The position numbers were made by a program, and so were the translations under genes. The notes below the pieces were generated by a model. It was given only the letters and a program-made list of their open reading frames with translations, searched no databases and was not told where the DNA came from. Positions 1 to 64,000 of a stretch of DNA of 64,000 nucleotides are shown here, in pieces. The stretch comes from Mesodorylaimus sp. YZB2_4. Its lineage: Eukaryota; Nematoda; Enoplea; Dorylaimida; Dorylaimidae. How positions within the stretch are numbered: the stretch's first letter is position 1; every line of letters begins with the position of its first letter. Location of the stretch: assembly GCA_030248295.1 (NCBI GenBank), contig JASANH010000770.1:930001-994000 (forward strand), in the 5' to 3' direction.

Positions 1-468
1 TCAGTAAACATTGGCAGCCAGGTGAGAGGACCTTTTAATGTCTGCGTCGAAATCATAGTCACAAATCCCACCTACCAGGTTCCCACCTCCGCGCCAGTCA
101 CCGATTTTTCTATGACCTTGAAATTGATTGGAAAACTGAGATGAAACGGGGCCGACCACACTCTCACTTGGTCGTGATATCCTTTCGGAAAATAGACTAT
201 CCATCATACATGCCACGTTTCCTGTTCGAAAGGTTTTCCTAACCCCCTGTTTGCCTCTACTAATTTTCAAATTCACGCACTCGCCCGTTTCCGCCCTCTG
301 ACATTTCAAACTCGTTAATTTTCCTACCTTGCCCTTATAGGCGAATAATTTTCTTTTCTTTTTGTCTCTGTTAAACTCAGACATAAAATACAAAATATTT
401 TCACCCAGTGACCACATTTTACCCCAGCCGACGTTTAAATGGATATTCAGTCCGCAGAAGTATGTCAA
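1..468 (-). other. Unassigned open frame at the left edge
   Basis: An open frame of about 155 codons closes with TGA at the first three bases of the window. The upstream end has TTG rather than ATG, and the first internal Met is roughly 18 codons in. No domain, signal peptide or membrane segment is visible and I do not recognise it. It could be an exon of a gene outside the window, or chance. Confidence 0.2.
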
Positions 469-1120
469 TGTCTTTGCATAATGTAATAGATCATCAGATT
501 TGGAATGTCTTCATTGCCAATTTATAGTTCGTTTGCAAAATTTCCACCGCCTGACCGCTTTGATATGTTTGGCCAGACACTGCGGATAATGTGTTGACGG
601 GGTGGAGGCAGGGCAGTGGCGGCCATGCGGCCAAATATGGTTTGACTAAGTTGTTGCAAAGTGACGCGTGTGAATAAGGACTCGCGTTGACACGTTTATC
701 GCCTTAACGCATGACCGCATTGTCCGCTAGGGCTGATCCGTCAATTCGATAGGGACTGGGTTGGACAGCTGATGTTGTGCTGATGCCATAGTGCATGGTA
801 ACATTGGACGCAGTCTTGTTCTTGATCCCCCGCTATGCATGCAATTTCGTGAATGTTTGTGGCTTCTGCGAGGACTTACTGCGGGTGTTCCTGGGAGCGC
901 AAATACTGTGTCTTCTGTATTTGGAGTGGTCTTGATCGAGGCTGGAAAAATGCTGAAATTCACTAAAACTAGCGAAAAGAAAGGTACGACTGCTGTGGAG
1001 GGCTTCTTATCTTGGGAACCATTGCATTTTTGTCAGTCTAAAAAGTTTTTTTCAACACCTTTAAAATACTTTTTAGTCATCATCTGCCCAAACATGGAAA
1101 AATCAATAATGTTTTTCTAG
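469..1120. other. Upstream region of the PALS1-like gene, no clear gene
   Basis: I see no supported gene. Overlapping open frames on both strands at 727-1120 lack codon or domain support. A pyrimidine-rich tract and AG at 1119-1120 form a plausible splice acceptor just before the first recognisable exon of the polarity scaffold, so a 5' UTR exon or an extra N-terminal exon may lie here. Confidence 0.4.
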
Positions 1121-1176
1121 GCGTTTCCTCCAGTCGACCGCACAACGTAGTTGCACCACCACAAATCGCTGATGTA

Positions 1177-4100
1177 ATGGTCAATGGAAACTTGAAAATT
1201 CCGGTCATACCTCTACGTCCAAACATCGGCTCCATCCCACCACCGGCTAATCCTAAGCCAACGACAATGTTCCATCAAACAAACACCAATAATCAGTCCA
1301 ACATTCAATCAGCTACGCGGATGCATGATGGAAGCAACGGCAATTTCGTTGCGGTCGCAAACATAACAATGGAAGAAAGCAGCTTTGATGGGCCGAATCT
1401 CAAGAAAGCCCTGAAACCACCTCCACTACCACCGAAAGGTAATTATAGGGCAGCGAATAGTGATCGCCAGAACATTTCGAAACACAGCCAACAAAACCGA
1501 CATAGTATGGGAGAGCGTAATATGGAAGAAAGATTGAAGAAATACGAGCAAGAATGGAGAAGAGAACATCAAAGACAATCCAGGGAAGAAGAATTTCTCA
1601 GGTAAATTAATGTATCTGATTGATAGTGGGATCAATCGCTTCACACGGTAGGCTTGCCATGAAAAAATTCACCTTTGGTTGGGGTCCAAACTAACACATG
1701 CTGATGCCCAATCCCCGGTCTTTGATCTCGCTACATCAGGGTTCTGCGCATGAGGAGCAAACCTCTGATTGTGAGCGATATCCCAGTGACGCAGACCCAC
1801 TTACGTCATATAGCAGGAACCCACACAGACACTACTGCCCTGTACAATAGACTTTATCCTGCAGATCGTCAATCATAGACTCGAAGATGTTAGCAGCACT
1901 TGAAAGAACAACTCTGTCTGGCAACGGTCACACGAACGGTGCCTACCTGACGGACAAGGATGATGAAGATACTTACAGCAAAATGCCCGATTTGACCAAA
2001 GATATTTCTGAGAGACGTTTGTACAGACCGAGGGCTCGATCGTCAGCAACACCAAGCAGCGTATTTACAAGGCGGTCGAATTCTTTGGGACCCTTGAGTA
2101 CGGCAGAATTGGCAAATGTGGTGAGTGAGTTTTTCAGTGTTTTCAGGTCGCTTTAAGCAGCATAAAAATGTCTGGTTGGGTGCAGTATCTATTGCGCTGT
2201 AGATACTTAAAAACTGTGTCTACCAGGGCTGTTGTTAGGTCAAATAGGTCGAAGCGAAAGCTTCCTGAGAGGTACTGTGTATTGGATGTCGGAATAGAAA
2301 TTTGTTGCTTCAGTTGCGCGGGAAGTCGTTTTGAAACTGCTTAAAATCACTCTGATCCTTTACCTATACTTTTGCTTGCCATCTGAACAGAGTGTTTTTT
2401 TGCTGAACGAGTGGTGTGGTACACGTTTTGTTGTTTTTTCGATTTTGATTTATCTGCTGCACAGTACATATCATTATGATAAGGTCAGTCTCAGACGACA
2501 ACCTATCTCATCGCCTTTTACAAAATTTTCATTGATTCCGCTCACTTTAGCAAAGCAAGCCCTAATAGCCTCCAGCCGATGTGGGGGCCATCACACATAA
2601 CAGCGTCCCTAGGTGCGTCTCCACACGCGGGCATCCTGGACCAGACACGCCTCCTACAACGACGGTGGCCTCTGACCGGTTCCGTCTTCTTCCGCAGGGC
2701 ACCTCGACAGTGCTGAGTGAGTCACCCACAGCTTGAAGAGCAAGGTCTGCGAGTGTTTACTGTTTACAAACCGAGCTCCGTCACAAGGAATCGAACCTGG
2801 GCAATCGCTACCAAGTAAGACGGGTGGATGCACCACAGCGGCCCCCCTTTCATGACGATGACGTCGGGCATATTTTTGGTGTTTGGCGCTGTGTTTCGGC
2901 TTTTGCACATTTTTGGATCCCAATAAGGATAATAAATAATTCTGATGGGCAAGAAAAAACAAGTCCTGAGCTAATTTAAAATAGGGTATACATGAAACAG
3001 AGCAGCATTGAGCTACTAGCGGCCGCGGTGATGCAGCAGTTTGGCATTCGTGTCTCCGTATAGTTTGGGAGGGAGTGGCTGGACTCGTCCCGGGTTCAAT
3101 CCGCAGTGAGGAGGTCGGTTTGGGGACTGAAACCCCGCTGACCTTGCGCGCAAGGCTGTGGGTGACTGACTACCTGGTACCGTCGAGATGCTCGCCAAGC
3201 GAGCAGACAGTCTCACACCGACAGGGCTCACAGCCCACCCGCTATCGTCCGAGGAAGTTGGTGTCCAGTCCAGTCCACGCACAGCCCTGCTTAGAAGGTT
3301 TGACCTCTGGCCCAAAAAACTTTTTTCAATCGGAATTTGCACCGACCAGGCCCTCTGGCTCCACAAGGTGATCAAACTATTATTGCAGTAGGTTTTGGAC
3401 CGGTATTCGCGAAAATTGGACCACTGACTCTGACTGGTCAAACAAGGGAAATTTCCTCTGCATGTTTCAAGTCAGTCAGATTTGCTCTATCAGAAGACAC
3501 ATTCAAAAGACTTAGTTACAGTACCTTGTTGCCCAGCCCCCAGAATTGCTGACAGTGAGCTAAGATCTTCTATTATAACATATTTGACAAAAATTCTACA
3601 CACATAACCAATTTTTCTAGTTAATCAACACTCATCAAAATAAAAGATCCGATATTTGCTCAGAATTGAAAAGTATATTGGGCAAACCACAATTTAAAGC
3701 TGTGATGGAAGCTCATGATGATATTAGTAAGCTCATTATTAAACTTTAAAAAAATTGAGGTCAAAAATTATTTTTTGCGGTGTAGTTACATGCAATAGAA
3801 AGCAGAGCAGTCCTGATGGGACTGAAGACGATTCCGGCGTGTGGCAATGGGGGAGCATAGAAACCCCCCTGGATGACGCATCTGGTAACCTGAGAATTGT
3901 AAAATTATACAAGCATGGAGACAATCCTCTGGTGAGCTTGGCTATCCAGTTTTGCCAGTCATCTCCGAGGACTGATATGCTTTACAGGGCGCCACAGTCG
4001 TCCAAGAAGGCAAAAGAATTGCAATTGGACGAATAATTAAAGGCGGAGTTGCTGAAAAATCAGGTCTTATCAAAGAAGGAGATGAATTAGTCGAAGTGAA

Positions 4101-7087
4101 TGGAATCGATTTAAGAAACAAATCAGTTCACGAAGTTTGCGATCTTCTTGTAAGTGACGGCGCTGTTTTCCAGAAAATTGGTTTTTGCAATCCTTGTTTT
4201 GAATTTTAAATTTTTTTCATTTTGATGTCTCTATTAATTGCTTTTTACCCCAGACCTGCCTACCACAGTTTGAAAAACCATTTGTGCGATAAGTGAAGGA
4301 TATATATATGATAAGAACGTACAGCTTGAGTGGTCAGCGGGTGAGAAATAGCAGTGGGCGCGGCTAACAGCAGACTGACCAATCACCGTGCAGCATAATT
4401 TTCACTTTGTAGGCAAATATGCGCGGGGAGCTTGTATTCGTTACTGCACCAAAAACATCGATGGATTCACCATGCATTAAGCATCAACCAGTTGTGGTAA
4501 GATTTTGCGGTAGAGTGGTCATACCTTATGAGAAAATGCGGTTTTCAGAAGCATCTTCGAGCTTTATTCGACTACGATCCAGACGAAGACTATTATCTGC
4601 CGTGTAGGGAGCTGGGTCTCTCCTTCCGAAAAGGTGATATTCTACATGTTATGTCAATGACCGATGCAAATTGGTGGCAAGCGCACAGGGACGGCGAAGA
4701 AAACAATCTTTTAGCTGGTCTCATACCATCGACCAATTTCCAAATACAGTACGACATCATTCTAATCTTTTAAAAATTCTTTTCGAAAAATGGTTTATAA
4801 CCCTTCAGCTATTGCAGGAGAGAATGCTGCAGATTGGAGAAAAGATCAGCGACTGATAGAAAAAGTCAACGAAATTTGAGCGCCGAACGAGGTCGAGCCA
4901 GTGGATTCTGGTGCGCGAGGCGACGGAAAGAAAAGAAACGATCTACTAGCGTCTTTGTTTCGGATGGACGAAAAATTGCTAGTATTTCACTCACCAGCGA
5001 TGGGTCGTCGATGACAAGTAAAAAGTCTGCTAGTGAGCCTCTGGATGTGCTAACTTACGAAGAAGTCACTCTACACTTGTCGAACACTGGTCGTAAAAGG
5101 CCGATCGTCCTTGTCGCACCGGCGTGTGTTGGACATCGACATCTGCTGCAGAAATTGATGGAAATGAAAACTGAGACATTTTCTAAAGTTGTATATCGTA
5201 AGGAACTAATTTCCTATTTGGTTTTTTGTAAACTTTTTTAATCTGTTTTGTTCTTGTTTAGACACAAGCCGCCCAAAAACAGTAAACGAACAAGATGGAG
5301 CGAGATACTATTTCTTAACTCGGCAACAATTCTTGGATTATGTCAACAAAAAAAAGTTTGTCGAATGGGGTGAATACGAGAAGCATTTATATGGAACGAC
5401 GTTCGATTCGATTCGACGAGTTATTGATCAAGGGAAAACATGTATTTTGACATTAAAGCCTCAAGTACGTAAGAAACAAGTTTTTTATCCATCTTCTGCG
5501 AATAATTTGAAAAGCGTTTATCTCTGGAAGTTCTATGGGCACAAGATTGTTGTGTCCTACACTTGACCCTCATGTACTTACCTACGACACATAGTTAACA
5601 CTCATGTGACACGGGTTCGGGCTGATCTTACAAGCGAGCGGTCCGAGGTCTTCAATCTCCCAAGCCTAGTAGAAAAGCTTATTCCTGCAGAGTATCGATC
5701 ACTAAGAACCCGATTTCTACAGGCGTGTATGCCGCGCCTCCCAAGGGCGCCTGCAACTGCTCTAGGTGTGACCAGCAAACTCAGGCGGCGGGAGATAGTC
5801 GAGACTGAAGTCTCTAGGCAAAACACTCCGGTAGGAGGAAGGCAAGTCTCGCGACTATACCTGCCCTAGAAACATCAGCCGAAGAGGTTGACGTCCCAGC
5901 CAGGGGAGCGTATCGATTACTCCCAACCGCCAGGGATGCTGGTTACATGTGCAATGATACTATCCTGGCTGCGGGTCAAATGCACCTGAAGGTCCTAAGA
6001 TATCTACGCTGGCGAACAGTTCCGCTGTCGATGGCGCAGTAAAGACCAAAGTCAACACCAGATGTGGCCGGCGGAAGGCGGCGGGATAGAAACTCCAACT
6101 GGAGCAGGCAAGTCTTGCGACTATACCTACGGCTGAAACATCAACCCGAGGGGCTGGCGGTTCCCAGCCAGGGGAGAGTATCGATTACTCTCTCCCACTC
6201 GCCATTGCCTGGCCGTTAGGGGCCCTCATGCCTGGCAGGCCATGGCGAGTGGGAGAGAGTAATCGATACTCTCCCCTGGCTGGGAAACGCCAGCCCCTCG
6301 GGTTGATGTTTCAGCCGTACGTATAGTCGCAAGACTTGCCTGCTCCAGTCGGAGTTTTTGTCCCGCCTCCCTCCTACGCCTACCAGGACTGGTTACAGGG
6401 GTTACACCAGCCAGACTCATTCCCACTGACAGTGAGCCGAGAAATCGTGGTCAGGAGAAGAGCAGAGCCGCTGAGATTGCGTCACGCTGAGCCAATCAGG
6501 AAATGACCCAAAAACTCTACAGTATGATCTTTGCGGGCTACGCTGCTGGGCTCAGTAGCGTACTACTACAGGACAATGCAGCTCCAGTTTCTAAGAATTT
6601 ACAAACGTTTTCCCTTTAATTATGCAGCAAGGGATGCAAATGCTCAAATGAGGCACATTTCGGAATTTCGAAGTAGGCAACGCTCAGAAGGTCAGATTGA
6701 AATCTGTTCCAGAATAACAGCTATCGCCCCCTCAGCTTCCAAATCAGCCTTTGTTGTTTGACCTGCAAGGTTTCTTTTCAGAGTTTAAAATCCATAAGAA
6801 ATGGTGATATCAGACCATTCATTGTATACATCGCCCCACCGCCATTCGAATGTCTGAAAGCCAATGCTCAACGGGATGCTGCTCGCTCAGGTAAACCATG
6901 CCCAAAGGATGATCAAATTCGGAACATTATCAATGAAGCGGCGAGTATAGAAGATAAATATGGTCATCTGTTTGACAAATCGCTGGTTACTTACGATTTG
7001 GAAGAATGTGCTCAAGAATTACTCAGAGATATACATCGGCTTGAAAATGAACCACAGTGGGTGCCAGCCAGTTGGTTGCAACAATAG
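1177..7087 (+). CDS. PALS1: PALS1/Stardust-type MAGUK scaffold (MPP5 family), 10 exons
   Basis: This is a membrane-associated guanylate kinase of the Crumbs polarity complex. Inferred exons are 1121-1601, 1865-2120, 3621-3726, 3786-3931, 3988-4149, 4413-4496, 4549-4748, 4818-5197, 5262-5464 and 6782-7087. All phases join, giving about 755 aa from the ATG at 1177. The frame is open upstream to the acceptor at 1120, so the start is not certain. Domains in order are a basic/Glu-rich coiled N-terminus, an L27-like helix pair ([20 protein letters not shown]), a PDZ domain with the loop NPLGATV, an SH3 domain ([20 protein letters not shown]), a HOOK region ([12 protein letters not shown]) and a guanylate-kinase domain ending [12 protein letters not shown]. 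The GK P-loop is degenerate (APACVGHRH), as expected for a protein-binding GK. The order and the C-terminus match PALS1 specifically. An AATAAA at 7545-7550 may be the poly(A) signal. The N-terminal L27 repeat was not found. Confidence 0.9.
2585..2860 (-). repeat. tRNA-derived SINE (family A) in PALS1 intron
   Basis: On the minus strand a Pol III B-box-like GGTTCGATTCC lies near 2790. The body matches the copies at 3015-3330 and 28870-29240, for example the block around GGAGGCG...GGGACGC. It lies in the 1.5 kb intron 2121-3620, in inverted orientation to the next copy. Confidence 0.6.
3015..3330 (+). repeat. tRNA-derived SINE (family A), inverted partner
   Basis: The head carries a B-box-like GGGTTCAATCC near 3092. 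The 3' part (TTAGAAGGTTTGACCTCTGG) is the complement of the start of the copy at 28870. With the copy at 2585 it could fold the intron transcript into a hairpin. Confidence 0.6.
5800..6425. repeat. Clustered copies of palindromic repeat R1 in the last PALS1 intron
   Basis: Three copies of one family are present: a diverged copy at about 5800-5975 (+), one at about 6060-6215 (+) and one at about 6235-6425 (-). The last two are near-perfect inverted repeats of about 130 bp around a short spacer at 6216-6234. Marker motifs are CCCAGCCAGGGGAGAGTATC and GGCTGAAACATCAACCCGAG. Other copies are at 22862-22990 and 45433-47595. No coding capacity is seen, so the family is probably a non-autonomous element. 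Confidence 0.75.
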
Positions 7088-7621
7088 CAGTGTATTCTAG
7101 TTTGTCACTTCATGTCATATTCCTGTTCAGTTTTTCACATTCATCCATAATATGTGTTTAATGTCGAACAAACCTTCAACCCAGAAAGCATATTCCAGCT
7201 GTAAAAAACTTACAACTTGCTCGCATGTTGCGTAGCATACTCTCCAGGCAGGTCTCCTTTTTAGAAGACCCTAAATGAAGTCTCGCTCAGGTCACACATT
7301 TTAATTTCGCGCCATACGCACTGAACATGTCGTACCTGAGTCTAACCCGCCGGGCTGTGCGCCGCCGCCGCAATAAAACGCAGCGCGTGATTCACTGCCG
7401 TATTCCGCTTCTGGAAAAATTCTCCGGTTCGGCGGGTTATAATTGAAGCAATAGAAATCCAGCCAAGGTTATTCTATCGTGTCTAAAAACGTCTAAATCT
7501 TTTAAGGTAAAGTTACGAAAAGAATTCTCTTTTTTTTACTTTAAATAAAGTCTCACACTTTTTCTGTTCTAACATATTGTTCCGTCTGCGTGTTTCAGAA
7601 AGTGGGCTACTGGTTTGCGGC

Positions 7622-10600
7622 ATGGCATACATCGGGAACGAGGAAGTGGTCGCGTCTGGCACTGCTCACGTCGTCTCGCGTAACAGCGGGGGTAAGAATA
7701 CCATATGCGTTTTTGAAGACTCAGTGCGGAGAAACAGACGACGAACTTGTACAAGGTGTGGGCTAGGATAATAAATGGCAGAAGTAAATCTGAAAAGGCG
7801 GAGAACATAGTAGATACTTTTGGTCGGTTTTTGCGCAAGGTCAATAATCTCCGCAAGTGTTTCTGCATTTGCTTCGCTTTTAACAGCTTGTTTCAGCTTA
7901 TGCATGTACATATGGGTTTGTCGTCGGACCTTGTAGGCATTAGATGGAGCGCTTTCGTAAAAGCAATTATAGAGGTGCAGTCTCTAACTTATGCAAGAAT
8001 TCTTAGAACTCTAATTTGTTTTCCGCGTTTTCCTTGCTCACGAAAGTGGGTCGTGTTGTGCTAAGTGGGCATTTTTCTCTTCAGAAAATGCTGCAGAGCT
8101 GGATCAACTACGTATAAAATGGACGGATAGCAGCATAGTGAGATTATGCAATGCTATCAAACAATTTCCACACATGTACGATCCTGATCATCCTCAACAC
8201 AAGGATCGTCCATTGAAGAAACGGACTTGGGTTGCCATCGCCAAGGCGACTGGTATCGTGAACGATCCTAGGCGTATTCTCGCCTTCGGTAAGCTATTAT
8301 AAGCATCAGCATCAGCGATTGGTGATGAGTTATATGAGGACTTGAGATGCACCCACTCTGGTTTTCGAATTCAGGGAATAGAACAAGGGAGGGTTTCTTG
8401 GAAAAACTGAGAAAAAGCCGAAAATTTGTAATACATCTTGGTCTGTATTGCTGGCTATTGTGGCTGCTGGCTCGTGTAGAAGATTCATTGCCAAACAAAT
8501 CTCCACGAGAAACCTAGCAATACCTCTGATGATAGGTCTTTGCGATAGGAGTCATATTGACATACTTCTGTGGCGGCTGCTGCTGGTATTATGATTTCCA
8601 GACAGTTCAAATCAGTAATTCAAATTCGCTGTGCTTTATGTTCCCATAAAGTATTGTGTATGGTGCAGTGTAATGAACACTCCCTCAAATTGGTGTAAAG
8701 TCGCACTTCAAGCGTTAAAGGAATCAAACTAGTTTAGGTAGGGCGTGACTCTGGTTACGGCATGCCTGCTGGTATTATACTTTGAAGGCGAGTTGTAAGA
8801 TCATCGATCGTGGCCCTGGATTGGTAGATCTATCGATTTGGCTGGACAGTGCCAAATCTTTCTTCTAGCTCAATCCAGTCCAAAGTTATTTTCATACTAC
8901 GAAATCATTGTGATTTACTTTTTAGCTCGAGAATGCGAGAGAAAATTCAAGAACTTACGAGACGAAATGATTAAAACGTTGAAAAGAACACGGACGAGAA
9001 AAACGGATCGTCCTTACAAGCATGCAGATATTTTGGGGTTCCTCAGATTAGATCGGATTTTAGAGCTTGAGTAAGTCATGTGCTTCAATGTGTCTTCCTT
9101 TCAATGTTTCAATGATCTCGTTATTGCATCGTTTCAGACAGCCTTATTATGAAGGTGACACCAACGAAGCGATGGATCATGATTACCACGACGATACTGT
9201 CCTGGACACGGAAGCGATTGAATCTGCTTATGCAGCTGCTCAAGTGGCCAGTGAGCAAGTGCCAGCTTATGAAACGAATACCCGTATGATGCGCTATGAG
9301 GAGTCCCCACCCCGAGCGTCGATCAGATCGAGCTATTCATTATCAAAACGGAATGAATCATCAGTGAATAGTGTTCTGAACCATCACTCAAGGCCTTCTC
9401 TGTACGCGTCTGCAGCTGAAACACGACACCAGAATCATTTTGCAAATTATCCGACGCAAGGAAGAAGCGGAGCTGTTGCATCTCGGTCTGACGTGGGCTC
9501 AACTGACGAGCTGGACGACTTTTGTAAGTTCTCAGTGTGCTACTTATTCCCCAAATTTCTCTGATCATATGGTGTGTGCGATTGGTGATGGGTTATATGA
9601 GGACTAGAGATGCTCATACTTTGGTTTTCTAATTCATGGAACAGAACAAGGTATGGTTTCTTGAAAAAACTGAGAAAAAGCCGAAATTCTGTAATTCCCT
9701 TAATTCCACTATACCCATCAACACCAAGAGCTTTTGATCATGCTTGAATTTGAATGTGCTTTGCTTTTTATTTAGCTCTCAGTAATCAGGAAACAAGGTT
9801 ATGATAATAAGTCAAAGAACCAATGCGTTGCTTTCTATTCTCACAATCAGTCAAACACTTCTAAGAAGGGCATTCAAGTCAAGGAAATACTGAAGGATGC
9901 CCTTCTTAGAAGTGTTTGATTGTGAGAATAGAAAGCAACGCATTGGTTTTCACATTCAGTCAAACACTTCTTGAAGGAAAATGCGTAAAAGGCGCATTAT
10001 AAATCAGCAATTTCTAAAAGTTTCGCCTCCGACAGGGCGGCCCGCACCTTTTGCTGTAAGTAGTCTTTGGCAGTGAAAACAATACTCTGAAAAATGCGAA
10101 ATCATCCTAGCGACACAGCTCATAATCTCAACCAATGCAATGTTTTCATTGGACTGCCTGCTTGCCCGCATATAGTCATGTACGTAGTCGTAGTCGCAGA
10201 CTCAAGGTCAACTTTACACTGTCTTGATGCTGATTGATCTTATCATCCAACCACACACTTGACACCGCTTCTGCTACTTTCCTCTACCCCGTGCTATCTG
10301 ACCTTGGTCAAAAACTGGCTTAGGGTGTCTTTGAATCCCTACCTATTTTAATCAGAATCTGGACCCCAGTGCTTTAATTGTGCCGGTGCTTGAAAAGGGG
10401 CTCAGGCGCATACGTACATAGTATTAGCACCTTTACGTATCAAAATTTAAGTAGGTTTAGGGGGAGCTGCTGTGACTGTCACGCCTGTCAAATGTTACAC
10501 AGCCAGGGGAAGGGTTTAACCATCATATTCAACACTGACTTACACTGGTGTACATTTTTTATTCATAATTTTAGCTAACATTATGATCAAACGTCTCAGG

Positions 10601-10720
10601 CGCCTTCCAAACGAATGCTGGGGGTATGCGATGAGTCGGTTGATGGACACTCTCTCTAGCGTCGAAGAAACTTCGAAACGAGGTGCCGTCGTATCGGCCT
10701 ATTGTCAGACGGATGATTAG
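7622..10720 (+). CDS. MADF-BESS domain DNA-binding protein, 5 exons
   Basis: Exons are 7622-7691, 8085-8288, 8926-9070, 9138-9523 and 10575-10720. Phases agree at every junction and give 316 aa. Residues about 30-135 form a MADF (Myb/SANT-like) domain: an acidic start (LDQLRIKWTDSSIVRLCNAI), a Trp in KKRTWVAIAKATGI and the closing FKNLRDEMIKTLKR. A Ser-, His- and Arg-rich linker follows. The last exon reads like a BESS motif (FSNIMIKRLRRLP...YAMSRLMDTLSSVEE). MADF-BESS proteins are usually sequence-specific nuclear regulators; the target here is unknown. A pyrimidine tract and AG just upstream of the ATG suggest a 5' UTR intron. The MADF call is firm and the BESS call is moderate. Confidence 0.82.
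8310..8430 (+). repeat. Intronic direct repeat, copy 1
   Basis: About 120 bp starting GCGATTGGTGATGAGTTATA recurs at 9577-9692 with roughly 80-85% identity by eye. Both copies lie in introns of the MADF-BESS gene, so a local duplication or a dispersed repeat is likely. Confidence 0.6.
9577..9692 (+). repeat. Intronic direct repeat, copy 2
   Basis: Second copy of the repeat at 8310-8430, in the intron between exons 4 and 5 of the MADF-BESS gene. Both copies keep the block AAACTGAGAAAAAGCCGAAA. Confidence 0.6.
9821..9946. repeat. Hairpin repeat (MITE or fold-back remnant)
   Basis: Arms of about 50 bp (9821-9871 and 9894-9946) are near-perfect reverse complements, containing AATGCGTTGCTTTCTATTC, around a loop of about 22 bp. 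A further partial copy of the arm (CAGTCAAACACTTCT) follows directly. It lies in the last intron of the MADF-BESS gene. Confidence 0.7.
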
Positions 10721-11309
10721 AATACAAGCATGGTTTTTGTTGGGTTATGCCTTCTGTATTGTGCTCTGTAAAAGCATTACTGTGCTGATCTTCTGATCTT
10801 TAATATGTAGGGCCCCAAGCGTAGATTTGAATTCAAAACTTTCTTGGGCCAAGAATTAAAATTTTGAGCGGATAATGTTGATAGGTAAATAGTGCTAATG
10901 GACTTGCGCTCAGAAAAAGCCGCTGATAAACCACTTGTAAAATGTAAGTTGAACTTCGTGAAATAAGTTGAATTCGAGCAATGTGTCGCGCACCTGAAAC
11001 AGTAAATTTGTGAGTGTCATGTCATAGGACAAGGAGGACACGAAACAGGATAGCGTTGTAAATAACGCTTGAACGTTTCGGCATGGTAGGGCTACGTCAG
11101 CACACAAGCAGCCCCTAGCATGCAGTAAGGCAAAATGTGAAGAAACGCGGTACTGCCTCGGCATGTCACAGATCGTAGCAAAATGGATCGACGTCGCAGA
11201 TTGTGGTTCCAGGGTGCACGATTGAATCTTGAAGAGCGGGGTAAGTGATCGAAGCACACCAGATGTGATGTTGTTCACATAGGCGACGGTTCTCGAGATC
11301 GAAGCGCGT
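10721..11309. other. Intergenic region
   Basis: No gene is supported. A minus-strand open frame at 10910-11278 has no recognisable domain and lies just beyond the 3' end of the LINE copy, so I treat it as chance. Confidence 0.4.
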
Positions 11310-12848
11310 CCCGTGAGTCATTCATTCTTTATTCATGACCAAATGCATAAAAGCACACTCAAGGATCATGAAACATGCTAAAAACACTACTCCACACACA
11401 AAGGGAAAATGTCATGTCATTGACGAAATTGGCACTTGTCACACCAGGATCTGAACCAGTTTGAAGTACCCCAAGCAACATCCAACGGCACAGTATTCCA
11501 CAAAGTCATTGCCGAGAAAATAAAACATTGCTTATATGACTCAAAGTTATGCCTTGGGACCAATAAATGGTGATCTATGTCATTTAATCGAGCACTAGCG
11601 CGAACAGTATCTGATTTATGCAAGAAACGCGAGTTTGGAAAGTCATGAAGGCCATGATAAAACTTATAAAACTGGCACAACTTCAAGCGCTTCCTTCTAC
11701 AATAAAGACTACTCCAACCTGCCTTTGCTAATCCATCCTCATAAGAAATTCTAAAATCATTCAAATATAACCTCAGAGCGTAAAAATGTGCGCGCTCTAA
11801 TTCATCAACGTCCTTTTTCAACGTCGGGTCCCAGCATGCTGCCCCATACTCTAGCACAGAGCGAATTCACGTATTATAAACTTTTCCTAAAACACGCGGG
11901 TCCACGTGCCTGCCAAGCCTTCTTCTCAATGCCCCTATTAGCCTTGCGAACTACGTTAGACACATGAGCACTAAACTTCATATTAGAATCAAAAAGTACG
12001 CCAAGATATACTACCTCATCCCTGAACTCCAGTTTGTGACCTCGTAAGAGTAACGAGGGTTGATAAGGCAGCTTACCATGGCCATACCGAAAGATGATCG
12101 CTTGCGATTTATCGAGATTGAAATCGAGACCAGCGGACTCGACCCATGATGAGACGTAATCAATCGCTGGTTGTAGTAGCCGCTCCGCATCTTGCAATAA
12201 TTTCGGTGCGGCGAACATGCCAGTATCATCTGCGTATCCCTGAAAATGGATTTCCGGAAATCGATTCTGGAAGCCGCATAATAATGAGTCAATGAAAGAA
12301 ACGAAAAATAAGGGCCCCAGTATGCTGCCCTGAGGCACTCCAGACGCAGCATGCACAATGTCTGAAGAACAGTCGTCCACGACAACCCGCTGACTACGGT
12401 CAGATAAATAAGAGGAGAGCCAACGAATAAGCTTCGACGGTACGCGATGCTCAAATTGGAGACGACGTAGCAGCAGAGTATGAGGGACTTGGTCGGAGGC
12501 TTTCTTAAAATCGAGGAAGACACCGATGACGAATTTGCAGGATTTTGAATTCAATGAGTCATGAATAAACTGGCTGGCTGAGATCAATGCACTGTTTGTA
12601 CCACGGCGCTTGCAGAATCCATGTTGATGAGAGGATATACGAATATGAGATCGGAGCAATTGGTTAACATGACATTCAGGTGTGAATGGGCGAACTTGCA
12701 TCATATAAACCAGCCGAGCTCCCAATATATGTACAGTACACAAGTGATGTGCCCAACACGAGGCCGGTGGAGTGTGGTATTTGGATAGTATATTTAGAAT
12801 CTGCACCCTGCTAGGCAGACACGCGTCAGCATCTCTTTGTGACCGCAA
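11310..12848 (-). mobile_element. 5'-truncated non-LTR retrotransposon (Jockey/CR1-like RT), copy 1
   Basis: On the minus strand, 12848-11874 encodes a reverse transcriptase with motifs DFKKASDQVPHTLLL, SGVPQGSILGPLFFVSFIDS and the catalytic YADD (GYADDTGMF). After a frame break near 11870, a second frame (11857-11417) continues with the conserved downstream region (LEYGAACWDPTLKKDVDELE). No endonuclease domain is present, so the 5' end is missing. The 3' end near 11310 is a short A/T-rich tail resembling ATGAATAAAGAATGAATGA. The frameshift makes this copy inactive. It is homologous to the copy at 14640-22622. Confidence 0.88.
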
Positions 12849-14320
12849 CGTAATCGTGTGCGCGGTCTAGGCAAATCGCGCATATGCGTACATTACATAC
12901 GAATACAGCACTGTGCTTGATTCTAACCTCGGCTATCCGAAAAGCTCTATTGATATATTTTTGTCTTTGTTGGGCCCGGACTCCAAGGCCTAGAATACAT
13001 TTGAAAGATGTACTGTAGACATGCTTTGTTTATCAGCTGTATTACAACAGTACATACTTTGACGATGCAAACACCTTCTCTAGAAACCGGAAAAGTGATT
13101 TGTAAATGTACGCCTTGAAGACTACCTCAGTTAGGGATATTTTTTCCAGGGTGAGTCATGAAGCGTGCTCTGTGATAATGATACATGTTTTCATGGTTTT
13201 AGCGAGCTGTGTTTTTATTTCTAGTGGATATCGCAGAATCCGACTCCCTTGTTTCTTACCTTATGACTTTCCTTCTCATCCTAAGCTTAGGTTTATTAGT
13301 CTGGTATTTCCTCGATTGCGATTGCACCGCCATCGAACAAGAACTCGTTTCTGTCCAGCGTGTTTTCTAAGCGTGCGACCCCCATACCCGTACGTACGCA
13401 CGGCCAGTGCTCTGCGCATGGCTATACTATATGTGATTTATCACATATAGTATAGCCATGGCTCTGCGGCCGCGCACACGCTTTCATTGCAGTCGCAAAC
13501 GGTCGCTGCCGCCAGCTTTGACGCCTAGCATTGCACCGATTCGAAACATGAGTATTCCAGCCATTGCTTCACATACTGTACACTATGTTGGGGAGAGCGA
13601 CGGGGCCGGCAGCGTGCCGTGTATACCAGTTGAAGTGTAATGTCGAGCAGCTGTCAGAATCTCCTTTATGCGATCAAAGTCGGGACTGGAAGTGCATCGC
13701 GCTCCATTGCGCTCTATTACTCATGCGCCCTTTCTCTGCGACGAGCGGGTACAGGTGCAACAGGAAATTCGGTGTCGGTTGAGACCTGATGATACTGGCA
13801 CGAAGTCGTGATGTCACGATGTTGGGAAATGACATATCAGCACATCCCCTGAACGGTGTGATCGAAAGGGCAATCCTAGGTATGAGCATAAAGCAGGATC
13901 TTACATCTTGTCTGACCGGGTCAATATGTTCGATCTGACGCAACTAGTACTTCTAAATAAAGCCGAGTTTCGAAGTATTAGGTATGAACCGTGCGGAGGA
14001 ACGGATCCACTTCTAGCCAGATGGAAGTGAGCTGTCTGCATGAACGTAACTACACAACAACTTCAGCCCAATAGTATCCCGTTTTGTTCGTTAATGACGG
14101 AATCGGAACATGTGCAGAAAGCGGCATCGCCGGTCATTTTCGACCTGTCGCTGCTTGAACAGGCTTTGGCGTTTCGAATATTAGTCATTTCAGCAATAGT
14201 AATATTAGCATTTTCCGTCTTTGCGCTGCGAAAATCCTGCTCGCAGGATGCTACAATGGGAGGAGGGGTTTGGCGGAAGTAAGGTAAGTGAGACCGATTC
14301 CAGCGGCAATTGTACGTTAA
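12849..14320. other. Intergenic region with a small palindrome
   Basis: No gene is supported. Open frames at 13106-13450 and 13674-13943 show no domain. A frame at 14040-14282 contains a hydrophobic stretch (ILVISAIVILAFSVFALRK) but has no other support. The 44-bp palindrome at 13417-13460 is listed separately. Confidence 0.4.
13409..13468. repeat. 44-bp perfect palindrome flanked by 8-bp direct repeats
   Basis: Arms of 20 bp at 13417-13436 and 13441-13460 are exact reverse complements around a TTTA loop. GCTCTGCG lies directly on both sides (13409-13416 and 13461-13468), as after an insertion that duplicates 8 bp. Confidence 0.8.
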
Positions 14321-14324
14321 TACC

Positions 14325-14636
14325 CGCCGTAGCAGAGGAGATTAGAGAAAACGCATAGAAAACGCCCGTTTATCGAACTTCCCTTCCTAGAACGTCCGTT
14401 AGCTGCTCGCCACTGAAAGCACTTTTTCCTTTTAGGAACATCGCCTACCCGTTGAGCCAAAGCACTTTTATAGCTTTTCCTCAACAGCAATTCCAAATTG
14501 AACCACCTACTGGCACGAAGAAGCGAAGTGTCAGAGTGGCGCCATAGATATCTCGTGTGAGTGGCAGAAAAGTGAAAGATTTCAAGAGCGTTGCCCGAGC
14601 TCAAAAAGGGATTTTCATCAATTGCTATTTCTCTCC
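14325..14636 (-). repeat. Dispersed repeat R2, copy 1
   Basis: On the minus strand this shares GAAATAGCAATTGATGAAAA, a middle block and CAACGGGTAGGCGATGTTCC with the plus-strand copy at 31430-31690. Both copies carry a similar but broken open frame. The nature of the family is unknown. Confidence 0.6.
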
Positions 14637-14740
14637 CAATCAGTGCTTGCGCATGTGAAGCGGTGACAGTGCACCCGTCACCGCTTCACAATTCATTCAT
14701 GACTCTCTCAACGCCAAAAAATGCAAGTACGTGGAGGGCG

Positions 14741-14902
14741 TGTAGTATGTTCACCCGCCACGCGCCAAGCGACTTTACTAGACGGCGACCCGGGACAAGA
14801 CTACTTAGTTAGTCCACATCGGCACACACTACGAGACCAGACACAAAAGGTTGAATGGCATGATTAGAACCAGTTATAAGTAAACATCACGTTATCACTA
14901 CA
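14741..14902 (-). repeat. 3' LTR of the Gypsy element
   Basis: 162 bp starting TG and ending CA on either strand, matching 21275-21436 except for two visible substitutions near 14877-14884. The tract just inside it is only weakly purine-rich, so the polypurine tract is not obvious. Confidence 0.9.
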
Positions 14903-14971
14903 TCACACCCTCACACGTCCCCGTGTGACGCAAAAAAAAAGAAACGAGAAAGGAAAAAAAAAACAAACAAA

Positions 14972-15961
14972 TCACCATAAGTCACGCTTGGACCGATGAC
15001 GTCGATCATGTTGGGCACGAGGAAGTGTCTGAGTCGAATAGGGCGAACGTGGTCTTGATGAGCGGAAACGATCGTAACGTGGTGGAGGGCTGGGCGCGGG
15101 TGTGGACTGGCGGCGAGCTCGAGGTCTGGATCGGGACCGTGATCGTGATCGCGTTCGGGACGAGGCACGTAGCTGTGCGCTACGAGCGGGCTGTACGGTA
15201 TCTCTGACAGGAGGACCCAATCGAAGGAAGACTGACCCTTCCCGTCGCCTACCAGGTGTAGTCACGGCAGGAGACGTCGCTCGCCCGTCGGGCGTGTCAT
15301 CGAGGACGACATCCACTGTACCCAACGACGAGCAATCTGAACAGACTTCGACATCCTCGAGAAACTGTAGTGATCCATCCGCCTGAGAATGATCACGCAC
15401 CTGATCCGACAGGGATTGATATTCACGCTTCCGCACCCGACTTCGGACTAGGCGTGGAATGGCTTCACGTCGGACCATGCCCTGGAATGCCAAGAATCGT
15501 TGACACAGCATATTAAATCGAGAAACAGACAAATTCGCCTCCTAAAATCGACAAGCTGCCCACACGTAATAAGAGTGCTCGAAGGCTCGGAGTTGTCCCA
15601 GGGAGAGCCTCGAGTTATCAAAATCCCGCAGAGTACGTATGGCAGGGGACCTATAGAACTGATGAGACTCCCGCAATAAAGCCTTTTCCCGCTGAGAAAG
15701 CCTATCACCCTCCAAAGGCAGTTCCCAAAATTCTGGAAACCTCGGGTCCAAATCACTCTCGGCTGGGCCCACCAAGGGCGGCATAGAATGAGCTAACTGA
15801 GGCGCCTTCACTGGCACCCCCGACGGCTCCCTGTGATGAGTACAGTTGACTAACAAAGCTCGGCCCAGACGATCCGAAGCAAAACTCGATTCGCCTCCCA
15901 GGCGTCGTCCAGGAGACCCAAATCGATGCCACCGTTCCTGACACCGCCACCGAAAACTCAT
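14972..15961 (-). pseudogene. Gypsy ORF3: SR-rich protein interrupted by one in-frame TAG
   Basis: The frame runs about 330 codons from an ATG at 15961, with a single TAG at 15542-15544 separating an N-terminal part (139 codons) from the rest. Sequence on both sides reads as one helical, Arg-rich region (FEHSYYVWAACRF then EANLSVSRFNMLCQRF), which suggests a lost sense codon or readthrough. The C-terminal part holds a true RS tract (RTRSRSRSRSRPRARR) followed by more Ser/Arg/Pro. It occupies the position of env in other Gypsy elements, but I see no signal peptide or membrane segment. A good acceptor (TTTTGTTTTAG) lies 2 nt before the ATG, suggesting expression from a spliced RNA. The function is unknown; nuclear or RNA binding is only an inference from the RS tract. 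Confidence 0.65.
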
Positions 15962-16138
15962 CACTAAAACAAAACGCAAAAACGAGGAGCTCGTTAAACA
16001 ATTAGGGTGGAAACAGGGCCCTCACAACCAAACATCGTAATTCAGACTAGAAAGAAAAAAAAACGTTAGCAGTGGACAGACAGAAACCCGGTGCAAAACA
16101 AATAGACACAAAACAGAACGCAAGACCATGCCACTGGT

Positions 16139-19100
16139 TCAGTCGCTTGCATCAATGTCCGCTCGACGTGCTTGCGCTGCGGCGAACTCCTCCAACTGAG
16201 CCATGGCTGTGCGAACCGCCTTTTTCTGAGAAGCATGCATCGCCTTTGTCTCGAAATATGGCTCGATGTCTTTCAGGTGCACAAAAGCCTGGCGATCACG
16301 ATCATTGAAAAAATAAACTAATATCCAAGGACCCTTTGTACGCGGTTTTGGACCTTTGGCTTCCGACTCTGGCAGTACACGAGCAGGCCACCAAGGAATA
16401 TATTTGAGTTTAGCCCACACCAAAGAGCCAGGTACTAATTGCGAAGTCTGCCCACCGGGCGTGGTATTCGGGTCGTGACTCTTCGATTCCTCGATGTCCA
16501 CCCACTGATCGTTCTCAGATTCTGGATCGTCCTCCGGACGTCCTGACACTGACCCCCGATATAGTTGCAAGTGATTCACGTGAATGAGCTTGTCAGCGCC
16601 AGCCCAAAGCAACGGACGAATGCATGCGGTCACTTGCGATGGCATTGCGACAATACGATATGGACCCGAAAAACGATCACATAGTTTGGCAGACAAACGT
16701 CGTGGTGCTGCATTCCTCCTAAGCATGACCAATGAACCGACTTTAAAAGGAATTTCGTGGGCTGCTCTGTTATACTGGTTAGCCTGCTGTTCCTGAGCTG
16801 CGGAAATCGATTTGCGCACTTCGGTGTAAGCATCGGCTAAACGCTTTTTCAACTGCACTACATAGTCGCGGGCTAAATATTGCTGTGAGTCATCCGAACC
16901 AAAGGCGCTATCGAATGGAAACGGCAAGTCACGGCCATAGACCAGTGTGGCTATTGAGTAACCCGTGGATGAGTGCACACTCGAGCGAAAGGCAAATAAG
17001 GCAACCGGAATGAATAAGTCCCAATCTTCCTGATGCGCACTCGCGTAGACTGCAATGCTGTCGATCAAAACCTTGTTATACCGTTCGACTTGTCCATCGC
17101 ACTGTGGGTGATATGCTGTAGTGGATAACTTACGGATGTCCAGAAAGCGACAAATACCACGAAACAGATCGGATGTGAATTGAGACCCCAAATCAGACAA
17201 AACTGTACGCGGGCATCCAAAGCGACAAATAATATGCTCCACGAAAATCTGTGCGATGGTTTCAGTCCTGCAATCAGGCATTGCGACTGCTTCCGGCCAC
17301 TTTGTAAATGCATCGATGAGCACTAAGATGTACTGATTGCCAGCGCGTGTAGTTGTCATTGGTCCAACGATATCCAAACTGATACGTTCGAATGGATTAC
17401 CCACTGGGATCGAAACCAAAGGTGCTTTCCCCCACTTATGCGGCGACTTACGACGAGCACAAATCAAACAAGTACGGCAGTAGTTGTGCACATCCTTACG
17501 CATCGATGGCCAGTAGACACGGTCCATAAGACGAGTCAAGGTGCGTTCTTCTCCCATGTGACCCGCCAGAGGATCGTTTTGAAATGCTGCCAAGACTTCC
17601 TGCTTCAGACTGGACGGTAAGGCAAGAACTGAGCCTGTGATATTACGAGATTTGCGACGGCGCGGAAAACAAAAACGAAGAACTGAGCCCCTATCTCCCT
17701 GCAGAAAGTATGACTCTGCCAGCTTCGCCAGTTCCTCTCTCTCCCCTTCAACGCAGGTACCAGCCTCCACAAAATCGATAATACGCTTCAAAAATGGATC
17801 TTCTTCTTGCTCTCTTCGCAGCACTGTATCATCCAAGAATGCCAATTCGTCCTCCGCCACGCGCTCTTCCCCGTCCTCTCTGACTGATGTACCCAAACCT
17901 ATAGGTGCCAGCGTTGCATGGGTGGTACCCGAGATCATGCGAACCATGCTCGAAGAAGGCTCCACAGTAGGAAGGCGAGACAATGCGTCCGCGTGACCCT
18001 GAGCTGTACCAGGACGATAAAGGACTTGGAAATCATAGCCTTGCAACTGCTCAATAAATCTGCCCCAGCGAGGGCTATCTTCAATCTCCTTGGTCGTATG
18101 CCACGCCGTCAATGCTCGATGATCAGTGAAAACCAAGAAAGGGCGCCCATACAGATAAGTTCGAAATTTCTTGATACCAAAGAACACAGCCAATGCTTCT
18201 CTGTCGGTAGTGCTGTAGTTCCTCTCCGCCGTAGTCAATGTTCGTGAGGCGTACGCGATCACCCACCAGATGTTTGGTTCTCCAGGTTGGTACTGTTCTA
18301 AAATGGCACCTAACCCAGCTCCGGACGCATCAGTGCTCAATGCAAATGGAAGCTCGAAATTCGGAAAGCGAAGGATTGGCTCAGAAAGTAGAATATCACG
18401 CAAGGCCACAAATGCCGAGGCACAGTCCTCAGTCCACACGAAAGGCACACCCTTCTTGGTCAGTTGATACAGCGGAGCGGCGACCACAGAAAACCCTTTG
18501 ATAAACCGACGATAATGATTGACTAAACCCAAGAAAGACGAAACGTCGCCAGGTGACTTCGGTACTGCCATATCACGCAATGGTGTCGTGGTCTCTGGGT
18601 CAGGGCAAATCCCAAGCTTTGAAACGATGTGACCCAAAAATGGTACTTCAGCCTGCGCAAAACTGCACTTGCTTGGTTTGAGTTTCAGGTTGGCACCACG
18701 AAGACGGTTAAAGACTAATTGCAGATCTTCAAAATGTTGTGCTACCGACTGAGAGAATATGATGAGGTCGTCCAAATAAGCCAATATTTGACGCCAACTC
18801 AACCCCGCCAAGAGAAAGTCAACAGCCCGGTCAAATGTTGCTGGTGCATTAGCTAAGCCAAATGGCATTCGTGTCCACTCGTACAAGCCATCTTCGCAGA
18901 TGAACGCGGTCTTCTCGCGTGACTTTGGATCCAATGGTATCTGCCAATAACCTGACTGCATGTCACAAACACTGAAAATGACGCTGCCTTGCAACTTGTT
19001 CAAAAGAGTCTCAATGTGAGGTAGCGGGAAAACGTCCTTCTTGGTGACGGCGTTCAACCAGCGATAATCCACGCAGAAACGCCAGGAGCCATCAGCTTTC

Positions 19101-19396
19101 TTGACTAGAAGAGTCGGGGACGCCCACGGACTGCAAGAGTGAGTCAAGACACCATTCTTGAGGCCTTCTTCAACTTGACGACGTATTTCCTCTTGTTTGG
19201 CCTGCGGAACCCGGTATGGCTGTCGTTTGACTGGTGCAGCATCTCCTGTGTCAATGTAATGATGGACGCCTGGCATACACCCCAAATCCTTATCCGACTC
19301 AGCAAAGATGTCTGCGTTTTGACACATCATGTCCACGAAGGCTGCTTGCTCTTCATCTGTTAGACATGCTGTAGAAATGTTAAACTTTGAACGCAA
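16139..19396 (-). CDS. pol: Gypsy pol: reverse transcriptase, RNase H, integrase, C-terminal PWWP domain
   Basis: The frame has about 1,085 codons. RT has VCDMQSGYWQI (Asp about 145) and YLDD (about 207-210). RNase H has STDASGAG (Asp about 356), TDREAL and FTDHRAL. The integrase zinc finger region (GHMGEERTL...YCRTCLIC) keeps one His and both Cys, but the first His appears as Gln. The catalytic core is DD35E: D675 (SLDIVGP), D735 (SDLGSQF) and E771 (GQVERYN). A GPY/F module follows (FSGPYRI). After a polar linker comes a PWWP-type domain (about 990-1050) with SLVWAKLKYIPWWPARV and WILVYFFNDRDRQAFV, then a helical tail. No protease domain precedes RT; the DTG near residue 50 belongs to the conserved RT leader. 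The frame overlaps the end of gag, so frameshifting would be needed. Confidence 0.93.
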   Translation of the reverse strand: MRSKFNISTACLTDEEQAAFVDMMCQNADIFAESDKDLGCMPGVHHYIDTGDAAPVKRQPYRVPQAKQEEIRRQVEEGLKNGVLTHSCSPWASPTLLVKKADGSWRFCVDYRWLNAVTKKDVFPLPHIETLLNKLQGSVIFSVCDMQSGYWQIPLDPKSREKTAFICEDGLYEWTRMPFGLANAPATFDRAVDFLLAGLSWRQILAYLDDLIIFSQSVAQHFEDLQLVFNRLRGANLKLKPSKCSFAQAEVPFLGHIVSKLGICPDPETTTPLRDMAVPKSPGDVSSFLGLVNHYRRFIKGFSVVAAPLYQLTKKGVPFVWTEDCASAFVALRDILLSEPILRFPNFELPFALSTDASGAGLGAILEQYQPGEPNIWWVIAYASRTLTTAERNYSTTDREALAVFFGIKKFRTYLYGRPFLVFTDHRALTAWHTTKEIEDSPRWGRFIEQLQGYDFQVLYRPGTAQGHADALSRLPTVEPSSSMVRMISGTTHATLAPIGLGTSVREDGEERVAEDELAFLDDTVLRREQEEDPFLKRIIDFVEAGTCVEGEREELAKLAESYFLQGDRGSVLRFCFPRRRKSRNITGSVLALPSSLKQEVLAAFQNDPLAGHMGEERTLTRLMDRVYWPSMRKDVHNYCRTCLICARRKSPHKWGKAPLVSIPVGNPFERISLDIVGPMTTTRAGNQYILVLIDAFTKWPEAVAMPDCRTETIAQIFVEHIICRFGCPRTVLSDLGSQFTSDLFRGICRFLDIRKLSTTAYHPQCDGQVERYNKVLIDSIAVYASAHQEDWDLFIPVALFAFRSSVHSSTGYSIATLVYGRDLPFPFDSAFGSDDSQQYLARDYVVQLKKRLADAYTEVRKSISAAQEQQANQYNRAAHEIPFKVGSLVMLRRNAAPRRLSAKLCDRFSGPYRIVAMPSQVTACIRPLLWAGADKLIHVNHLQLYRGSVSGRPEDDPESENDQWVDIEESKSHDPNTTPGGQTSQLVPGSLVWAKLKYIPWWPARVLPESEAKGPKPRTKGPWILVYFFNDRDRQAFVHLKDIEPYFETKAMHASQKKAVRTAMAQLEEFAAAQARRADIDASD

Positions 19397-20948
19397 TCTG
19401 CTGCTTGCAATACTTGCATCCCCCAGCTAGAGCGACTCGACGCGGACAATCCCGCTGCAAATGATCGCCATTGCAGATAAAGCAGCGTTTGACCATTTCA
19501 GTGTGTCGAGGTGACTGAGAAGAATGCCCTTTACCTACAAATGCTCCAAATTGAGCGGGTGGATTATATGAAGGTGGCCAGATCGGCTTCGATGCAGAGG
19601 GAGCGTTATTCAAATATGATTCCCAATGTCGAGCAGACTTGATCAATTCGTCCAACGTATAATTATCGCCCATTCGATCCTGAGCTACCTTATCTGCTAT
19701 CTCCGCTCGTAGGTTCACGCGCATCGCATCACGAATCATCTTATCCCGTGCAGGGGATGGAACATCAGGGTACGCCTTTGACGCGAGTGTTTGAAGCTGG
19801 GACGCGAATTCCTGAACCGATTCTGTTACACCTTGCTTCCTATTACGAAAAGCGTCCACCCGTGTCTGCTCTGTGTCTTCCCGAATATACAACCGACGCA
19901 AGCGAGTGCGAACCACGTGCCAAGTTGACCGCTCTTTATGTGGCCACTCCGAGAAATCGATCAATGGTTGACCCCGCAAGTACAGATACAAACCGCGGAC
20001 ACGATCGTCGTCGGACCAATCCATCATGATCGCGCCATTCTCATAGGCCACCAACCACGCGCGGAAGTCCTGTGTCGGTAAATTCTCGAATGGAGGAACC
20101 TCTGGCTTGATTGGACGAAACGGTCTTGGCGCCACAGGTGCTGCGACGGACCGAGATGATAATGCCGCGCCCTCCGGGCGTGAATACACTACTTCAGGCT
20201 GGAGAGCGGGACGACTGTCTGGGAATGGAATTGGATGGGCGTGTTCCCTGTTATTCGACAAACGACTACTGCACGAATCAGCATCCTGCCGTTGTGCTAA
20301 GCGAGCCTCCAACTCCCGAATCTTTCCTTCCAGTTCCTGCTGCCTACGGTGAGCGCAATGCAACTCATTCAGATGACGAATATTTTCTTCGATTGAGGGA
20401 CGAAGCTGCTCTGCGTCACGACGAGTGATCGGCGGTGTATCACGCAACAGATTACGGTTCTGAGGTATCTGAAACCGCGCATCTGGGACAGGATCACCTT
20501 CCAGAGTAGACAAATCGAACTGAGCGGACCCTCGATCACCGCGATTAGGTTGTGTACTACGGCCACCGTTCAAGTCGCGCGCTGACTGCTGCGAAGTAGG
20601 GACGCCTACACCCGCGGGAGATGTAGCCTGCGAGGGGGGATCCGTATACAGAATAGGAAATCTACACCCGTCCAAAAATGCATCGTCGACGGGAGAGTTT
20701 GGGTTGAGCTGCTTCAACTGAATGCGAAAATACGCGCGAATACGACAGATAAGCTCATCGCGTCCCACGCGTGACTGATCCAACAGATTGTCCATCGAAA
20801 TGTCTTTATGCAGACAGAAATTCACCAGGTACCGCAAAGGCAGGTCACTCAGATCCCGAAGAGCATACTCCCGTGCCAAGTCAACACTATCACGACCAAT
20901 AACTACATTCGACTGGTCCGCCACCTCCGGCGGTGCATCGGTCGCCAT
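19380..20948 (-). CDS. gag: Gypsy gag polyprotein
   Basis: This frame has 522 codons from an ATG. A capsid-like region in the middle contains FRAWLVAYENGAIMMDWSDD and a retrotransposon-gag segment with TRVDAFRNRKQGVTESVQEF. Near the C-terminus is a CCHC-type zinc knuckle (CFICNGDHLQRDC) and the start of a second one (CKYC) that is cut short before the stop. Pol begins in another frame over the last few codons. The truncated second knuckle together with the absent protease points to a deletion at the gag-pol junction. Confidence 0.88.
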   Translation of the reverse strand: MATDAPPEVADQSNVVIGRDSVDLAREYALRDLSDLPLRYLVNFCLHKDISMDNLLDQSRVGRDELICRIRAYFRIQLKQLNPNSPVDDAFLDGCRFPILYTDPPSQATSPAGVGVPTSQQSARDLNGGRSTQPNRGDRGSAQFDLSTLEGDPVPDARFQIPQNRNLLRDTPPITRRDAEQLRPSIEENIRHLNELHCAHRRQQELEGKIRELEARLAQRQDADSCSSRLSNNREHAHPIPFPDSRPALQPEVVYSRPEGAALSSRSVAAPVAPRPFRPIKPEVPPFENLPTQDFRAWLVAYENGAIMMDWSDDDRVRGLYLYLRGQPLIDFSEWPHKERSTWHVVRTRLRRLYIREDTEQTRVDAFRNRKQGVTESVQEFASQLQTLASKAYPDVPSPARDKMIRDAMRVNLRAEIADKVAQDRMGDNYTLDELIKSARHWESYLNNAPSASKPIWPPSYNPPAQFGAFVGKGHSSQSPRHTEMVKRCFICNGDHLQRDCPRRVALAGGCKYCKQQIAFKV

Positions 20949-21274
20949 GCTGGCGTGAGTATCACAACTATTCGAGGATGGTGGAGATACGCCAAAAACA
21001 AGCTGCCAATAGTCCAGTGCGTGACGGTGAGGTGACGCTCCCCAAAACGCTACGCCTCAATCGCTGGCCTACACTCAAGTAAGAAAACTTGTGTTACCTG
21101 GAAGGCGTCAGACACTGTCCCGATATAGAACGATTGAGGTTGGTGACTTGGCCGTGCGAACGTCCAATCTGCTCAATCTGCTCGTTCGATCAATTGATCG
21201 GCCCCCGGCCGTCGGATGGTTTCACATCAAAAGAAAAGAGAAAAAAAGGCAGCAAACGTGGGCCGACGCACCAG

Positions 21275-21436
21275 TGTAGTATGTTCACCCGCCACGCGCC
21301 AAGCGACTTTACTAGACGGCGACCCGGGACAAGACTACTTAGTTAGTCCACATCGGCACACACTACGAGACCAGACACAAAAGGTTGAATGGCATGATTA
21401 GAACCAGTTATGAGTAATCATCACGTTATCACTACA
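21275..21436 (-). repeat. 5' LTR of the Gypsy element
   Basis: 162 bp, nearly identical to 14741-14902. The reverse strand enters the leader with CTGGTGCGTCGGCC, which can serve as a tRNA primer site. Confidence 0.9.
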
Positions 21437-22622
21437 GGCGTGTTTCTTGCCTTTAAGAAGGCATTTGATCAGGTTTCGCATAGCTTGTTAATTCGCCGTC
21501 TACACATAGTGCACCACATTCCCGTCAAAATAACCAGATGGCTGGCTTCGTATCTTTGTGGCCGAACTCAACGTGTGGTGATCGGTGATTGTGCTTCGAG
21601 TATTGCGGCGGTCACTTCCGGTGTCCCGGATGGAAGTATCTTGGGACCATCTTTATTTGTCGCCTTTATTGATTCATTGCTTTGTGAATTTAAGCTGCAG
21701 TTTCCATCTCTGCTCCTGCAGGCCTACGCGGACGATACGGGCCTTTTCATTCCGATCACGGATCCGTCTGATTTTTAAAAATTCGCTCAGCCAGCGATTG
21801 ATGTCATTTCTGCTTGGGTCGCCAAATCTGGTTTGGATTTCAATGTGTCGAAATCGCAGGCTATTGTCTTCAAATATGGAAATAACAAAATTTCTCCACC
21901 GACTTTATTCCTTCGAGGTCATCCGCTGGACTACCTTACCGAGGTAAAATATTTGGGCGTCCTTTTCTCAGCTGACATGAAATTCAGTGAGCACGTCTCT
22001 GCGGTTGTTAAAAAGTGCAATATTATGATTGGTGATCTCAGGCGTAAGTTAGGAAGGCATGTGTTGCCTGTGCTTAAAAACGTTTACGAATCGTGTGTAA
22101 GGTCTGTTCTTGAATATGGTTGTGTGGCGTGGGACCCGATTTTAAAGTCTGATATTGCTCATTTAGAACGTGAAAATTTTTATGCACTTCGACCTTTTAT
22201 AAACGATTTCATGGCTCCGTATGAAACAGGTCTAGCATCAACTGGCTGGTCATCTTTGTATGCTCGCAGAAAACTTTAGAAGCTTTATCAGTTTTGTAAG
22301 TACCATCATGGTATTCACGACTTTTGCAATGTGCGCTTTGTTCATAGGGCGGAGTTTCGCACCAGCGAAAGGATCTCGGAACCCCATCATCTTGTCACGC
22401 CTACGCCATTTAATGAATCTTATAAGCATTGCTTTTTGTATTCAGCGATTGAGCTATGGAATGATTTACCTGATGATGTAGCTTTTTCGGGTTTGTCGAA
22501 TTTTAGATCTGTGATTGCTAATAGACATTTTAATTTGTAGTTCTTTTTTCTGCGTGTTTCATACATTTCCAAGTGCGTTTATGCGTTTATGTATGAATGA
22601 AGTATGACATGACATGACATGG

Positions 22623-23401
22623 CGTGTATGTTTGAATTGGCGGACCTGGTCATATGCACTGACCATATACTGTAGAGCGGAGAGATAAGCGCGTTGAATT
22701 AAAATCAATTAGTGAAGATATATGCTGCTTCTTTATAAAAAACTAAACCACTGATCTCAGGCTGCGTTCTACATGCAAAAGTCCGACTACAATTTCGTGG
22801 ATTTGAGCTATTTACGAAATCCACCAAATCAATACAGCAGATGCACACTACTGCCACCCTTCGATAGGCGGGACAAAATCTCAAACTGGTGCAACTGTTG
22901 TGACTAACCTGCGGCTGAAACATCAACCCAAGGGGCAAGTCTCCCAGCCAGGGGAGATCGATAATTCTCTCCCGCTCGCCATGACCCTCGCGACTGATAA
23001 GGGTCGCTACTCGTGCCAGCTTTTCGAGGTTACCAATATTGTGCGATCTTTTGAAATGAAATCAAAAAGTAGGGGCCTACCGACTAATCGCTCACGGTCA
23101 GGGACTTGACTGAAGGATACTAGGAAATGTGAATACTGGCTTCAGGGCAATGAATAAATATTCCAATGAGCCATAATAAGACAAACTATATGCTCTGAGG
23201 CCTCGTAGGGAGGGAAGGCCTCTTCAGAAACAATCAAATCAAACAAACTTATTACTTGATTACAATCAAACCATTCACCTGCTCCTTTCTAGACGCGAAT
23301 AAATTTCTTTTCTTAAAAGAGTAACTTTCCTTGTTCTTCAATTCGGCACACATATTTTTGCTAGATTAATGTCAGATCGCGCATATCCCTGACGATATCT
23401 T
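22623..23401. other. Intergenic region with an R1 repeat
   Basis: No gene is supported. A partial copy of palindromic repeat R1 lies at about 22862-22990 (GCGGCTGAAACATCAACCCA, CCCAGCCAGGGGAGATCGAT). The rest shows no recognisable feature. Confidence 0.5.
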
Positions 23402-24478
23402 CTAATTCGGGGGACGATTCTGGATATTAGCTATCATACCCGCACTTCGCTGAATACCAGAGTGCGCTTTGTGGCACCTAAAACATCAAAAAGGATAAGT
23501 AAATATTGGAGGCAGAGAACTGCTTACTTACGAGATCTCCCATGGGAAAAAGCGTTTTCTCATTTCTAGGCGTAATTCTTTGTTGAAAATCAAATAAATC
23601 ACGACACTGATTCCATTGTTCAACGGGCCGGTGTACGTGGCGATGAAAAATGCTAGCCAAGGGTTCATATCAACGCCAACAACCATATAGAACCCGATGG
23701 CATTCGTGGCGTAGATGATGCTGCCCAAAAATACTTGCAGAGCTAATCTGAACTGCGTCACTGACTTTTTCTCTTGCTTCAGCTGACTCTGGCTTTTCGG
23801 TATTTGATCCTGGTCGGTCATTGCAGCCGCCACGAGTCGACGGGTTTCTCGATATTTTAACAAAATTTTGGAGTAGCAAAAGGCGCAACAAAAAAGACAA
23901 AACGCGCTACAAATTGTGTCTTCGACCAGATAGAATTTTGCCATGATGTGATTTGGAAAATCCTCGTAATAGCCATCCAAGTAGAAAGTAATGTGGGGCG
24001 GGATAAAGGCCAACGAGGCCCACACAATCGAGTGGAGCCAGGCTGCCGCGATCAGCAGGCCTGTGCGGCGTGGTGTGAAGAAGATAGGATATTTCACGTG
24101 CTGACATGTGGCCGCGTATCGATTGAATGCCAGGACCGCTTGATGCCAGCTCAGATTGCGCCAACCACCAAAATTCGCAACCAAAACTGCCGTGAAGAAG
24201 GTGTCGTTGTAGACATTGCCGTGGAGAAAGATATTCGAGCTGATGATCAGCCACCCGATCAGATTTATACAATCCGAAACTGACAAGCTAAGCATCAGTT
24301 GGTAACACGAATTTCGATAAAATATGGGACAGCGAGCGAAAACCCAGGCCACCAGCAGATAGAGGATGAGCCAAATGAGGCATGGGATGAAAATTACCAA
24401 GCCGATGATGATGTCTTCTGTGTAAGCGGTTGGTGATCGATCGCCTCCAGTATTATTGCCGTTGTCGGCTGCAGCCAT
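23402..24478 (-). CDS. 7TM G-protein-coupled receptor, rhodopsin-like/nematode Srx-like
   Basis: Exon 24478-23532 encodes seven hydrophobic segments. These include IIIGLVIFIPCLIWLILYLL, a second segment with SLSVSDCINLIGWLII, and a last segment (NNGISVVIYLIFNKELR). The motif after TM3 is NRY (AFNRYAAT) instead of DRY, and TM7 lacks a classical NPxxY. The N-terminus has two possible glycosylation sites (NNT, and a second inside the loop). I propose a 54-bp intron (23478-23531, GTAAGT...TTTTAG) and a second exon 23477-23402, giving 340 aa in total. If the intron is retained, a TAA overlapping the donor stops translation two residues later, so the two forms differ only in the C-terminal tail. 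The ligand is unknown. Confidence 0.8.
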
Positions 24479-26630
24479 TCGTGTTTACTTTCTAAAAGAC
24501 GATTTTTGAAAAGAGAAGCGACCCACTCTGTCTTCTGTCTGCGAGTTCACGGCTTCTGGAGTTCCTTGCGCGACCCTCCTCTTCTCATTGCTCCCGTGTG
24601 ATACAGCACACAATGGAGCATCATATTCAAAGAAAAGCAGTGTAAACCAGAAACAACAAGAACAATGAGCTTAATGGTCTCTTATCGTTAGGCACGTTTG
24701 CGGGTGTGGTGCCAAAGCTTCACATTCTTGCCACACCCATTATGCCCGTATGCGACAACGGCGAGGGTGGGAAGCCGAAAGAAGACAGAAACATAACGCG
24801 ATCAGGAAAGTAAATTGGATAATGGAAGAGCGCGCTAAGAAGGACAGGTTTAGCTGAGCAGCAGGTGGGATAGAGCTTCGATGTGGCCCTCTGTAACGAT
24901 CATTGAAGGCCAACGACACGTCGGCAGAAAAACAAATTTTGAATCAGGTGCATTTGCCAAGGGCTGCTTTTGATCGGCAAGATATTCATGGATGCTATAG
25001 CTAGTCAGCTTGTAGTTAGCAGCAGGTGCTATCACCGCTGTCCCCCGGCTGAATTATCCATTGACTATTGACAAGGGCTGCCTAAGTTATCCTGACTAGG
25101 CCTCGATATTTGCCTGTTTCAAACAACAATAGAGCCGAGGTTGATTCCGAGAAATACGATATCCTGCCTATTTCCATTGGAAGACTGAGGAGATGGAGCC
25201 CGTTGGTCAATAGTACCTTCAAGTCTTCAAGGTGTTCCTCAGTCAAATGGAGCACGTTTAAAGTAAATACGTGACTCGGGGTCACCAGGAGGAGGAGGGC
25301 CGGGCGGTAAAATGTCCACGCGAAATCGTTGGTATCGAAAACAAAAATTCGCGCGATTTTCCTGGTGCTAAATTTAAAAATTGTGTGAACTAATTTATAT
25401 CTGCAATGACACATTGAATTTACGGCCCAAGTGGTCAATGGGGTGTCAAGAAACGTGGCCAACGACTGAGCAAGCTGAGTGAACGAGCATCTAGGCGCAA
25501 ATGAATACTGTTATATCGGCCCCGTAATAGTTGGTCCCAGTTCAGTGCGAGGGGAAAGCACGAATTCGCAGCAGCCTCTTATCGATTAGTCGCAGAGAGA
25601 ATGGTATGTGGCACTGACTATGATAACTATGAATCAACTGTCTCGTCGTGACTTGTAAATACTGTAGACACAATCATCGCATATTTTATTTATATCACAC
25701 CCAAGTGTGCCCTCGGTGATGTGACAGAAAACTGCTTTGTTTCCTCGACTGTACCCCTCGAATATCCTCTGGGGCCATGGTTCAACAAAGGCTTGTCATA
25801 GTCGCGCGCGGCTAAAACTGATCATTGGATTAGTTGATTAGCTGAGGGCTTGAGGCGCGGCACTAATGACCTTTCGGAGACAAGTTTGAAAGTTTTTAGG
25901 TCAAGTAACCAACAGATCAGGCAGTTTCTGAGAGTAAATCGAATATTCCGCATATATTCAACAGTAGGGTGTTAACTACTTCGAATATGGCAAACCCGGG
26001 GATTAAAGAGAGGGGTGATCGAAGATTTTAACCTCTCTGGCAATAGGAATCAAGAGCATGCAGAGGGAAGGGATCTTGGCACATATTTGTGATATACGTG
26101 GGAACAAGAACCCCAGCTACATTTTCCTTCCTCAGCTCGCAGGTTGGTACAAAACTACTGTACATACTGTTGTAACTTCTTGTATTAGAGAAAATTCAGT
26201 AATAGATCAAGATATAAGTGGCGTATTAGAGTGGGGCCAAGAGCTAAAAATTAATGTTAGTCAGGATTCCGTTGGTGTCTTATAGTAATAAATAAGGAAT
26301 AAAACCAGTGATGCATAATCTGCAAGGGACCTAGAGGTTGGCTTCAGAAATGAGGTTTTATGAAAGACGAATGGAGCTCGTTGATTCTGTTCAGTGCCAA
26401 GTAATGTTCTCATATTCAAACTAGGCAGAGCACAACTCCCGCTTTGCATCGCACTAAACACTGCGGGCTCTCGATCAGCATATATGAATTCATCCTTTCA
26501 TTCTTTCCAGCACTCTTCTGCAGCCAAAAAATTTACATGGACACTGTTCGTACGCGCAACCAAATCAGAAAAAGCGATTTTCTGAAACACTGCTGATAAA
26601 ACCTGTTTTGGTGGCCGACTCAGGCCGGCC
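24479..26630. other. Intergenic region
   Basis: No supported gene. A minus-strand frame at 25082-25462 (126 codons with ATG) contains Leu-rich stretches but no motif I recognise. It is recorded as unlikely rather than excluded. Confidence 0.4.
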
Positions 26631-26635
26631 CGGGG

Positions 26636-26644
26636 TATATAAGG
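26636..26644 (+). promoter_or_regulatory. TATA box
   Basis: TATATAAGG sits about 150 bp upstream of an ATG in good context (ACAATGG at 26793), in a GC-rich setting. It is the best core-promoter motif in the window. Confidence 0.6.
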
Positions 26645-26792
26645 GGCCTCTGATATCGTGTCTCGCCAGTCTTGTCACGATAAGAAGAAGGAAGCGGTCT
26701 GCTTCGCTCGTTTAGGACGCCCTGATCTCTCGATTCTCTCCGCCAGCTTCAGATTCACATTTGGACCATTTCGCCATTTGCAACGCTCGACA

Positions 26793-27041
26793 ATGGCTCC
26801 ATTATTCGCCGACCGCAAAGCTATTGAAGCCGAGAAACTGGCACAAACACGACGAGGAGTGGCAGTGCGAGAAGAAGAAGCCAGGCGTGAACGGCAACTT
26901 ACTATTTTGCGAATCAGACGGGGTCGCGGCCAATTCAAGAATCGTGGAGCCGAAGAACGACGATCGACCCAGGTAAGAGATAGTTCCGATGGTTCCTCCT
27001 CCTCGCGTCAGCACCATGTTCGATGGGTCAGTGTGAAATAA
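26793..27041 (+). CDS. Small basic Arg/Glu-rich protein (uncertain)
   Basis: This frame has 82 codons from the ATG downstream of the TATA box. The product is very rich in Arg, Glu and Gln (VAVREEEARRERQLTILRIR, then QFKNRGAEERRSTQ). The pattern FKNRG...RR loosely recalls the importin-beta-binding region at the start of importin-alpha, but this is only a resemblance. A strong donor (CAG|GTAAGA at 26971) raises the possibility that the frame is spliced to downstream exons instead of ending at 27041. The function is unknown. Confidence 0.4.
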   Translation: MAPLFADRKAIEAEKLAQTRRGVAVREEEARRERQLTILRIRRGRGQFKNRGAEERRSTQVRDSSDGSSSSRQHHVRWVSVK

Positions 27042-27454
27042 GCTCTTTGAAAATGCTTTTCAAAGTGTTCTGTTTTGCTTGGTCACATTGAAAAACGCTT
27101 TCACAGAGCTTACTTTACACTGCTTATCACTGACACTGTGTACACTAATGAGGTTAGACACCAAGTGCCCTTTCGTCTCGACCAATGTGTGATTTGGCTC
27201 TCTGCCCGCGCCTAAACTCTCAGAGCCCAAGCCTGATATCAACCTAAGCTAACCTAAGTTGGCGACCAAACGGCAAAAGTGCCATCTTGGACTAGGACTA
27301 GGACCAGGGGGAAGCCAGACAAGATTCGATGAGGGGACAAGAGCGCAAGAGTGTGAAATCATCTCTTATCTGCCGCCTGCTTGAATCTTTTTCAATCTAA
27401 TAAAATTTTTATATTTTTTAGCATTTTCATCGTCATTTTTTTAGCATTTTTTAG

Positions 27455-28129
27455 CATGTCACTCTGCGACGTGGCGATTGGAGGCTCCTCGATGTCAACT
27501 CAAATTTTACGAAGTATGTAATTCTCAAAAAGTTTAATTAAACTGATTTTAGAGACTGGGTTTTCCTTTTAGTAAAGGCGTTAATTGATTTGAAAACAGT
27601 TTTTATTGTGGTCGACGACAGCAACGATGGCAAACTTTAGAGAAGAGTCAGCGTAAGTACAGTATTTTGTAGTTTCCCGTATATTTTAAATCAGCTAAGC
27701 GTATAAATTTTTTTGGATTTTCCGGAATTAAGAGAAAAATTTTTGGATAAAATTTGATAAAGGTTAGTTTGTGAGCGATTTTTCCACAAAGGTCTGAGAA
27801 TTTTGTAAAGAATGGAATTTTTGAGTGGGCGATGTAGTGTCTAGTAGGTGGGTTGTTCCTTTAGGACAGTTGTGTTACTCATCTTCCAACATAATTTTAT
27901 CTTCGATCTGGCAGCTCTACAAATTTAATCATATATGATGATGACTTTGTCGCTACTCTGCTCTTAATTTTCAGGACTGACGCGGGCCGCTCGTTGGACA
28001 GTTTGACACGATGCCGGGGAGGCCAGTACATAATTTGATAATCGTGCGTGTGTGCGGCGTGTTTTTAAAATTATTCAATTTAAATTTGAATACGTGCGTT
28101 TCACCTTTTTAATGCAATTTGGGAATAAA
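27455..28129 (+). other. Possible transcribed region with splice signals and poly(A) signal
   Basis: Short frames at 27455-27511 and 27627-27652 end in good donors (GTATGT and GTAAGT). An acceptor lies at 27973-27974 and AATAAA at 28124-28129. Joining 27627-27652 to 27975-28038 gives a 29-residue frame, too short to trust. These exons may belong to the 3' part of the gene that starts at 26793. Confidence 0.3.
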
Positions 28130-28364
28130 GAATATGCCGGCGAATCTTTTTTAAAAGTCAGCTTCATTCACTAAATTACAAATATTGAAAAAAGTAATGA
28201 ATTTTCGAACATCACAGATGCAGTGTCGTCCACACATCCGTCCAGTTGAATTCGCCATGGTAGGGTTAGCGAAATCATCGAAAACCAGTTTTGAAGACCT
28301 GGAAACTGAATGGAACTCAGGCTGCCGCAATCAGCAAGCAGGTCTGCAAGGGATGCGGTCAGGC

Positions 28365-28505
28365 ATGGGGGCCGTTCAAAAACGACGTCGTATGCAAATC
28401 AGCAATTTTTAACCCCCCCCCCCCCCCCTCCCCCCATATCGTATTTTGTCGTTTTGCGCCTGACCCCCCCTTTTCGACGTCGTACAAGCCAATACCCCCC
28501 CCTTA
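28365..28505 (+). repeat. C-rich dispersed repeat R3, copy 1
   Basis: GGGGCCGTTCAAAAACGACG leads into long C tracts and the motif CGTATTTTGTCGTTTTG. The inverted copy at 29400-29545 shares both ends. The C runs make spurious long open frames here. Confidence 0.55.
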
Positions 28506-28869
28506 ACTGCAAAGGGGGGAGTAAAGACATACTGTACTTCAAGAAATTTCACCCTGCCGCTGCTCATGTCCATATTTCGTACGAGTCCACATGTTCCCAT
28601 CCTCATATTGGTATACATTCCAACAATGTTTTTCGGAATGTTTACAGAAGAGACATTTAGTAATTTGATTTTAGTAACAATTTGGTAGAGGTAAAATGTG
28701 CTGATGGTTTCACAGCTTGACTCTACGCTTTTAGTTCCCAAAGATTGTCTGTCAATTTTTGAAATGCACTCGTCGAAAATCGAATAGCAGTATAAACGCA
28801 AAACGAATAACTCTTTATGATAGAGCACATTTTTCTTTATCAAACTTTAACTTTTTTGCTTTAAAAAAT

Positions 28870-29240
28870 GTTTTGGACTGAAGCCAGTTTTTGCCTCCAG
28901 CTGGCCAGCAGTCAAACCTTCTAAGCGAGGCTACGCGGGAACCAGCTCTCACACCAGCTCCCCTCTGCGCGTCCCCACTAGGAGCACCTCCACACGAGGA
29001 CATCATCGATTGGACACCGACTTTCTAGGACGATGGCGGGCGGGCTTCGAGCCTTGCCCCTTAGACTGTCTCCTCGTTTGGCTTCCGTCTCTCCACTCGT
29101 AGCACCTCTATGTTACTGGCTGAGTCCCTCACGCCCTGGTGTGCAAGGTCAGAGAGGGTTCACGGTTCGCAAACAGACCTCCATCGCCAGGGATTGAACC
29201 CAGGGTGAGTCCAGCCACGCTACTGACTAATATGGAGAGA
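28870..29240 (-). repeat. tRNA-derived SINE (family A), copy 3
   Basis: On the minus strand a B-box-like GGGTTCAATCC lies near 29195. The 3' end matches the copy at 3015-3330 (CTTAGAAGGTTTGAC). Confidence 0.6.
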
Positions 29241-29399
29241 CAAATGCTAAAACCGCGCCGCACCAAGGCGGCCGCTTCCTATAACAAACTGAGTCTGGCC
29301 AATGCACATTATTATAATCAAAACTATCATGAATAGGTGAGCCAGAAGTGGCGGACCTGTGCTCATCTGACCGCAATTGGGCTCTAGCAGAAGAGTTCG

Positions 29400-29545
29400 A
29401 AAGGGAGAAAAAAACGATGGAATACCCAGTGTAAAAACGATGTCGTTTTGCCTTTGACCGCCCTCCCACCCCCTTGTCGTTTTTTGTCGTTTTGGTGCTG
29501 AGTCCCCCTCCCCCCTGGCGCACGACGTCGTATTTGAACGGCCCC
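29400..29545 (-). repeat. C-rich dispersed repeat R3, copy 2
   Basis: Inverse orientation of copy 1. TACGACGTCG and GGCCGTTCAAATACGACG appear on the minus strand, with TCGTTTTTTGTCGTTTTG inside. Confidence 0.55.
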
Positions 29546-29879
29546 AAGCGGCCGTCCCTCAGACAGACTTCTGTAAAATACGACCATTTCGCCAACAGGT
29601 TTGAAATTTTAGCCGAGTTAATCCGGCGTTTTATAGGTGTGCGGAATCCTATTACCATTGACCTTTCCCCATCTCTCTATGGCTCCGAAAACTAACTTTG
29701 CAAAAGCGCTAAATTACTCGGCTGCGTTCAGAGCCATCAAAGTTTACGGTTTTGCGACCTCCATCACTGGCGAATTGGGGATGGTCCTCCTAACAACTCG
29801 ATAAAGCATTACAAAACCACCTCAACTGCCTGCCGTTGAAGTTTTTTCGATTCTAAAATATTCCAATAAAAAATCAACC

Positions 29880-30010
29880 ATGATATGTCATGTCATGCCA
29901 TACTTTATCCAGAGCCAAGCACCATACGCACACATATTTGACAATCATCTTTTTACCCTGTCGTGAGTCGAGCCATGTAAGTGCGCGCCCAGCGTGAGAG
30001 GCGTCAGCAT
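29880..30010 (-). repeat. Degraded SINE (family B)
   Basis: It shares CATACTTTATCCAGAGCCAA and the block GTAAGTGCGC...CCAGCGTGAGAGGC with the better copy at 34982-35156. The tRNA-like head is damaged. Confidence 0.6.
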
Positions 30011-30762
30011 GCTACTGATCACACTTGCAAAGCGACTTCGTTTGTGACTCTTTTCATAAAGCATGCAAAATCACCCGCCTCAAATGGTGTAAAAACACTA
30101 CCAGAACACCAGCGTATGGTGGCCGCCTTGCTGCCAACAGTTTTTGCAATTACTCGATTCTACTACTCCTAGAGCGCGTTCAAAACATGATAGCAAGTGA
30201 AGAAGGAGGCCGAGATGTCTGCTGTGCGGCGCCATCATTTTGAAAGAAGCTGTCATGGATGGCAGAACCACGGCTTGATTATTCTGTAGCTGACCCTTTG
30301 GTGGCAGTGCTGCATGCGTTAGGTTTTGCCTACCTGACTCAAACATACAGCATGTAAAATTGTGCTATTATCTTATCTGCTGTACTGAAAAAGTGTGCGC
30401 GGGGCTGTGACACTAATTTCTTGCGACAGCACAGTTTTTGTGCTTTTGTGCACCTGATTTTGATTAACGATGGCCACTGCTGGTCTCCTGCTTTGTTCAT
30501 ATTCGCAAGGCAGGTCAAGAAGAGGTGTTCTGCCACGGATGACCAGGCAGGCATAGACTAGCACTCGAGTAAATTCCTCATCGGCAACTTCCTGAACAAG
30601 GTTTGCGCTGTGACAACATTGTTAGCTTCTAGTGTCTTCGTGGTCCTAAGCACTACCAGCATATATCCGACATTGTCCATCACGTGGGGAGTATAACAGA
30701 ACAACTGCCCTTCGTTTGCTCGTTGTCTACACGCTGCCTCTGGTTCGCTTCCTATCAATGAT

Positions 30763-30890
30763 ACTCTCATTTGATTGAAATTTTGTTCAAATTTTTTTAG
30801 ATCCGGTAGATCCGGCTTTTTCAGATCCGGTAGATCCGGATCCGGCCGGATCCGGATCTTTTTTGGATCCGGTCGCACCTGGACTCTCAT
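30763..30890. repeat. GATCCG-rich mini-element between 8-bp direct repeats
   Basis: ACTCTCAT occurs at 30763-30770 and 30883-30890. The enclosed 112 bp is filled with GATCCGG repeats and ends GGTCGCACCTGG, whose complement CCAGGTGCGACC resembles the ends of the hAT-like elements at 40911 and 50832. The left end does not mirror it. Confidence 0.45.
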
Positions 30891-31224
30891 CGATCGCTAG
30901 CTCGCCTTCGCCTCAACGGCACCTGTTCTATGGTCTGTGACCCGCCTAGACCTTCGACCATATTCTCGCACTGGCCTTCTCGCCTGACGTCACCTGTGCC
31001 CTTTCCCATGCTATGTAGTATTGGGTAGCTGGCAGTGATATGATCGAGTCGTTGTGATAAGGCGTGGCCAGGCCTGTACTGTCTCTTCTATTTCTAATCT
31101 TGCCCGCGAAGACACCACAGCGGATCCTAGTTGTCCCCTTTTAGCCAGAGATGCACGAGCAGTCTGAGAAAGGCAAGAAAACATGGTACATATTGCGAAT
31201 GCAGTATTGGAGATGAGACAGAAT

Positions 31225-31330
31225 GGACAATGTGAGCCTCTGGACCAGTAATCCAGTAATCTCAGCAGTGCGGGTTCGACTCCTCCTCGGGGCTCATACT
31301 TGCTCCTCTTGCTGCTGACTGGGCTTGGAC
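31225..31330 (+). repeat. tRNA-like SINE relic (family C)
   Basis: It contains a perfect B box (GGTTCGACTCC near 31268). A potential anticodon stem (CTGGA...TCCAG) and an acceptor-like GAGCCTC...GGGGCTC are also present, but there is no D arm. A related segment lies at 36500-36610 in the opposite orientation. Confidence 0.5.
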
Positions 31331-31429
31331 TGCTCCGCTGTCCGAGCATGATTTTAATTCAATGTGCTTACTTCACCAAACTACGTTCAGTGCACACGCT
31401 GTACTCATGACCGCTGGTCTGCCTCTTTA

Positions 31430-31690
31430 AACATACACGCATTGAATGGGCGAGAAATAGCAATTGATGAAAATTCCCTTATGAGCTCGAGCAGCGATCT
31501 TCAAATCTTTAAATTTGCTGCTACTTATTCGGCCTATCTTTGGTGCCACTTTGACCCTCCGCTTCTCCACGCCACTCGGTGGGTCAATTTGTAATTTTCG
31601 TTGAGGAACAGCGATCCACATTGTTTGACTCAACGGGTAGGCGATGTTCCTGCAAGGAAAATGGGCATTAATAGGGCTGTGGATTTTCTA
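31430..31690 (+). repeat. Dispersed repeat R2, copy 2
   Basis: Matches 14325-14636 in inverse orientation, including the start GAAATAGCAATTGATGAAAA and CAACGGGTAGGCGATGTTCC. Confidence 0.6.
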
Positions 31691-34600
31691 AGATTAGTTT
31701 GACCAAACCGAGCATCGCTACTCTGATACTGCACCTAATAAGAACAATAGTTGCCTATTGGAATCGGCTTACCTCCCTTCCACCAAGCCACTCTTAGCAT
31801 TGCAGCATCCTGCGAACAGTATCATCACAGCGCAGAGACGAAAAATGCTTGCCATCAGGAATGCCATGTTCAAATACCCAATGGCTGTCCAAGCAGCGAC
31901 GGGTCAAAAATGATCAGGCAGTGTAACTTTCCCAGATTTATAAGTCCTTCGATCCCGTCATTACCAAGAACAAAACAGGATACTAGTGGGCTGGAAATGT
32001 TGTTGAATACATGCAAATTGCCCACATCCGCTCGGCTGCAAATGAGTCCATCTCTCCTACCTCCTGTGTACGGTGTACACACATCGGGCCCTGGCTTCCT
32101 TCAAAACTAATAGGCATTGTCAAGATCTAGCAAGTTATGCGGTCACAAAGGCGAAGACAAGTTGGGTAAGATTCCTCTTTGACCGTGCCATCCAATGGAT
32201 ATGAATAGCGTCATTTTCCTGCATAGCACAAATTCACGTGCCTGTCGTTAGGTCTCAACAACATCAAATTTGCCGGTACCTTTGCCCTTTTGTTGGGACG
32301 TGCCAGGGGTGTTGTCCTAACGAGCCTAACGACTCTAATAATATGGTAGCGAATCCGGGACAGCTCCTCCCTTTATGTCGCTTGACGTAAGCCGCTTCCG
32401 TTGGCGTTTCATTATCGCCTGCTTGATTGAGAAGCTATGTCGATCTGGCCGCTCCTGTGAGTGGGCCGGGAGCGTGTATAAACAAGCCCAGACAATTAGA
32501 CATATCCTGCAAGCGCCGTGCAGAACCGTTCGATTCGTTTGCTTAGCACGAACACAAAATCTCCTTCCTCTTAGAACTTGCTCGAAGCATCGTTTCTTGA
32601 CTCAATACTTGCACCTTACCGCCGTCCATCGACGGTTTGGATTGGATTTATCGAGTCCAATCCCAGTCGAAAAGTGGATTAATCAGTTTGGGCGAATAGA
32701 CTGCAACTTTACCGCACACACACGTTATATGCACTATCTGCTGAGTGATTGAAGAACGCAGCAAAATGCACAGAAAAACCTTAACGGTTTTTGTACCCTC
32801 GTCCCGTTCGTAAGGGCCCTTCCTCAATTGCCGCCTGCTACGTTCGTACTCCCGCATTCCGCTACTTCCGCGCTGAATCGAGCGTGGTCTGGATAATGTC
32901 TTGACTGGTTGTTTCTACCCAGTTCCCCGTTGGCCGCATAGGGCGTTTTGGTCTGGAAGAGTCTGACCTTCAGTCCGTGGGTTTGCTTCAACTAATGCAC
33001 ATGGTCTGGCCAGCACAACTGCCTTTTTCTCTTAACACGCTTTTCGTTTTTGTAAGGCTGGACGTACAGTTTGACGAGGCGATAAGACGGTTTAGGCGCT
33101 ATTACACATTGTCTTTTCCCCCCAATGTGTCGCATCGTTCGCTTATTTCAACTGAACGCAACGAACTTTGGATTTTAGGGTTCTACGCGTGGAGATATCC
33201 GCAAATCGGCCTAATAAATAGTTGATATTAGGGCTTTTGTAAGGACCGCAAAGTGAGAATGCTTGTGTAAATTATTACAGCCATGACGGGAGGGGGGGGG
33301 GCGCTAAGCTTGCTCTCCTTCCCGTGTTAAATCGAGTATGTTCTTTTGTCTGTGGGTCAACAGCATTCTACTGTTTTTTTCTCTGATGTCGAAGCTACAT
33401 ACACTGCACTATGCCTGATTCAATGACACGACTCTCATTTTCCGAGGCGCATTTTCGCATGGAGTGAAGATGAAACTGCTCCTGGAATGATCTGGGCGTG
33501 ACCAGCGCGAAATTCTGTGCTCTCCTTAGAAGCAGTTTGTGATTCCGAAGTGGAACACTCGAAGTGGATGCCAGATTTGACCACAAGCAGATATACAGTA
33601 GCGTGGAGTGGATATCTCGATTGAGTACCCAAACCATATTTTTTGGCAGCCGGCAGAAGGCATTATGATTTGAGGAACGCGGTCTCACAGCCAGTCGGTC
33701 GGTCCCGCATTGCTTAGACGAGCAATCCTGCCTGGAAGGCAGCAGTTCTATTCCGACTTGGGAGAAGCAATTTAATGAGGCCGTTCTCAAGATCAGAGTG
33801 GGCCAGATGCCGATTTAGTAATCCTATCGGCGGCATGCACACCCGGCTCTTGGCAACGCATCACGTGCGGTCAAGCGCCGGACCCTGAACGAGTAGATTA
33901 TCAGGAAACTGGTCATCGAGCACCAGTTAGGAATGACTCACCCTTCTCGCTTGTTATGGGAAACTAGTGCTAGCACAGGAAGCTCTCGGCGAGGTGCTCT
34001 TAGCGGAGACGTAAGAAGGAGCTTGCCATGAGAGTTGGTCGCCTCAAGGCCTTGCTCAACATATCATGACTGCCGGCCAGCAATAGGCAAAAGCGGGCAG
34101 TAAATGTAGTTGGGAACTAAGGCGGCACGGGGCCCAAAGTTTTTAAAACATGTTAAATTTGGTGCACACTTCGAAACAGCGATAACAAGTCCAAACAAGT
34201 TTCATACTATCCCAAAAACATGTCTTCAAACTAACTGTAGGCAGGCTAGCTGTGCACTTTTTGGATGTCCAATATCTTGCAAATTGGTCTTCCTGGCATA
34301 CTGTAGGTTATAAAATCCTTGGCTAGCGCCCTGGGGCAAACTAGGGCTGGCGGATCAAGCCACAGGAACGAGCCTGTGAAATATGGCACTGGGTGCAAGG
34401 AAGTTGCATTACAGTGAAAGTACAGACCTAACAGCATAGCTGCCGACCGACCGCGCAGGCCGGAAGGCAAGAGGGAGTGAATCAGACAGGATTATCAGAG
34501 ACTCGGATTATGATGGCAGAATGAAAACGGCACAAAAGAATGGCATAGAACGTACTTGGGAGAGTTTTTCCTTGCATCGGCATCGCCCACGTAGGCAACG

Positions 34601-34981
34601 ATGATCAGCGACCTTGGGTTTATTGGGACGCAGTTTCAGCAAATGAACTGCGGTTATCTCTCGATCAGAGACAGCTTCAACCGTGCCGCACGAGGGCCTG
34701 GTGAATGGTAGAGCATAAATGTTCTACCAATCACCATCACCAGACAAGGGTCCAAGTTCAGTGCTGCTCCTTCTTTTTCCTTCCGATTTTCGTCTATTTC
34801 CTAGATCCAATCGGTCACTGTATTAGCCATCCTACCGACGAGCTAACCTGTTTCCGAAGGAGGATACTCACAGTCGGTATACTTGTGGGCTGGACAGTCC
34901 GTATTAATGCAGGGTTTCAAAGGCTTTTCAAACAGTTTTTTCCTTACGATTTCTCAAGTGCAACTATCTGAAGATATCCAT
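31691..34981. other. Intergenic region
   Basis: No gene is supported. Several frames of 60-130 codons (for example 32375-32752) lack domains, splice context and conservation clues. GTATAAAC near 32477 is TATA-like but has no gene behind it. A run of G lies near 33290. Confidence 0.4.
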
Positions 34982-35156
34982 GAGTCATGTCATGTCATAC
35001 TTTATCCATAGCCAAGCACCATAAGGCGCACTCGAGGGCTAAGGAACACATAATTGACAATCACTTTGTACCGAGGCGGGAGTCGAACCCTCCCCTGTAA
35101 GTGCGCACCCAGCGTGAGAGGCAGACGCCTTAACCCGCTAGGCCACGACCCCGGTA
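34982..35156 (-). repeat. tRNA-derived SINE (family B) with LINE-like tail
   Basis: On the minus strand the head has a perfect A box (TGGCCTAGCGGG) and B box (GGTTCGACTCC) with the spacing of a tRNA that has a long variable arm. The element ends ATAAAGTATGACATGACATG, matching the tail of the LINE at about 22597-22622. Confidence 0.8.
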
Positions 35157-35205
35157 CTATCTGAGTACTATCTGTTTTCTTTGGGAATGTACACGCGGCA
35201 CCATG

Positions 35206-35337
35206 GAGGCGCATTTATAGTCGACAAAATTTCTACTCCTACCCCTAGGGAAGGAGTAATGGCCATATCCTTCAGCGTGTGCTATTACTCCTATTCTGGG
35301 GGTAGGAGTAGAAATTTTGTCGACTATAAATGCGCCT
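35206..35337. repeat. 132-bp hairpin element
   Basis: The outer arms of about 40 bp (35206-35247 and 35295-35337, containing ATAGTCGACAAAATTTCTAC) are almost exact reverse complements, and an inner pair (GGAGTAAT/ATTACTCC) extends the fold. No target duplication is obvious. Confidence 0.75.
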
Positions 35338-36038
35338 TGGGCGATCCAAGGCTGGCAGCAACACTTGGCTCGCCACGCAATGTCGACCTAACCACTTATA
35401 ACACAACCCGCCACTTCAAAATCTGCGCAGTGCACGCAAATGTTCATATCTTGTTTAGTAAACAATCTAAGCGTGCTAAGGAGCAGACAATTGTTTCTGC
35501 TATGCGATAATTCGGATCAGGGGCCGGCGATCCAAGTTTTCTGCCAGCTATGGCTCGCACCATGGGCGGGCGTGCATGTTCCCAAAGAAAATAGATAATA
35601 TCTTGAAGGCCCAAAAGCATAGATCGATGCTCAGCTCAGGTCAGATCGAGCTAATCCTTCCAGGGTCGCATGGCCACGCCTTTTGTTCAGGGCTTGTCCC
35701 TTTTGCCAAAATGCACATGCCCCCATCCCAGATGATGGGAAGGAGCCTAGCGAGGTGCGTTATGTCCATTCTGTCAAGGTGCGTACATTTATAATGCATT
35801 AGAGTGCAAAGTCGGAACAAACTTGAGAAGACGAGCAGAATGAAATTAAAAGACCTGTTTTACACCCTGTTTAAAATCAGTGGAAATAGTACTTCGTATC
35901 TCAACGTATACAGATCATAATAAAAAAGTCAGTCACACAAATATCGTTTGTCATCAGGAAAAGTAATCGGTTGTCTTCCCATTTTCTCGATCGATAGTTA
36001 TCTTAGCCGGAGTTCAAAATACCACTTTGACCTGACTA

Positions 36039-36224
36039 TCAGCAAGCCCAGCATTCCTCGGAATAAGGACAAAAACTCGAGCACGTTGTGTCAGTGGTTG
36101 AACTGGGGCAGAATGTGATACCGCAGCAATCATAGCCGTAGATGCGGCATTCGTCGCATTCGCAAGCGGCCTGACTTTGACATACTGCCAACGAGGAGAT
36201 AAGGAGGACGAGAAGAACTTTCAT
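36039..36224 (-). CDS. Small secreted cysteine-rich peptide
   Basis: This single-exon frame has 61 codons. A clear signal peptide (MKVLLVLLISSLAVCQSQA) is followed by about 42 residues with ten cysteines, in the spacing C-x-C-x2-C-x6-CC-x4-C-x8-C-x3-C-x5-C-x2-C. That would allow five disulfides. The frame extends upstream, but the signal peptide makes this ATG the likely start. I do not recognise the fold. Antimicrobial, toxin-like or cuticular roles are all possible and none is supported directly. Confidence 0.6.
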   Translation of the reverse strand: MKVLLVLLISSLAVCQSQAACECDECRIYGYDCCGITFCPSSTTDTTCSSFCPYSEECWAC

Positions 36225-36499
36225 GTCTGAAAAGGATTTGAAGATAATGGGGATCCAGCTCAAGATTAGCAATCCTAGTCGGTGAAGACTACCAATTTGT
36301 GAACAAGAGGAGGTGAGCTCACAAAATCTTTTAATTTTTGCAAGGTTTTTCAAGTATTGTAAAAACCTTCTTCTACTAAAGCTGGGGCTGTCAATCAGGA
36401 ATTTTTTTAAAGGGCATTCTGGTAGTAAAAGTAAACCTACCAGCTTCGACAAGCCTATATCGGTTCTGCCATCGCCTAGAAAAGCTTTGCGGTCACTCC

Positions 36500-36610
36500 C
36501 GCTGTTTTGAAAAGTTCTTCCTCATTGTTCTGGGGCAGAGTGTCAGAAGAGCAAAGTCCAGAACATCCCCGACGGGGAATCGAACCCGCACCACTAGAAT
36601 CATTTTTTTG
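36500..36610 (-). repeat. tRNA-like SINE relic (family C), copy 2
   Basis: On the minus strand TGGTGCGGGTTCGATTCCCC parallels the CAGTGCGGGTTCGACTCC of 31225-31330, and both continue into similar CTTGCTC/TTTGCTC sequence. Confidence 0.5.
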
Positions 36611-37790
36611 TTTAATAAATTACAGTACTCTGATAAGTGACTCTCCCAGAGTAAGCCAGTTAATCAAATTTGTGCCAAAACACTGTAGAAATACAGAAAA
36701 TCACGAAAAATACAGCACTCCTACCTTTTTTTAAGAGGAAACCGTCAGAATTTGTTCTAATTTGGTCACTTTCCCAAGTACAGTTTCAGAAAAACTCATC
36801 CAAAGCGATTATACAAATTTCAGCGTACTGCAACGCCTTATATAACTGTCTGGTCCTGCCACCAGCTGCGGCAATCCTTCCACATATTGTCTCTGGTCCA
36901 CCAGGATATTTTAATTTGGGAATCAGAACAATATGACCAGTGTTTTTATTAAAATTGATATTCAAAAGAAACCAAGGCGGGTGGGAAGTTGTTTGTACAG
37001 TACATGACAGTAGGTTCTCTAAATCTCGTTTGTCGAAACCCAGCATAGATCATGTGTCAGATGGAAAACACATAAAAACCTTTATCCACAGTATTCTAGA
37101 CAATGTTGTGGTGATTTCCGAGAATACACAGTTTGCGGAAGTGTGAGAATGTGGGTGGTATGTTTATGCACTTATATATTGGTTCGGTGCATATTGCCGG
37201 AGACAGTAATTTGTGCCTTGCCAATTTTCAATATTTATTTAACTGATGTTAAAATGTTTTTAGTACTTTCTAATATTCCTGTACTATCATACTAATAATA
37301 CTGATATTTTTCTGATATCATCCTCAACAATGCTTATATTTTTCTGCTGATATTCACGCATGTTGTATTTCTATGAAACAATAAATAGCACCTACACCAT
37401 TCATACCGAACTCGAATCGGTTTTCGGGGATAGACGTAGACTTTTCACTGGTGTTCTCCGAAAAATTCAAAAGTTTCTTTAAAGTTCGATATTGAGATCA
37501 CTATTGGTGGTCACATAGTTACCATGGTTGTCAAGGGTAAGCTTGAAACTCAGAAGTTGTTTTTGGCAGGACTGCCGACTGGCGGATCCTTGACTTAGAG
37601 GGTTAATCCTATTTTGAAAGGCTATAGCAGGTATTGTTTTCGAATTTCCCGCTGAAAGCAGTAAGTAGGCTGTGCCTGAAAATCATTTCTTCGCGCGAAG
37701 AGCAGACAACTATTGACCGATAGTCCCACTTGACTACAACCAAGTTTTAAAGTTTTCTTGATCAAAAAAAGTTTGCTTTCACATTTTTAA
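36611..37790. other. Intergenic region upstream of MOCS3
   Basis: AT-rich, with no supported gene. No core promoter motif stands out before the MOCS3 start at 37791. Confidence 0.45.
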
Positions 37791-40700
37791 ATGTATTCTA
37801 ACGGATCTTCTTTCGCTGACCATTCGCTTAGCGCGATCGAAGTGAATCGATACAGTCGTCAATTATTGTTGCCAGAAATTGGAGTCGAAGGTTGGTTTTT
37901 CCTGATTTTTTCCGTTTTTGTTCGGTATAGTCGATTGACTCTGGTTTTTTCAGGTCAAGAAGCTTTGAAAAACGGCAGAGTTCTGGTGATTGGTGCGGGT
38001 GGTCTCGGATGCCCAGCGGCTATTTATTTGGCATCTGCTGGAGTAGGTGAGTGATTTTGTAAGTTTGCGGCCAAGAAATGTCTTGACAGACCTGCCTATG
38101 GTATAGACTTGTTTTGGAAATCACTACGTATTTACGGCAAGGTCCAGATTGTAGGGGTGGAAACTGATTTACGCAAACTCTTATTTTCCCGCCTTTCTTG
38201 AAATTTGAGTTTTTGTAAGGAAACTGTATTCTAATTTAATAAGGTTTACGGAAAAACGGCACCTGCTATCAATAATTCTTATGTTTTTTTTCTAAATCCA
38301 TTATCTTTGGGGATAAGCTTGGTTTTTCATAAGATTTCTGGGGTAAATGGTCTTTTCCATGAGCAGGGGGCGACCTCTGACGATGTTGTGATGTTGTATC
38401 AGACCAGTCCCAGGTTTTGTCCATGCATGGCTATCGTCTTTCGTGCAGCTGTCCTAGTCTGAAAGGCAAGATTTTTCAGCTAGCAGGAATTTCCAAGTTT
38501 TTTGACGTACAGTAAGATTATTATGTTTTCGGACCTTTTTACGTGTTTTGTTTTTCAGGGAAATTGGGCATTGGGGATTACGACGACGTGGAACTTAATA
38601 ATTTACACCGTCAAATCGGACACAACGAAAAACGATTGGGAAATTCGAAAGCGGAATCGTTGAAGAAAACTGTTCTGGGGTGAGTAGAGCGCCTTGGGTT
38701 TTTCGCAAGAAGATTTAGGTTTTTTGGCCTGATTTTTTCTGACGAGAGGATTTTTTAAACAGGCCTCATTCGAATTTTGTGATCTTTTTTATGCGATCTC
38801 GATCAATGTACTGCAATGGAAACCTGGATAGCAACCCAGACTCAATCGAATCCCTGAATTTTCAAGTTTCTTGGGGTCACTTTAAGCAAACTTGGCCTTT
38901 TGGTTTTTCGACCAGGCCCTCCCCTAGACTTGGGCAAAAGCGCCCCCCCCCCCATCAGACCTCTTCCCTATGAATCGAGCTGACCTGAGTACAAGACCCT
39001 GACATCGAAGGAACTTAGTCCAGGACACTCTGCCAGAAAATTGGATTCAACTAATCTTAGGCTAATCGTTTCCTCCGATATTAATTTTTTCCCTAGTTCT
39101 TGGTTTTCTGGTGTAAATCAAATGATTTAGGCGAGCTACAAAAAAACCAGTTTCGTATTGAGTGGGTGCATTTGCCACAAATGTAATCATTGGTTTTAAG
39201 AATCACATTTTCTTCTATATTCATGTAATATTTTAGCTTGAACTCCAGCATCCACTGCACAGCATATCACGGCCAGCTGATCGACAAGGACCGTGCTATC
39301 GATCTGGTCAGCCAATACGATGTGGTGTGCGATTGTTCCGACAACGTGCCCACTCGATACTTGTTGAACGATGCTTGCGTGGCTGCTGGTCGGCCGTTGG
39401 TGTCGGGTAGTGCACTTCGGTGGGAAGGACAACTGACTGTGTACAATTATGGCCAGGAATGCCCTTGTTATCGGTGTATTTTCCCCAAACCACCGCCACC
39501 AGACACAGTGACAAGTTGTGCTGAAGGTGGCGTTTTGGGGGCTGTTTGCGGATTGATTGGATCGTTACAAGCTTTGGAAACGGTGAAAATTTTGACCAAG
39601 ATCGGACGTAAGTGTGTAAGATGTTTCGTAAGTTGTTTTCTAACTGGCTTTTTCATTAAGAGAGGGTTTCTGAGAGACTCGACCAGGGGCTGGCCATTCG
39701 ACTTTTTTGACCCCTTTTTATTTGCTCTACCGAAAGTACTCACAAAACTGATTGTCTTGGCGGAAGTGAAATTTTTCCTAAATGCCTAAATATGGAAATA
39801 TAGCACTTTAAAGGTCCAAAAGGGTCACTTTTGGTCAAAAAATTATAACTTGCTTAGTTTTGGGTCTAGAAAAATTTTTAAAAAACAGAAATTACCGCTA
39901 CATTTTAAGGAATCTAAGGCTTTTTTAAAAATTAGCCTAGCTGTAATTAGCATTGGATATTTGAAAAAAGCCGTTCGTGATCAGGTACATAATCGATTAT
40001 GGGTAAATTATACCCTGTTTTTCACTGAAATAGTAGCCCATGTCGGAGCATCATAAAACCGCCCCAATTTTCGCACTACAAACCACAGTTATTGTGCAAA
40101 TGGCTGATAACTTTGCCAATTTTGGCTAATCATAGTCGATCAACTCAGCTGTTGATTCCTCGCACTGATCAGTAATCGCCTATCTTGTAGCCCTTTGAAA
40201 GAGCTTCCAAATTCTTTTTCCTGTGTCAAAATTCTTTTTTTTTTACTCAAGATATTGGAGAAAACTCCTATTCGGCAAGAAGTGCCCGCACAACGCTACT
40301 TTGAATCTCCCGCCCGCATGCCGCTTACGACATAGAGCGAGGTTGGCTGCTCACTTTTGAAACCGCTAGAAAATTTATAACTTTTTTCACGAAAGACAGA
40401 TACTCCAGTACAAAATTAGACAAACACATAGTGAAAAAGTGAGAGTGTTATATATATAGAGTGAGAGTGTTATATATGCGCGATTCACAGAGTAAGCAGG
40501 CGAAATCACTCAAATACATAATAAATGTGGTCCGCAGTGCGGAAATTAGGGTGTTTTTATGATGTTGTGACCCCAGGCTATTTCAGTGAAAAACAGGGAG
40601 ATCTGGCTTCTATAATTTATCCATGATCAAATATGTGCCTGATCACGGTTGATCAAGAGTAGTTTTTCGAATATCTCATGAACGGTTATAGCTAGGCTAA

Positions 40701-43280
40701 TTTTTTAAAAAAGTTGTAGATTCCTTGAAATGTAGTGGTCATTCCTGTTTTTTAAAAATTTTTCTAGACCTAAAACTAAGCAAGTCATGCTTTTTTGATT
40801 AAAAGTGACTCTTTTGGACTTTTAAAGTGCTTTATTTCGACATATAGGCATGCTAGAAAAATTTTACTTCCTCCAAGACAATCAGTGTTTTTAAGTGCAT
40901 TCGATAGAGCCCAGCATCGACCGACCCGATCCACCCGACCCAACGTTGTACTGCGCCCACTCATTTGTTTTCTGGCAAATGCACACTCTTTCTTCGATCG
41001 ATAACCATCGATAACAGACACCCGCAGTCAGGGAGGAAGGGGCTGACGGATTTTGGGCAAAAACGGACAAGGGAGGAGAACTTTAGGAATAACTTAACGT
41101 GCTCGTCCCTTGCCCCATGCTGTCTGAGGCGACAGCGTAGAATTTCACAAATTTTTACTGTCCAACTGCACTTGCAATATCCCGTTTCGCTTCTAGACTT
41201 GACTTCTTAGAGTGGGAGGTGGCCGGTATGAGGACAGCTTTTTAAATTTTTTTGGGCTGGGCCCCCACCTGGCCCAATTTTCTATGGGTTTTGCTAGTTG
41301 CCAGCCAGCAGTCATAATGACGAGTGCTGCAATGTGTGAGACGATTAACTCCCATGGCAGGCTCCCTCTAACGGCCTCATTTGGAGCATCACCGCCGAAG
41401 GCATCCTGGGCCAGAATCGGCGTTTCCGGATGATAGAGGGCAAAAACGGAGGGCCCGAATGGCAATCAGGGCCAGTTTTCTCAATCGAGGGCACCACTTC
41501 CACCTTAAATTGAATTCCTGGTGAATCGCCCCAGCCAGTTCTCTGAGAACGGGTGTCCTAAACTGACGTCTTCAGCCAGAAGAGAGCTGAGGAGTTTCAA
41601 TCAGGGTCCCCCCCCCCCCTCCAATCAGCCTCTCACAAGCCAAATGAGCCGCACTCCTATGTGAACAGAAGGTGGGTAGGGTCGAAACTTGCAAAAAAAC
41701 GTCGATGTTATGCATGGGCGGCCAGTCTAGTGGGTTGAAGCTGCTAGCTGCCTGCATGAAGACATGACTAGACGCCAGAAAAAAATTTTAGCGGGAATTC
41801 GAAATTCCGATCCGGCCGACCCACAGCTTGGGTCGGTTCCCCCCAAACCGGGCCGGGTCGGTGGATCGGTCGATACTGGGATAGAGCATATAAAAAGGGG
41901 GTCAAAAAATTCGACTGGCCAGCCCCGGGTCGAGTCTCTCAGAAACCCCTCTTAGACGGGCTCTCAGTTGCTACAATTCAAACCATTTTTGCCTAATAAT
42001 GAAACTGCGTCCATGTGATAGATGTCGGAGTAAAACAAGGTTGTACATCTTTTTGGCGTGGCGAGTGAAAATTGCTGCCGAATATGGATTTCTTGACATT
42101 ATAATTTTGTTTCAGCATCTTATTCTGGAAGCTTACTTCTATTTAATGGCCTCACGTGTGAATTCCGATCAGTTCGATTGCGTAAGAAGAATGCCAATTG
42201 CGAGGTGTGCTGCAGCGGATCCAACGCCGCATCCAAAATTGATTATGAGAAGTTCTGTTGCACAAAGGCTTGTGATAAGGTAAGCAGCAACGGCTTTTAG
42301 AAATATTTGTGCTGTGTTTTACCGCCTGTTGTGTTTAGGTAAAACCAGTCGAGCTATTGACGCAAAATGATCGCATAACGGTGACTGAATTGAAAGATCT
42401 CGTGGCTGGCAGTAATGATCATATTCTGGTGGATTGTCGACCAAACAACGAATTTGACATATGTCGATTACCGAATTCGATAAGTGAGTTAATTGGCGAT
42501 TCAAATGATTTTATTGATTTTAGTTTCCTTTTACTAATTTGACCTGTAGTTTATGTGGCCGCACCGCATTGGCAGCAGTGGCATGCGCGTGAGGTGGCGC
42601 AGGATGGGGATGAACATACTTTGTTACATTAGGGTTTTTGTACAAGCCATTTAGAATGAGAGGGGCTCGCAAACTTGGCAACCGAATACTTTTGTTCCTG
42701 GAATTTGAATTTTTTGCACATTCGGACCTGTGAGTATCGTGGAGCCATGTTGCAGTCCTAACGCAGAGCATGCCCAGGATTGGTGCCCACGACGTTACTG
42801 GTGTTAAGATCCAAAAGCTCGGGAACGTCAAGTTCCGCTTATGAAACAGTTATGGTGATCCCAGACCTCATACGTATTTTGGTATGCTTTGGCTGTGTTC
42901 TGCGGTGCGCACAATTGTCAGAGCCTCAGATCCATTAAAAACGTGTTTTCAGTTTATTTGATGTTTCTTTTAAGACATCCCATTATCTGAGATGGAGAAA
43001 GCGATTGATGGTGATCAGGTCCTCCAAAAACTGACATCTTCAATCAATAACAAGCACTGTTCAAAAGATGGTAAAAGTAGCTGCAGTCCTGATGCGACAA
43101 GAGTAAAAAACTTTTATTTTAGTTTTAATCATTTGCCATCGAGGTAACGATTCGCAGAAGGCGGTAGTCAGATTACGTGAGTTGATATCGACTGATCGGG
43201 AATCGATTCGGTTCAGGGATGTGATGGGTGGCTTAGAATCGTGGGCTTTGGATATTGACCATGGCTTCCCGCGGTATTAG
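37791..43280 (+). CDS. MOCS3: MOCS3/UBA4: adenylyltransferase and sulfurtransferase, 8 exons
   Basis: This E1-like enzyme activates URM1 (tRNA thiolation) and the MOCS2A small subunit (molybdopterin synthesis) in the cytosol. Exons are 37791-37890, 37954-38046, 38559-38679, 39237-39607, 42116-42279, 42339-42483, 42975-43070 and 43123-43280, giving 415 aa with every phase consistent. The ThiF-type domain has [14 protein letters not shown] (ATP site), [17 protein letters not shown], zinc ligands CYRC and CEVC, and the catalytic Cys in [12 protein letters not shown]. The C-terminal rhodanese has [18 protein letters not shown] and the active-site loop ICHRGND. The protein is slightly shorter than the usual 450-460 aa. 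Intron 39608-42115 is inflated by a foldback element with a hAT-like insertion. A poly(A) signal follows at 43353. Confidence 0.95.
39656..41954. mobile_element. Foldback element with about 410-bp inverted arms
   Basis: The left arm is about 39656-40062. The right arm is about 40553-40902 plus 41888-41954, interrupted by the hAT-like insertion. Matching ends are TTAAGAGAGGGTTTCTGAGA and its complement near 41954. The loop of about 490 bp includes a short GTGAGAGTGTTATATA tandem near 40440. Without the insertion the element is about 1.3 kb. It has no coding capacity and lies in the MOCS3 intron. Confidence 0.8.
40911..41879. mobile_element. Non-autonomous hAT-like DNA transposon
   Basis: Inverted termini (CCAGCATCGACCGACCCGAT and its near-complement ATCGGTCGATACTGG) bound 969 bp. 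An exact 8-bp target duplication, GATAGAGC, is at 40903-40910 and 41880-41887. The opposite foldback arm keeps the uninterrupted site (GGTAGAGCAAAT on its complement), confirming insertion. Subterminal DNA is rich in GGTCGG. No transposase was recognised. Confidence 0.85.
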
Positions 43281-43352
43281 AATGGCCGTGATAGCAAGTT
43301 TTTCAAGACGATTTGTTAGACTGATTGTGTTGTATGGTGTGATTTATGAGAC

Positions 43353-43358
43353 AATAAA
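43353..43358 (+). terminator. Poly(A) signal of MOCS3
   Basis: AATAAA 73 bp after the MOCS3 stop codon. Confidence 0.7.
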
Positions 43359-44260
43359 CATATTTTGAACACGGATGGAAGTCATGCTGACAGTGATGAG
43401 GAACAGTTTTCTTGTTTTGATAGTTTGTAAGTTGTTTTACGTCAACTTGCTTTTAGGTTTTGTGGTGTACTGGTGCCCATTGACGAGAGTGACGTGAGGT
43501 AAGTTGACTCGTCTGGAAGACTGTCTACAAAATGTACTCTAACTTTACAAAGGCTGTCTTGACGAGGACGCTTCAGCAATGATGTAGCTCGTCCCTTGTG
43601 TAGCTCATACCGTGGTTATAAGATGCGAAGTGTACATACATACATACAGTACCATTTGAAGTGCATTACACTGTATTTTGATACCACCTTCATTCAGAAT
43701 AGTAGTTTAGAAGGAACCTGCCTAATCATACAGTAGTCTGCCGTTGCATGACAGGCACATGTGCAAATTTGCAAGCTTGCAGCGGCTGGGCGAACTCGAA
43801 ATTCTTAGTGAAAAGTGACTTGATGTCAGTGACAGTTGGACAGAAAACGTGTTCTATTATCTACTACTGTATAGATATGCTTTTTTAAAGGCTTTCAATT
43901 CTGTTCTTCAGTTTTCCACAAAGATTTTTCGCAAATTTTGCGTTGCTTGTAAAACATGTTACAAAACCTTGTAAGAGCAAAACAAAGATATCCATTAGAT
44001 AGAGCACATTTTTCTGTACAACATTGTCGCTGACAGAAATGTACGTATTGCTAAAAATTTTGAGGAAGATTGGATCTAAGCGGTGGAGGCGCAAAAAAAC
44101 CGCTGGGCGCATGTTCACTTGACTATCAGGCCTTTACAGTGAAGCTGACCTCCAGTATACCACAGGAGCGTTACCACCGTAATGCATTCTCTTCCACTTC
44201 TACTCTGGCCTCGCAGATTGTTTTTATCATTCTGATCTTCCGGTTGCTTCATAGCTGACC
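43359..44260. other. Intergenic region between MOCS3 and PEX11
   Basis: No additional gene is supported. It must hold the PEX11 promoter, but no TATA-like motif stands out. Confidence 0.5.
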
Positions 44261-45223
44261 ATGGCACCGAACGATCATTTTCTGCACTGGGCCGAATTGT
44301 TCACTCGGTTTAATACGCAGGCCAATCGACGCGACAAATGGTATCGGTAAGTCGGTCCAACTCGTCACACACGACGATAGGACTGTAAACCAGTGAACAC
44401 TACAAAATTGTATTTTTAGACTAGCGCAGTACATCAGCCGTTTCGTCGTGCTCCATTGCTCTGATGTAGGAATTGGCAAATCAGACCAAATTGTGCGTTT
44501 GAAAAAATTAGAATCAGCTTTGTCCGATTCGAGAAAATGTATGCTGATTTTTTTGTGAAATATAAATGGCCGAGAGATTTTGCATTTCCATTTCAGTGTA
44601 TCGTATTTTCGGATCGATCGATTTTTTGCATAAAGCGATCGATTTATATCGGAAACCAGGAAAAGATCAAACGGTTAATTCGATGTCGATTTTGGCAAAC
44701 TTGGCAAAAGCTCTGTGGTTGTTCCAGGATCACTTTTTGTGGTTTGGAAAAGTTGGCTTGCTTCAAGTAAGTGTCATCAGTTTAGACAGTTTTTATCTAT
44801 TTTAAAATCCAAGGATTCTCGAAAAGCTGCAGCCATCTTGAGCTGATTTATGCCTTTATTTTGATTCAGGTCAACTCTGTTCGTCTGAGTCGCGGTGGGG
44901 CCTGGTGCTGGGTGATTGCCTTGGTTTGCTTGATCATTCGCGACCTGAAAGTATTGACCAACATCGAACAGGAAATAACTCGTCTTCGAACTGCTCAACG
45001 AAACCAGCAATCGTCGTCGGCCGATTGCGATTCTGTCAGCACCGTGGCATTGTTGTCCAAGGATCGGGAATGGCGAGGTGCTCAAGTGGAATTGTTAAAA
45101 GATTGTTTGGATTTGACATTGCCATTGTCGACTTTGGGCCGTGTAGGTCCCAAGCTGGCAGCTGCTTGCGGAGTGGCGTCTACTCTGATCACTATAAAAC
45201 AAGAATGGCTAAAGATTTTGTAA
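44261..45223 (+). CDS. PEX11: PEX11 peroxisomal membrane elongation/fission factor, 4 exons
   Basis: PEX11 proteins bend and elongate the peroxisomal membrane before fission. Exons are 44261-44346, 44420-44538, 44597-44766 and 44870-45223, and consistent phases give 242 aa, the usual family length. The N-terminus has the hallmark pattern (AELFTRFNTQANRRDKWYR, then LAQYISRF) and a second conserved block (VRLKKLESALSDSRKLYRIF) leading to an amphipathic segment. Later come ILANLAKALWLFQDHFLWFG, a hydrophobic stretch (WCWVIALVCLIIRDL) and a C-terminal hydrophobic region near the end. It lies about 1 kb downstream of MOCS3 on the same strand, as a separate gene. Confidence 0.92.
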
Positions 45224-45432
45224 CTGGGGTGGGTAGGAAGGATAGTGGGATAATTTTTTACTAGTGTGGTTATAGTTAGTGTTTTGGCGGGGTATGTTGT
45301 ACTTGTGATGATTGGATGGAATATTATCCTGTAACTTATGATTATAGTCGATAGAACTGGTTGAATTGGAAGATTGTGCTGCCATAACGATTTGGCTGTG
45401 CATTGTTTGGACCCCACCACGATGACATACTG
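45224..45432. other. Short intergenic gap
   Basis: No feature was recognised between the PEX11 stop and the R1 repeat. Confidence 0.4.
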
Positions 45433-45502
45433 CATACAGTTGTAACCCTCGTGCCTGGTAGGCCATGGCGAGTGGGAGAGAGTAATCAACACTCTCCCCT
45501 GG

Positions 45503-45708
45503 TGTAATGTACACGGACCCTCGGTATGAGCGACCGTTTTACTAGCCCGCTACATTATGAGTGAATAAGCCTCCTACCAAAGCTCACCTACCAAGCTGGC
45601 CTGTGATTCAGTCTTCCAACTACTGACAGGAGACTAAACAATGTACGGTGCAAGAGCATAGCTAATAGCGTACTCATATGCGTATCGTTGAAACTTAAAT
45701 ATATCACA
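45503..45708 (-). repeat. 3' LTR of the env-only element
   Basis: 206 bp matching 47246-47451 with one visible substitution (GCAAGAGCATAG here against GCAAGAGCGTAG). Confidence 0.9.
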
Positions 45709-45760
45709 TATCTCCCCCAATAAAATATGCCTTCAGCTTCCGCTCTCTTGAATAACCTCT

Positions 45761-46969
45761 TCAAAACACGCGGCTCCGTTGATCAACATTTGCATCCCGA
45801 TGATCAACACGCTCGTTTGCTGGCCGACCCATTTCCACTGCCGCTTGCTCTGTCGAACTTCGCAAACGATGATGCATCCTTTCCCAGACTGCAACACCTC
45901 TCGCCTTCGCATACCTCCAAGCTGTACGAGGACGAAACCATTTTACCACGGCCCAAAGCGTAACTGCGCCACAGACTGAGCAAATCCATAGGTCCTTCAA
46001 CTGACTCACCAAGTTGTCTACGAATCCCCATGGGGTGTACCGCCGCAAGGTATCCAAAACCTGTCTCGTTGCATTTGACGGTTTTCTGCTGTTGCCCACA
46101 GTGCTCAGCTCTGAGAGGATCTGGTCATGTTCCTCCATCGTCTTGAACACGTCGTTGAGACTTGCCTGTCCTCTAATCTCTTCCACGTTGTAAGCTGTGA
46201 TAGGTTTGTGAATAATTGTGTGAAAGTCCCCAAACACTGCCGATTGGTTCCCAAAAAGAGGTAGCGGAAGTATGGTCCCATTGAACAATCGAGCCGTCCC
46301 GTTCGTACCCTCGTAGACCCATACCTGCCCGTCATCGTCATTCAGGTGTTGTTCTTCCACCAAGTGACACTGTGCTGGTTCTCCACTCCCAAAAATTATC
46401 GACGTTTTTGGATCGAGAAACCCCACCGCCGTGATATGGCCAATCGCGTACCTGATCGGAATCTCCTTGTAACAACGATGCTTCGGCATAGGCAAGAACA
46501 CGAATGAATCCACCGCAACGCAAGGCCAAACATCCAGGATCGTTCCAGTCAGCCTAGCCATTATCTGCTGGTCCCGTAGGCGTCTCCTTGCTACCAACGT
46601 TGGCTCCTGATGCGCGAAAATCAGATCCATGTTCTGCATTTCCACCATCATGTTGCACGTTGACCAAAATGTGTATGCCAATTCCCCGTTCACGTACTCG
46701 TTCCAGCGCAACTCCCAAGCCTGAAACTGCCCAGCTACCGTGTCGCTTGGTACTGGCGCCGCTCCACCTCCAGTGCGCTTGTCTTCTGCTCGCCTTATGC
46801 GCTGATGTGTGTAGTGGTATAGCGTACGACGTAGTGGAATTCCTTGATCCGTCCATACCGCTTTCGTTCCATCGCACATCGTTCGAGTGTCCCGTTCCTC
46901 TGGATCCCAAGTAAGTGCAAAGTCTCGATCCTGGCTCAGAAACTTCCCTTTCCACCAGTTTCCCTGCAT
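45761..46969 (-). CDS. Envelope-like glycoprotein ORF, probably 5'-truncated
   Basis: The frame has 402 codons from an ATG. The ectodomain-like part contains several cysteines and N-glycosylation sequons (NGT twice, NQS, NAT). Near residue 330-350 lies a hydrophobic segment (ICSVCGAVTLWAVV) followed by a basic tail, the layout of a membrane-anchored viral-type glycoprotein. No signal peptide is present at this ATG, so the N-terminus is probably lost. I could not assign the protein to a known envelope class. It is an old or defective element copy and I infer no activity. Confidence 0.6.
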   Translation of the reverse strand: MQGNWWKGKFLSQDRDFALTWDPEERDTRTMCDGTKAVWTDQGIPLRRTLYHYTHQRIRRAEDKRTGGGAAPVPSDTVAGQFQAWELRWNEYVNGELAYTFWSTCNMMVEMQNMDLIFAHQEPTLVARRRLRDQQIMARLTGTILDVWPCVAVDSFVFLPMPKHRCYKEIPIRYAIGHITAVGFLDPKTSIIFGSGEPAQCHLVEEQHLNDDDGQVWVYEGTNGTARLFNGTILPLPLFGNQSAVFGDFHTIIHKPITAYNVEEIRGQASLNDVFKTMEEHDQILSELSTVGNSRKPSNATRQVLDTLRRYTPWGFVDNLVSQLKDLWICSVCGAVTLWAVVKWFRPRTAWRYAKARGVAVWERMHHRLRSSTEQAAVEMGRPANERVDHRDANVDQRSRVF

Positions 46970-46979
46970 ACTCTTCCAT

Positions 46980-47245
46980 TGAACGAACTCGCATTGCTCA
47001 GCTCAGTGCTCAGCTCAGTGCTCAGCTCTGAGAGGATCTGGTCATGTTCCTCCATCGTCTTGAACACGTCGTTGAGACTTGCCTGTCCTCTAATCTCTTC
47101 CACGTTGTAAGCTGTGATAGGTTTGTGAATAATTGTGTGAAAGTCCCCAAACACTGCCGTTGGCTCCTGATGCGCGAAAATCAGATCCAGAATCTGGCCT
47201 CGCCAGAATCTGGCTCCACCAGAAGTCCGCAGTCGACGTCGCCAA
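46980..47245 (-). repeat. Rearranged duplicate fragments of the env ORF
   Basis: About 47019-47158 repeats 46104-46240 almost exactly, and 47160-47190 repeats about 46599-46631. A GCTCAGTGCTCAGCTCA tandem lies at about 46996-47025. These scrambled blocks replace the gag-pol region. Confidence 0.8.
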
Positions 47246-47451
47246 TGTAATGTACACGGACCCTCGGTATGAGCGACCGTTTTACTAGCCCGCTACATTA
47301 TGAGTGAATAAGCCTCCTACCAAAGCTCACCTACCAAGCTGGCCTGTGATTCAGTCTTCCAACTACTGACAGGAGACTAAACAATGTACGGTGCAAGAGC
47401 GTAGCTAATAGCGTACTCATATGCGTATCGTTGAAACTTAAATATATCACA
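47246..47451 (-). repeat. 5' LTR of the env-only element
   Basis: 206 bp, partner of 45503-45708. CCTGG directly follows at 47452-47456. Confidence 0.9.
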
Positions 47452-47595
47452 CCTGGCTGGGAAACGTCAACCCCTCGGGTTGATGTTTCAGCCGTAGGTA
47501 TAGTCGCAAGACTATCCTGCTCCAGTCGGAGTTTGTGTCCCGCCGACTTCGGTCGGCCGCCTCCCTGCTACGCCTACCAGGCTTGGTTACACAGT

Positions 47596-49716
47596 AAGTA
47601 CTTGGATTTTTTAATTGTGAATAATATGCTTTCACAAGATTCCTCACGATCTCAAAAACCTTGAATTATGCATTTAAAGTCTGTAAATCTTGAAACGGTG
47701 GTACCGGTGGTAAACGGTGAAACAATCAGAACTAGTGGCGTGAGCTGTAAGGTGCAGATTGCATTTGCTACTCACCGTCAGATGGTGCTTTCGGAAGTGA
47801 CCTTTCTCACAAACCGTTCAGGCAAGTTGGACAACTTGGGGGTTTATGGTGTCCGATCCTTATTTTTTCACGGCCCCAAGTAGCCGCACGCATGTCGTTT
47901 TTACACGCGCTAGTATCGCATCTTTATGTGAGTTAGGCGCAGATTTCTCGATGCCAAGCACCGAGATTCCCAAAATCGAAAATCCCATCATGGGTCGCAC
48001 GTGGGTCCATGTAAATCAATCAATTCAATTCTAATTATATTTTATGTTTGTTTGATTCTATCCTGACAGTAAATTCTTAGTGACATTGATTTACTAAAGC
48101 GCAACTAAGGCCAACGCGAATTGGAAGCGGCGCAAATTTGAACGGCGCAACTAGAACACGGCGCAACTAAAACCGGTGCAATCTGGAATGGCGTAATCAG
48201 GGACGGCGCAACTGGGCTACACCCACAGAAACAAACATGTCTAGATGAGCAGTACAAGTTGAGATAATCCACATGCCATCATGATCGAGGTCATTGGATC
48301 TCACACTGGCGATCGCGACTTCTTCCAAAACGCCCAATGGTCGACGGAAGAGTTCGAGATCGATCCATCGTTTGGTTTGGCTTGACAGCTTGAGTTCTCA
48401 TCGTAACGCACCCATGGTGGGAGCTTGGAAGGACAGCTTTGACACCTGAAAAGCATTCTCGATTAGTTGGAAACTCGAAGGGAGTGGAAGACACCAAATT
48501 CACCTCGCCGAGCCCTTCATTGTCGACCAACGAGACCATCTTCTCTGGGCTGATCATCCAGCCATGTGCAACCGGGCCTGAACGTTGAAACGCTAGAAGT
48601 CTGTAAACGCTATAGAGAACGAAGTTTACCCCCGGTCTCGTCCGTCGCTCGGTCGCTCGTTCTATCCGATTGCCGCTTCGTCAATTCTTCTTTCTTGTGT
48701 GACGTTGGCCTGATCGGGAGACCAGTTTCCAGCTGCACCGCGGGGAGGTCCAGGACGACACACAGACCCATCCGGCGTTGGCAATAAGGCCGACATTCGT
48801 GGGGCGACTGCATCGAGACCAGCGAGCGTGGGCGACAAGACCCACATTGTCTGGCACCTGGCTCACTATGTGACAAGTTTCAGATTTTCAGCCTCATTGC
48901 GACGTTGAGGGTACTCTGCACTATAGTCAATCAAAACCTGTGGGGTAATAACGGCGCAGTAGGCAAGGCACCGCATTGACTGACAGGCAAATGGTTGATG
49001 GTCAGTCGGTTGTGGATGAATACAATAAAGATAACAATGAGATAGTCGATCCCTGGACTGCTCTGCGGGTAGTCGTGGTCCGCCTCGACAGTGTTTGTGA
49101 GTCGCGGACACAAAACAGCTCTGGCGTACAGCGGAGTAAATGGTTTTGCAGTGATACCGATGCCGCGCGGATGCACCTTGGGTCTCTCTCTGACAAAGCG
49201 TATTTACAGTAGAAGGGGTCTAGGCGTGTGAACGGTTAATTTTTGGTATTTATTGAGGCCGCCATCATCATCGAAAGTTATTTTAGGGTTAAGATTAGCA
49301 CCCCAAAACATACTCGTAGGATATGTAACTAAAGACCAAACTATGTATCCTGCAGAGCTTATGCGTGTTGACGACAAGGATCGTTTAAAAAGCTAGTTGC
49401 TGCGACAGCAACATTAAAAAACAGTCACACCTGCGAATTGTTTAGCTTCTCCTAGAACTGTTCAATTTTGCGGAAGGACACGTTCACACACAGATACAGG
49501 TAGATACTGCACAGTGTGAACCTACAGCTCAGCTTACAGTAGTATACTCTGACTTAGGTAACGAAATAGTCCTGAAACCACAAGCATGTCAATGCCAATG
49601 AGCATGTCAATTCTAACTTTGTAACTATTTCTTAGCTAAAAAACGTCAACAGCAAACTGGGAGAAGATCAGCATGTGAGAAATAAAAGCTAGCGCACCAA
49701 AGAAGTCACCAGCCAA
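47596..49716. other. Intergenic region
   Basis: No gene is supported. At about 48110-48215 there is a loose short tandem of GGCGCAACTNGAAC units. Around 47870 a fragment resembles repeat R3 (CGGCCCCAAGTAGCCG). Confidence 0.4.
48110..48215 (+). repeat. Imperfect short tandem repeat
   Basis: Units of about 17-20 bp based on GGCGCAACTAGAACA recur five or six times with variation, between 48110 and 48215. Confidence 0.5.
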
Positions 49717-52700
49717 TCATATGACGCTTTCCATTTCTTCTTCGGCCAGAGGAAAATTGGATGGGCAGAGAGAATAAAGCCCTTTGCCGCTTTTGCGTAA
49801 AAATACAGGTGATCGCAGCTGCGAGCTGGGAAAGGTTGCTTGGTAGCTGGGTGGTTGTGCAATCGTGGATGGCGATGAATGAGGACGCCAAGAGGGCGGC
49901 GGCTGCGGTCTGAAACCATGCGACATTGGTCAATGGGTTTTTCGAAATTGCACCCCATTCCAGTCAAGGCTCACCTTTTTGCCAGCTTTTGTTCCAATTC
50001 TCGTATTTCTCGATATGCATTGCCCAACTGGCTTTCCAGAACTTGCTCCCGTTGCCTGTTATTGCAGAAGAAAAACAGCTGTTGGAAAAAATTATGCGGC
50101 AAAAGAATAACTCACGATTTGAAATCCACGCTTAGCTTTTTCGAGTTCTTAAAATCGCTGTGAGCTTTCTCTACAACCTCTTGAAAAGTTAGTGAACGGC
50201 CCATGCTCTAAATGAGGCTGAGTTAGAAACCAGTTTAAAAAATGTTGAATTATAAATGTAGTACACCACTGAAATACTGTGAAATTATTCTTGGACTAGA
50301 AAAATACCTACCAAGCTCACCAACCCGCACAAACCGAGTCGATCAACCCTTGACAATCGATACCGGATGTACTTGCAGTAAATGTATTCCAAAAATAATA
50401 AAAGTAAGCAAAATGCGGTGCCCACAGCCAGCAAAGCAAAAGCGCTGACAAAGTTTTCCATTCCTAATTGAGCACTGTGGCTCATTTTGCCATCTCGATT
50501 TTTCGAGCATGAGCCAGAAAACCAAAAGTTTTGTAAACGTTCCAAGTCACCTAAAATTGGAAATGATTGGAATAAATGATGGTGTATGCATGATAACAAT
50601 GTGCATGCAAGCCGTTCGATTGTCAGATCAACCATCCCTTGTCAGTGAAGGTTTGTGTGGGTCTGCAACGAGTACACAATGGGTTTTCAAAATGATTAGG
50701 GAAAGTTATGAAAACCTTTTTTTGAACACTTTTGCATTTTATAGTTTTGTACTAATATGACTTTTTACGCACACTTCGCGGACCGGCGCGTTGGCAGGCA
50801 GTGTTTGACATAACCAGCTGAGATATGTGGCCCAGGGTCGACCGTACCACCGTACCGGCCGTACCGTACCCCCGTACCGGGGGTGGTACGGTACGGTACG
50901 GGTACGGCAGTGAAAACAGGCCGGTACGGCCGTACCTCCAGGGTTGTGTCATTTTTAAATTTTCCGCGCTTCAGTGATTCGCAGGTGCATGCAGCTTACT
51001 TCAAAACAGCTGTTTTTGAGTAGGTATTCGAGAAAGTGTGAAATCAAGAAGATTGTTGCACTTTGATTTGAAATCAAGAAAGTGTGAAATCAAGAAAATT
51101 GTTGCACCGTACCGTAGCTGCAGGACTTGCTGGTGTGAATTGAATTTCGTAGCTGGTCTGTTGGGGCAGCCAGTTAGGTCTTATCAGCAAATGTCTTCTA
51201 AAGTTTCTAAAGTTTACGATTATTACTACATCGACGACAACGACGAATTACACGCAATTTGCAAGGTCTGTAAGACAAAGATCTCGAGAGGCGGCCCCTC
51301 ATCTCCTCTGATTTCCATCGCAGAAAATCAGGTGCTGGAAAGCTAAGAAACCGCATTTTTGGTGGCTAAGAATGTATGCGGGGGTAACGAAGTCTTATGC
51401 CAGAAAATACCCGAATGCTTCCTTTTGTGAAATGTAATCTGCCAGCAGCTGGATTCAATACGTTCAAATTAGTCTAATACGGATGTGTGACGCCAGATTC
51501 AAACAAGCTAATAAAGTACTTTTGCTGAACTGTCCGCTTTTGAAATCAAAGCATAACCAGCTGAGAAAGTTTCTTATTCATATGCAGTTAAAGTAAAATT
51601 TTGAGTACGGTACGGCACGTCTGGCACGGTACGGTACGGCCGTACCAGGCCCTCGGTACGGGCACGGTCAAAAAAGCCGGTACGGTCGACCCTGGTATGT
51701 GGCGCGTTATTTGAAATTTGCGTGAAAAGTCCATTAAGTGCCTGAACTTTAAAAAGTAGAAACCAAAATTCTGTCGCTCATACATTTGCAGGATCGAAAA
51801 TTTGTGATTGTTCAAGCGTCAGACTTCAGCCTCTTTCTCGAAGTTTTTAGGCTTCGAAAAATGCATACTATATCTGAAAGATATTTTACCTTTTTCTTGA
51901 TACTTAAGCATAAAATTATTAATTTTGTTTATCCATTTTGAATTTTTCGGGAATCCAAATCCGTATCCAGTCATACTGAACCATTTGCCCACTGTCAACA
52001 ATTCGCAATTTTCATCTTTGCCTGCCAAATAAGCCAGAACTACCGCGTCATAAATGAATGCATCGTATTCTCTGGAAGAGGAAAAAAATATAAAAAAGCT
52101 ATTGGCAGGAAGGCGTGATTTTCCTCCGAATTTTTTAGTTATAACTTACCCTCGTTTAGTTGCTTTTATGCCGTCGTTCACGTTCTTGGTGAAAAAGTGA
52201 TTATCGATTCCCATATATTTATAAATTTTTCTGTAGTTCTTTCGCAGTGTCTCTTGCGTGTTGCCACTAATCACAGTGCCGTATTTGAAAGGAGGGTCAA
52301 AATCAGTTGGGTTCAACATCTGGAAAATTCGATTTGTCGATCCTCTCTATCCCTTCTGTAGTTGGCCCATCTGTTACATAGTTGAAGCGAAGTTTTTTGG
52401 GGCGGTGTAGGGATAACATGGTGTCTATCGTATGTGTAATTTGCAGCCTTTAGACTACATTTCGGTGGTTAAGCCGAGTTCAAACAGACACTAACTTTAA
52501 GCGACTATAACGAAGAAACTCTATGTGAAAGCCAGAATTCCTTACTTTGGGATCACTAATTCCACTGATATCGTGATATTCCGTCCTCGTGATCATAAAT
52601 GCAGCTAAATTGGCAGTATAGACGGCCAAAAAGGTCAAAGAGAACGCAGCCCAGATCAGTGCCATGAAACGAGATGTATGTGATTTAGGTACATCCGTGT

Positions 52701-55700
52701 TGACACTGGCGCTGAACAGTGTGGCCCAAACGAGCCAATAGGACCGGAAGAGGCTAAATTTATGATTTTCTGGTGGTTTCATGTGCATGTTGAAACTACT
52801 CGGGCTCAACCATTCGAACACAAATATGGCGATAGCTGCGGCTTGGATGCTGACGATGAGAATGAACACCCAAGTACTGTATTCGAAGGGTTCTGAAAAA
52901 GAGGTTTTTCAAAACACTGATGCAGTTCGAGTGTGTGTGCTGTAGCAAATGATAGCACTGCGCCAAACTCGAGATTGCCTTCATTTTCTCTTGGCTCTTT
53001 CCTTTTTCCCCGATAAACAAGAGACTTACCCAGAAAAGCAGTCGGCGATAATGCACCCCGCCTTAGAGTCACTAAAATTGCAATTCCGGTTTCCAAAAAA
53101 GGCACCGAAAAATCAATATCACGCTCACGATCCGAATTGATTTTTAGTGCTGTGACGCACATATCAGCTTTTTGATTAACCAAGTCAGAAACAAGACCGT
53201 TCCATTGCCCGTTCTAAAACGGCTGAACTTGTAGTTCAGATATAAAAGCTGTGTAAAGCAGCTACCTCGCCCTTAATCCCCCAGTTACCATCCTCGACTC
53301 GATGTAAGTCATAGCTGAAACCTATATCCGTCGAAAGTTTATTTAGTAAGTCGATGCAATACCCACTACAGCATTTCCAAGTCGAAGAATTCCTAAAACG
53401 CACAAGCTCGTTAACGCGAAATTTCCAGAGTCAAGCGCGGGAAATTCAAAAAGTTGGTATATGATGACCATCGAAACTTACGCGCTTCCATCATCGATAC
53501 TTTTCGATCCCCATCTGCAAGGTGACTGACTTTGCTGGCACATGCCCGTTTGAGCATCTCGTTCATTGACGATAACGAAAGGTTGCTCATCCAAAGTGAC
53601 AATTTTCAAATGAAACTTATCGGGCATGCCTTTGGGCGGACTAGGATCGCCCCCAGGCCAAACAATATCGTACAACTCTAATTGATGTCCTGCGAAATAT
53701 CCGACTTTTTCCCAATTTCTTTTTAATTTCATATTAACGATGGATAAATAAGAATCTCTCAATTTTCCATGATCATCAAATTCGATACGAATTTTTGGCC
53801 TTTGCGGATCGCCAGTGGTCGTGTCGACAGATGCTTTGGTGAGGTATTTGTAAAATAAGTCGCCAGTTGGCCAAGTATAATTCACGTCCGAGTCGCAGTT
53901 GGAAGTGGACTGGAGATCGATCGTGCCATCGTGATCCTTATTGAGGAGATTGAGCGCTGCTCCCAGGACCTGAAAGTATTGACACCATGGGTATGAATAA
54001 AATTAGAGCTGGTACAGCTTGAGATTTCTCGAAACTGGGGGCCGTATCATATGCGTCCTTGTCGCAGGAAAGGACCCCGTGGGCTTCCTGATCGATGCTG
54101 CCCGCAGTTTTGTGAAGAGCATTGCGCCCTATTAATTGGGTACAATTTCTACTCTGAACCAGGCGTTTTCGACCTGACTGGACAATTTAAAAAAGATTGA
54201 TTTAGCGCTAAATTTAAGTTTAAAATAATGACCCTGACCTTGCACTCGCGCGTTGAACCGCCTCAATTTACAAACTTACATCAACAGCATTTTCAATCGC
54301 TCGGACCAGCGCTGTCGGCTCCCTCTTGTAGCTTGTGCTCGTGTCAAAATGAATGCCCAATGTACCAACTGGAAATGTCTCCGACGGCGTTTTGAGGTTC
54401 GAGATTACAGACTGGGTGACGATCCAAAGATAACCAGAGCCAGTCATGCCAAGTTTCTCAGCCACTGGAAAAATCTGTTGCGCCTCAGTGAATGTGGCGT
54501 AGAACAAAATAATACGCGCATCTCCGTTGGATAATTCTTGAAGTTTGCTATCGATATCCGTGGAATTTTTTGCATTAATTGTAACTTCTTTGACTAATTC
54601 AATCCTGTGAGAAAACGATGCTGAAGACTGACTTTGAATTAGAAACACACCGCTTTCCCAGAGGATGGGTACACGAGGACAGTGCAGGCTAGTGTGCGTG
54701 TTCACCAACGGGAAAAAGCGGCAACACTGTCAAATCAGATTCTACCCAATATTTTCTGGTTTCGACAATTATACCGTTCTGTAACTTTGCTACCCCAAGC
54801 AGACTACGGCGGGTCTCAGGTCTGAATTGTAGGAGAAGAAATTTCGCTGATTACTTTCACTGTTTGTAGTTGGGGGACCAACTGAAACTATATTTCACAA
54901 GGCTTGTGCATGAAAAAGGGCGCTTCCACCTCATCGTCTGGCGGCCATTATTGTGCAGGGCTTTCTATTCTGCATAGTAAAATCCGATTGATTTTACCTC
55001 AGCCTTACACTGTCACCGGACTGAAATTGCTACGTTCTTGTTCCATGGCGTACATTATAGTTTCAGATTAAGTGGATACGGTGGATAACAATTTAGTCTT
55101 GCAAGGCACATGCGGTAAAATATGGCTTCAGATCACGCTGGCTGATTTTAGACAACGGTCAGCACTTTCAAAAACATACTGAAACTTTCTTTCTTGATCA
55201 GTCTCATATTGTCGAAGAATATTTACAAATTGACGGTTTCCAGCGATCGTGCTTGTTACGACCGCAAATTTCGACCAGGCGTAGCGTTCCAGAATATTCA
55301 CCATGGCCTCAATTTGATGTTCGATTGGTGGTGCCATTTGGACAAGACGATATTTAGCCAAGTCCTAAGCACAGATAAGTCGTAGTGCTGACTATGTGGT
55401 ATACCTTTTTTAGCTTATTCTTACCCGATTGACCAATAAGCCTGAATTATCAGCATTCCAAGCAATGACTGGAATTCCAGTGTACGAGATCATGTGAAAC
55501 AAGTACTGCACGGAGGCAGTGTTGGAGGCATATTTTTCTGACACACTAACGAATATGATGACGCTTGTCTGCAATGCAAAACTTCACTAACTCTTTGATG
55601 ACATTTAAAACGGACAAAAACGGTTGAAAAATGTTTAGTAGAAAAACTTAAATCAAGTAACTGCACGCTTACCTTCGATGGTATAAATGTATCACATAAA

Positions 55701-56035
55701 TTTTTCACCACTTCCATAGGATACATATTTTCCCCAATAAAAAGCGTATTATTTATACCAGCGATTCGATAAGTTTTCTGTCGAGTTCCAAAATTGGGCG
55801 ATGTAAAAAAACGTCTTTGAAAAATATCCACTTTATAATATCGATTGTCATTGGACGTTGGAAATATAGCACCAACGATAACTGGCCTCTTCGAATCTTC
55901 CATCATTGCGGCTGATGGTCGCCTCATCGATGGCATATTGGCAGATTTATCCGGCTCGAATGGAGGAGGATCATCCGCGCCACAAATCCAAATCGCAACC
56001 AGACACAAATAACAATTTTTCAACTTTATAAGCAT
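49717..56035 (-). CDS. NMDA-type ionotropic glutamate receptor subunit, GluN2-like, 14 exons
   Basis: Exons, in coding order, are 56035-55673, 55568-55425, 55364-55180, 54604-54280, 53969-53482, 53392-53266, 53213-53030, 52892-52546, 52319-52150, 52071-51890, 50550-50312, 50207-50116, 50055-49975 and 49909-49717. All phases fit, giving 1,039 aa. A signal peptide ([12 protein letters not shown]) is followed by an amino-terminal domain ([20 protein letters not shown]), S1 with [10 protein letters not shown] and DIDFSVPF, M1 ([20 protein letters not shown]), the pore loop, M3 (VYTANLAAF), S2 with [21 protein letters not shown]4 ([19 protein letters not shown]) and a tail of about 150 aa with a coiled-coil exon ending ESVI. 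The S2-M4 region matches GluN2 better than GluN1 or GluN3. The tail is much shorter than in vertebrate GluN2. It is predicted to be a postsynaptic membrane channel subunit that needs GluN1 partners. Confidence 0.93.
50832..51695. mobile_element. Non-autonomous hAT-like transposon with BED-finger remnant
   Basis: Inverted termini CCAGGGTCGACCGTACC and GGTACGGTCGACCCTGG enclose 864 bp, with an exact 8-bp duplication TATGTGGC (50824-50831 and 51696-51703). A plus-strand frame at 51191-51346 begins like a BED zinc finger (KVYDYYY...[10 protein letters not shown]) and then stops. Subterminal DNA is packed with GGTACG units. It lies in the intron between exons 10 and 11 of the NMDA receptor gene, opposite in strand. 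Confidence 0.88.
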
Positions 56036-59000
56036 TTTTAAAACTCAAAATATTTAAAGCGATGTCTTCTTTTCCCAGCTCTGTAGCTGTTAAATATTAG
56101 CAACACATTGCACCAAAACTGAGACTCGTCCAACAGAAATGATTGCCTAAAAACGGCAAGCAGCTCGCGAGGGCGGGCTCCCATCGGCTGATGATGAGGG
56201 CGAGAAAATTAGGTTTTCGTAATAAAGAATTTCAATTACACTCAAACGCCCAGGGAGTGACTTCTATGAGCTGTGTGGATACTTGAAGGTTTTTCTGACT
56301 GGAAACTAGCGGAAACCACTCGGGTCACAAAATGGAGTCTGAGTGTTTTGTGACTGCAAAGGCACAAGGTATTTTCGAAATTGAAACAAAAAGTAATTTT
56401 GAGCGCATGAAGTCATTTCAGTTAGTGTGTGTGGAAGGGCTCAATCCCTGCTGGGGTGTGAACACGAGGATGACCACAGGAGGTGGATCTACGCGGCTAC
56501 TGTAGTTCTGTTGGCAGCTCAGAGCACTAGTTGCCAGCTAAGCACTATAGTGCTTTTCAGGTGAGGTATTACTGCCCTCAGACTGGTGCCTTCATGGACC
56601 AACTGAATTGAATGGTTATAAATCGGTCTGAGGTGCCTGAACAAGAACCTGAACCCTTTGACGTATGTATCACCCCTGGGAAGTGAGTAGGCTTATCCCT
56701 CTCTCGCGACTGGTTGCGACTGTGTGAGAAAATTATGTGGTTAGTTCTCAAGGTCCAACTTTACTAAACCCGCGCCTCATTTAGCACTGCTTACCCAAGG
56801 GACGATGAGTGTAGTGTTCGAAAGACCAGGGGTTTTCACCTCTGAGTGACGGCTTTATCGGATCGGATCCAATCCGTTCGGACCCGATCCGATCTGAAAA
56901 ATCACCATCCGAAAATTCGGATCAGATCATCCGGTCTGAACTATTCGATCCGACATTCTAAGCCGATGGTGTTTGCAATGACCGCTGGCAAGCAACTAAC
57001 TGTTGCGCAGTTTTTCTGCAACCACTCTACATAGTGTAATGAATGAGATATCAGTATCTGCATTGATGCTTTCTTTCTTCTGCTCTTAATTAGGGTTACA
57101 AGTTAACTTCTCATTATTATTATTAGAGACCAAATAAAACAATTGAAAATCCGTTCCTGGGTGCAAATGAAAGCTTTCTGCAAAATATCAGGGGCCTCTG
57201 GCCAACTGATCAGCAGTGGCCCTAAAGTCCTGAGAATTTTTAAATTCTTGTATGGTAAGGAGCCCGAGCGTTGAGAAAAACATTCAGGCTTTTTCCAAAC
57301 CCCGCTTTTTGGTTTTTATGCTTTACGCTTCCAACACTCAGGTTTTGGGCAAAAAAACCCAGACTGTTATTTAAAAAATGACATTATGCATTGATGCAGA
57401 ACGTTTATATGGGCGTAAGCATGCTAGGTACACTCTAATCCATCGCTTCATATCTTGCCAGAGGGAGCAGAAGATTTCGGCTCATTGTCGGTCATCGTTA
57501 AAGGAGACGACAGTTAATTGAATTTCCACGAGCTTCCTATTGCTTGCCCCTGATTGGGTCAGATTAGTAAGTGGATTGAATTGGATTGACGAACAATGTT
57601 TATCCTTTGCCATTTCCAAAGTAGGTCACAATATTGTTGACTTGATGGTTTAAAAATTAAGCCGGGCTATTTCATACTACGATCAGCACTTCACTCAGGT
57701 CTTGTCCAAATGCATCAATGAAGAAGTTGTGGTATCACCGAGTGTTACTTCATTGCAAGCCTGCACCAACGAATGCGCGAGTTACATCTGGTGTCGTAGT
57801 TTTAATTGGTACGAATCAATTGGTAAAAGCCACACAGTGTTCTTCACTCTGACCTGAATTCGAAACCACTCTTATCTGTAGCTGTGATCACGAACTAATG
57901 CTATCTTTGAAATCAGATATGCACTAACGTCAACTCGCGAAGATGAGGCTAGGCGTGCACTACAGTGCGATGGAACTAGTAACGTTATACCTACTGGCTT
58001 TTAAAAAAACAGGCTTCCGAAACATTGTTGCAAATTTGTGCTAATTGATGCTATTTTTCGTTTGGTAATTTTTTTTGATGAGTAAAATGTAGTTTAAAAA
58101 AAATTGAACCATGCAAAAAACAATTGGCAGAAGTGTCCAAAACACAACACATACTGTATCCGTAGAGAAGGGCCAGAGATGCTCATGTTGTATGGATGGG
58201 GGCCTCAAATACCTGCATGCAGTGGAACCGTAGTGTTAGGAGATGCAACAGGCGCATCAGTGCATTATATTTGCACAATACATATTGTGTGCACCAGATG
58301 CACAGACTATTTGTTATCCTCCCCGTCAGGGCTGGAGCTCGACTGTACAATCATACCGCCGGTTTTGGAGAGAAGGGAGGTTCGCAGTGGCTAGAAAGCA
58401 ACGAGCGGCAGGTCGTCTTCGGTGAAGCATGGCGAACCTGCACACAGGGTACGCAAAATTGAAAACTCTGTTAGTGCACCCAGCATGCAGCAACATTTGA
58501 GTTCTATTACCAACAGATCCCATCCGCACAAATCCATTTTATCTGCCCATCTGGTTACTTTCACCAGCATCCACTTTTTTGCACCTATATTCATCTTCCG
58601 CAATTCAGTCCCGCTGTGATTCTTAAAAATGACAAGCTGTGGCTCTGTTTTAAAAATTACAACAAAGTGTTTAAAAATACGCAAAAACTTAAATTCCCAG
58701 CAGGGTTACTGACTTGCGTAGAAAAGACGCACAAGTGAATACTTTTTGAGCAGCTGATCCCTAGTCAGCTTCTAAGGCTTCAGAAGCCAGGAGTAGAGGG
58801 TACAAAGAATCTTAGGAATCTTGTCGCACAAATCTTGTGGGCCTAACTTAGCAGCCTAGCCCTAAGCCTGTCCTATATGCTTGAAACAAAGAAGATTTAG
58901 GTTTAATGCGAAGGCCCAGGCTACAGAAAACCATGAAGTACTAATCAGCAGCATCTGCAAGTTGCTCTTTTCTTTCGACTCGATCCTGCTCACCCTGAGG

Positions 59001-60673
59001 AGGTCTATTCAAGAAACTCGCTTGCGAAGTAACGGTTTGACGTCTTTTCTTGGAGTCCTCCGTTCTACCTGCACGCTCGCTCGCTTCAGGGTACTGGCTT
59101 GACGACAGCCTGAACGCGTCGTCAGCTGCTCCACCTTTCCCCACGTGCGCGTGAGAAGCGGGCGCTTGAATGAAGATCGATCAAAATAAGTTCTTTGAAG
59201 CAACGGCTTGGAAAAGCGAGAGAACACGCGCGGAATGAAGCGTGCTAGCAACAAGAGAGGAGAAGCAGGTAGCGTTGGCGACGCGTATCAATCTATTCTG
59301 TTATCCGAGATGGAATTCGGATTTTAATCTTCTTTGCGTGTTTGCGCACTCCTAGAGGGCCTACATTTTTAGTTGTCCTCACTAACTTAAAAGCAACGCG
59401 TTGCCTCACGACCTATGGAATATTGATTATTCGATGGAAACTTGATGCGCAATCACCTGTTTCATTCGACTTGACGCTCTAATCCATTTTTGACTCACCA
59501 CTGTTTGCCCAGGTAAAATATCGGTTACAAAGACTGGTCGATTCGCCCTGCTAGATAGTTTGTTACTAGTTTTCAAAAGTGTCATTTGTATTGAAGCGAA
59601 TGTTTTATAAAAGTAATATGAGCTGTTTTATAATCCAGTTTCCAAGCCTTTGCTCTTTCACTTGCTCCCTGTCAATAGTTTTTCTGCACTTTAGCCTTGT
59701 GTTTTCGCTCGCTCAAAGCATTACAGAGCAGTCGAGTGAGTTGTGGGAAAATAATAGTCGCTCCTGTCGTGTTCAACTCTTTCGATGCATCAGTGAACAC
59801 CCAAGGCCGGGCCCCAGGACAGGAATACCATAACGTGTGTATCTCGCCTTTCCTGTTCTGTTATTCCACTATTACACTTTCTGGACGACCCGGTTTCCGA
59901 CTCATCAACAGCCCGTACAGGTTGGCTAAACATACCATACCTAGAAGTGCATTGTGCAAGACCGAACTTGACATTGGCCAGTGCACAGGCGTGTGAACAA
60001 AAATAAACTTTATTCGACGGGTGCTACTGGCCGTCTGTATATGCGAAATTTTTATAAAGGCTAGAAAAAGCGTGAGAATCTGCGAAGTGTAACCATTTTG
60101 ATTAATTAACGCGTGAGTCGAGGTAAGACTAGAAAAAAGGGCGAAGAATTCAATTTTTCTAATGGAAATCCTTAGATGCGTTAGCAAAGCAGGATTTGCC
60201 TGTGTGTGTGGCCACCGTAGGTTTCATGATTACGCGTATATTGGATAGTGGTTTTTACAGATTGTAAAGCTTTTCTGTAAAAAGATTGCACCAATAGAGT
60301 ATTTCAAACATATTTTATTTATTTAGTGAATTTTCCATGTTACCTACTTCGTAATTTGAATTCCCGCCAAAATCGTGCATTTGATTCCTAGGGAGCTTTG
60401 CATTTTTTTCTAGAACCTTCGGAAGCTTAATGTCACAAAGAGAACATTGGATTAGCGTCTTAGGCTGTCATTTCCAGTCTTTTATGAGTTCTAGGCTCAT
60501 TGGGGAGGAGCTGAATGGGTAATCCTTCACGCGACAGGTGCAAGAAGAAGCAGCCTTGAGCCAGTCAGAGTCCCCTGAGCAGGCAGTGTCCGTTCGTGTG
60601 AGCTGTAAATTCTAGGAATGGCATAGTTTTTCTTCTTTTTCAGCTTACCTCGCTCGAGCTTACAATTAACAGA
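56036..60673. other. Intergenic region
   Basis: No gene is supported over 4.6 kb. Frames such as 58104-58394 and 59009-59254 have no domain. A GATCCGAT-rich stretch is listed separately. A pyrimidine tract with AG (TTTTTCAG near 60640) precedes the next gene and may end a 5' UTR intron. Confidence 0.4.
56850..56965. repeat. GATCCGA-rich low-complexity segment
   Basis: Dense variants of GGATCGGATCC and CCGATCCGATC resemble the subterminal arrays of the hAT-like elements. The upstream CCAGGGGTTTTCACC (about 56828) could be a terminus, but no second end or duplication was found. Confidence 0.45.
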
Positions 60674-61672
60674 ATGCCATACAGGCGGCTACTACTTCTT
60701 AGTCTAATCACGGTGATACCTTTGTGCCATGGTCAAAGACAGGATGAATGCCCTCGAAATTTGACTTGGCAACGTATTTCCTACGTGGACAATTCTCAAT
60801 CGATCAACATCGAGGTGTGCTGCAATGTGAGCACGGTCACCATCGCGCAAGTACTGCGCGATTGGCGTCTCAATGAACCACCCATAATCGATCGACAGCC
60901 AATCAATGAACTGGTGTCACCCAGTTTCGATATGCAAATATCGATCTGTGACGATGGTACAGTAGCGCAAGGAAATGTCTTGCGGGGTGATTGTCGAACG
61001 GAAATTGGTAAAACGTTGCAGTTGGGATATGAGCATATCGAAAGATTTGATCAATGGTACATCACATGTTTTACTGTGACCAATACTCGGATCGGATGTC
61101 CGAATACTTTCTGCTCATTGGATCGATACTGCACGAATACTGCACGCTGCGATAAGGTATGGATGAGCAGAGAAATTGTCAACACGACTCTCACTAACAT
61201 GACCATACTGATCAAAGTGGGCAATATTCTGGAAGGGACTGATTTATATGTGGAAGTGGACGAATTATCGCCCTCTGCATACCTCAGCACTTTATCATCC
61301 TATTATAATCACCATCGACAATCACAAGTTCGTCAAAGCGCCGACTCAGGATTACAACCACAAGAAGAAAAGCCAACAAAAAAGTTTTATCGCACTACAG
61401 CCACAGCACCGATTGGTCAAAATTTAATTTATGATGTGCAAAATTTGAATCCAGATAAATATTATGTTGTGCGAACGTGTGCGAAATTGCGCGCACCATC
61501 CTCATTTTTGAAAAAATATAGAGATTTCCCGATACCAGTTGAGAGCACGTATTGTTTGGAGGACGCTACTTATGCACCCTCCCGGTACAGGTATTTGAAT
61601 GGAAGTGTGAAGTGCACATTTCCAGCGGCTTTTCTACATTTACTTTTGTGCGTGTTGATGTATATTTGGTGA
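60674..61672 (+). CDS. Secreted, probably GPI-anchored cysteine-containing protein
   Basis: This single-exon frame has 332 codons from an ATG. The N-terminal signal peptide (LLLLSLITVIPLCHG) is followed by an ectodomain with about 15 cysteines and at least five N-glycosylation sequons (NLT, NVS, NTT, NMT, NGS). Residues about 245-300 (LIYDVQNLNPDKYYVVRTCA) resemble the last strands of a fibronectin type III or similar beta-sandwich domain. The C-terminus is hydrophobic (AFLHLLLCVLMYIW) with no cytoplasmic tail, as in GPI-anchored proteins. I do not recognise the family. Confidence 0.7.
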   Translation: MPYRRLLLLSLITVIPLCHGQRQDECPRNLTWQRISYVDNSQSINIEVCCNVSTVTIAQVLRDWRLNEPPIIDRQPINELVSPSFDMQISICDDGTVAQGNVLRGDCRTEIGKTLQLGYEHIERFDQWYITCFTVTNTRIGCPNTFCSLDRYCTNTARCDKVWMSREIVNTTLTNMTILIKVGNILEGTDLYVEVDELSPSAYLSTLSSYYNHHRQSQVRQSADSGLQPQEEKPTKKFYRTTATAPIGQNLIYDVQNLNPDKYYVVRTCAKLRAPSSFLKKYRDFPIPVESTYCLEDATYAPSRYRYLNGSVKCTFPAAFLHLLLCVLMYIW

Positions 61673-64000
61673 GGGTACGCGTGAGGGATTTGCATTATGG
61701 AGTGCAATGCACTTATAAAGTCGTTAAATTCGAATCTTTCGAGACTGTCTATTATTGTCCAAAATATTTTGGATACAAATCAAGCCTGCACATCATTGAG
61801 GGCTCGAAACACAATCAGGAAATCCCTGGTCAAAGCAGAATGTTATCACTTTGAAGATGATTGCTGGAGAGTGATTTTATGTGTTGGTACCGCGTGTCTA
61901 CATGTAAAGCTGCGCTATGTATGTTGCAGCAGTCACGATAGCCATGAAGGGAAGAACATGTCTACAGTACATTTGGGCATGGATAGTAGGAGCAGTTGGG
62001 GTGTCCCAACAGTCCGATGGACTCGAATCAGGAAACCTTGCTCAGAGAGATTACAGCCAGAAATAAGTTTGCATTTGCTTTGTGAAAATTGGCGGCCCCG
62101 GTGTCTTCTACTAATGTATGGCACTTGTCGAAACTAAGTGCTAGGTTACCACTCACCACCAGATTGGATTGAACAATCCAATTATACCAAACCCATAATT
62201 TTCAACATGCTTTAGATTTTTGCGCGGTTATTTCTGCGCAGTTTCCTAAAAATTGCATAACACAGTAGAAAAATTGTAACACACATAATGTAGGCTGGCA
62301 GATGTAGGCTAAGTAATGTATATTGCTCTGTGTCCATGTAGTTACTGTCATTCACCTAGCCACTCCGTAATGGTAAGGCATAATTTTTAGGCAAGAGTCT
62401 AAAAATGTGATTTCCCTCCATTTACCTTTGGGAATTATGATAAGTTCCATGGTCATACGGGATACTGAACCAGTGTATCTACGCATCTCTTGTCCGTACC
62501 ATTTCAATCACGACTCCATCATCTTATCGTTCATGGGTGCGATCCCCAGTGCAATTATAACCCTCTGCCGGCAGGCATCCGCTGTCACACAGCCGCTGGT
62601 CTGGGCGCCACTTTCGACATATTCCGTTTTCTTGCTATCCCTCTAGGCCATCCGTTCACTTCTGTACTCGTAACAGTCCTTGAATGCGCAACTCGAGGCC
62701 CGGGATGACATCGAAGAGCAGGGTCCATGGAGGCTTAATTGTATGCTACATCAGCTGTGGCAGCATCCCTACGTACAAGCAGCAGGCTTCTGTAGCTCAT
62801 GGGGAAGGTACTCAGGCTACGAACTTTTTGAACTCCCTCCATACTGCAGTATGAAGAGAAGCAGTGAAAGCGCTTAGCCTTATTAGATACCCACTTTGAT
62901 ACTGAATGCATCAGATACACGCTGCACGTCGAACTATGTAAAGTATTCGCGCCTTTGTGTGTAACAAACGGGATAGCCCAACATTAGAGAAGATACCGCG
63001 GGGAGCGGATGGTCTCAAAAACCCTTCAGGCAGGCCACCGAGTCGTAGGTGTCAACCCGACGGGTTTCAACCTCACCTCAAGGAGTGTGTCGAGCGGCCA
63101 ACGAAGGCAACCAGATGCACTGCCTTCTCCACAGGCCAAACGCACGTACTGCATGTGAAACAGGTCTCAGGTAGACCGCGCGACCTGAGGGCGTACCATA
63201 TCAGGTCGTGCGGCACTCTGCAATGCTTTTTCCAAGTCCAAGAAGGCTAAGCACTGTCTTCCTTTCTGTACTGTTTTTCCGAATATACCGCAGAAATCGG
63301 ATATGAAAACAGCTGCTACCCGAAGAAAAAACGTGTCCTTCATTACATCAATGCACCATAAAAATTCTTCCTCGAAACCTAGAATTAAATTTCAGCAGAA
63401 GATAAAGCGTACAAGTAACAGGTCCAATGCAAAAGGACCGCCACCTCACCACACACACATGAGTTTCACGGCATGATTCCAGAAACCTTTTGTCACTGTG
63501 AGGGTATGACGAATGTGCAGTATTACGACATTATCATTGGCCAACAGACACATTAGTGCAGTATGCTGACTCAAAGATATATAGGCTGCGAGCCAGCTTA
63601 TCCAGTGGTATTCGATTGAAGTGAGCCTGTGACGAATGGGACACCACTGATAGCGAATCTGAGTATGTCACAATGTAGTCGCGTGGGCCCTCATTTATAT
63701 GTCAAAACAGTGGTTGGAACAGGTTTCACTTTCCTGCAGCCTTTCAGATACAACGCTATCTTTTTGACTTCTCCACGTACCTGAGTGCTCAGGCACAAAA
63801 CTGGGTAAAATTTCAGCCTGACTGCAAGCATCAAGACAGTATCGGCAATGGCTGTCACGAAACGATCCACGCAGAGCAGCCACTTGAGCGCAAAACAGCT
63901 GAATATATAATATAATATGACGACACTGGCTGAGGCGAATTTCAAAATTGATTGAGAAACGGTCAGAAACAACAACTTTTTCTCATGGCCCCTCCTCTTC
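61673..64000. other. Intergenic region to the right edge
   Basis: No gene is supported. Frames at 61697-62137 and 62957-63250 show no motif or splice structure. Confidence 0.4.

Follow-up and report, generated by a model that had tools for sequence, protein, structure and literature searches.

The window, by which we mean the whole 64,000-nucleotide stretch of DNA that was analysed, holds a Ty3/Gypsy retrotransposon whose polyprotein ends in a predicted PWWP domain, a histone- and DNA-binding type of domain, fused to the integrase past the GPY/F region. The fusion recurs in divergent Gypsy families of the same genome. By analogy with known integrase tethers, the domain probably acts as a chromatin tether built into the integrase, where it would bias the insertion of new copies.

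Results

Layout of the element

The element and its parts, with the evidence for each, are as follows.

14741-21436, minus strand: Ty3/Gypsy LTR retrotransposon, with LTRs, primer binding site, target-site duplication, gag, pol and a third ORF
21275-21436, minus strand: 5' LTR, 162 nt (TGTAG...TACA), a direct repeat of 14741-14902 with 2 mismatches
14741-14902, minus strand: 3' LTR, 162 nt, a direct repeat of the 5' LTR
21261-21273, minus strand: putative primer binding site TGGTGCGTCGGCC, 1 base past the 5' LTR, read off the sequence
14737-14740, with a second copy at 21437-21440, no strand: target-site duplication CGCC, 4 bp, read off the sequence
19380-20948, minus strand: gag ORF, 522 aa (ORF list), with a zinc-knuckle-like CX2CX3HX4C close to the C-terminus
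19398-19401, minus strand: deletion scar at the gag/pol junction of the window copy (blastn against other family copies)
16139-19396, minus strand: pol ORF, 1085 aa, RT-RNaseH-IN-PWWP, stop codon included (ORF list, Pfam)
18623-19105, minus strand: reverse transcriptase RVT_1, pol residues 98-258 (Pfam E 6.2e-36)
18131-18436, minus strand: RNase H (RT_RNaseH_2), pol residues 321-422 (Pfam E 4.3e-32)
17444-17617, minus strand: integrase H2C2 zinc-binding domain, pol residues 594-651 (Pfam E 1.6e-19)
17105-17395, minus strand: integrase core (rve), pol residues 668-764 (Pfam E 1.3e-11)
16502-16759, minus strand: GPY/F-type region, GPY motif at about residue 911 (SH3_Tf2-1 E 0.08, under the cut-off)
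16190-16429, minus strand: predicted PWWP domain, pol residues 990-1069 (Pfam E 1.5e-15; model and fold matches)
15542-15979, minus strand: third ORF, piece 1, 145 aa (ORF list; matches in other family copies)
14972-15532, minus strand: third ORF, piece 2, Arg/Ser-rich, in frame with piece 1, with an in-frame stop between the two in the window copy

The element belongs to Ty3/Gypsy (Metaviridae) by its domain order, DD35E integrase, GPY motif, LTRs, primer binding site, target-site duplication and relatives. In the window pol, Pfam placed RVT_1, RNase H, H2C2 and rve in that order within a single frame, and a search of a large protein database with this pol returned 5008 matches, of which the 120 listed bear Gypsy-type pol domains in precomputed Pfam annotation. 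The catalytic triad is D675, D735 and E771, with 35 residues separating the last two; D675 and D735 fall within the rve match, and E771, placed by motif spacing, lies just beyond it. The gag ORF matched Retrotrans_gag at E 4.1e-4, under the Pfam cut-off. The LTR of this family had at least 40 matches in the host genome (40 scored of 57 candidates).

The window copy itself is defective, not intact. The split between gag and pol is a scar, because DNA that is present at the junction in other copies is missing here: in blastn comparisons with the eight other copies of the window's family (family A; L009-L016), six have 1,391 extra bases at the junction, a seventh has about 1,150 and the eighth is rearranged. 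In copies C50 and C122 the PWWP lies in frames of 2,049 and 2,104 aa. The two pieces of the third ORF were each matched, wholly or partly, in all eight of the other family A copies. This ORF is a single open frame in L009 and is broken by internal stops in four further copies examined. Piece 1 also matched three copies of sub-group B2 (L023-L025) at 51-53%, and, at E 1e-4, had no match among the B copies L017-L020. No Pfam family scored above its cut-off over 14972-15979. Just upstream of the third ORF, near 16047-16070, lies a stretch resembling a 3' splice site (ctaac, a T-rich run and tag).

The element is flanked by non-LTR-type reverse-transcriptase ORFs on opposite strands (11874-12848, minus; 21410-22279, plus) and seems to be nested in older repeats. 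Elsewhere in the window, a 316-aa receptor ORF (23528-24478, minus strand) matches the nematode Srt/Srx chemoreceptor families, and a 402-aa ORF (45764-46969, minus strand) matches a Monjiviricetes (chuvirus-like) fusion glycoprotein at E 4.1e-8; to judge from this match, the latter may represent either an endogenised viral gene or another retroelement's env. The host genome has 133 matches to Col_cuticle_N, which we take to be a nematode-specific domain; together with the Srt/Srx-like receptor, these make a nematode host probable. A spliced-leader search of the host genome with RF00198 was silent, as it was in every control genome too, and an exact 22-mer, presumably that of the nematode spliced leader SL1, was not found there. 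Fifteen COX1-like matches (e.g. C73:253316-254668) are scattered, several of them on long contigs and with in-frame TGA, TAG or TAA codons; they are probably nuclear copies of mitochondrial DNA.

Identity and fold of the domain

An earlier note on this DNA had proposed a Gypsy integrase in which a DD35E core and a GPY/F module are followed by a PWWP domain. The triad and the GPY motif lie where this proposal would have them, and the PWWP profile PF00855 matched the window pol at 57.9 bits against a cut-off of 25.6, in frame with pol. The 128-aa pol tail, searched by itself, matched the profile at E 6e-17. In the PDB, the best sequence matches of the window PWWP were LEDGF/PSIP1 (3e-9) and MSH6 (1.3e-8), followed by the HDGF family. 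A chromodomain mistaken for a PWWP was considered as well and was rejected, since PF00385 gave no match to the window pol, even at an E-value limit of 1, and both the PWWP profile and the fold matches were strong.

Five models of the domain scored 80.6, 68.7, 61.7, 51.9 and 43.9, of which only the one at 80.6 was confident. This best model predicts strands at 10-15, 18-25, 42-47, 54-58 and 62-64, followed by C-terminal helices at 65-72 and 77-101. Foldseek returned the LEDGF/PSIP1 PWWP as the top match of the model, and VIA-align placed BRPF PWWPs first, within tie range. An earlier single-sequence model, made with no alignment, was too poor for use (pLDDT 59.3) and gave no significant Foldseek match, its best being the BRD1 PWWP at E 1.7. 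Profile and best model together identify the pol tail as a predicted PWWP domain with a beta-barrel plus C-terminal helices.

An aromatic cage in this barrel, which the earlier note had proposed to look for, was recovered only in part: the PWWP fold stood in the best model, and of the cage W21 and F44 were found by alignment while M15 and Y18 were not. In LEDGF the PWWP cage is formed by M15, Y18, W21 and F44 (excerpts of PMC3663649). According to the same excerpts, the substitutions M15A and Y18A strongly decrease specificity for H3K36me3 nucleosomes and affect affinity far less, and W21A and F44A abolish binding, perhaps via folding (PMC3663649). Aligned to LEDGF, and thus independently of the model, the window family has L, I, W and F at positions 15, 18, 21 and 44. 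None of the 15 aligned element rows has all four LEDGF residues; W21 is kept in 12 and F44 in 14, M stands at position 15 in five, and Y or F stands at position 18 in four (families D, E, F and I). Families D and E combine F18, W21 and F44. L replaces the tryptophan in L026 and L027, half of the four family C rows, and A replaces it in family I; family F has L at the F44 position. We note that L026, L027 and L040 (families C and I), in which the cage Trp has become Leu or Ala, still keep the PWWP in long open frames. The domain carries a net charge of +5 in both window-family rows, and of -1 to +4 in the other 13.

By this alignment the methyl-lysine cage of the window family is incomplete. 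Because L15 and I18 occupy the positions at which M15A and Y18A act in LEDGF, the window-family sequence predicts a folded nucleosome-binding module and no clear H3K36me reader. Families D and E appear to be better candidates for H3K36me readers than the window family.

Spread through the host genome

The expectation that other copies and relatives would carry the domain was borne out. A search of the 145-Mb host genome with the 128-aa tail gave 90 matches, among them the window copy and eight copies of full length, 87-98% identical and in one case with a stop, together with further groups near 60% and near 30% identity. The possibility of a one-off fusion, a captured host exon or an assembly error, to which we assign practically no weight, is ruled out by these eight copies, which extend over the full tail, by the families that diverge down to about 30% identity, and by a metagenome pol, P0122, that is described below. 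The PWWP profile had at least 146 matches in the host genome, all above the cut-off (150 scored of 173 candidates).

We then related these matches to Gypsy integrases. The first integrase query gave at least 152 matches (150 scored of 814 candidates), and 78 of the 150 listed are followed on their own strand by a PWWP match no more than 2.5 kb downstream. The integrase-PWWP distances cluster by family, at 481, 508-537, 415-419, 496-499, 559 and 586 bases, plus outliers. Two queries with overlaps merged, using 63 of the 142 rows of the second, gave 186 integrase places; among those listed, 101 have a PWWP within 2.5 kb downstream and 85 are without one, a number that includes broken and contig-end copies. 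Seen from the other side, 101 of the 146 PWWP matches are paired with an upstream Gypsy integrase match, among the matches listed, and for PWWP matches in open frames of at least 500 aa this is true of 57 out of 60. The 45 unpaired matches include element pieces (C5 and C135, that is L062 and L063), and the remainder presumably include host genes. Of the 186 integrase places listed, not one has any of the genome's 70 chromodomain matches within a distance of 4 kb. Many of these 70 belong to short frames (72-74 aa) or to frames about 374-380 aa long, on contigs with high numbers; another repeat family may carry them.

Integrase and PWWP stand in one open frame in nine families, A (that of the window) to I, with sub-groups B2, C2 and C3. 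The families form about six deep groups (A/B, C, D/E/F, G, H and I), and D and E share 88% identity in their integrases. At E 1e-3, families D, F and G escaped a plain search with the window PWWP; Pfam placed a PWWP above the cut-off in examples of D, F, G, H and I.

The same genome also holds PWWP-less Gypsy elements (L054, L056, L058, L059, L060 and L061), with short or Pro/Gln-rich tails whose stop lies inside the fetched stretch. The frame of a further element, L057, runs past the end of its stretch, and no PWWP match was found within 2.5 kb downstream of it. Pfam found no PWWP in L054 or L057. Two candidates for PWWP-less relatives of family B, both at about 80% integrase identity, were rejected as intact PWWP-less relatives: in C432 the contig runs out short of the domain, and in C47 the tail is broken, having diverged and stopping past the linker. 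The frame of L055 (C702) is cut off by a stop within the integrase region, and for that reason this element was omitted from the tail comparison and from the careful trees described below.

Beyond the host, PF00855 was found in none of the 120 listed database relatives of the window pol, and a chromodomain in 29 of them. With a PWWP-family profile, one of the 120 listed relatives has PF00855, namely P0122, a 1158-aa protein encoded on a 3,688-base contig of a JGI metagenome, with a PWWP at E 8e-14 and the same layout as the window pol. Its identity to L036, a piece from family C2, is 68%, and its source organism could be near the window's host. No relatives were found in viral contigs or prokaryote genome contigs, and a protein search with the window pol tail region gave none among 150 candidates at E <= 0.001.

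Retention and number of origins

Copies and families alike retain the PWWP, and its pN/pS is below 1. In eight pairs analysed by the Nei-Gojobori method, the PWWP codons gave pN/pS of 0.18-0.57; dS was computable for two pairs (2.08 and 4.19), and pS was saturated in the other six, so that pN/pS overstates the true ratio. Between A and B, the linker before the PWWP gave 0.38 (42 codons) as against 0.29 for the PWWP. The PWWP is more constrained than the linker, though not by much, and since the linker is constrained too, a low pN/pS is not peculiar to the PWWP.

A single origin of the domain would be the simplest reading of these sequences, and the trees allow it. We consider it rather unlikely that the domain was gained more than once, in one event for A/B with D-I and in another for C with the metagenome element, its spread then being partly convergent. 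Such a history would accord with the careful RT tree (40 rows, with P0122 and 22 other database rows included), in which A, B and D-I form a clade at 99/99 apart from C and P0122, and in which the PWWP rows come together in 36% of 200 bootstrap trees. It would also accord with the careful IN tree (44 rows), where three changes are needed and the PWWP rows come together in 14% of bootstrap trees. When all PWWP rows were joined, however, both trees became slightly likelier, by 2.31 log units for RT (p-AU 0.626) and by 0.42 for IN (p-AU 0.513). A quick RT tree of 62 rows, which used 44 of the 120 listed database rows, likewise speaks against repeated gain by uniting all ten PWWP rows in one clade (SH-aLRT 92); in a quick IN tree of 65 rows, 14 PWWP rows fall in two groups. 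A further argument against repeated gain is position 17, where A, B2, C and C2 have Y in common, as opposed to G in D-I, LEDGF and MSH6 (B has H and C3 has F). The PWWP rows are not nested among the chromodomain rows in the RT or IN trees, and the chromodomain rows form no single clade in the sample.

Discussion

From the architecture, fold, spread over families and retention of the domain, we infer that the PWWP probably tethers the complex of integrase and cDNA to nucleosomes. PWWP domains use a methyl-lysine pocket and a basic DNA-binding face, by which contact would be made, and tethering would then bias the insertion sites of new copies. The integrase PWWP would thus do in cis what LEDGF does in trans for lentiviral integrase. 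Because the reader is built into the integrase, these elements may choose insertion sites without a host protein. This reading is supported by the position of the PWWP after the integrase in nine families and by the conservation of W21 and F44 in most rows. It is weakened by the incomplete cage, the low charge in 13 rows, the constrained linker and the PWWP-less Gypsy neighbours.

A more specific scenario would be that an animal Ty3/Gypsy lineage captured a host PWWP and radiated, that its integrases read H3K36me nucleosomes directly, as a self-sufficient parallel to the HIV-LEDGF pair, so that copies enter transcribed gene bodies, and that the fuller cages of families such as D and E and the altered cages of families such as C and I serve different chromatin targets. 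We offer this scenario tentatively and think it somewhat doubtful as a whole, and for the window family H3K36me specificity and gene-body targeting, argued from LEDGF, are speculative. The host genome encodes an SRI domain, which we take to be that of SETD2, in two adjacent matches (one at E 4.8e-9, which has an internal stop, and one at 1.6e-5); H3K36 trimethylation is therefore expected in this host.

The PWWP could instead have kept its fold as a general DNA/nucleosome or protein-protein module that does not read methyl-lysine, for example by raising chromatin affinity or by multimerising the integrase. Such a module would fit the free variation at positions 15 and 18, and also the loss of W21 from family I and half of the family C rows alongside a persistent fold motif. 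It would fit, too, the behaviour of LEDGF M15A and Y18A, which lose specificity and much less of their affinity (excerpts of PMC3663649). The persistence of W21 and F44 in most rows, and the F18-W21-F44 set of D and E, point the other way, although both residues may be kept for folding alone. On balance we judge a general module of this kind unlikely. A role after integration, in which the domain would bind nucleosomes formed on DNA of the element itself or bring in host factors that protect or silence copies, is very improbable. The Arg/Ser-rich third ORF shows that the element invests in other functions, which is nothing direct; and because the PWWP sits on the end of the integrase that chromoviruses use for targeting, its fusion there indicates the integration step.

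We did not find a PWWP-integrase architecture described in the titles and abstract openings of the open-access PMC papers that our searches covered, nor in excerpts of PMC12147562, PMC8149907, PMC4176367, PMC11054761, PMC6877644 and PMC12460157, which agrees with the impression of the earlier note that it is not standard for Gypsy elements. If the tether reading is right, the integrase PWWP would form a second class of built-in reader, drawn from the very domain family that HIV borrows. With cage-variant families that share the rest of pol, and with PWWP-less Gypsy elements beside them, this one genome would offer a natural experiment on insertion patterns.

Comparison with known systems

Known means of steering a retroelement integrase are a host tether (LEDGF, BET proteins, Sir4) and a built-in chromodomain. 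In chromoviruses the chromodomain follows the GPY/F module, and the PWWP at the integrase C-terminus occupies the equivalent place, just as the earlier note had seen it. According to excerpts of PMC3350952, the chromodomain of chromoviruses sits at the C-terminus of the integrase, and the MAGGY version targets H3K9me chromatin. The present elements resemble MAGGY and Tf1 in joining a Royal-family reader to the C-terminus of a Gypsy integrase, and differ from them in having a PWWP in place of the chromodomain and in not nesting among the chromodomain rows in the trees. As described in excerpts of PMC8149907 and PMC4176367, the PWWP of LEDGF binds H3K36me3 nucleosomes, and LEDGF tethers HIV integrase and directs integration. 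LEDGF/p75 (PSIP1) provides the top match to our domain both in sequence and in Foldseek, and the two likely do the same job; LEDGF, however, is a separate host protein that binds integrase via its IBD, whereas here the integrase polypeptide itself contains the PWWP. The Ty5 targeting peptide and the MoMLV IN tail are further cases in which the C-terminal tail of an integrase steers insertion (excerpts of PMC4176367). Those tails recruit a host chromatin protein, whereas here the element carries the reader itself.
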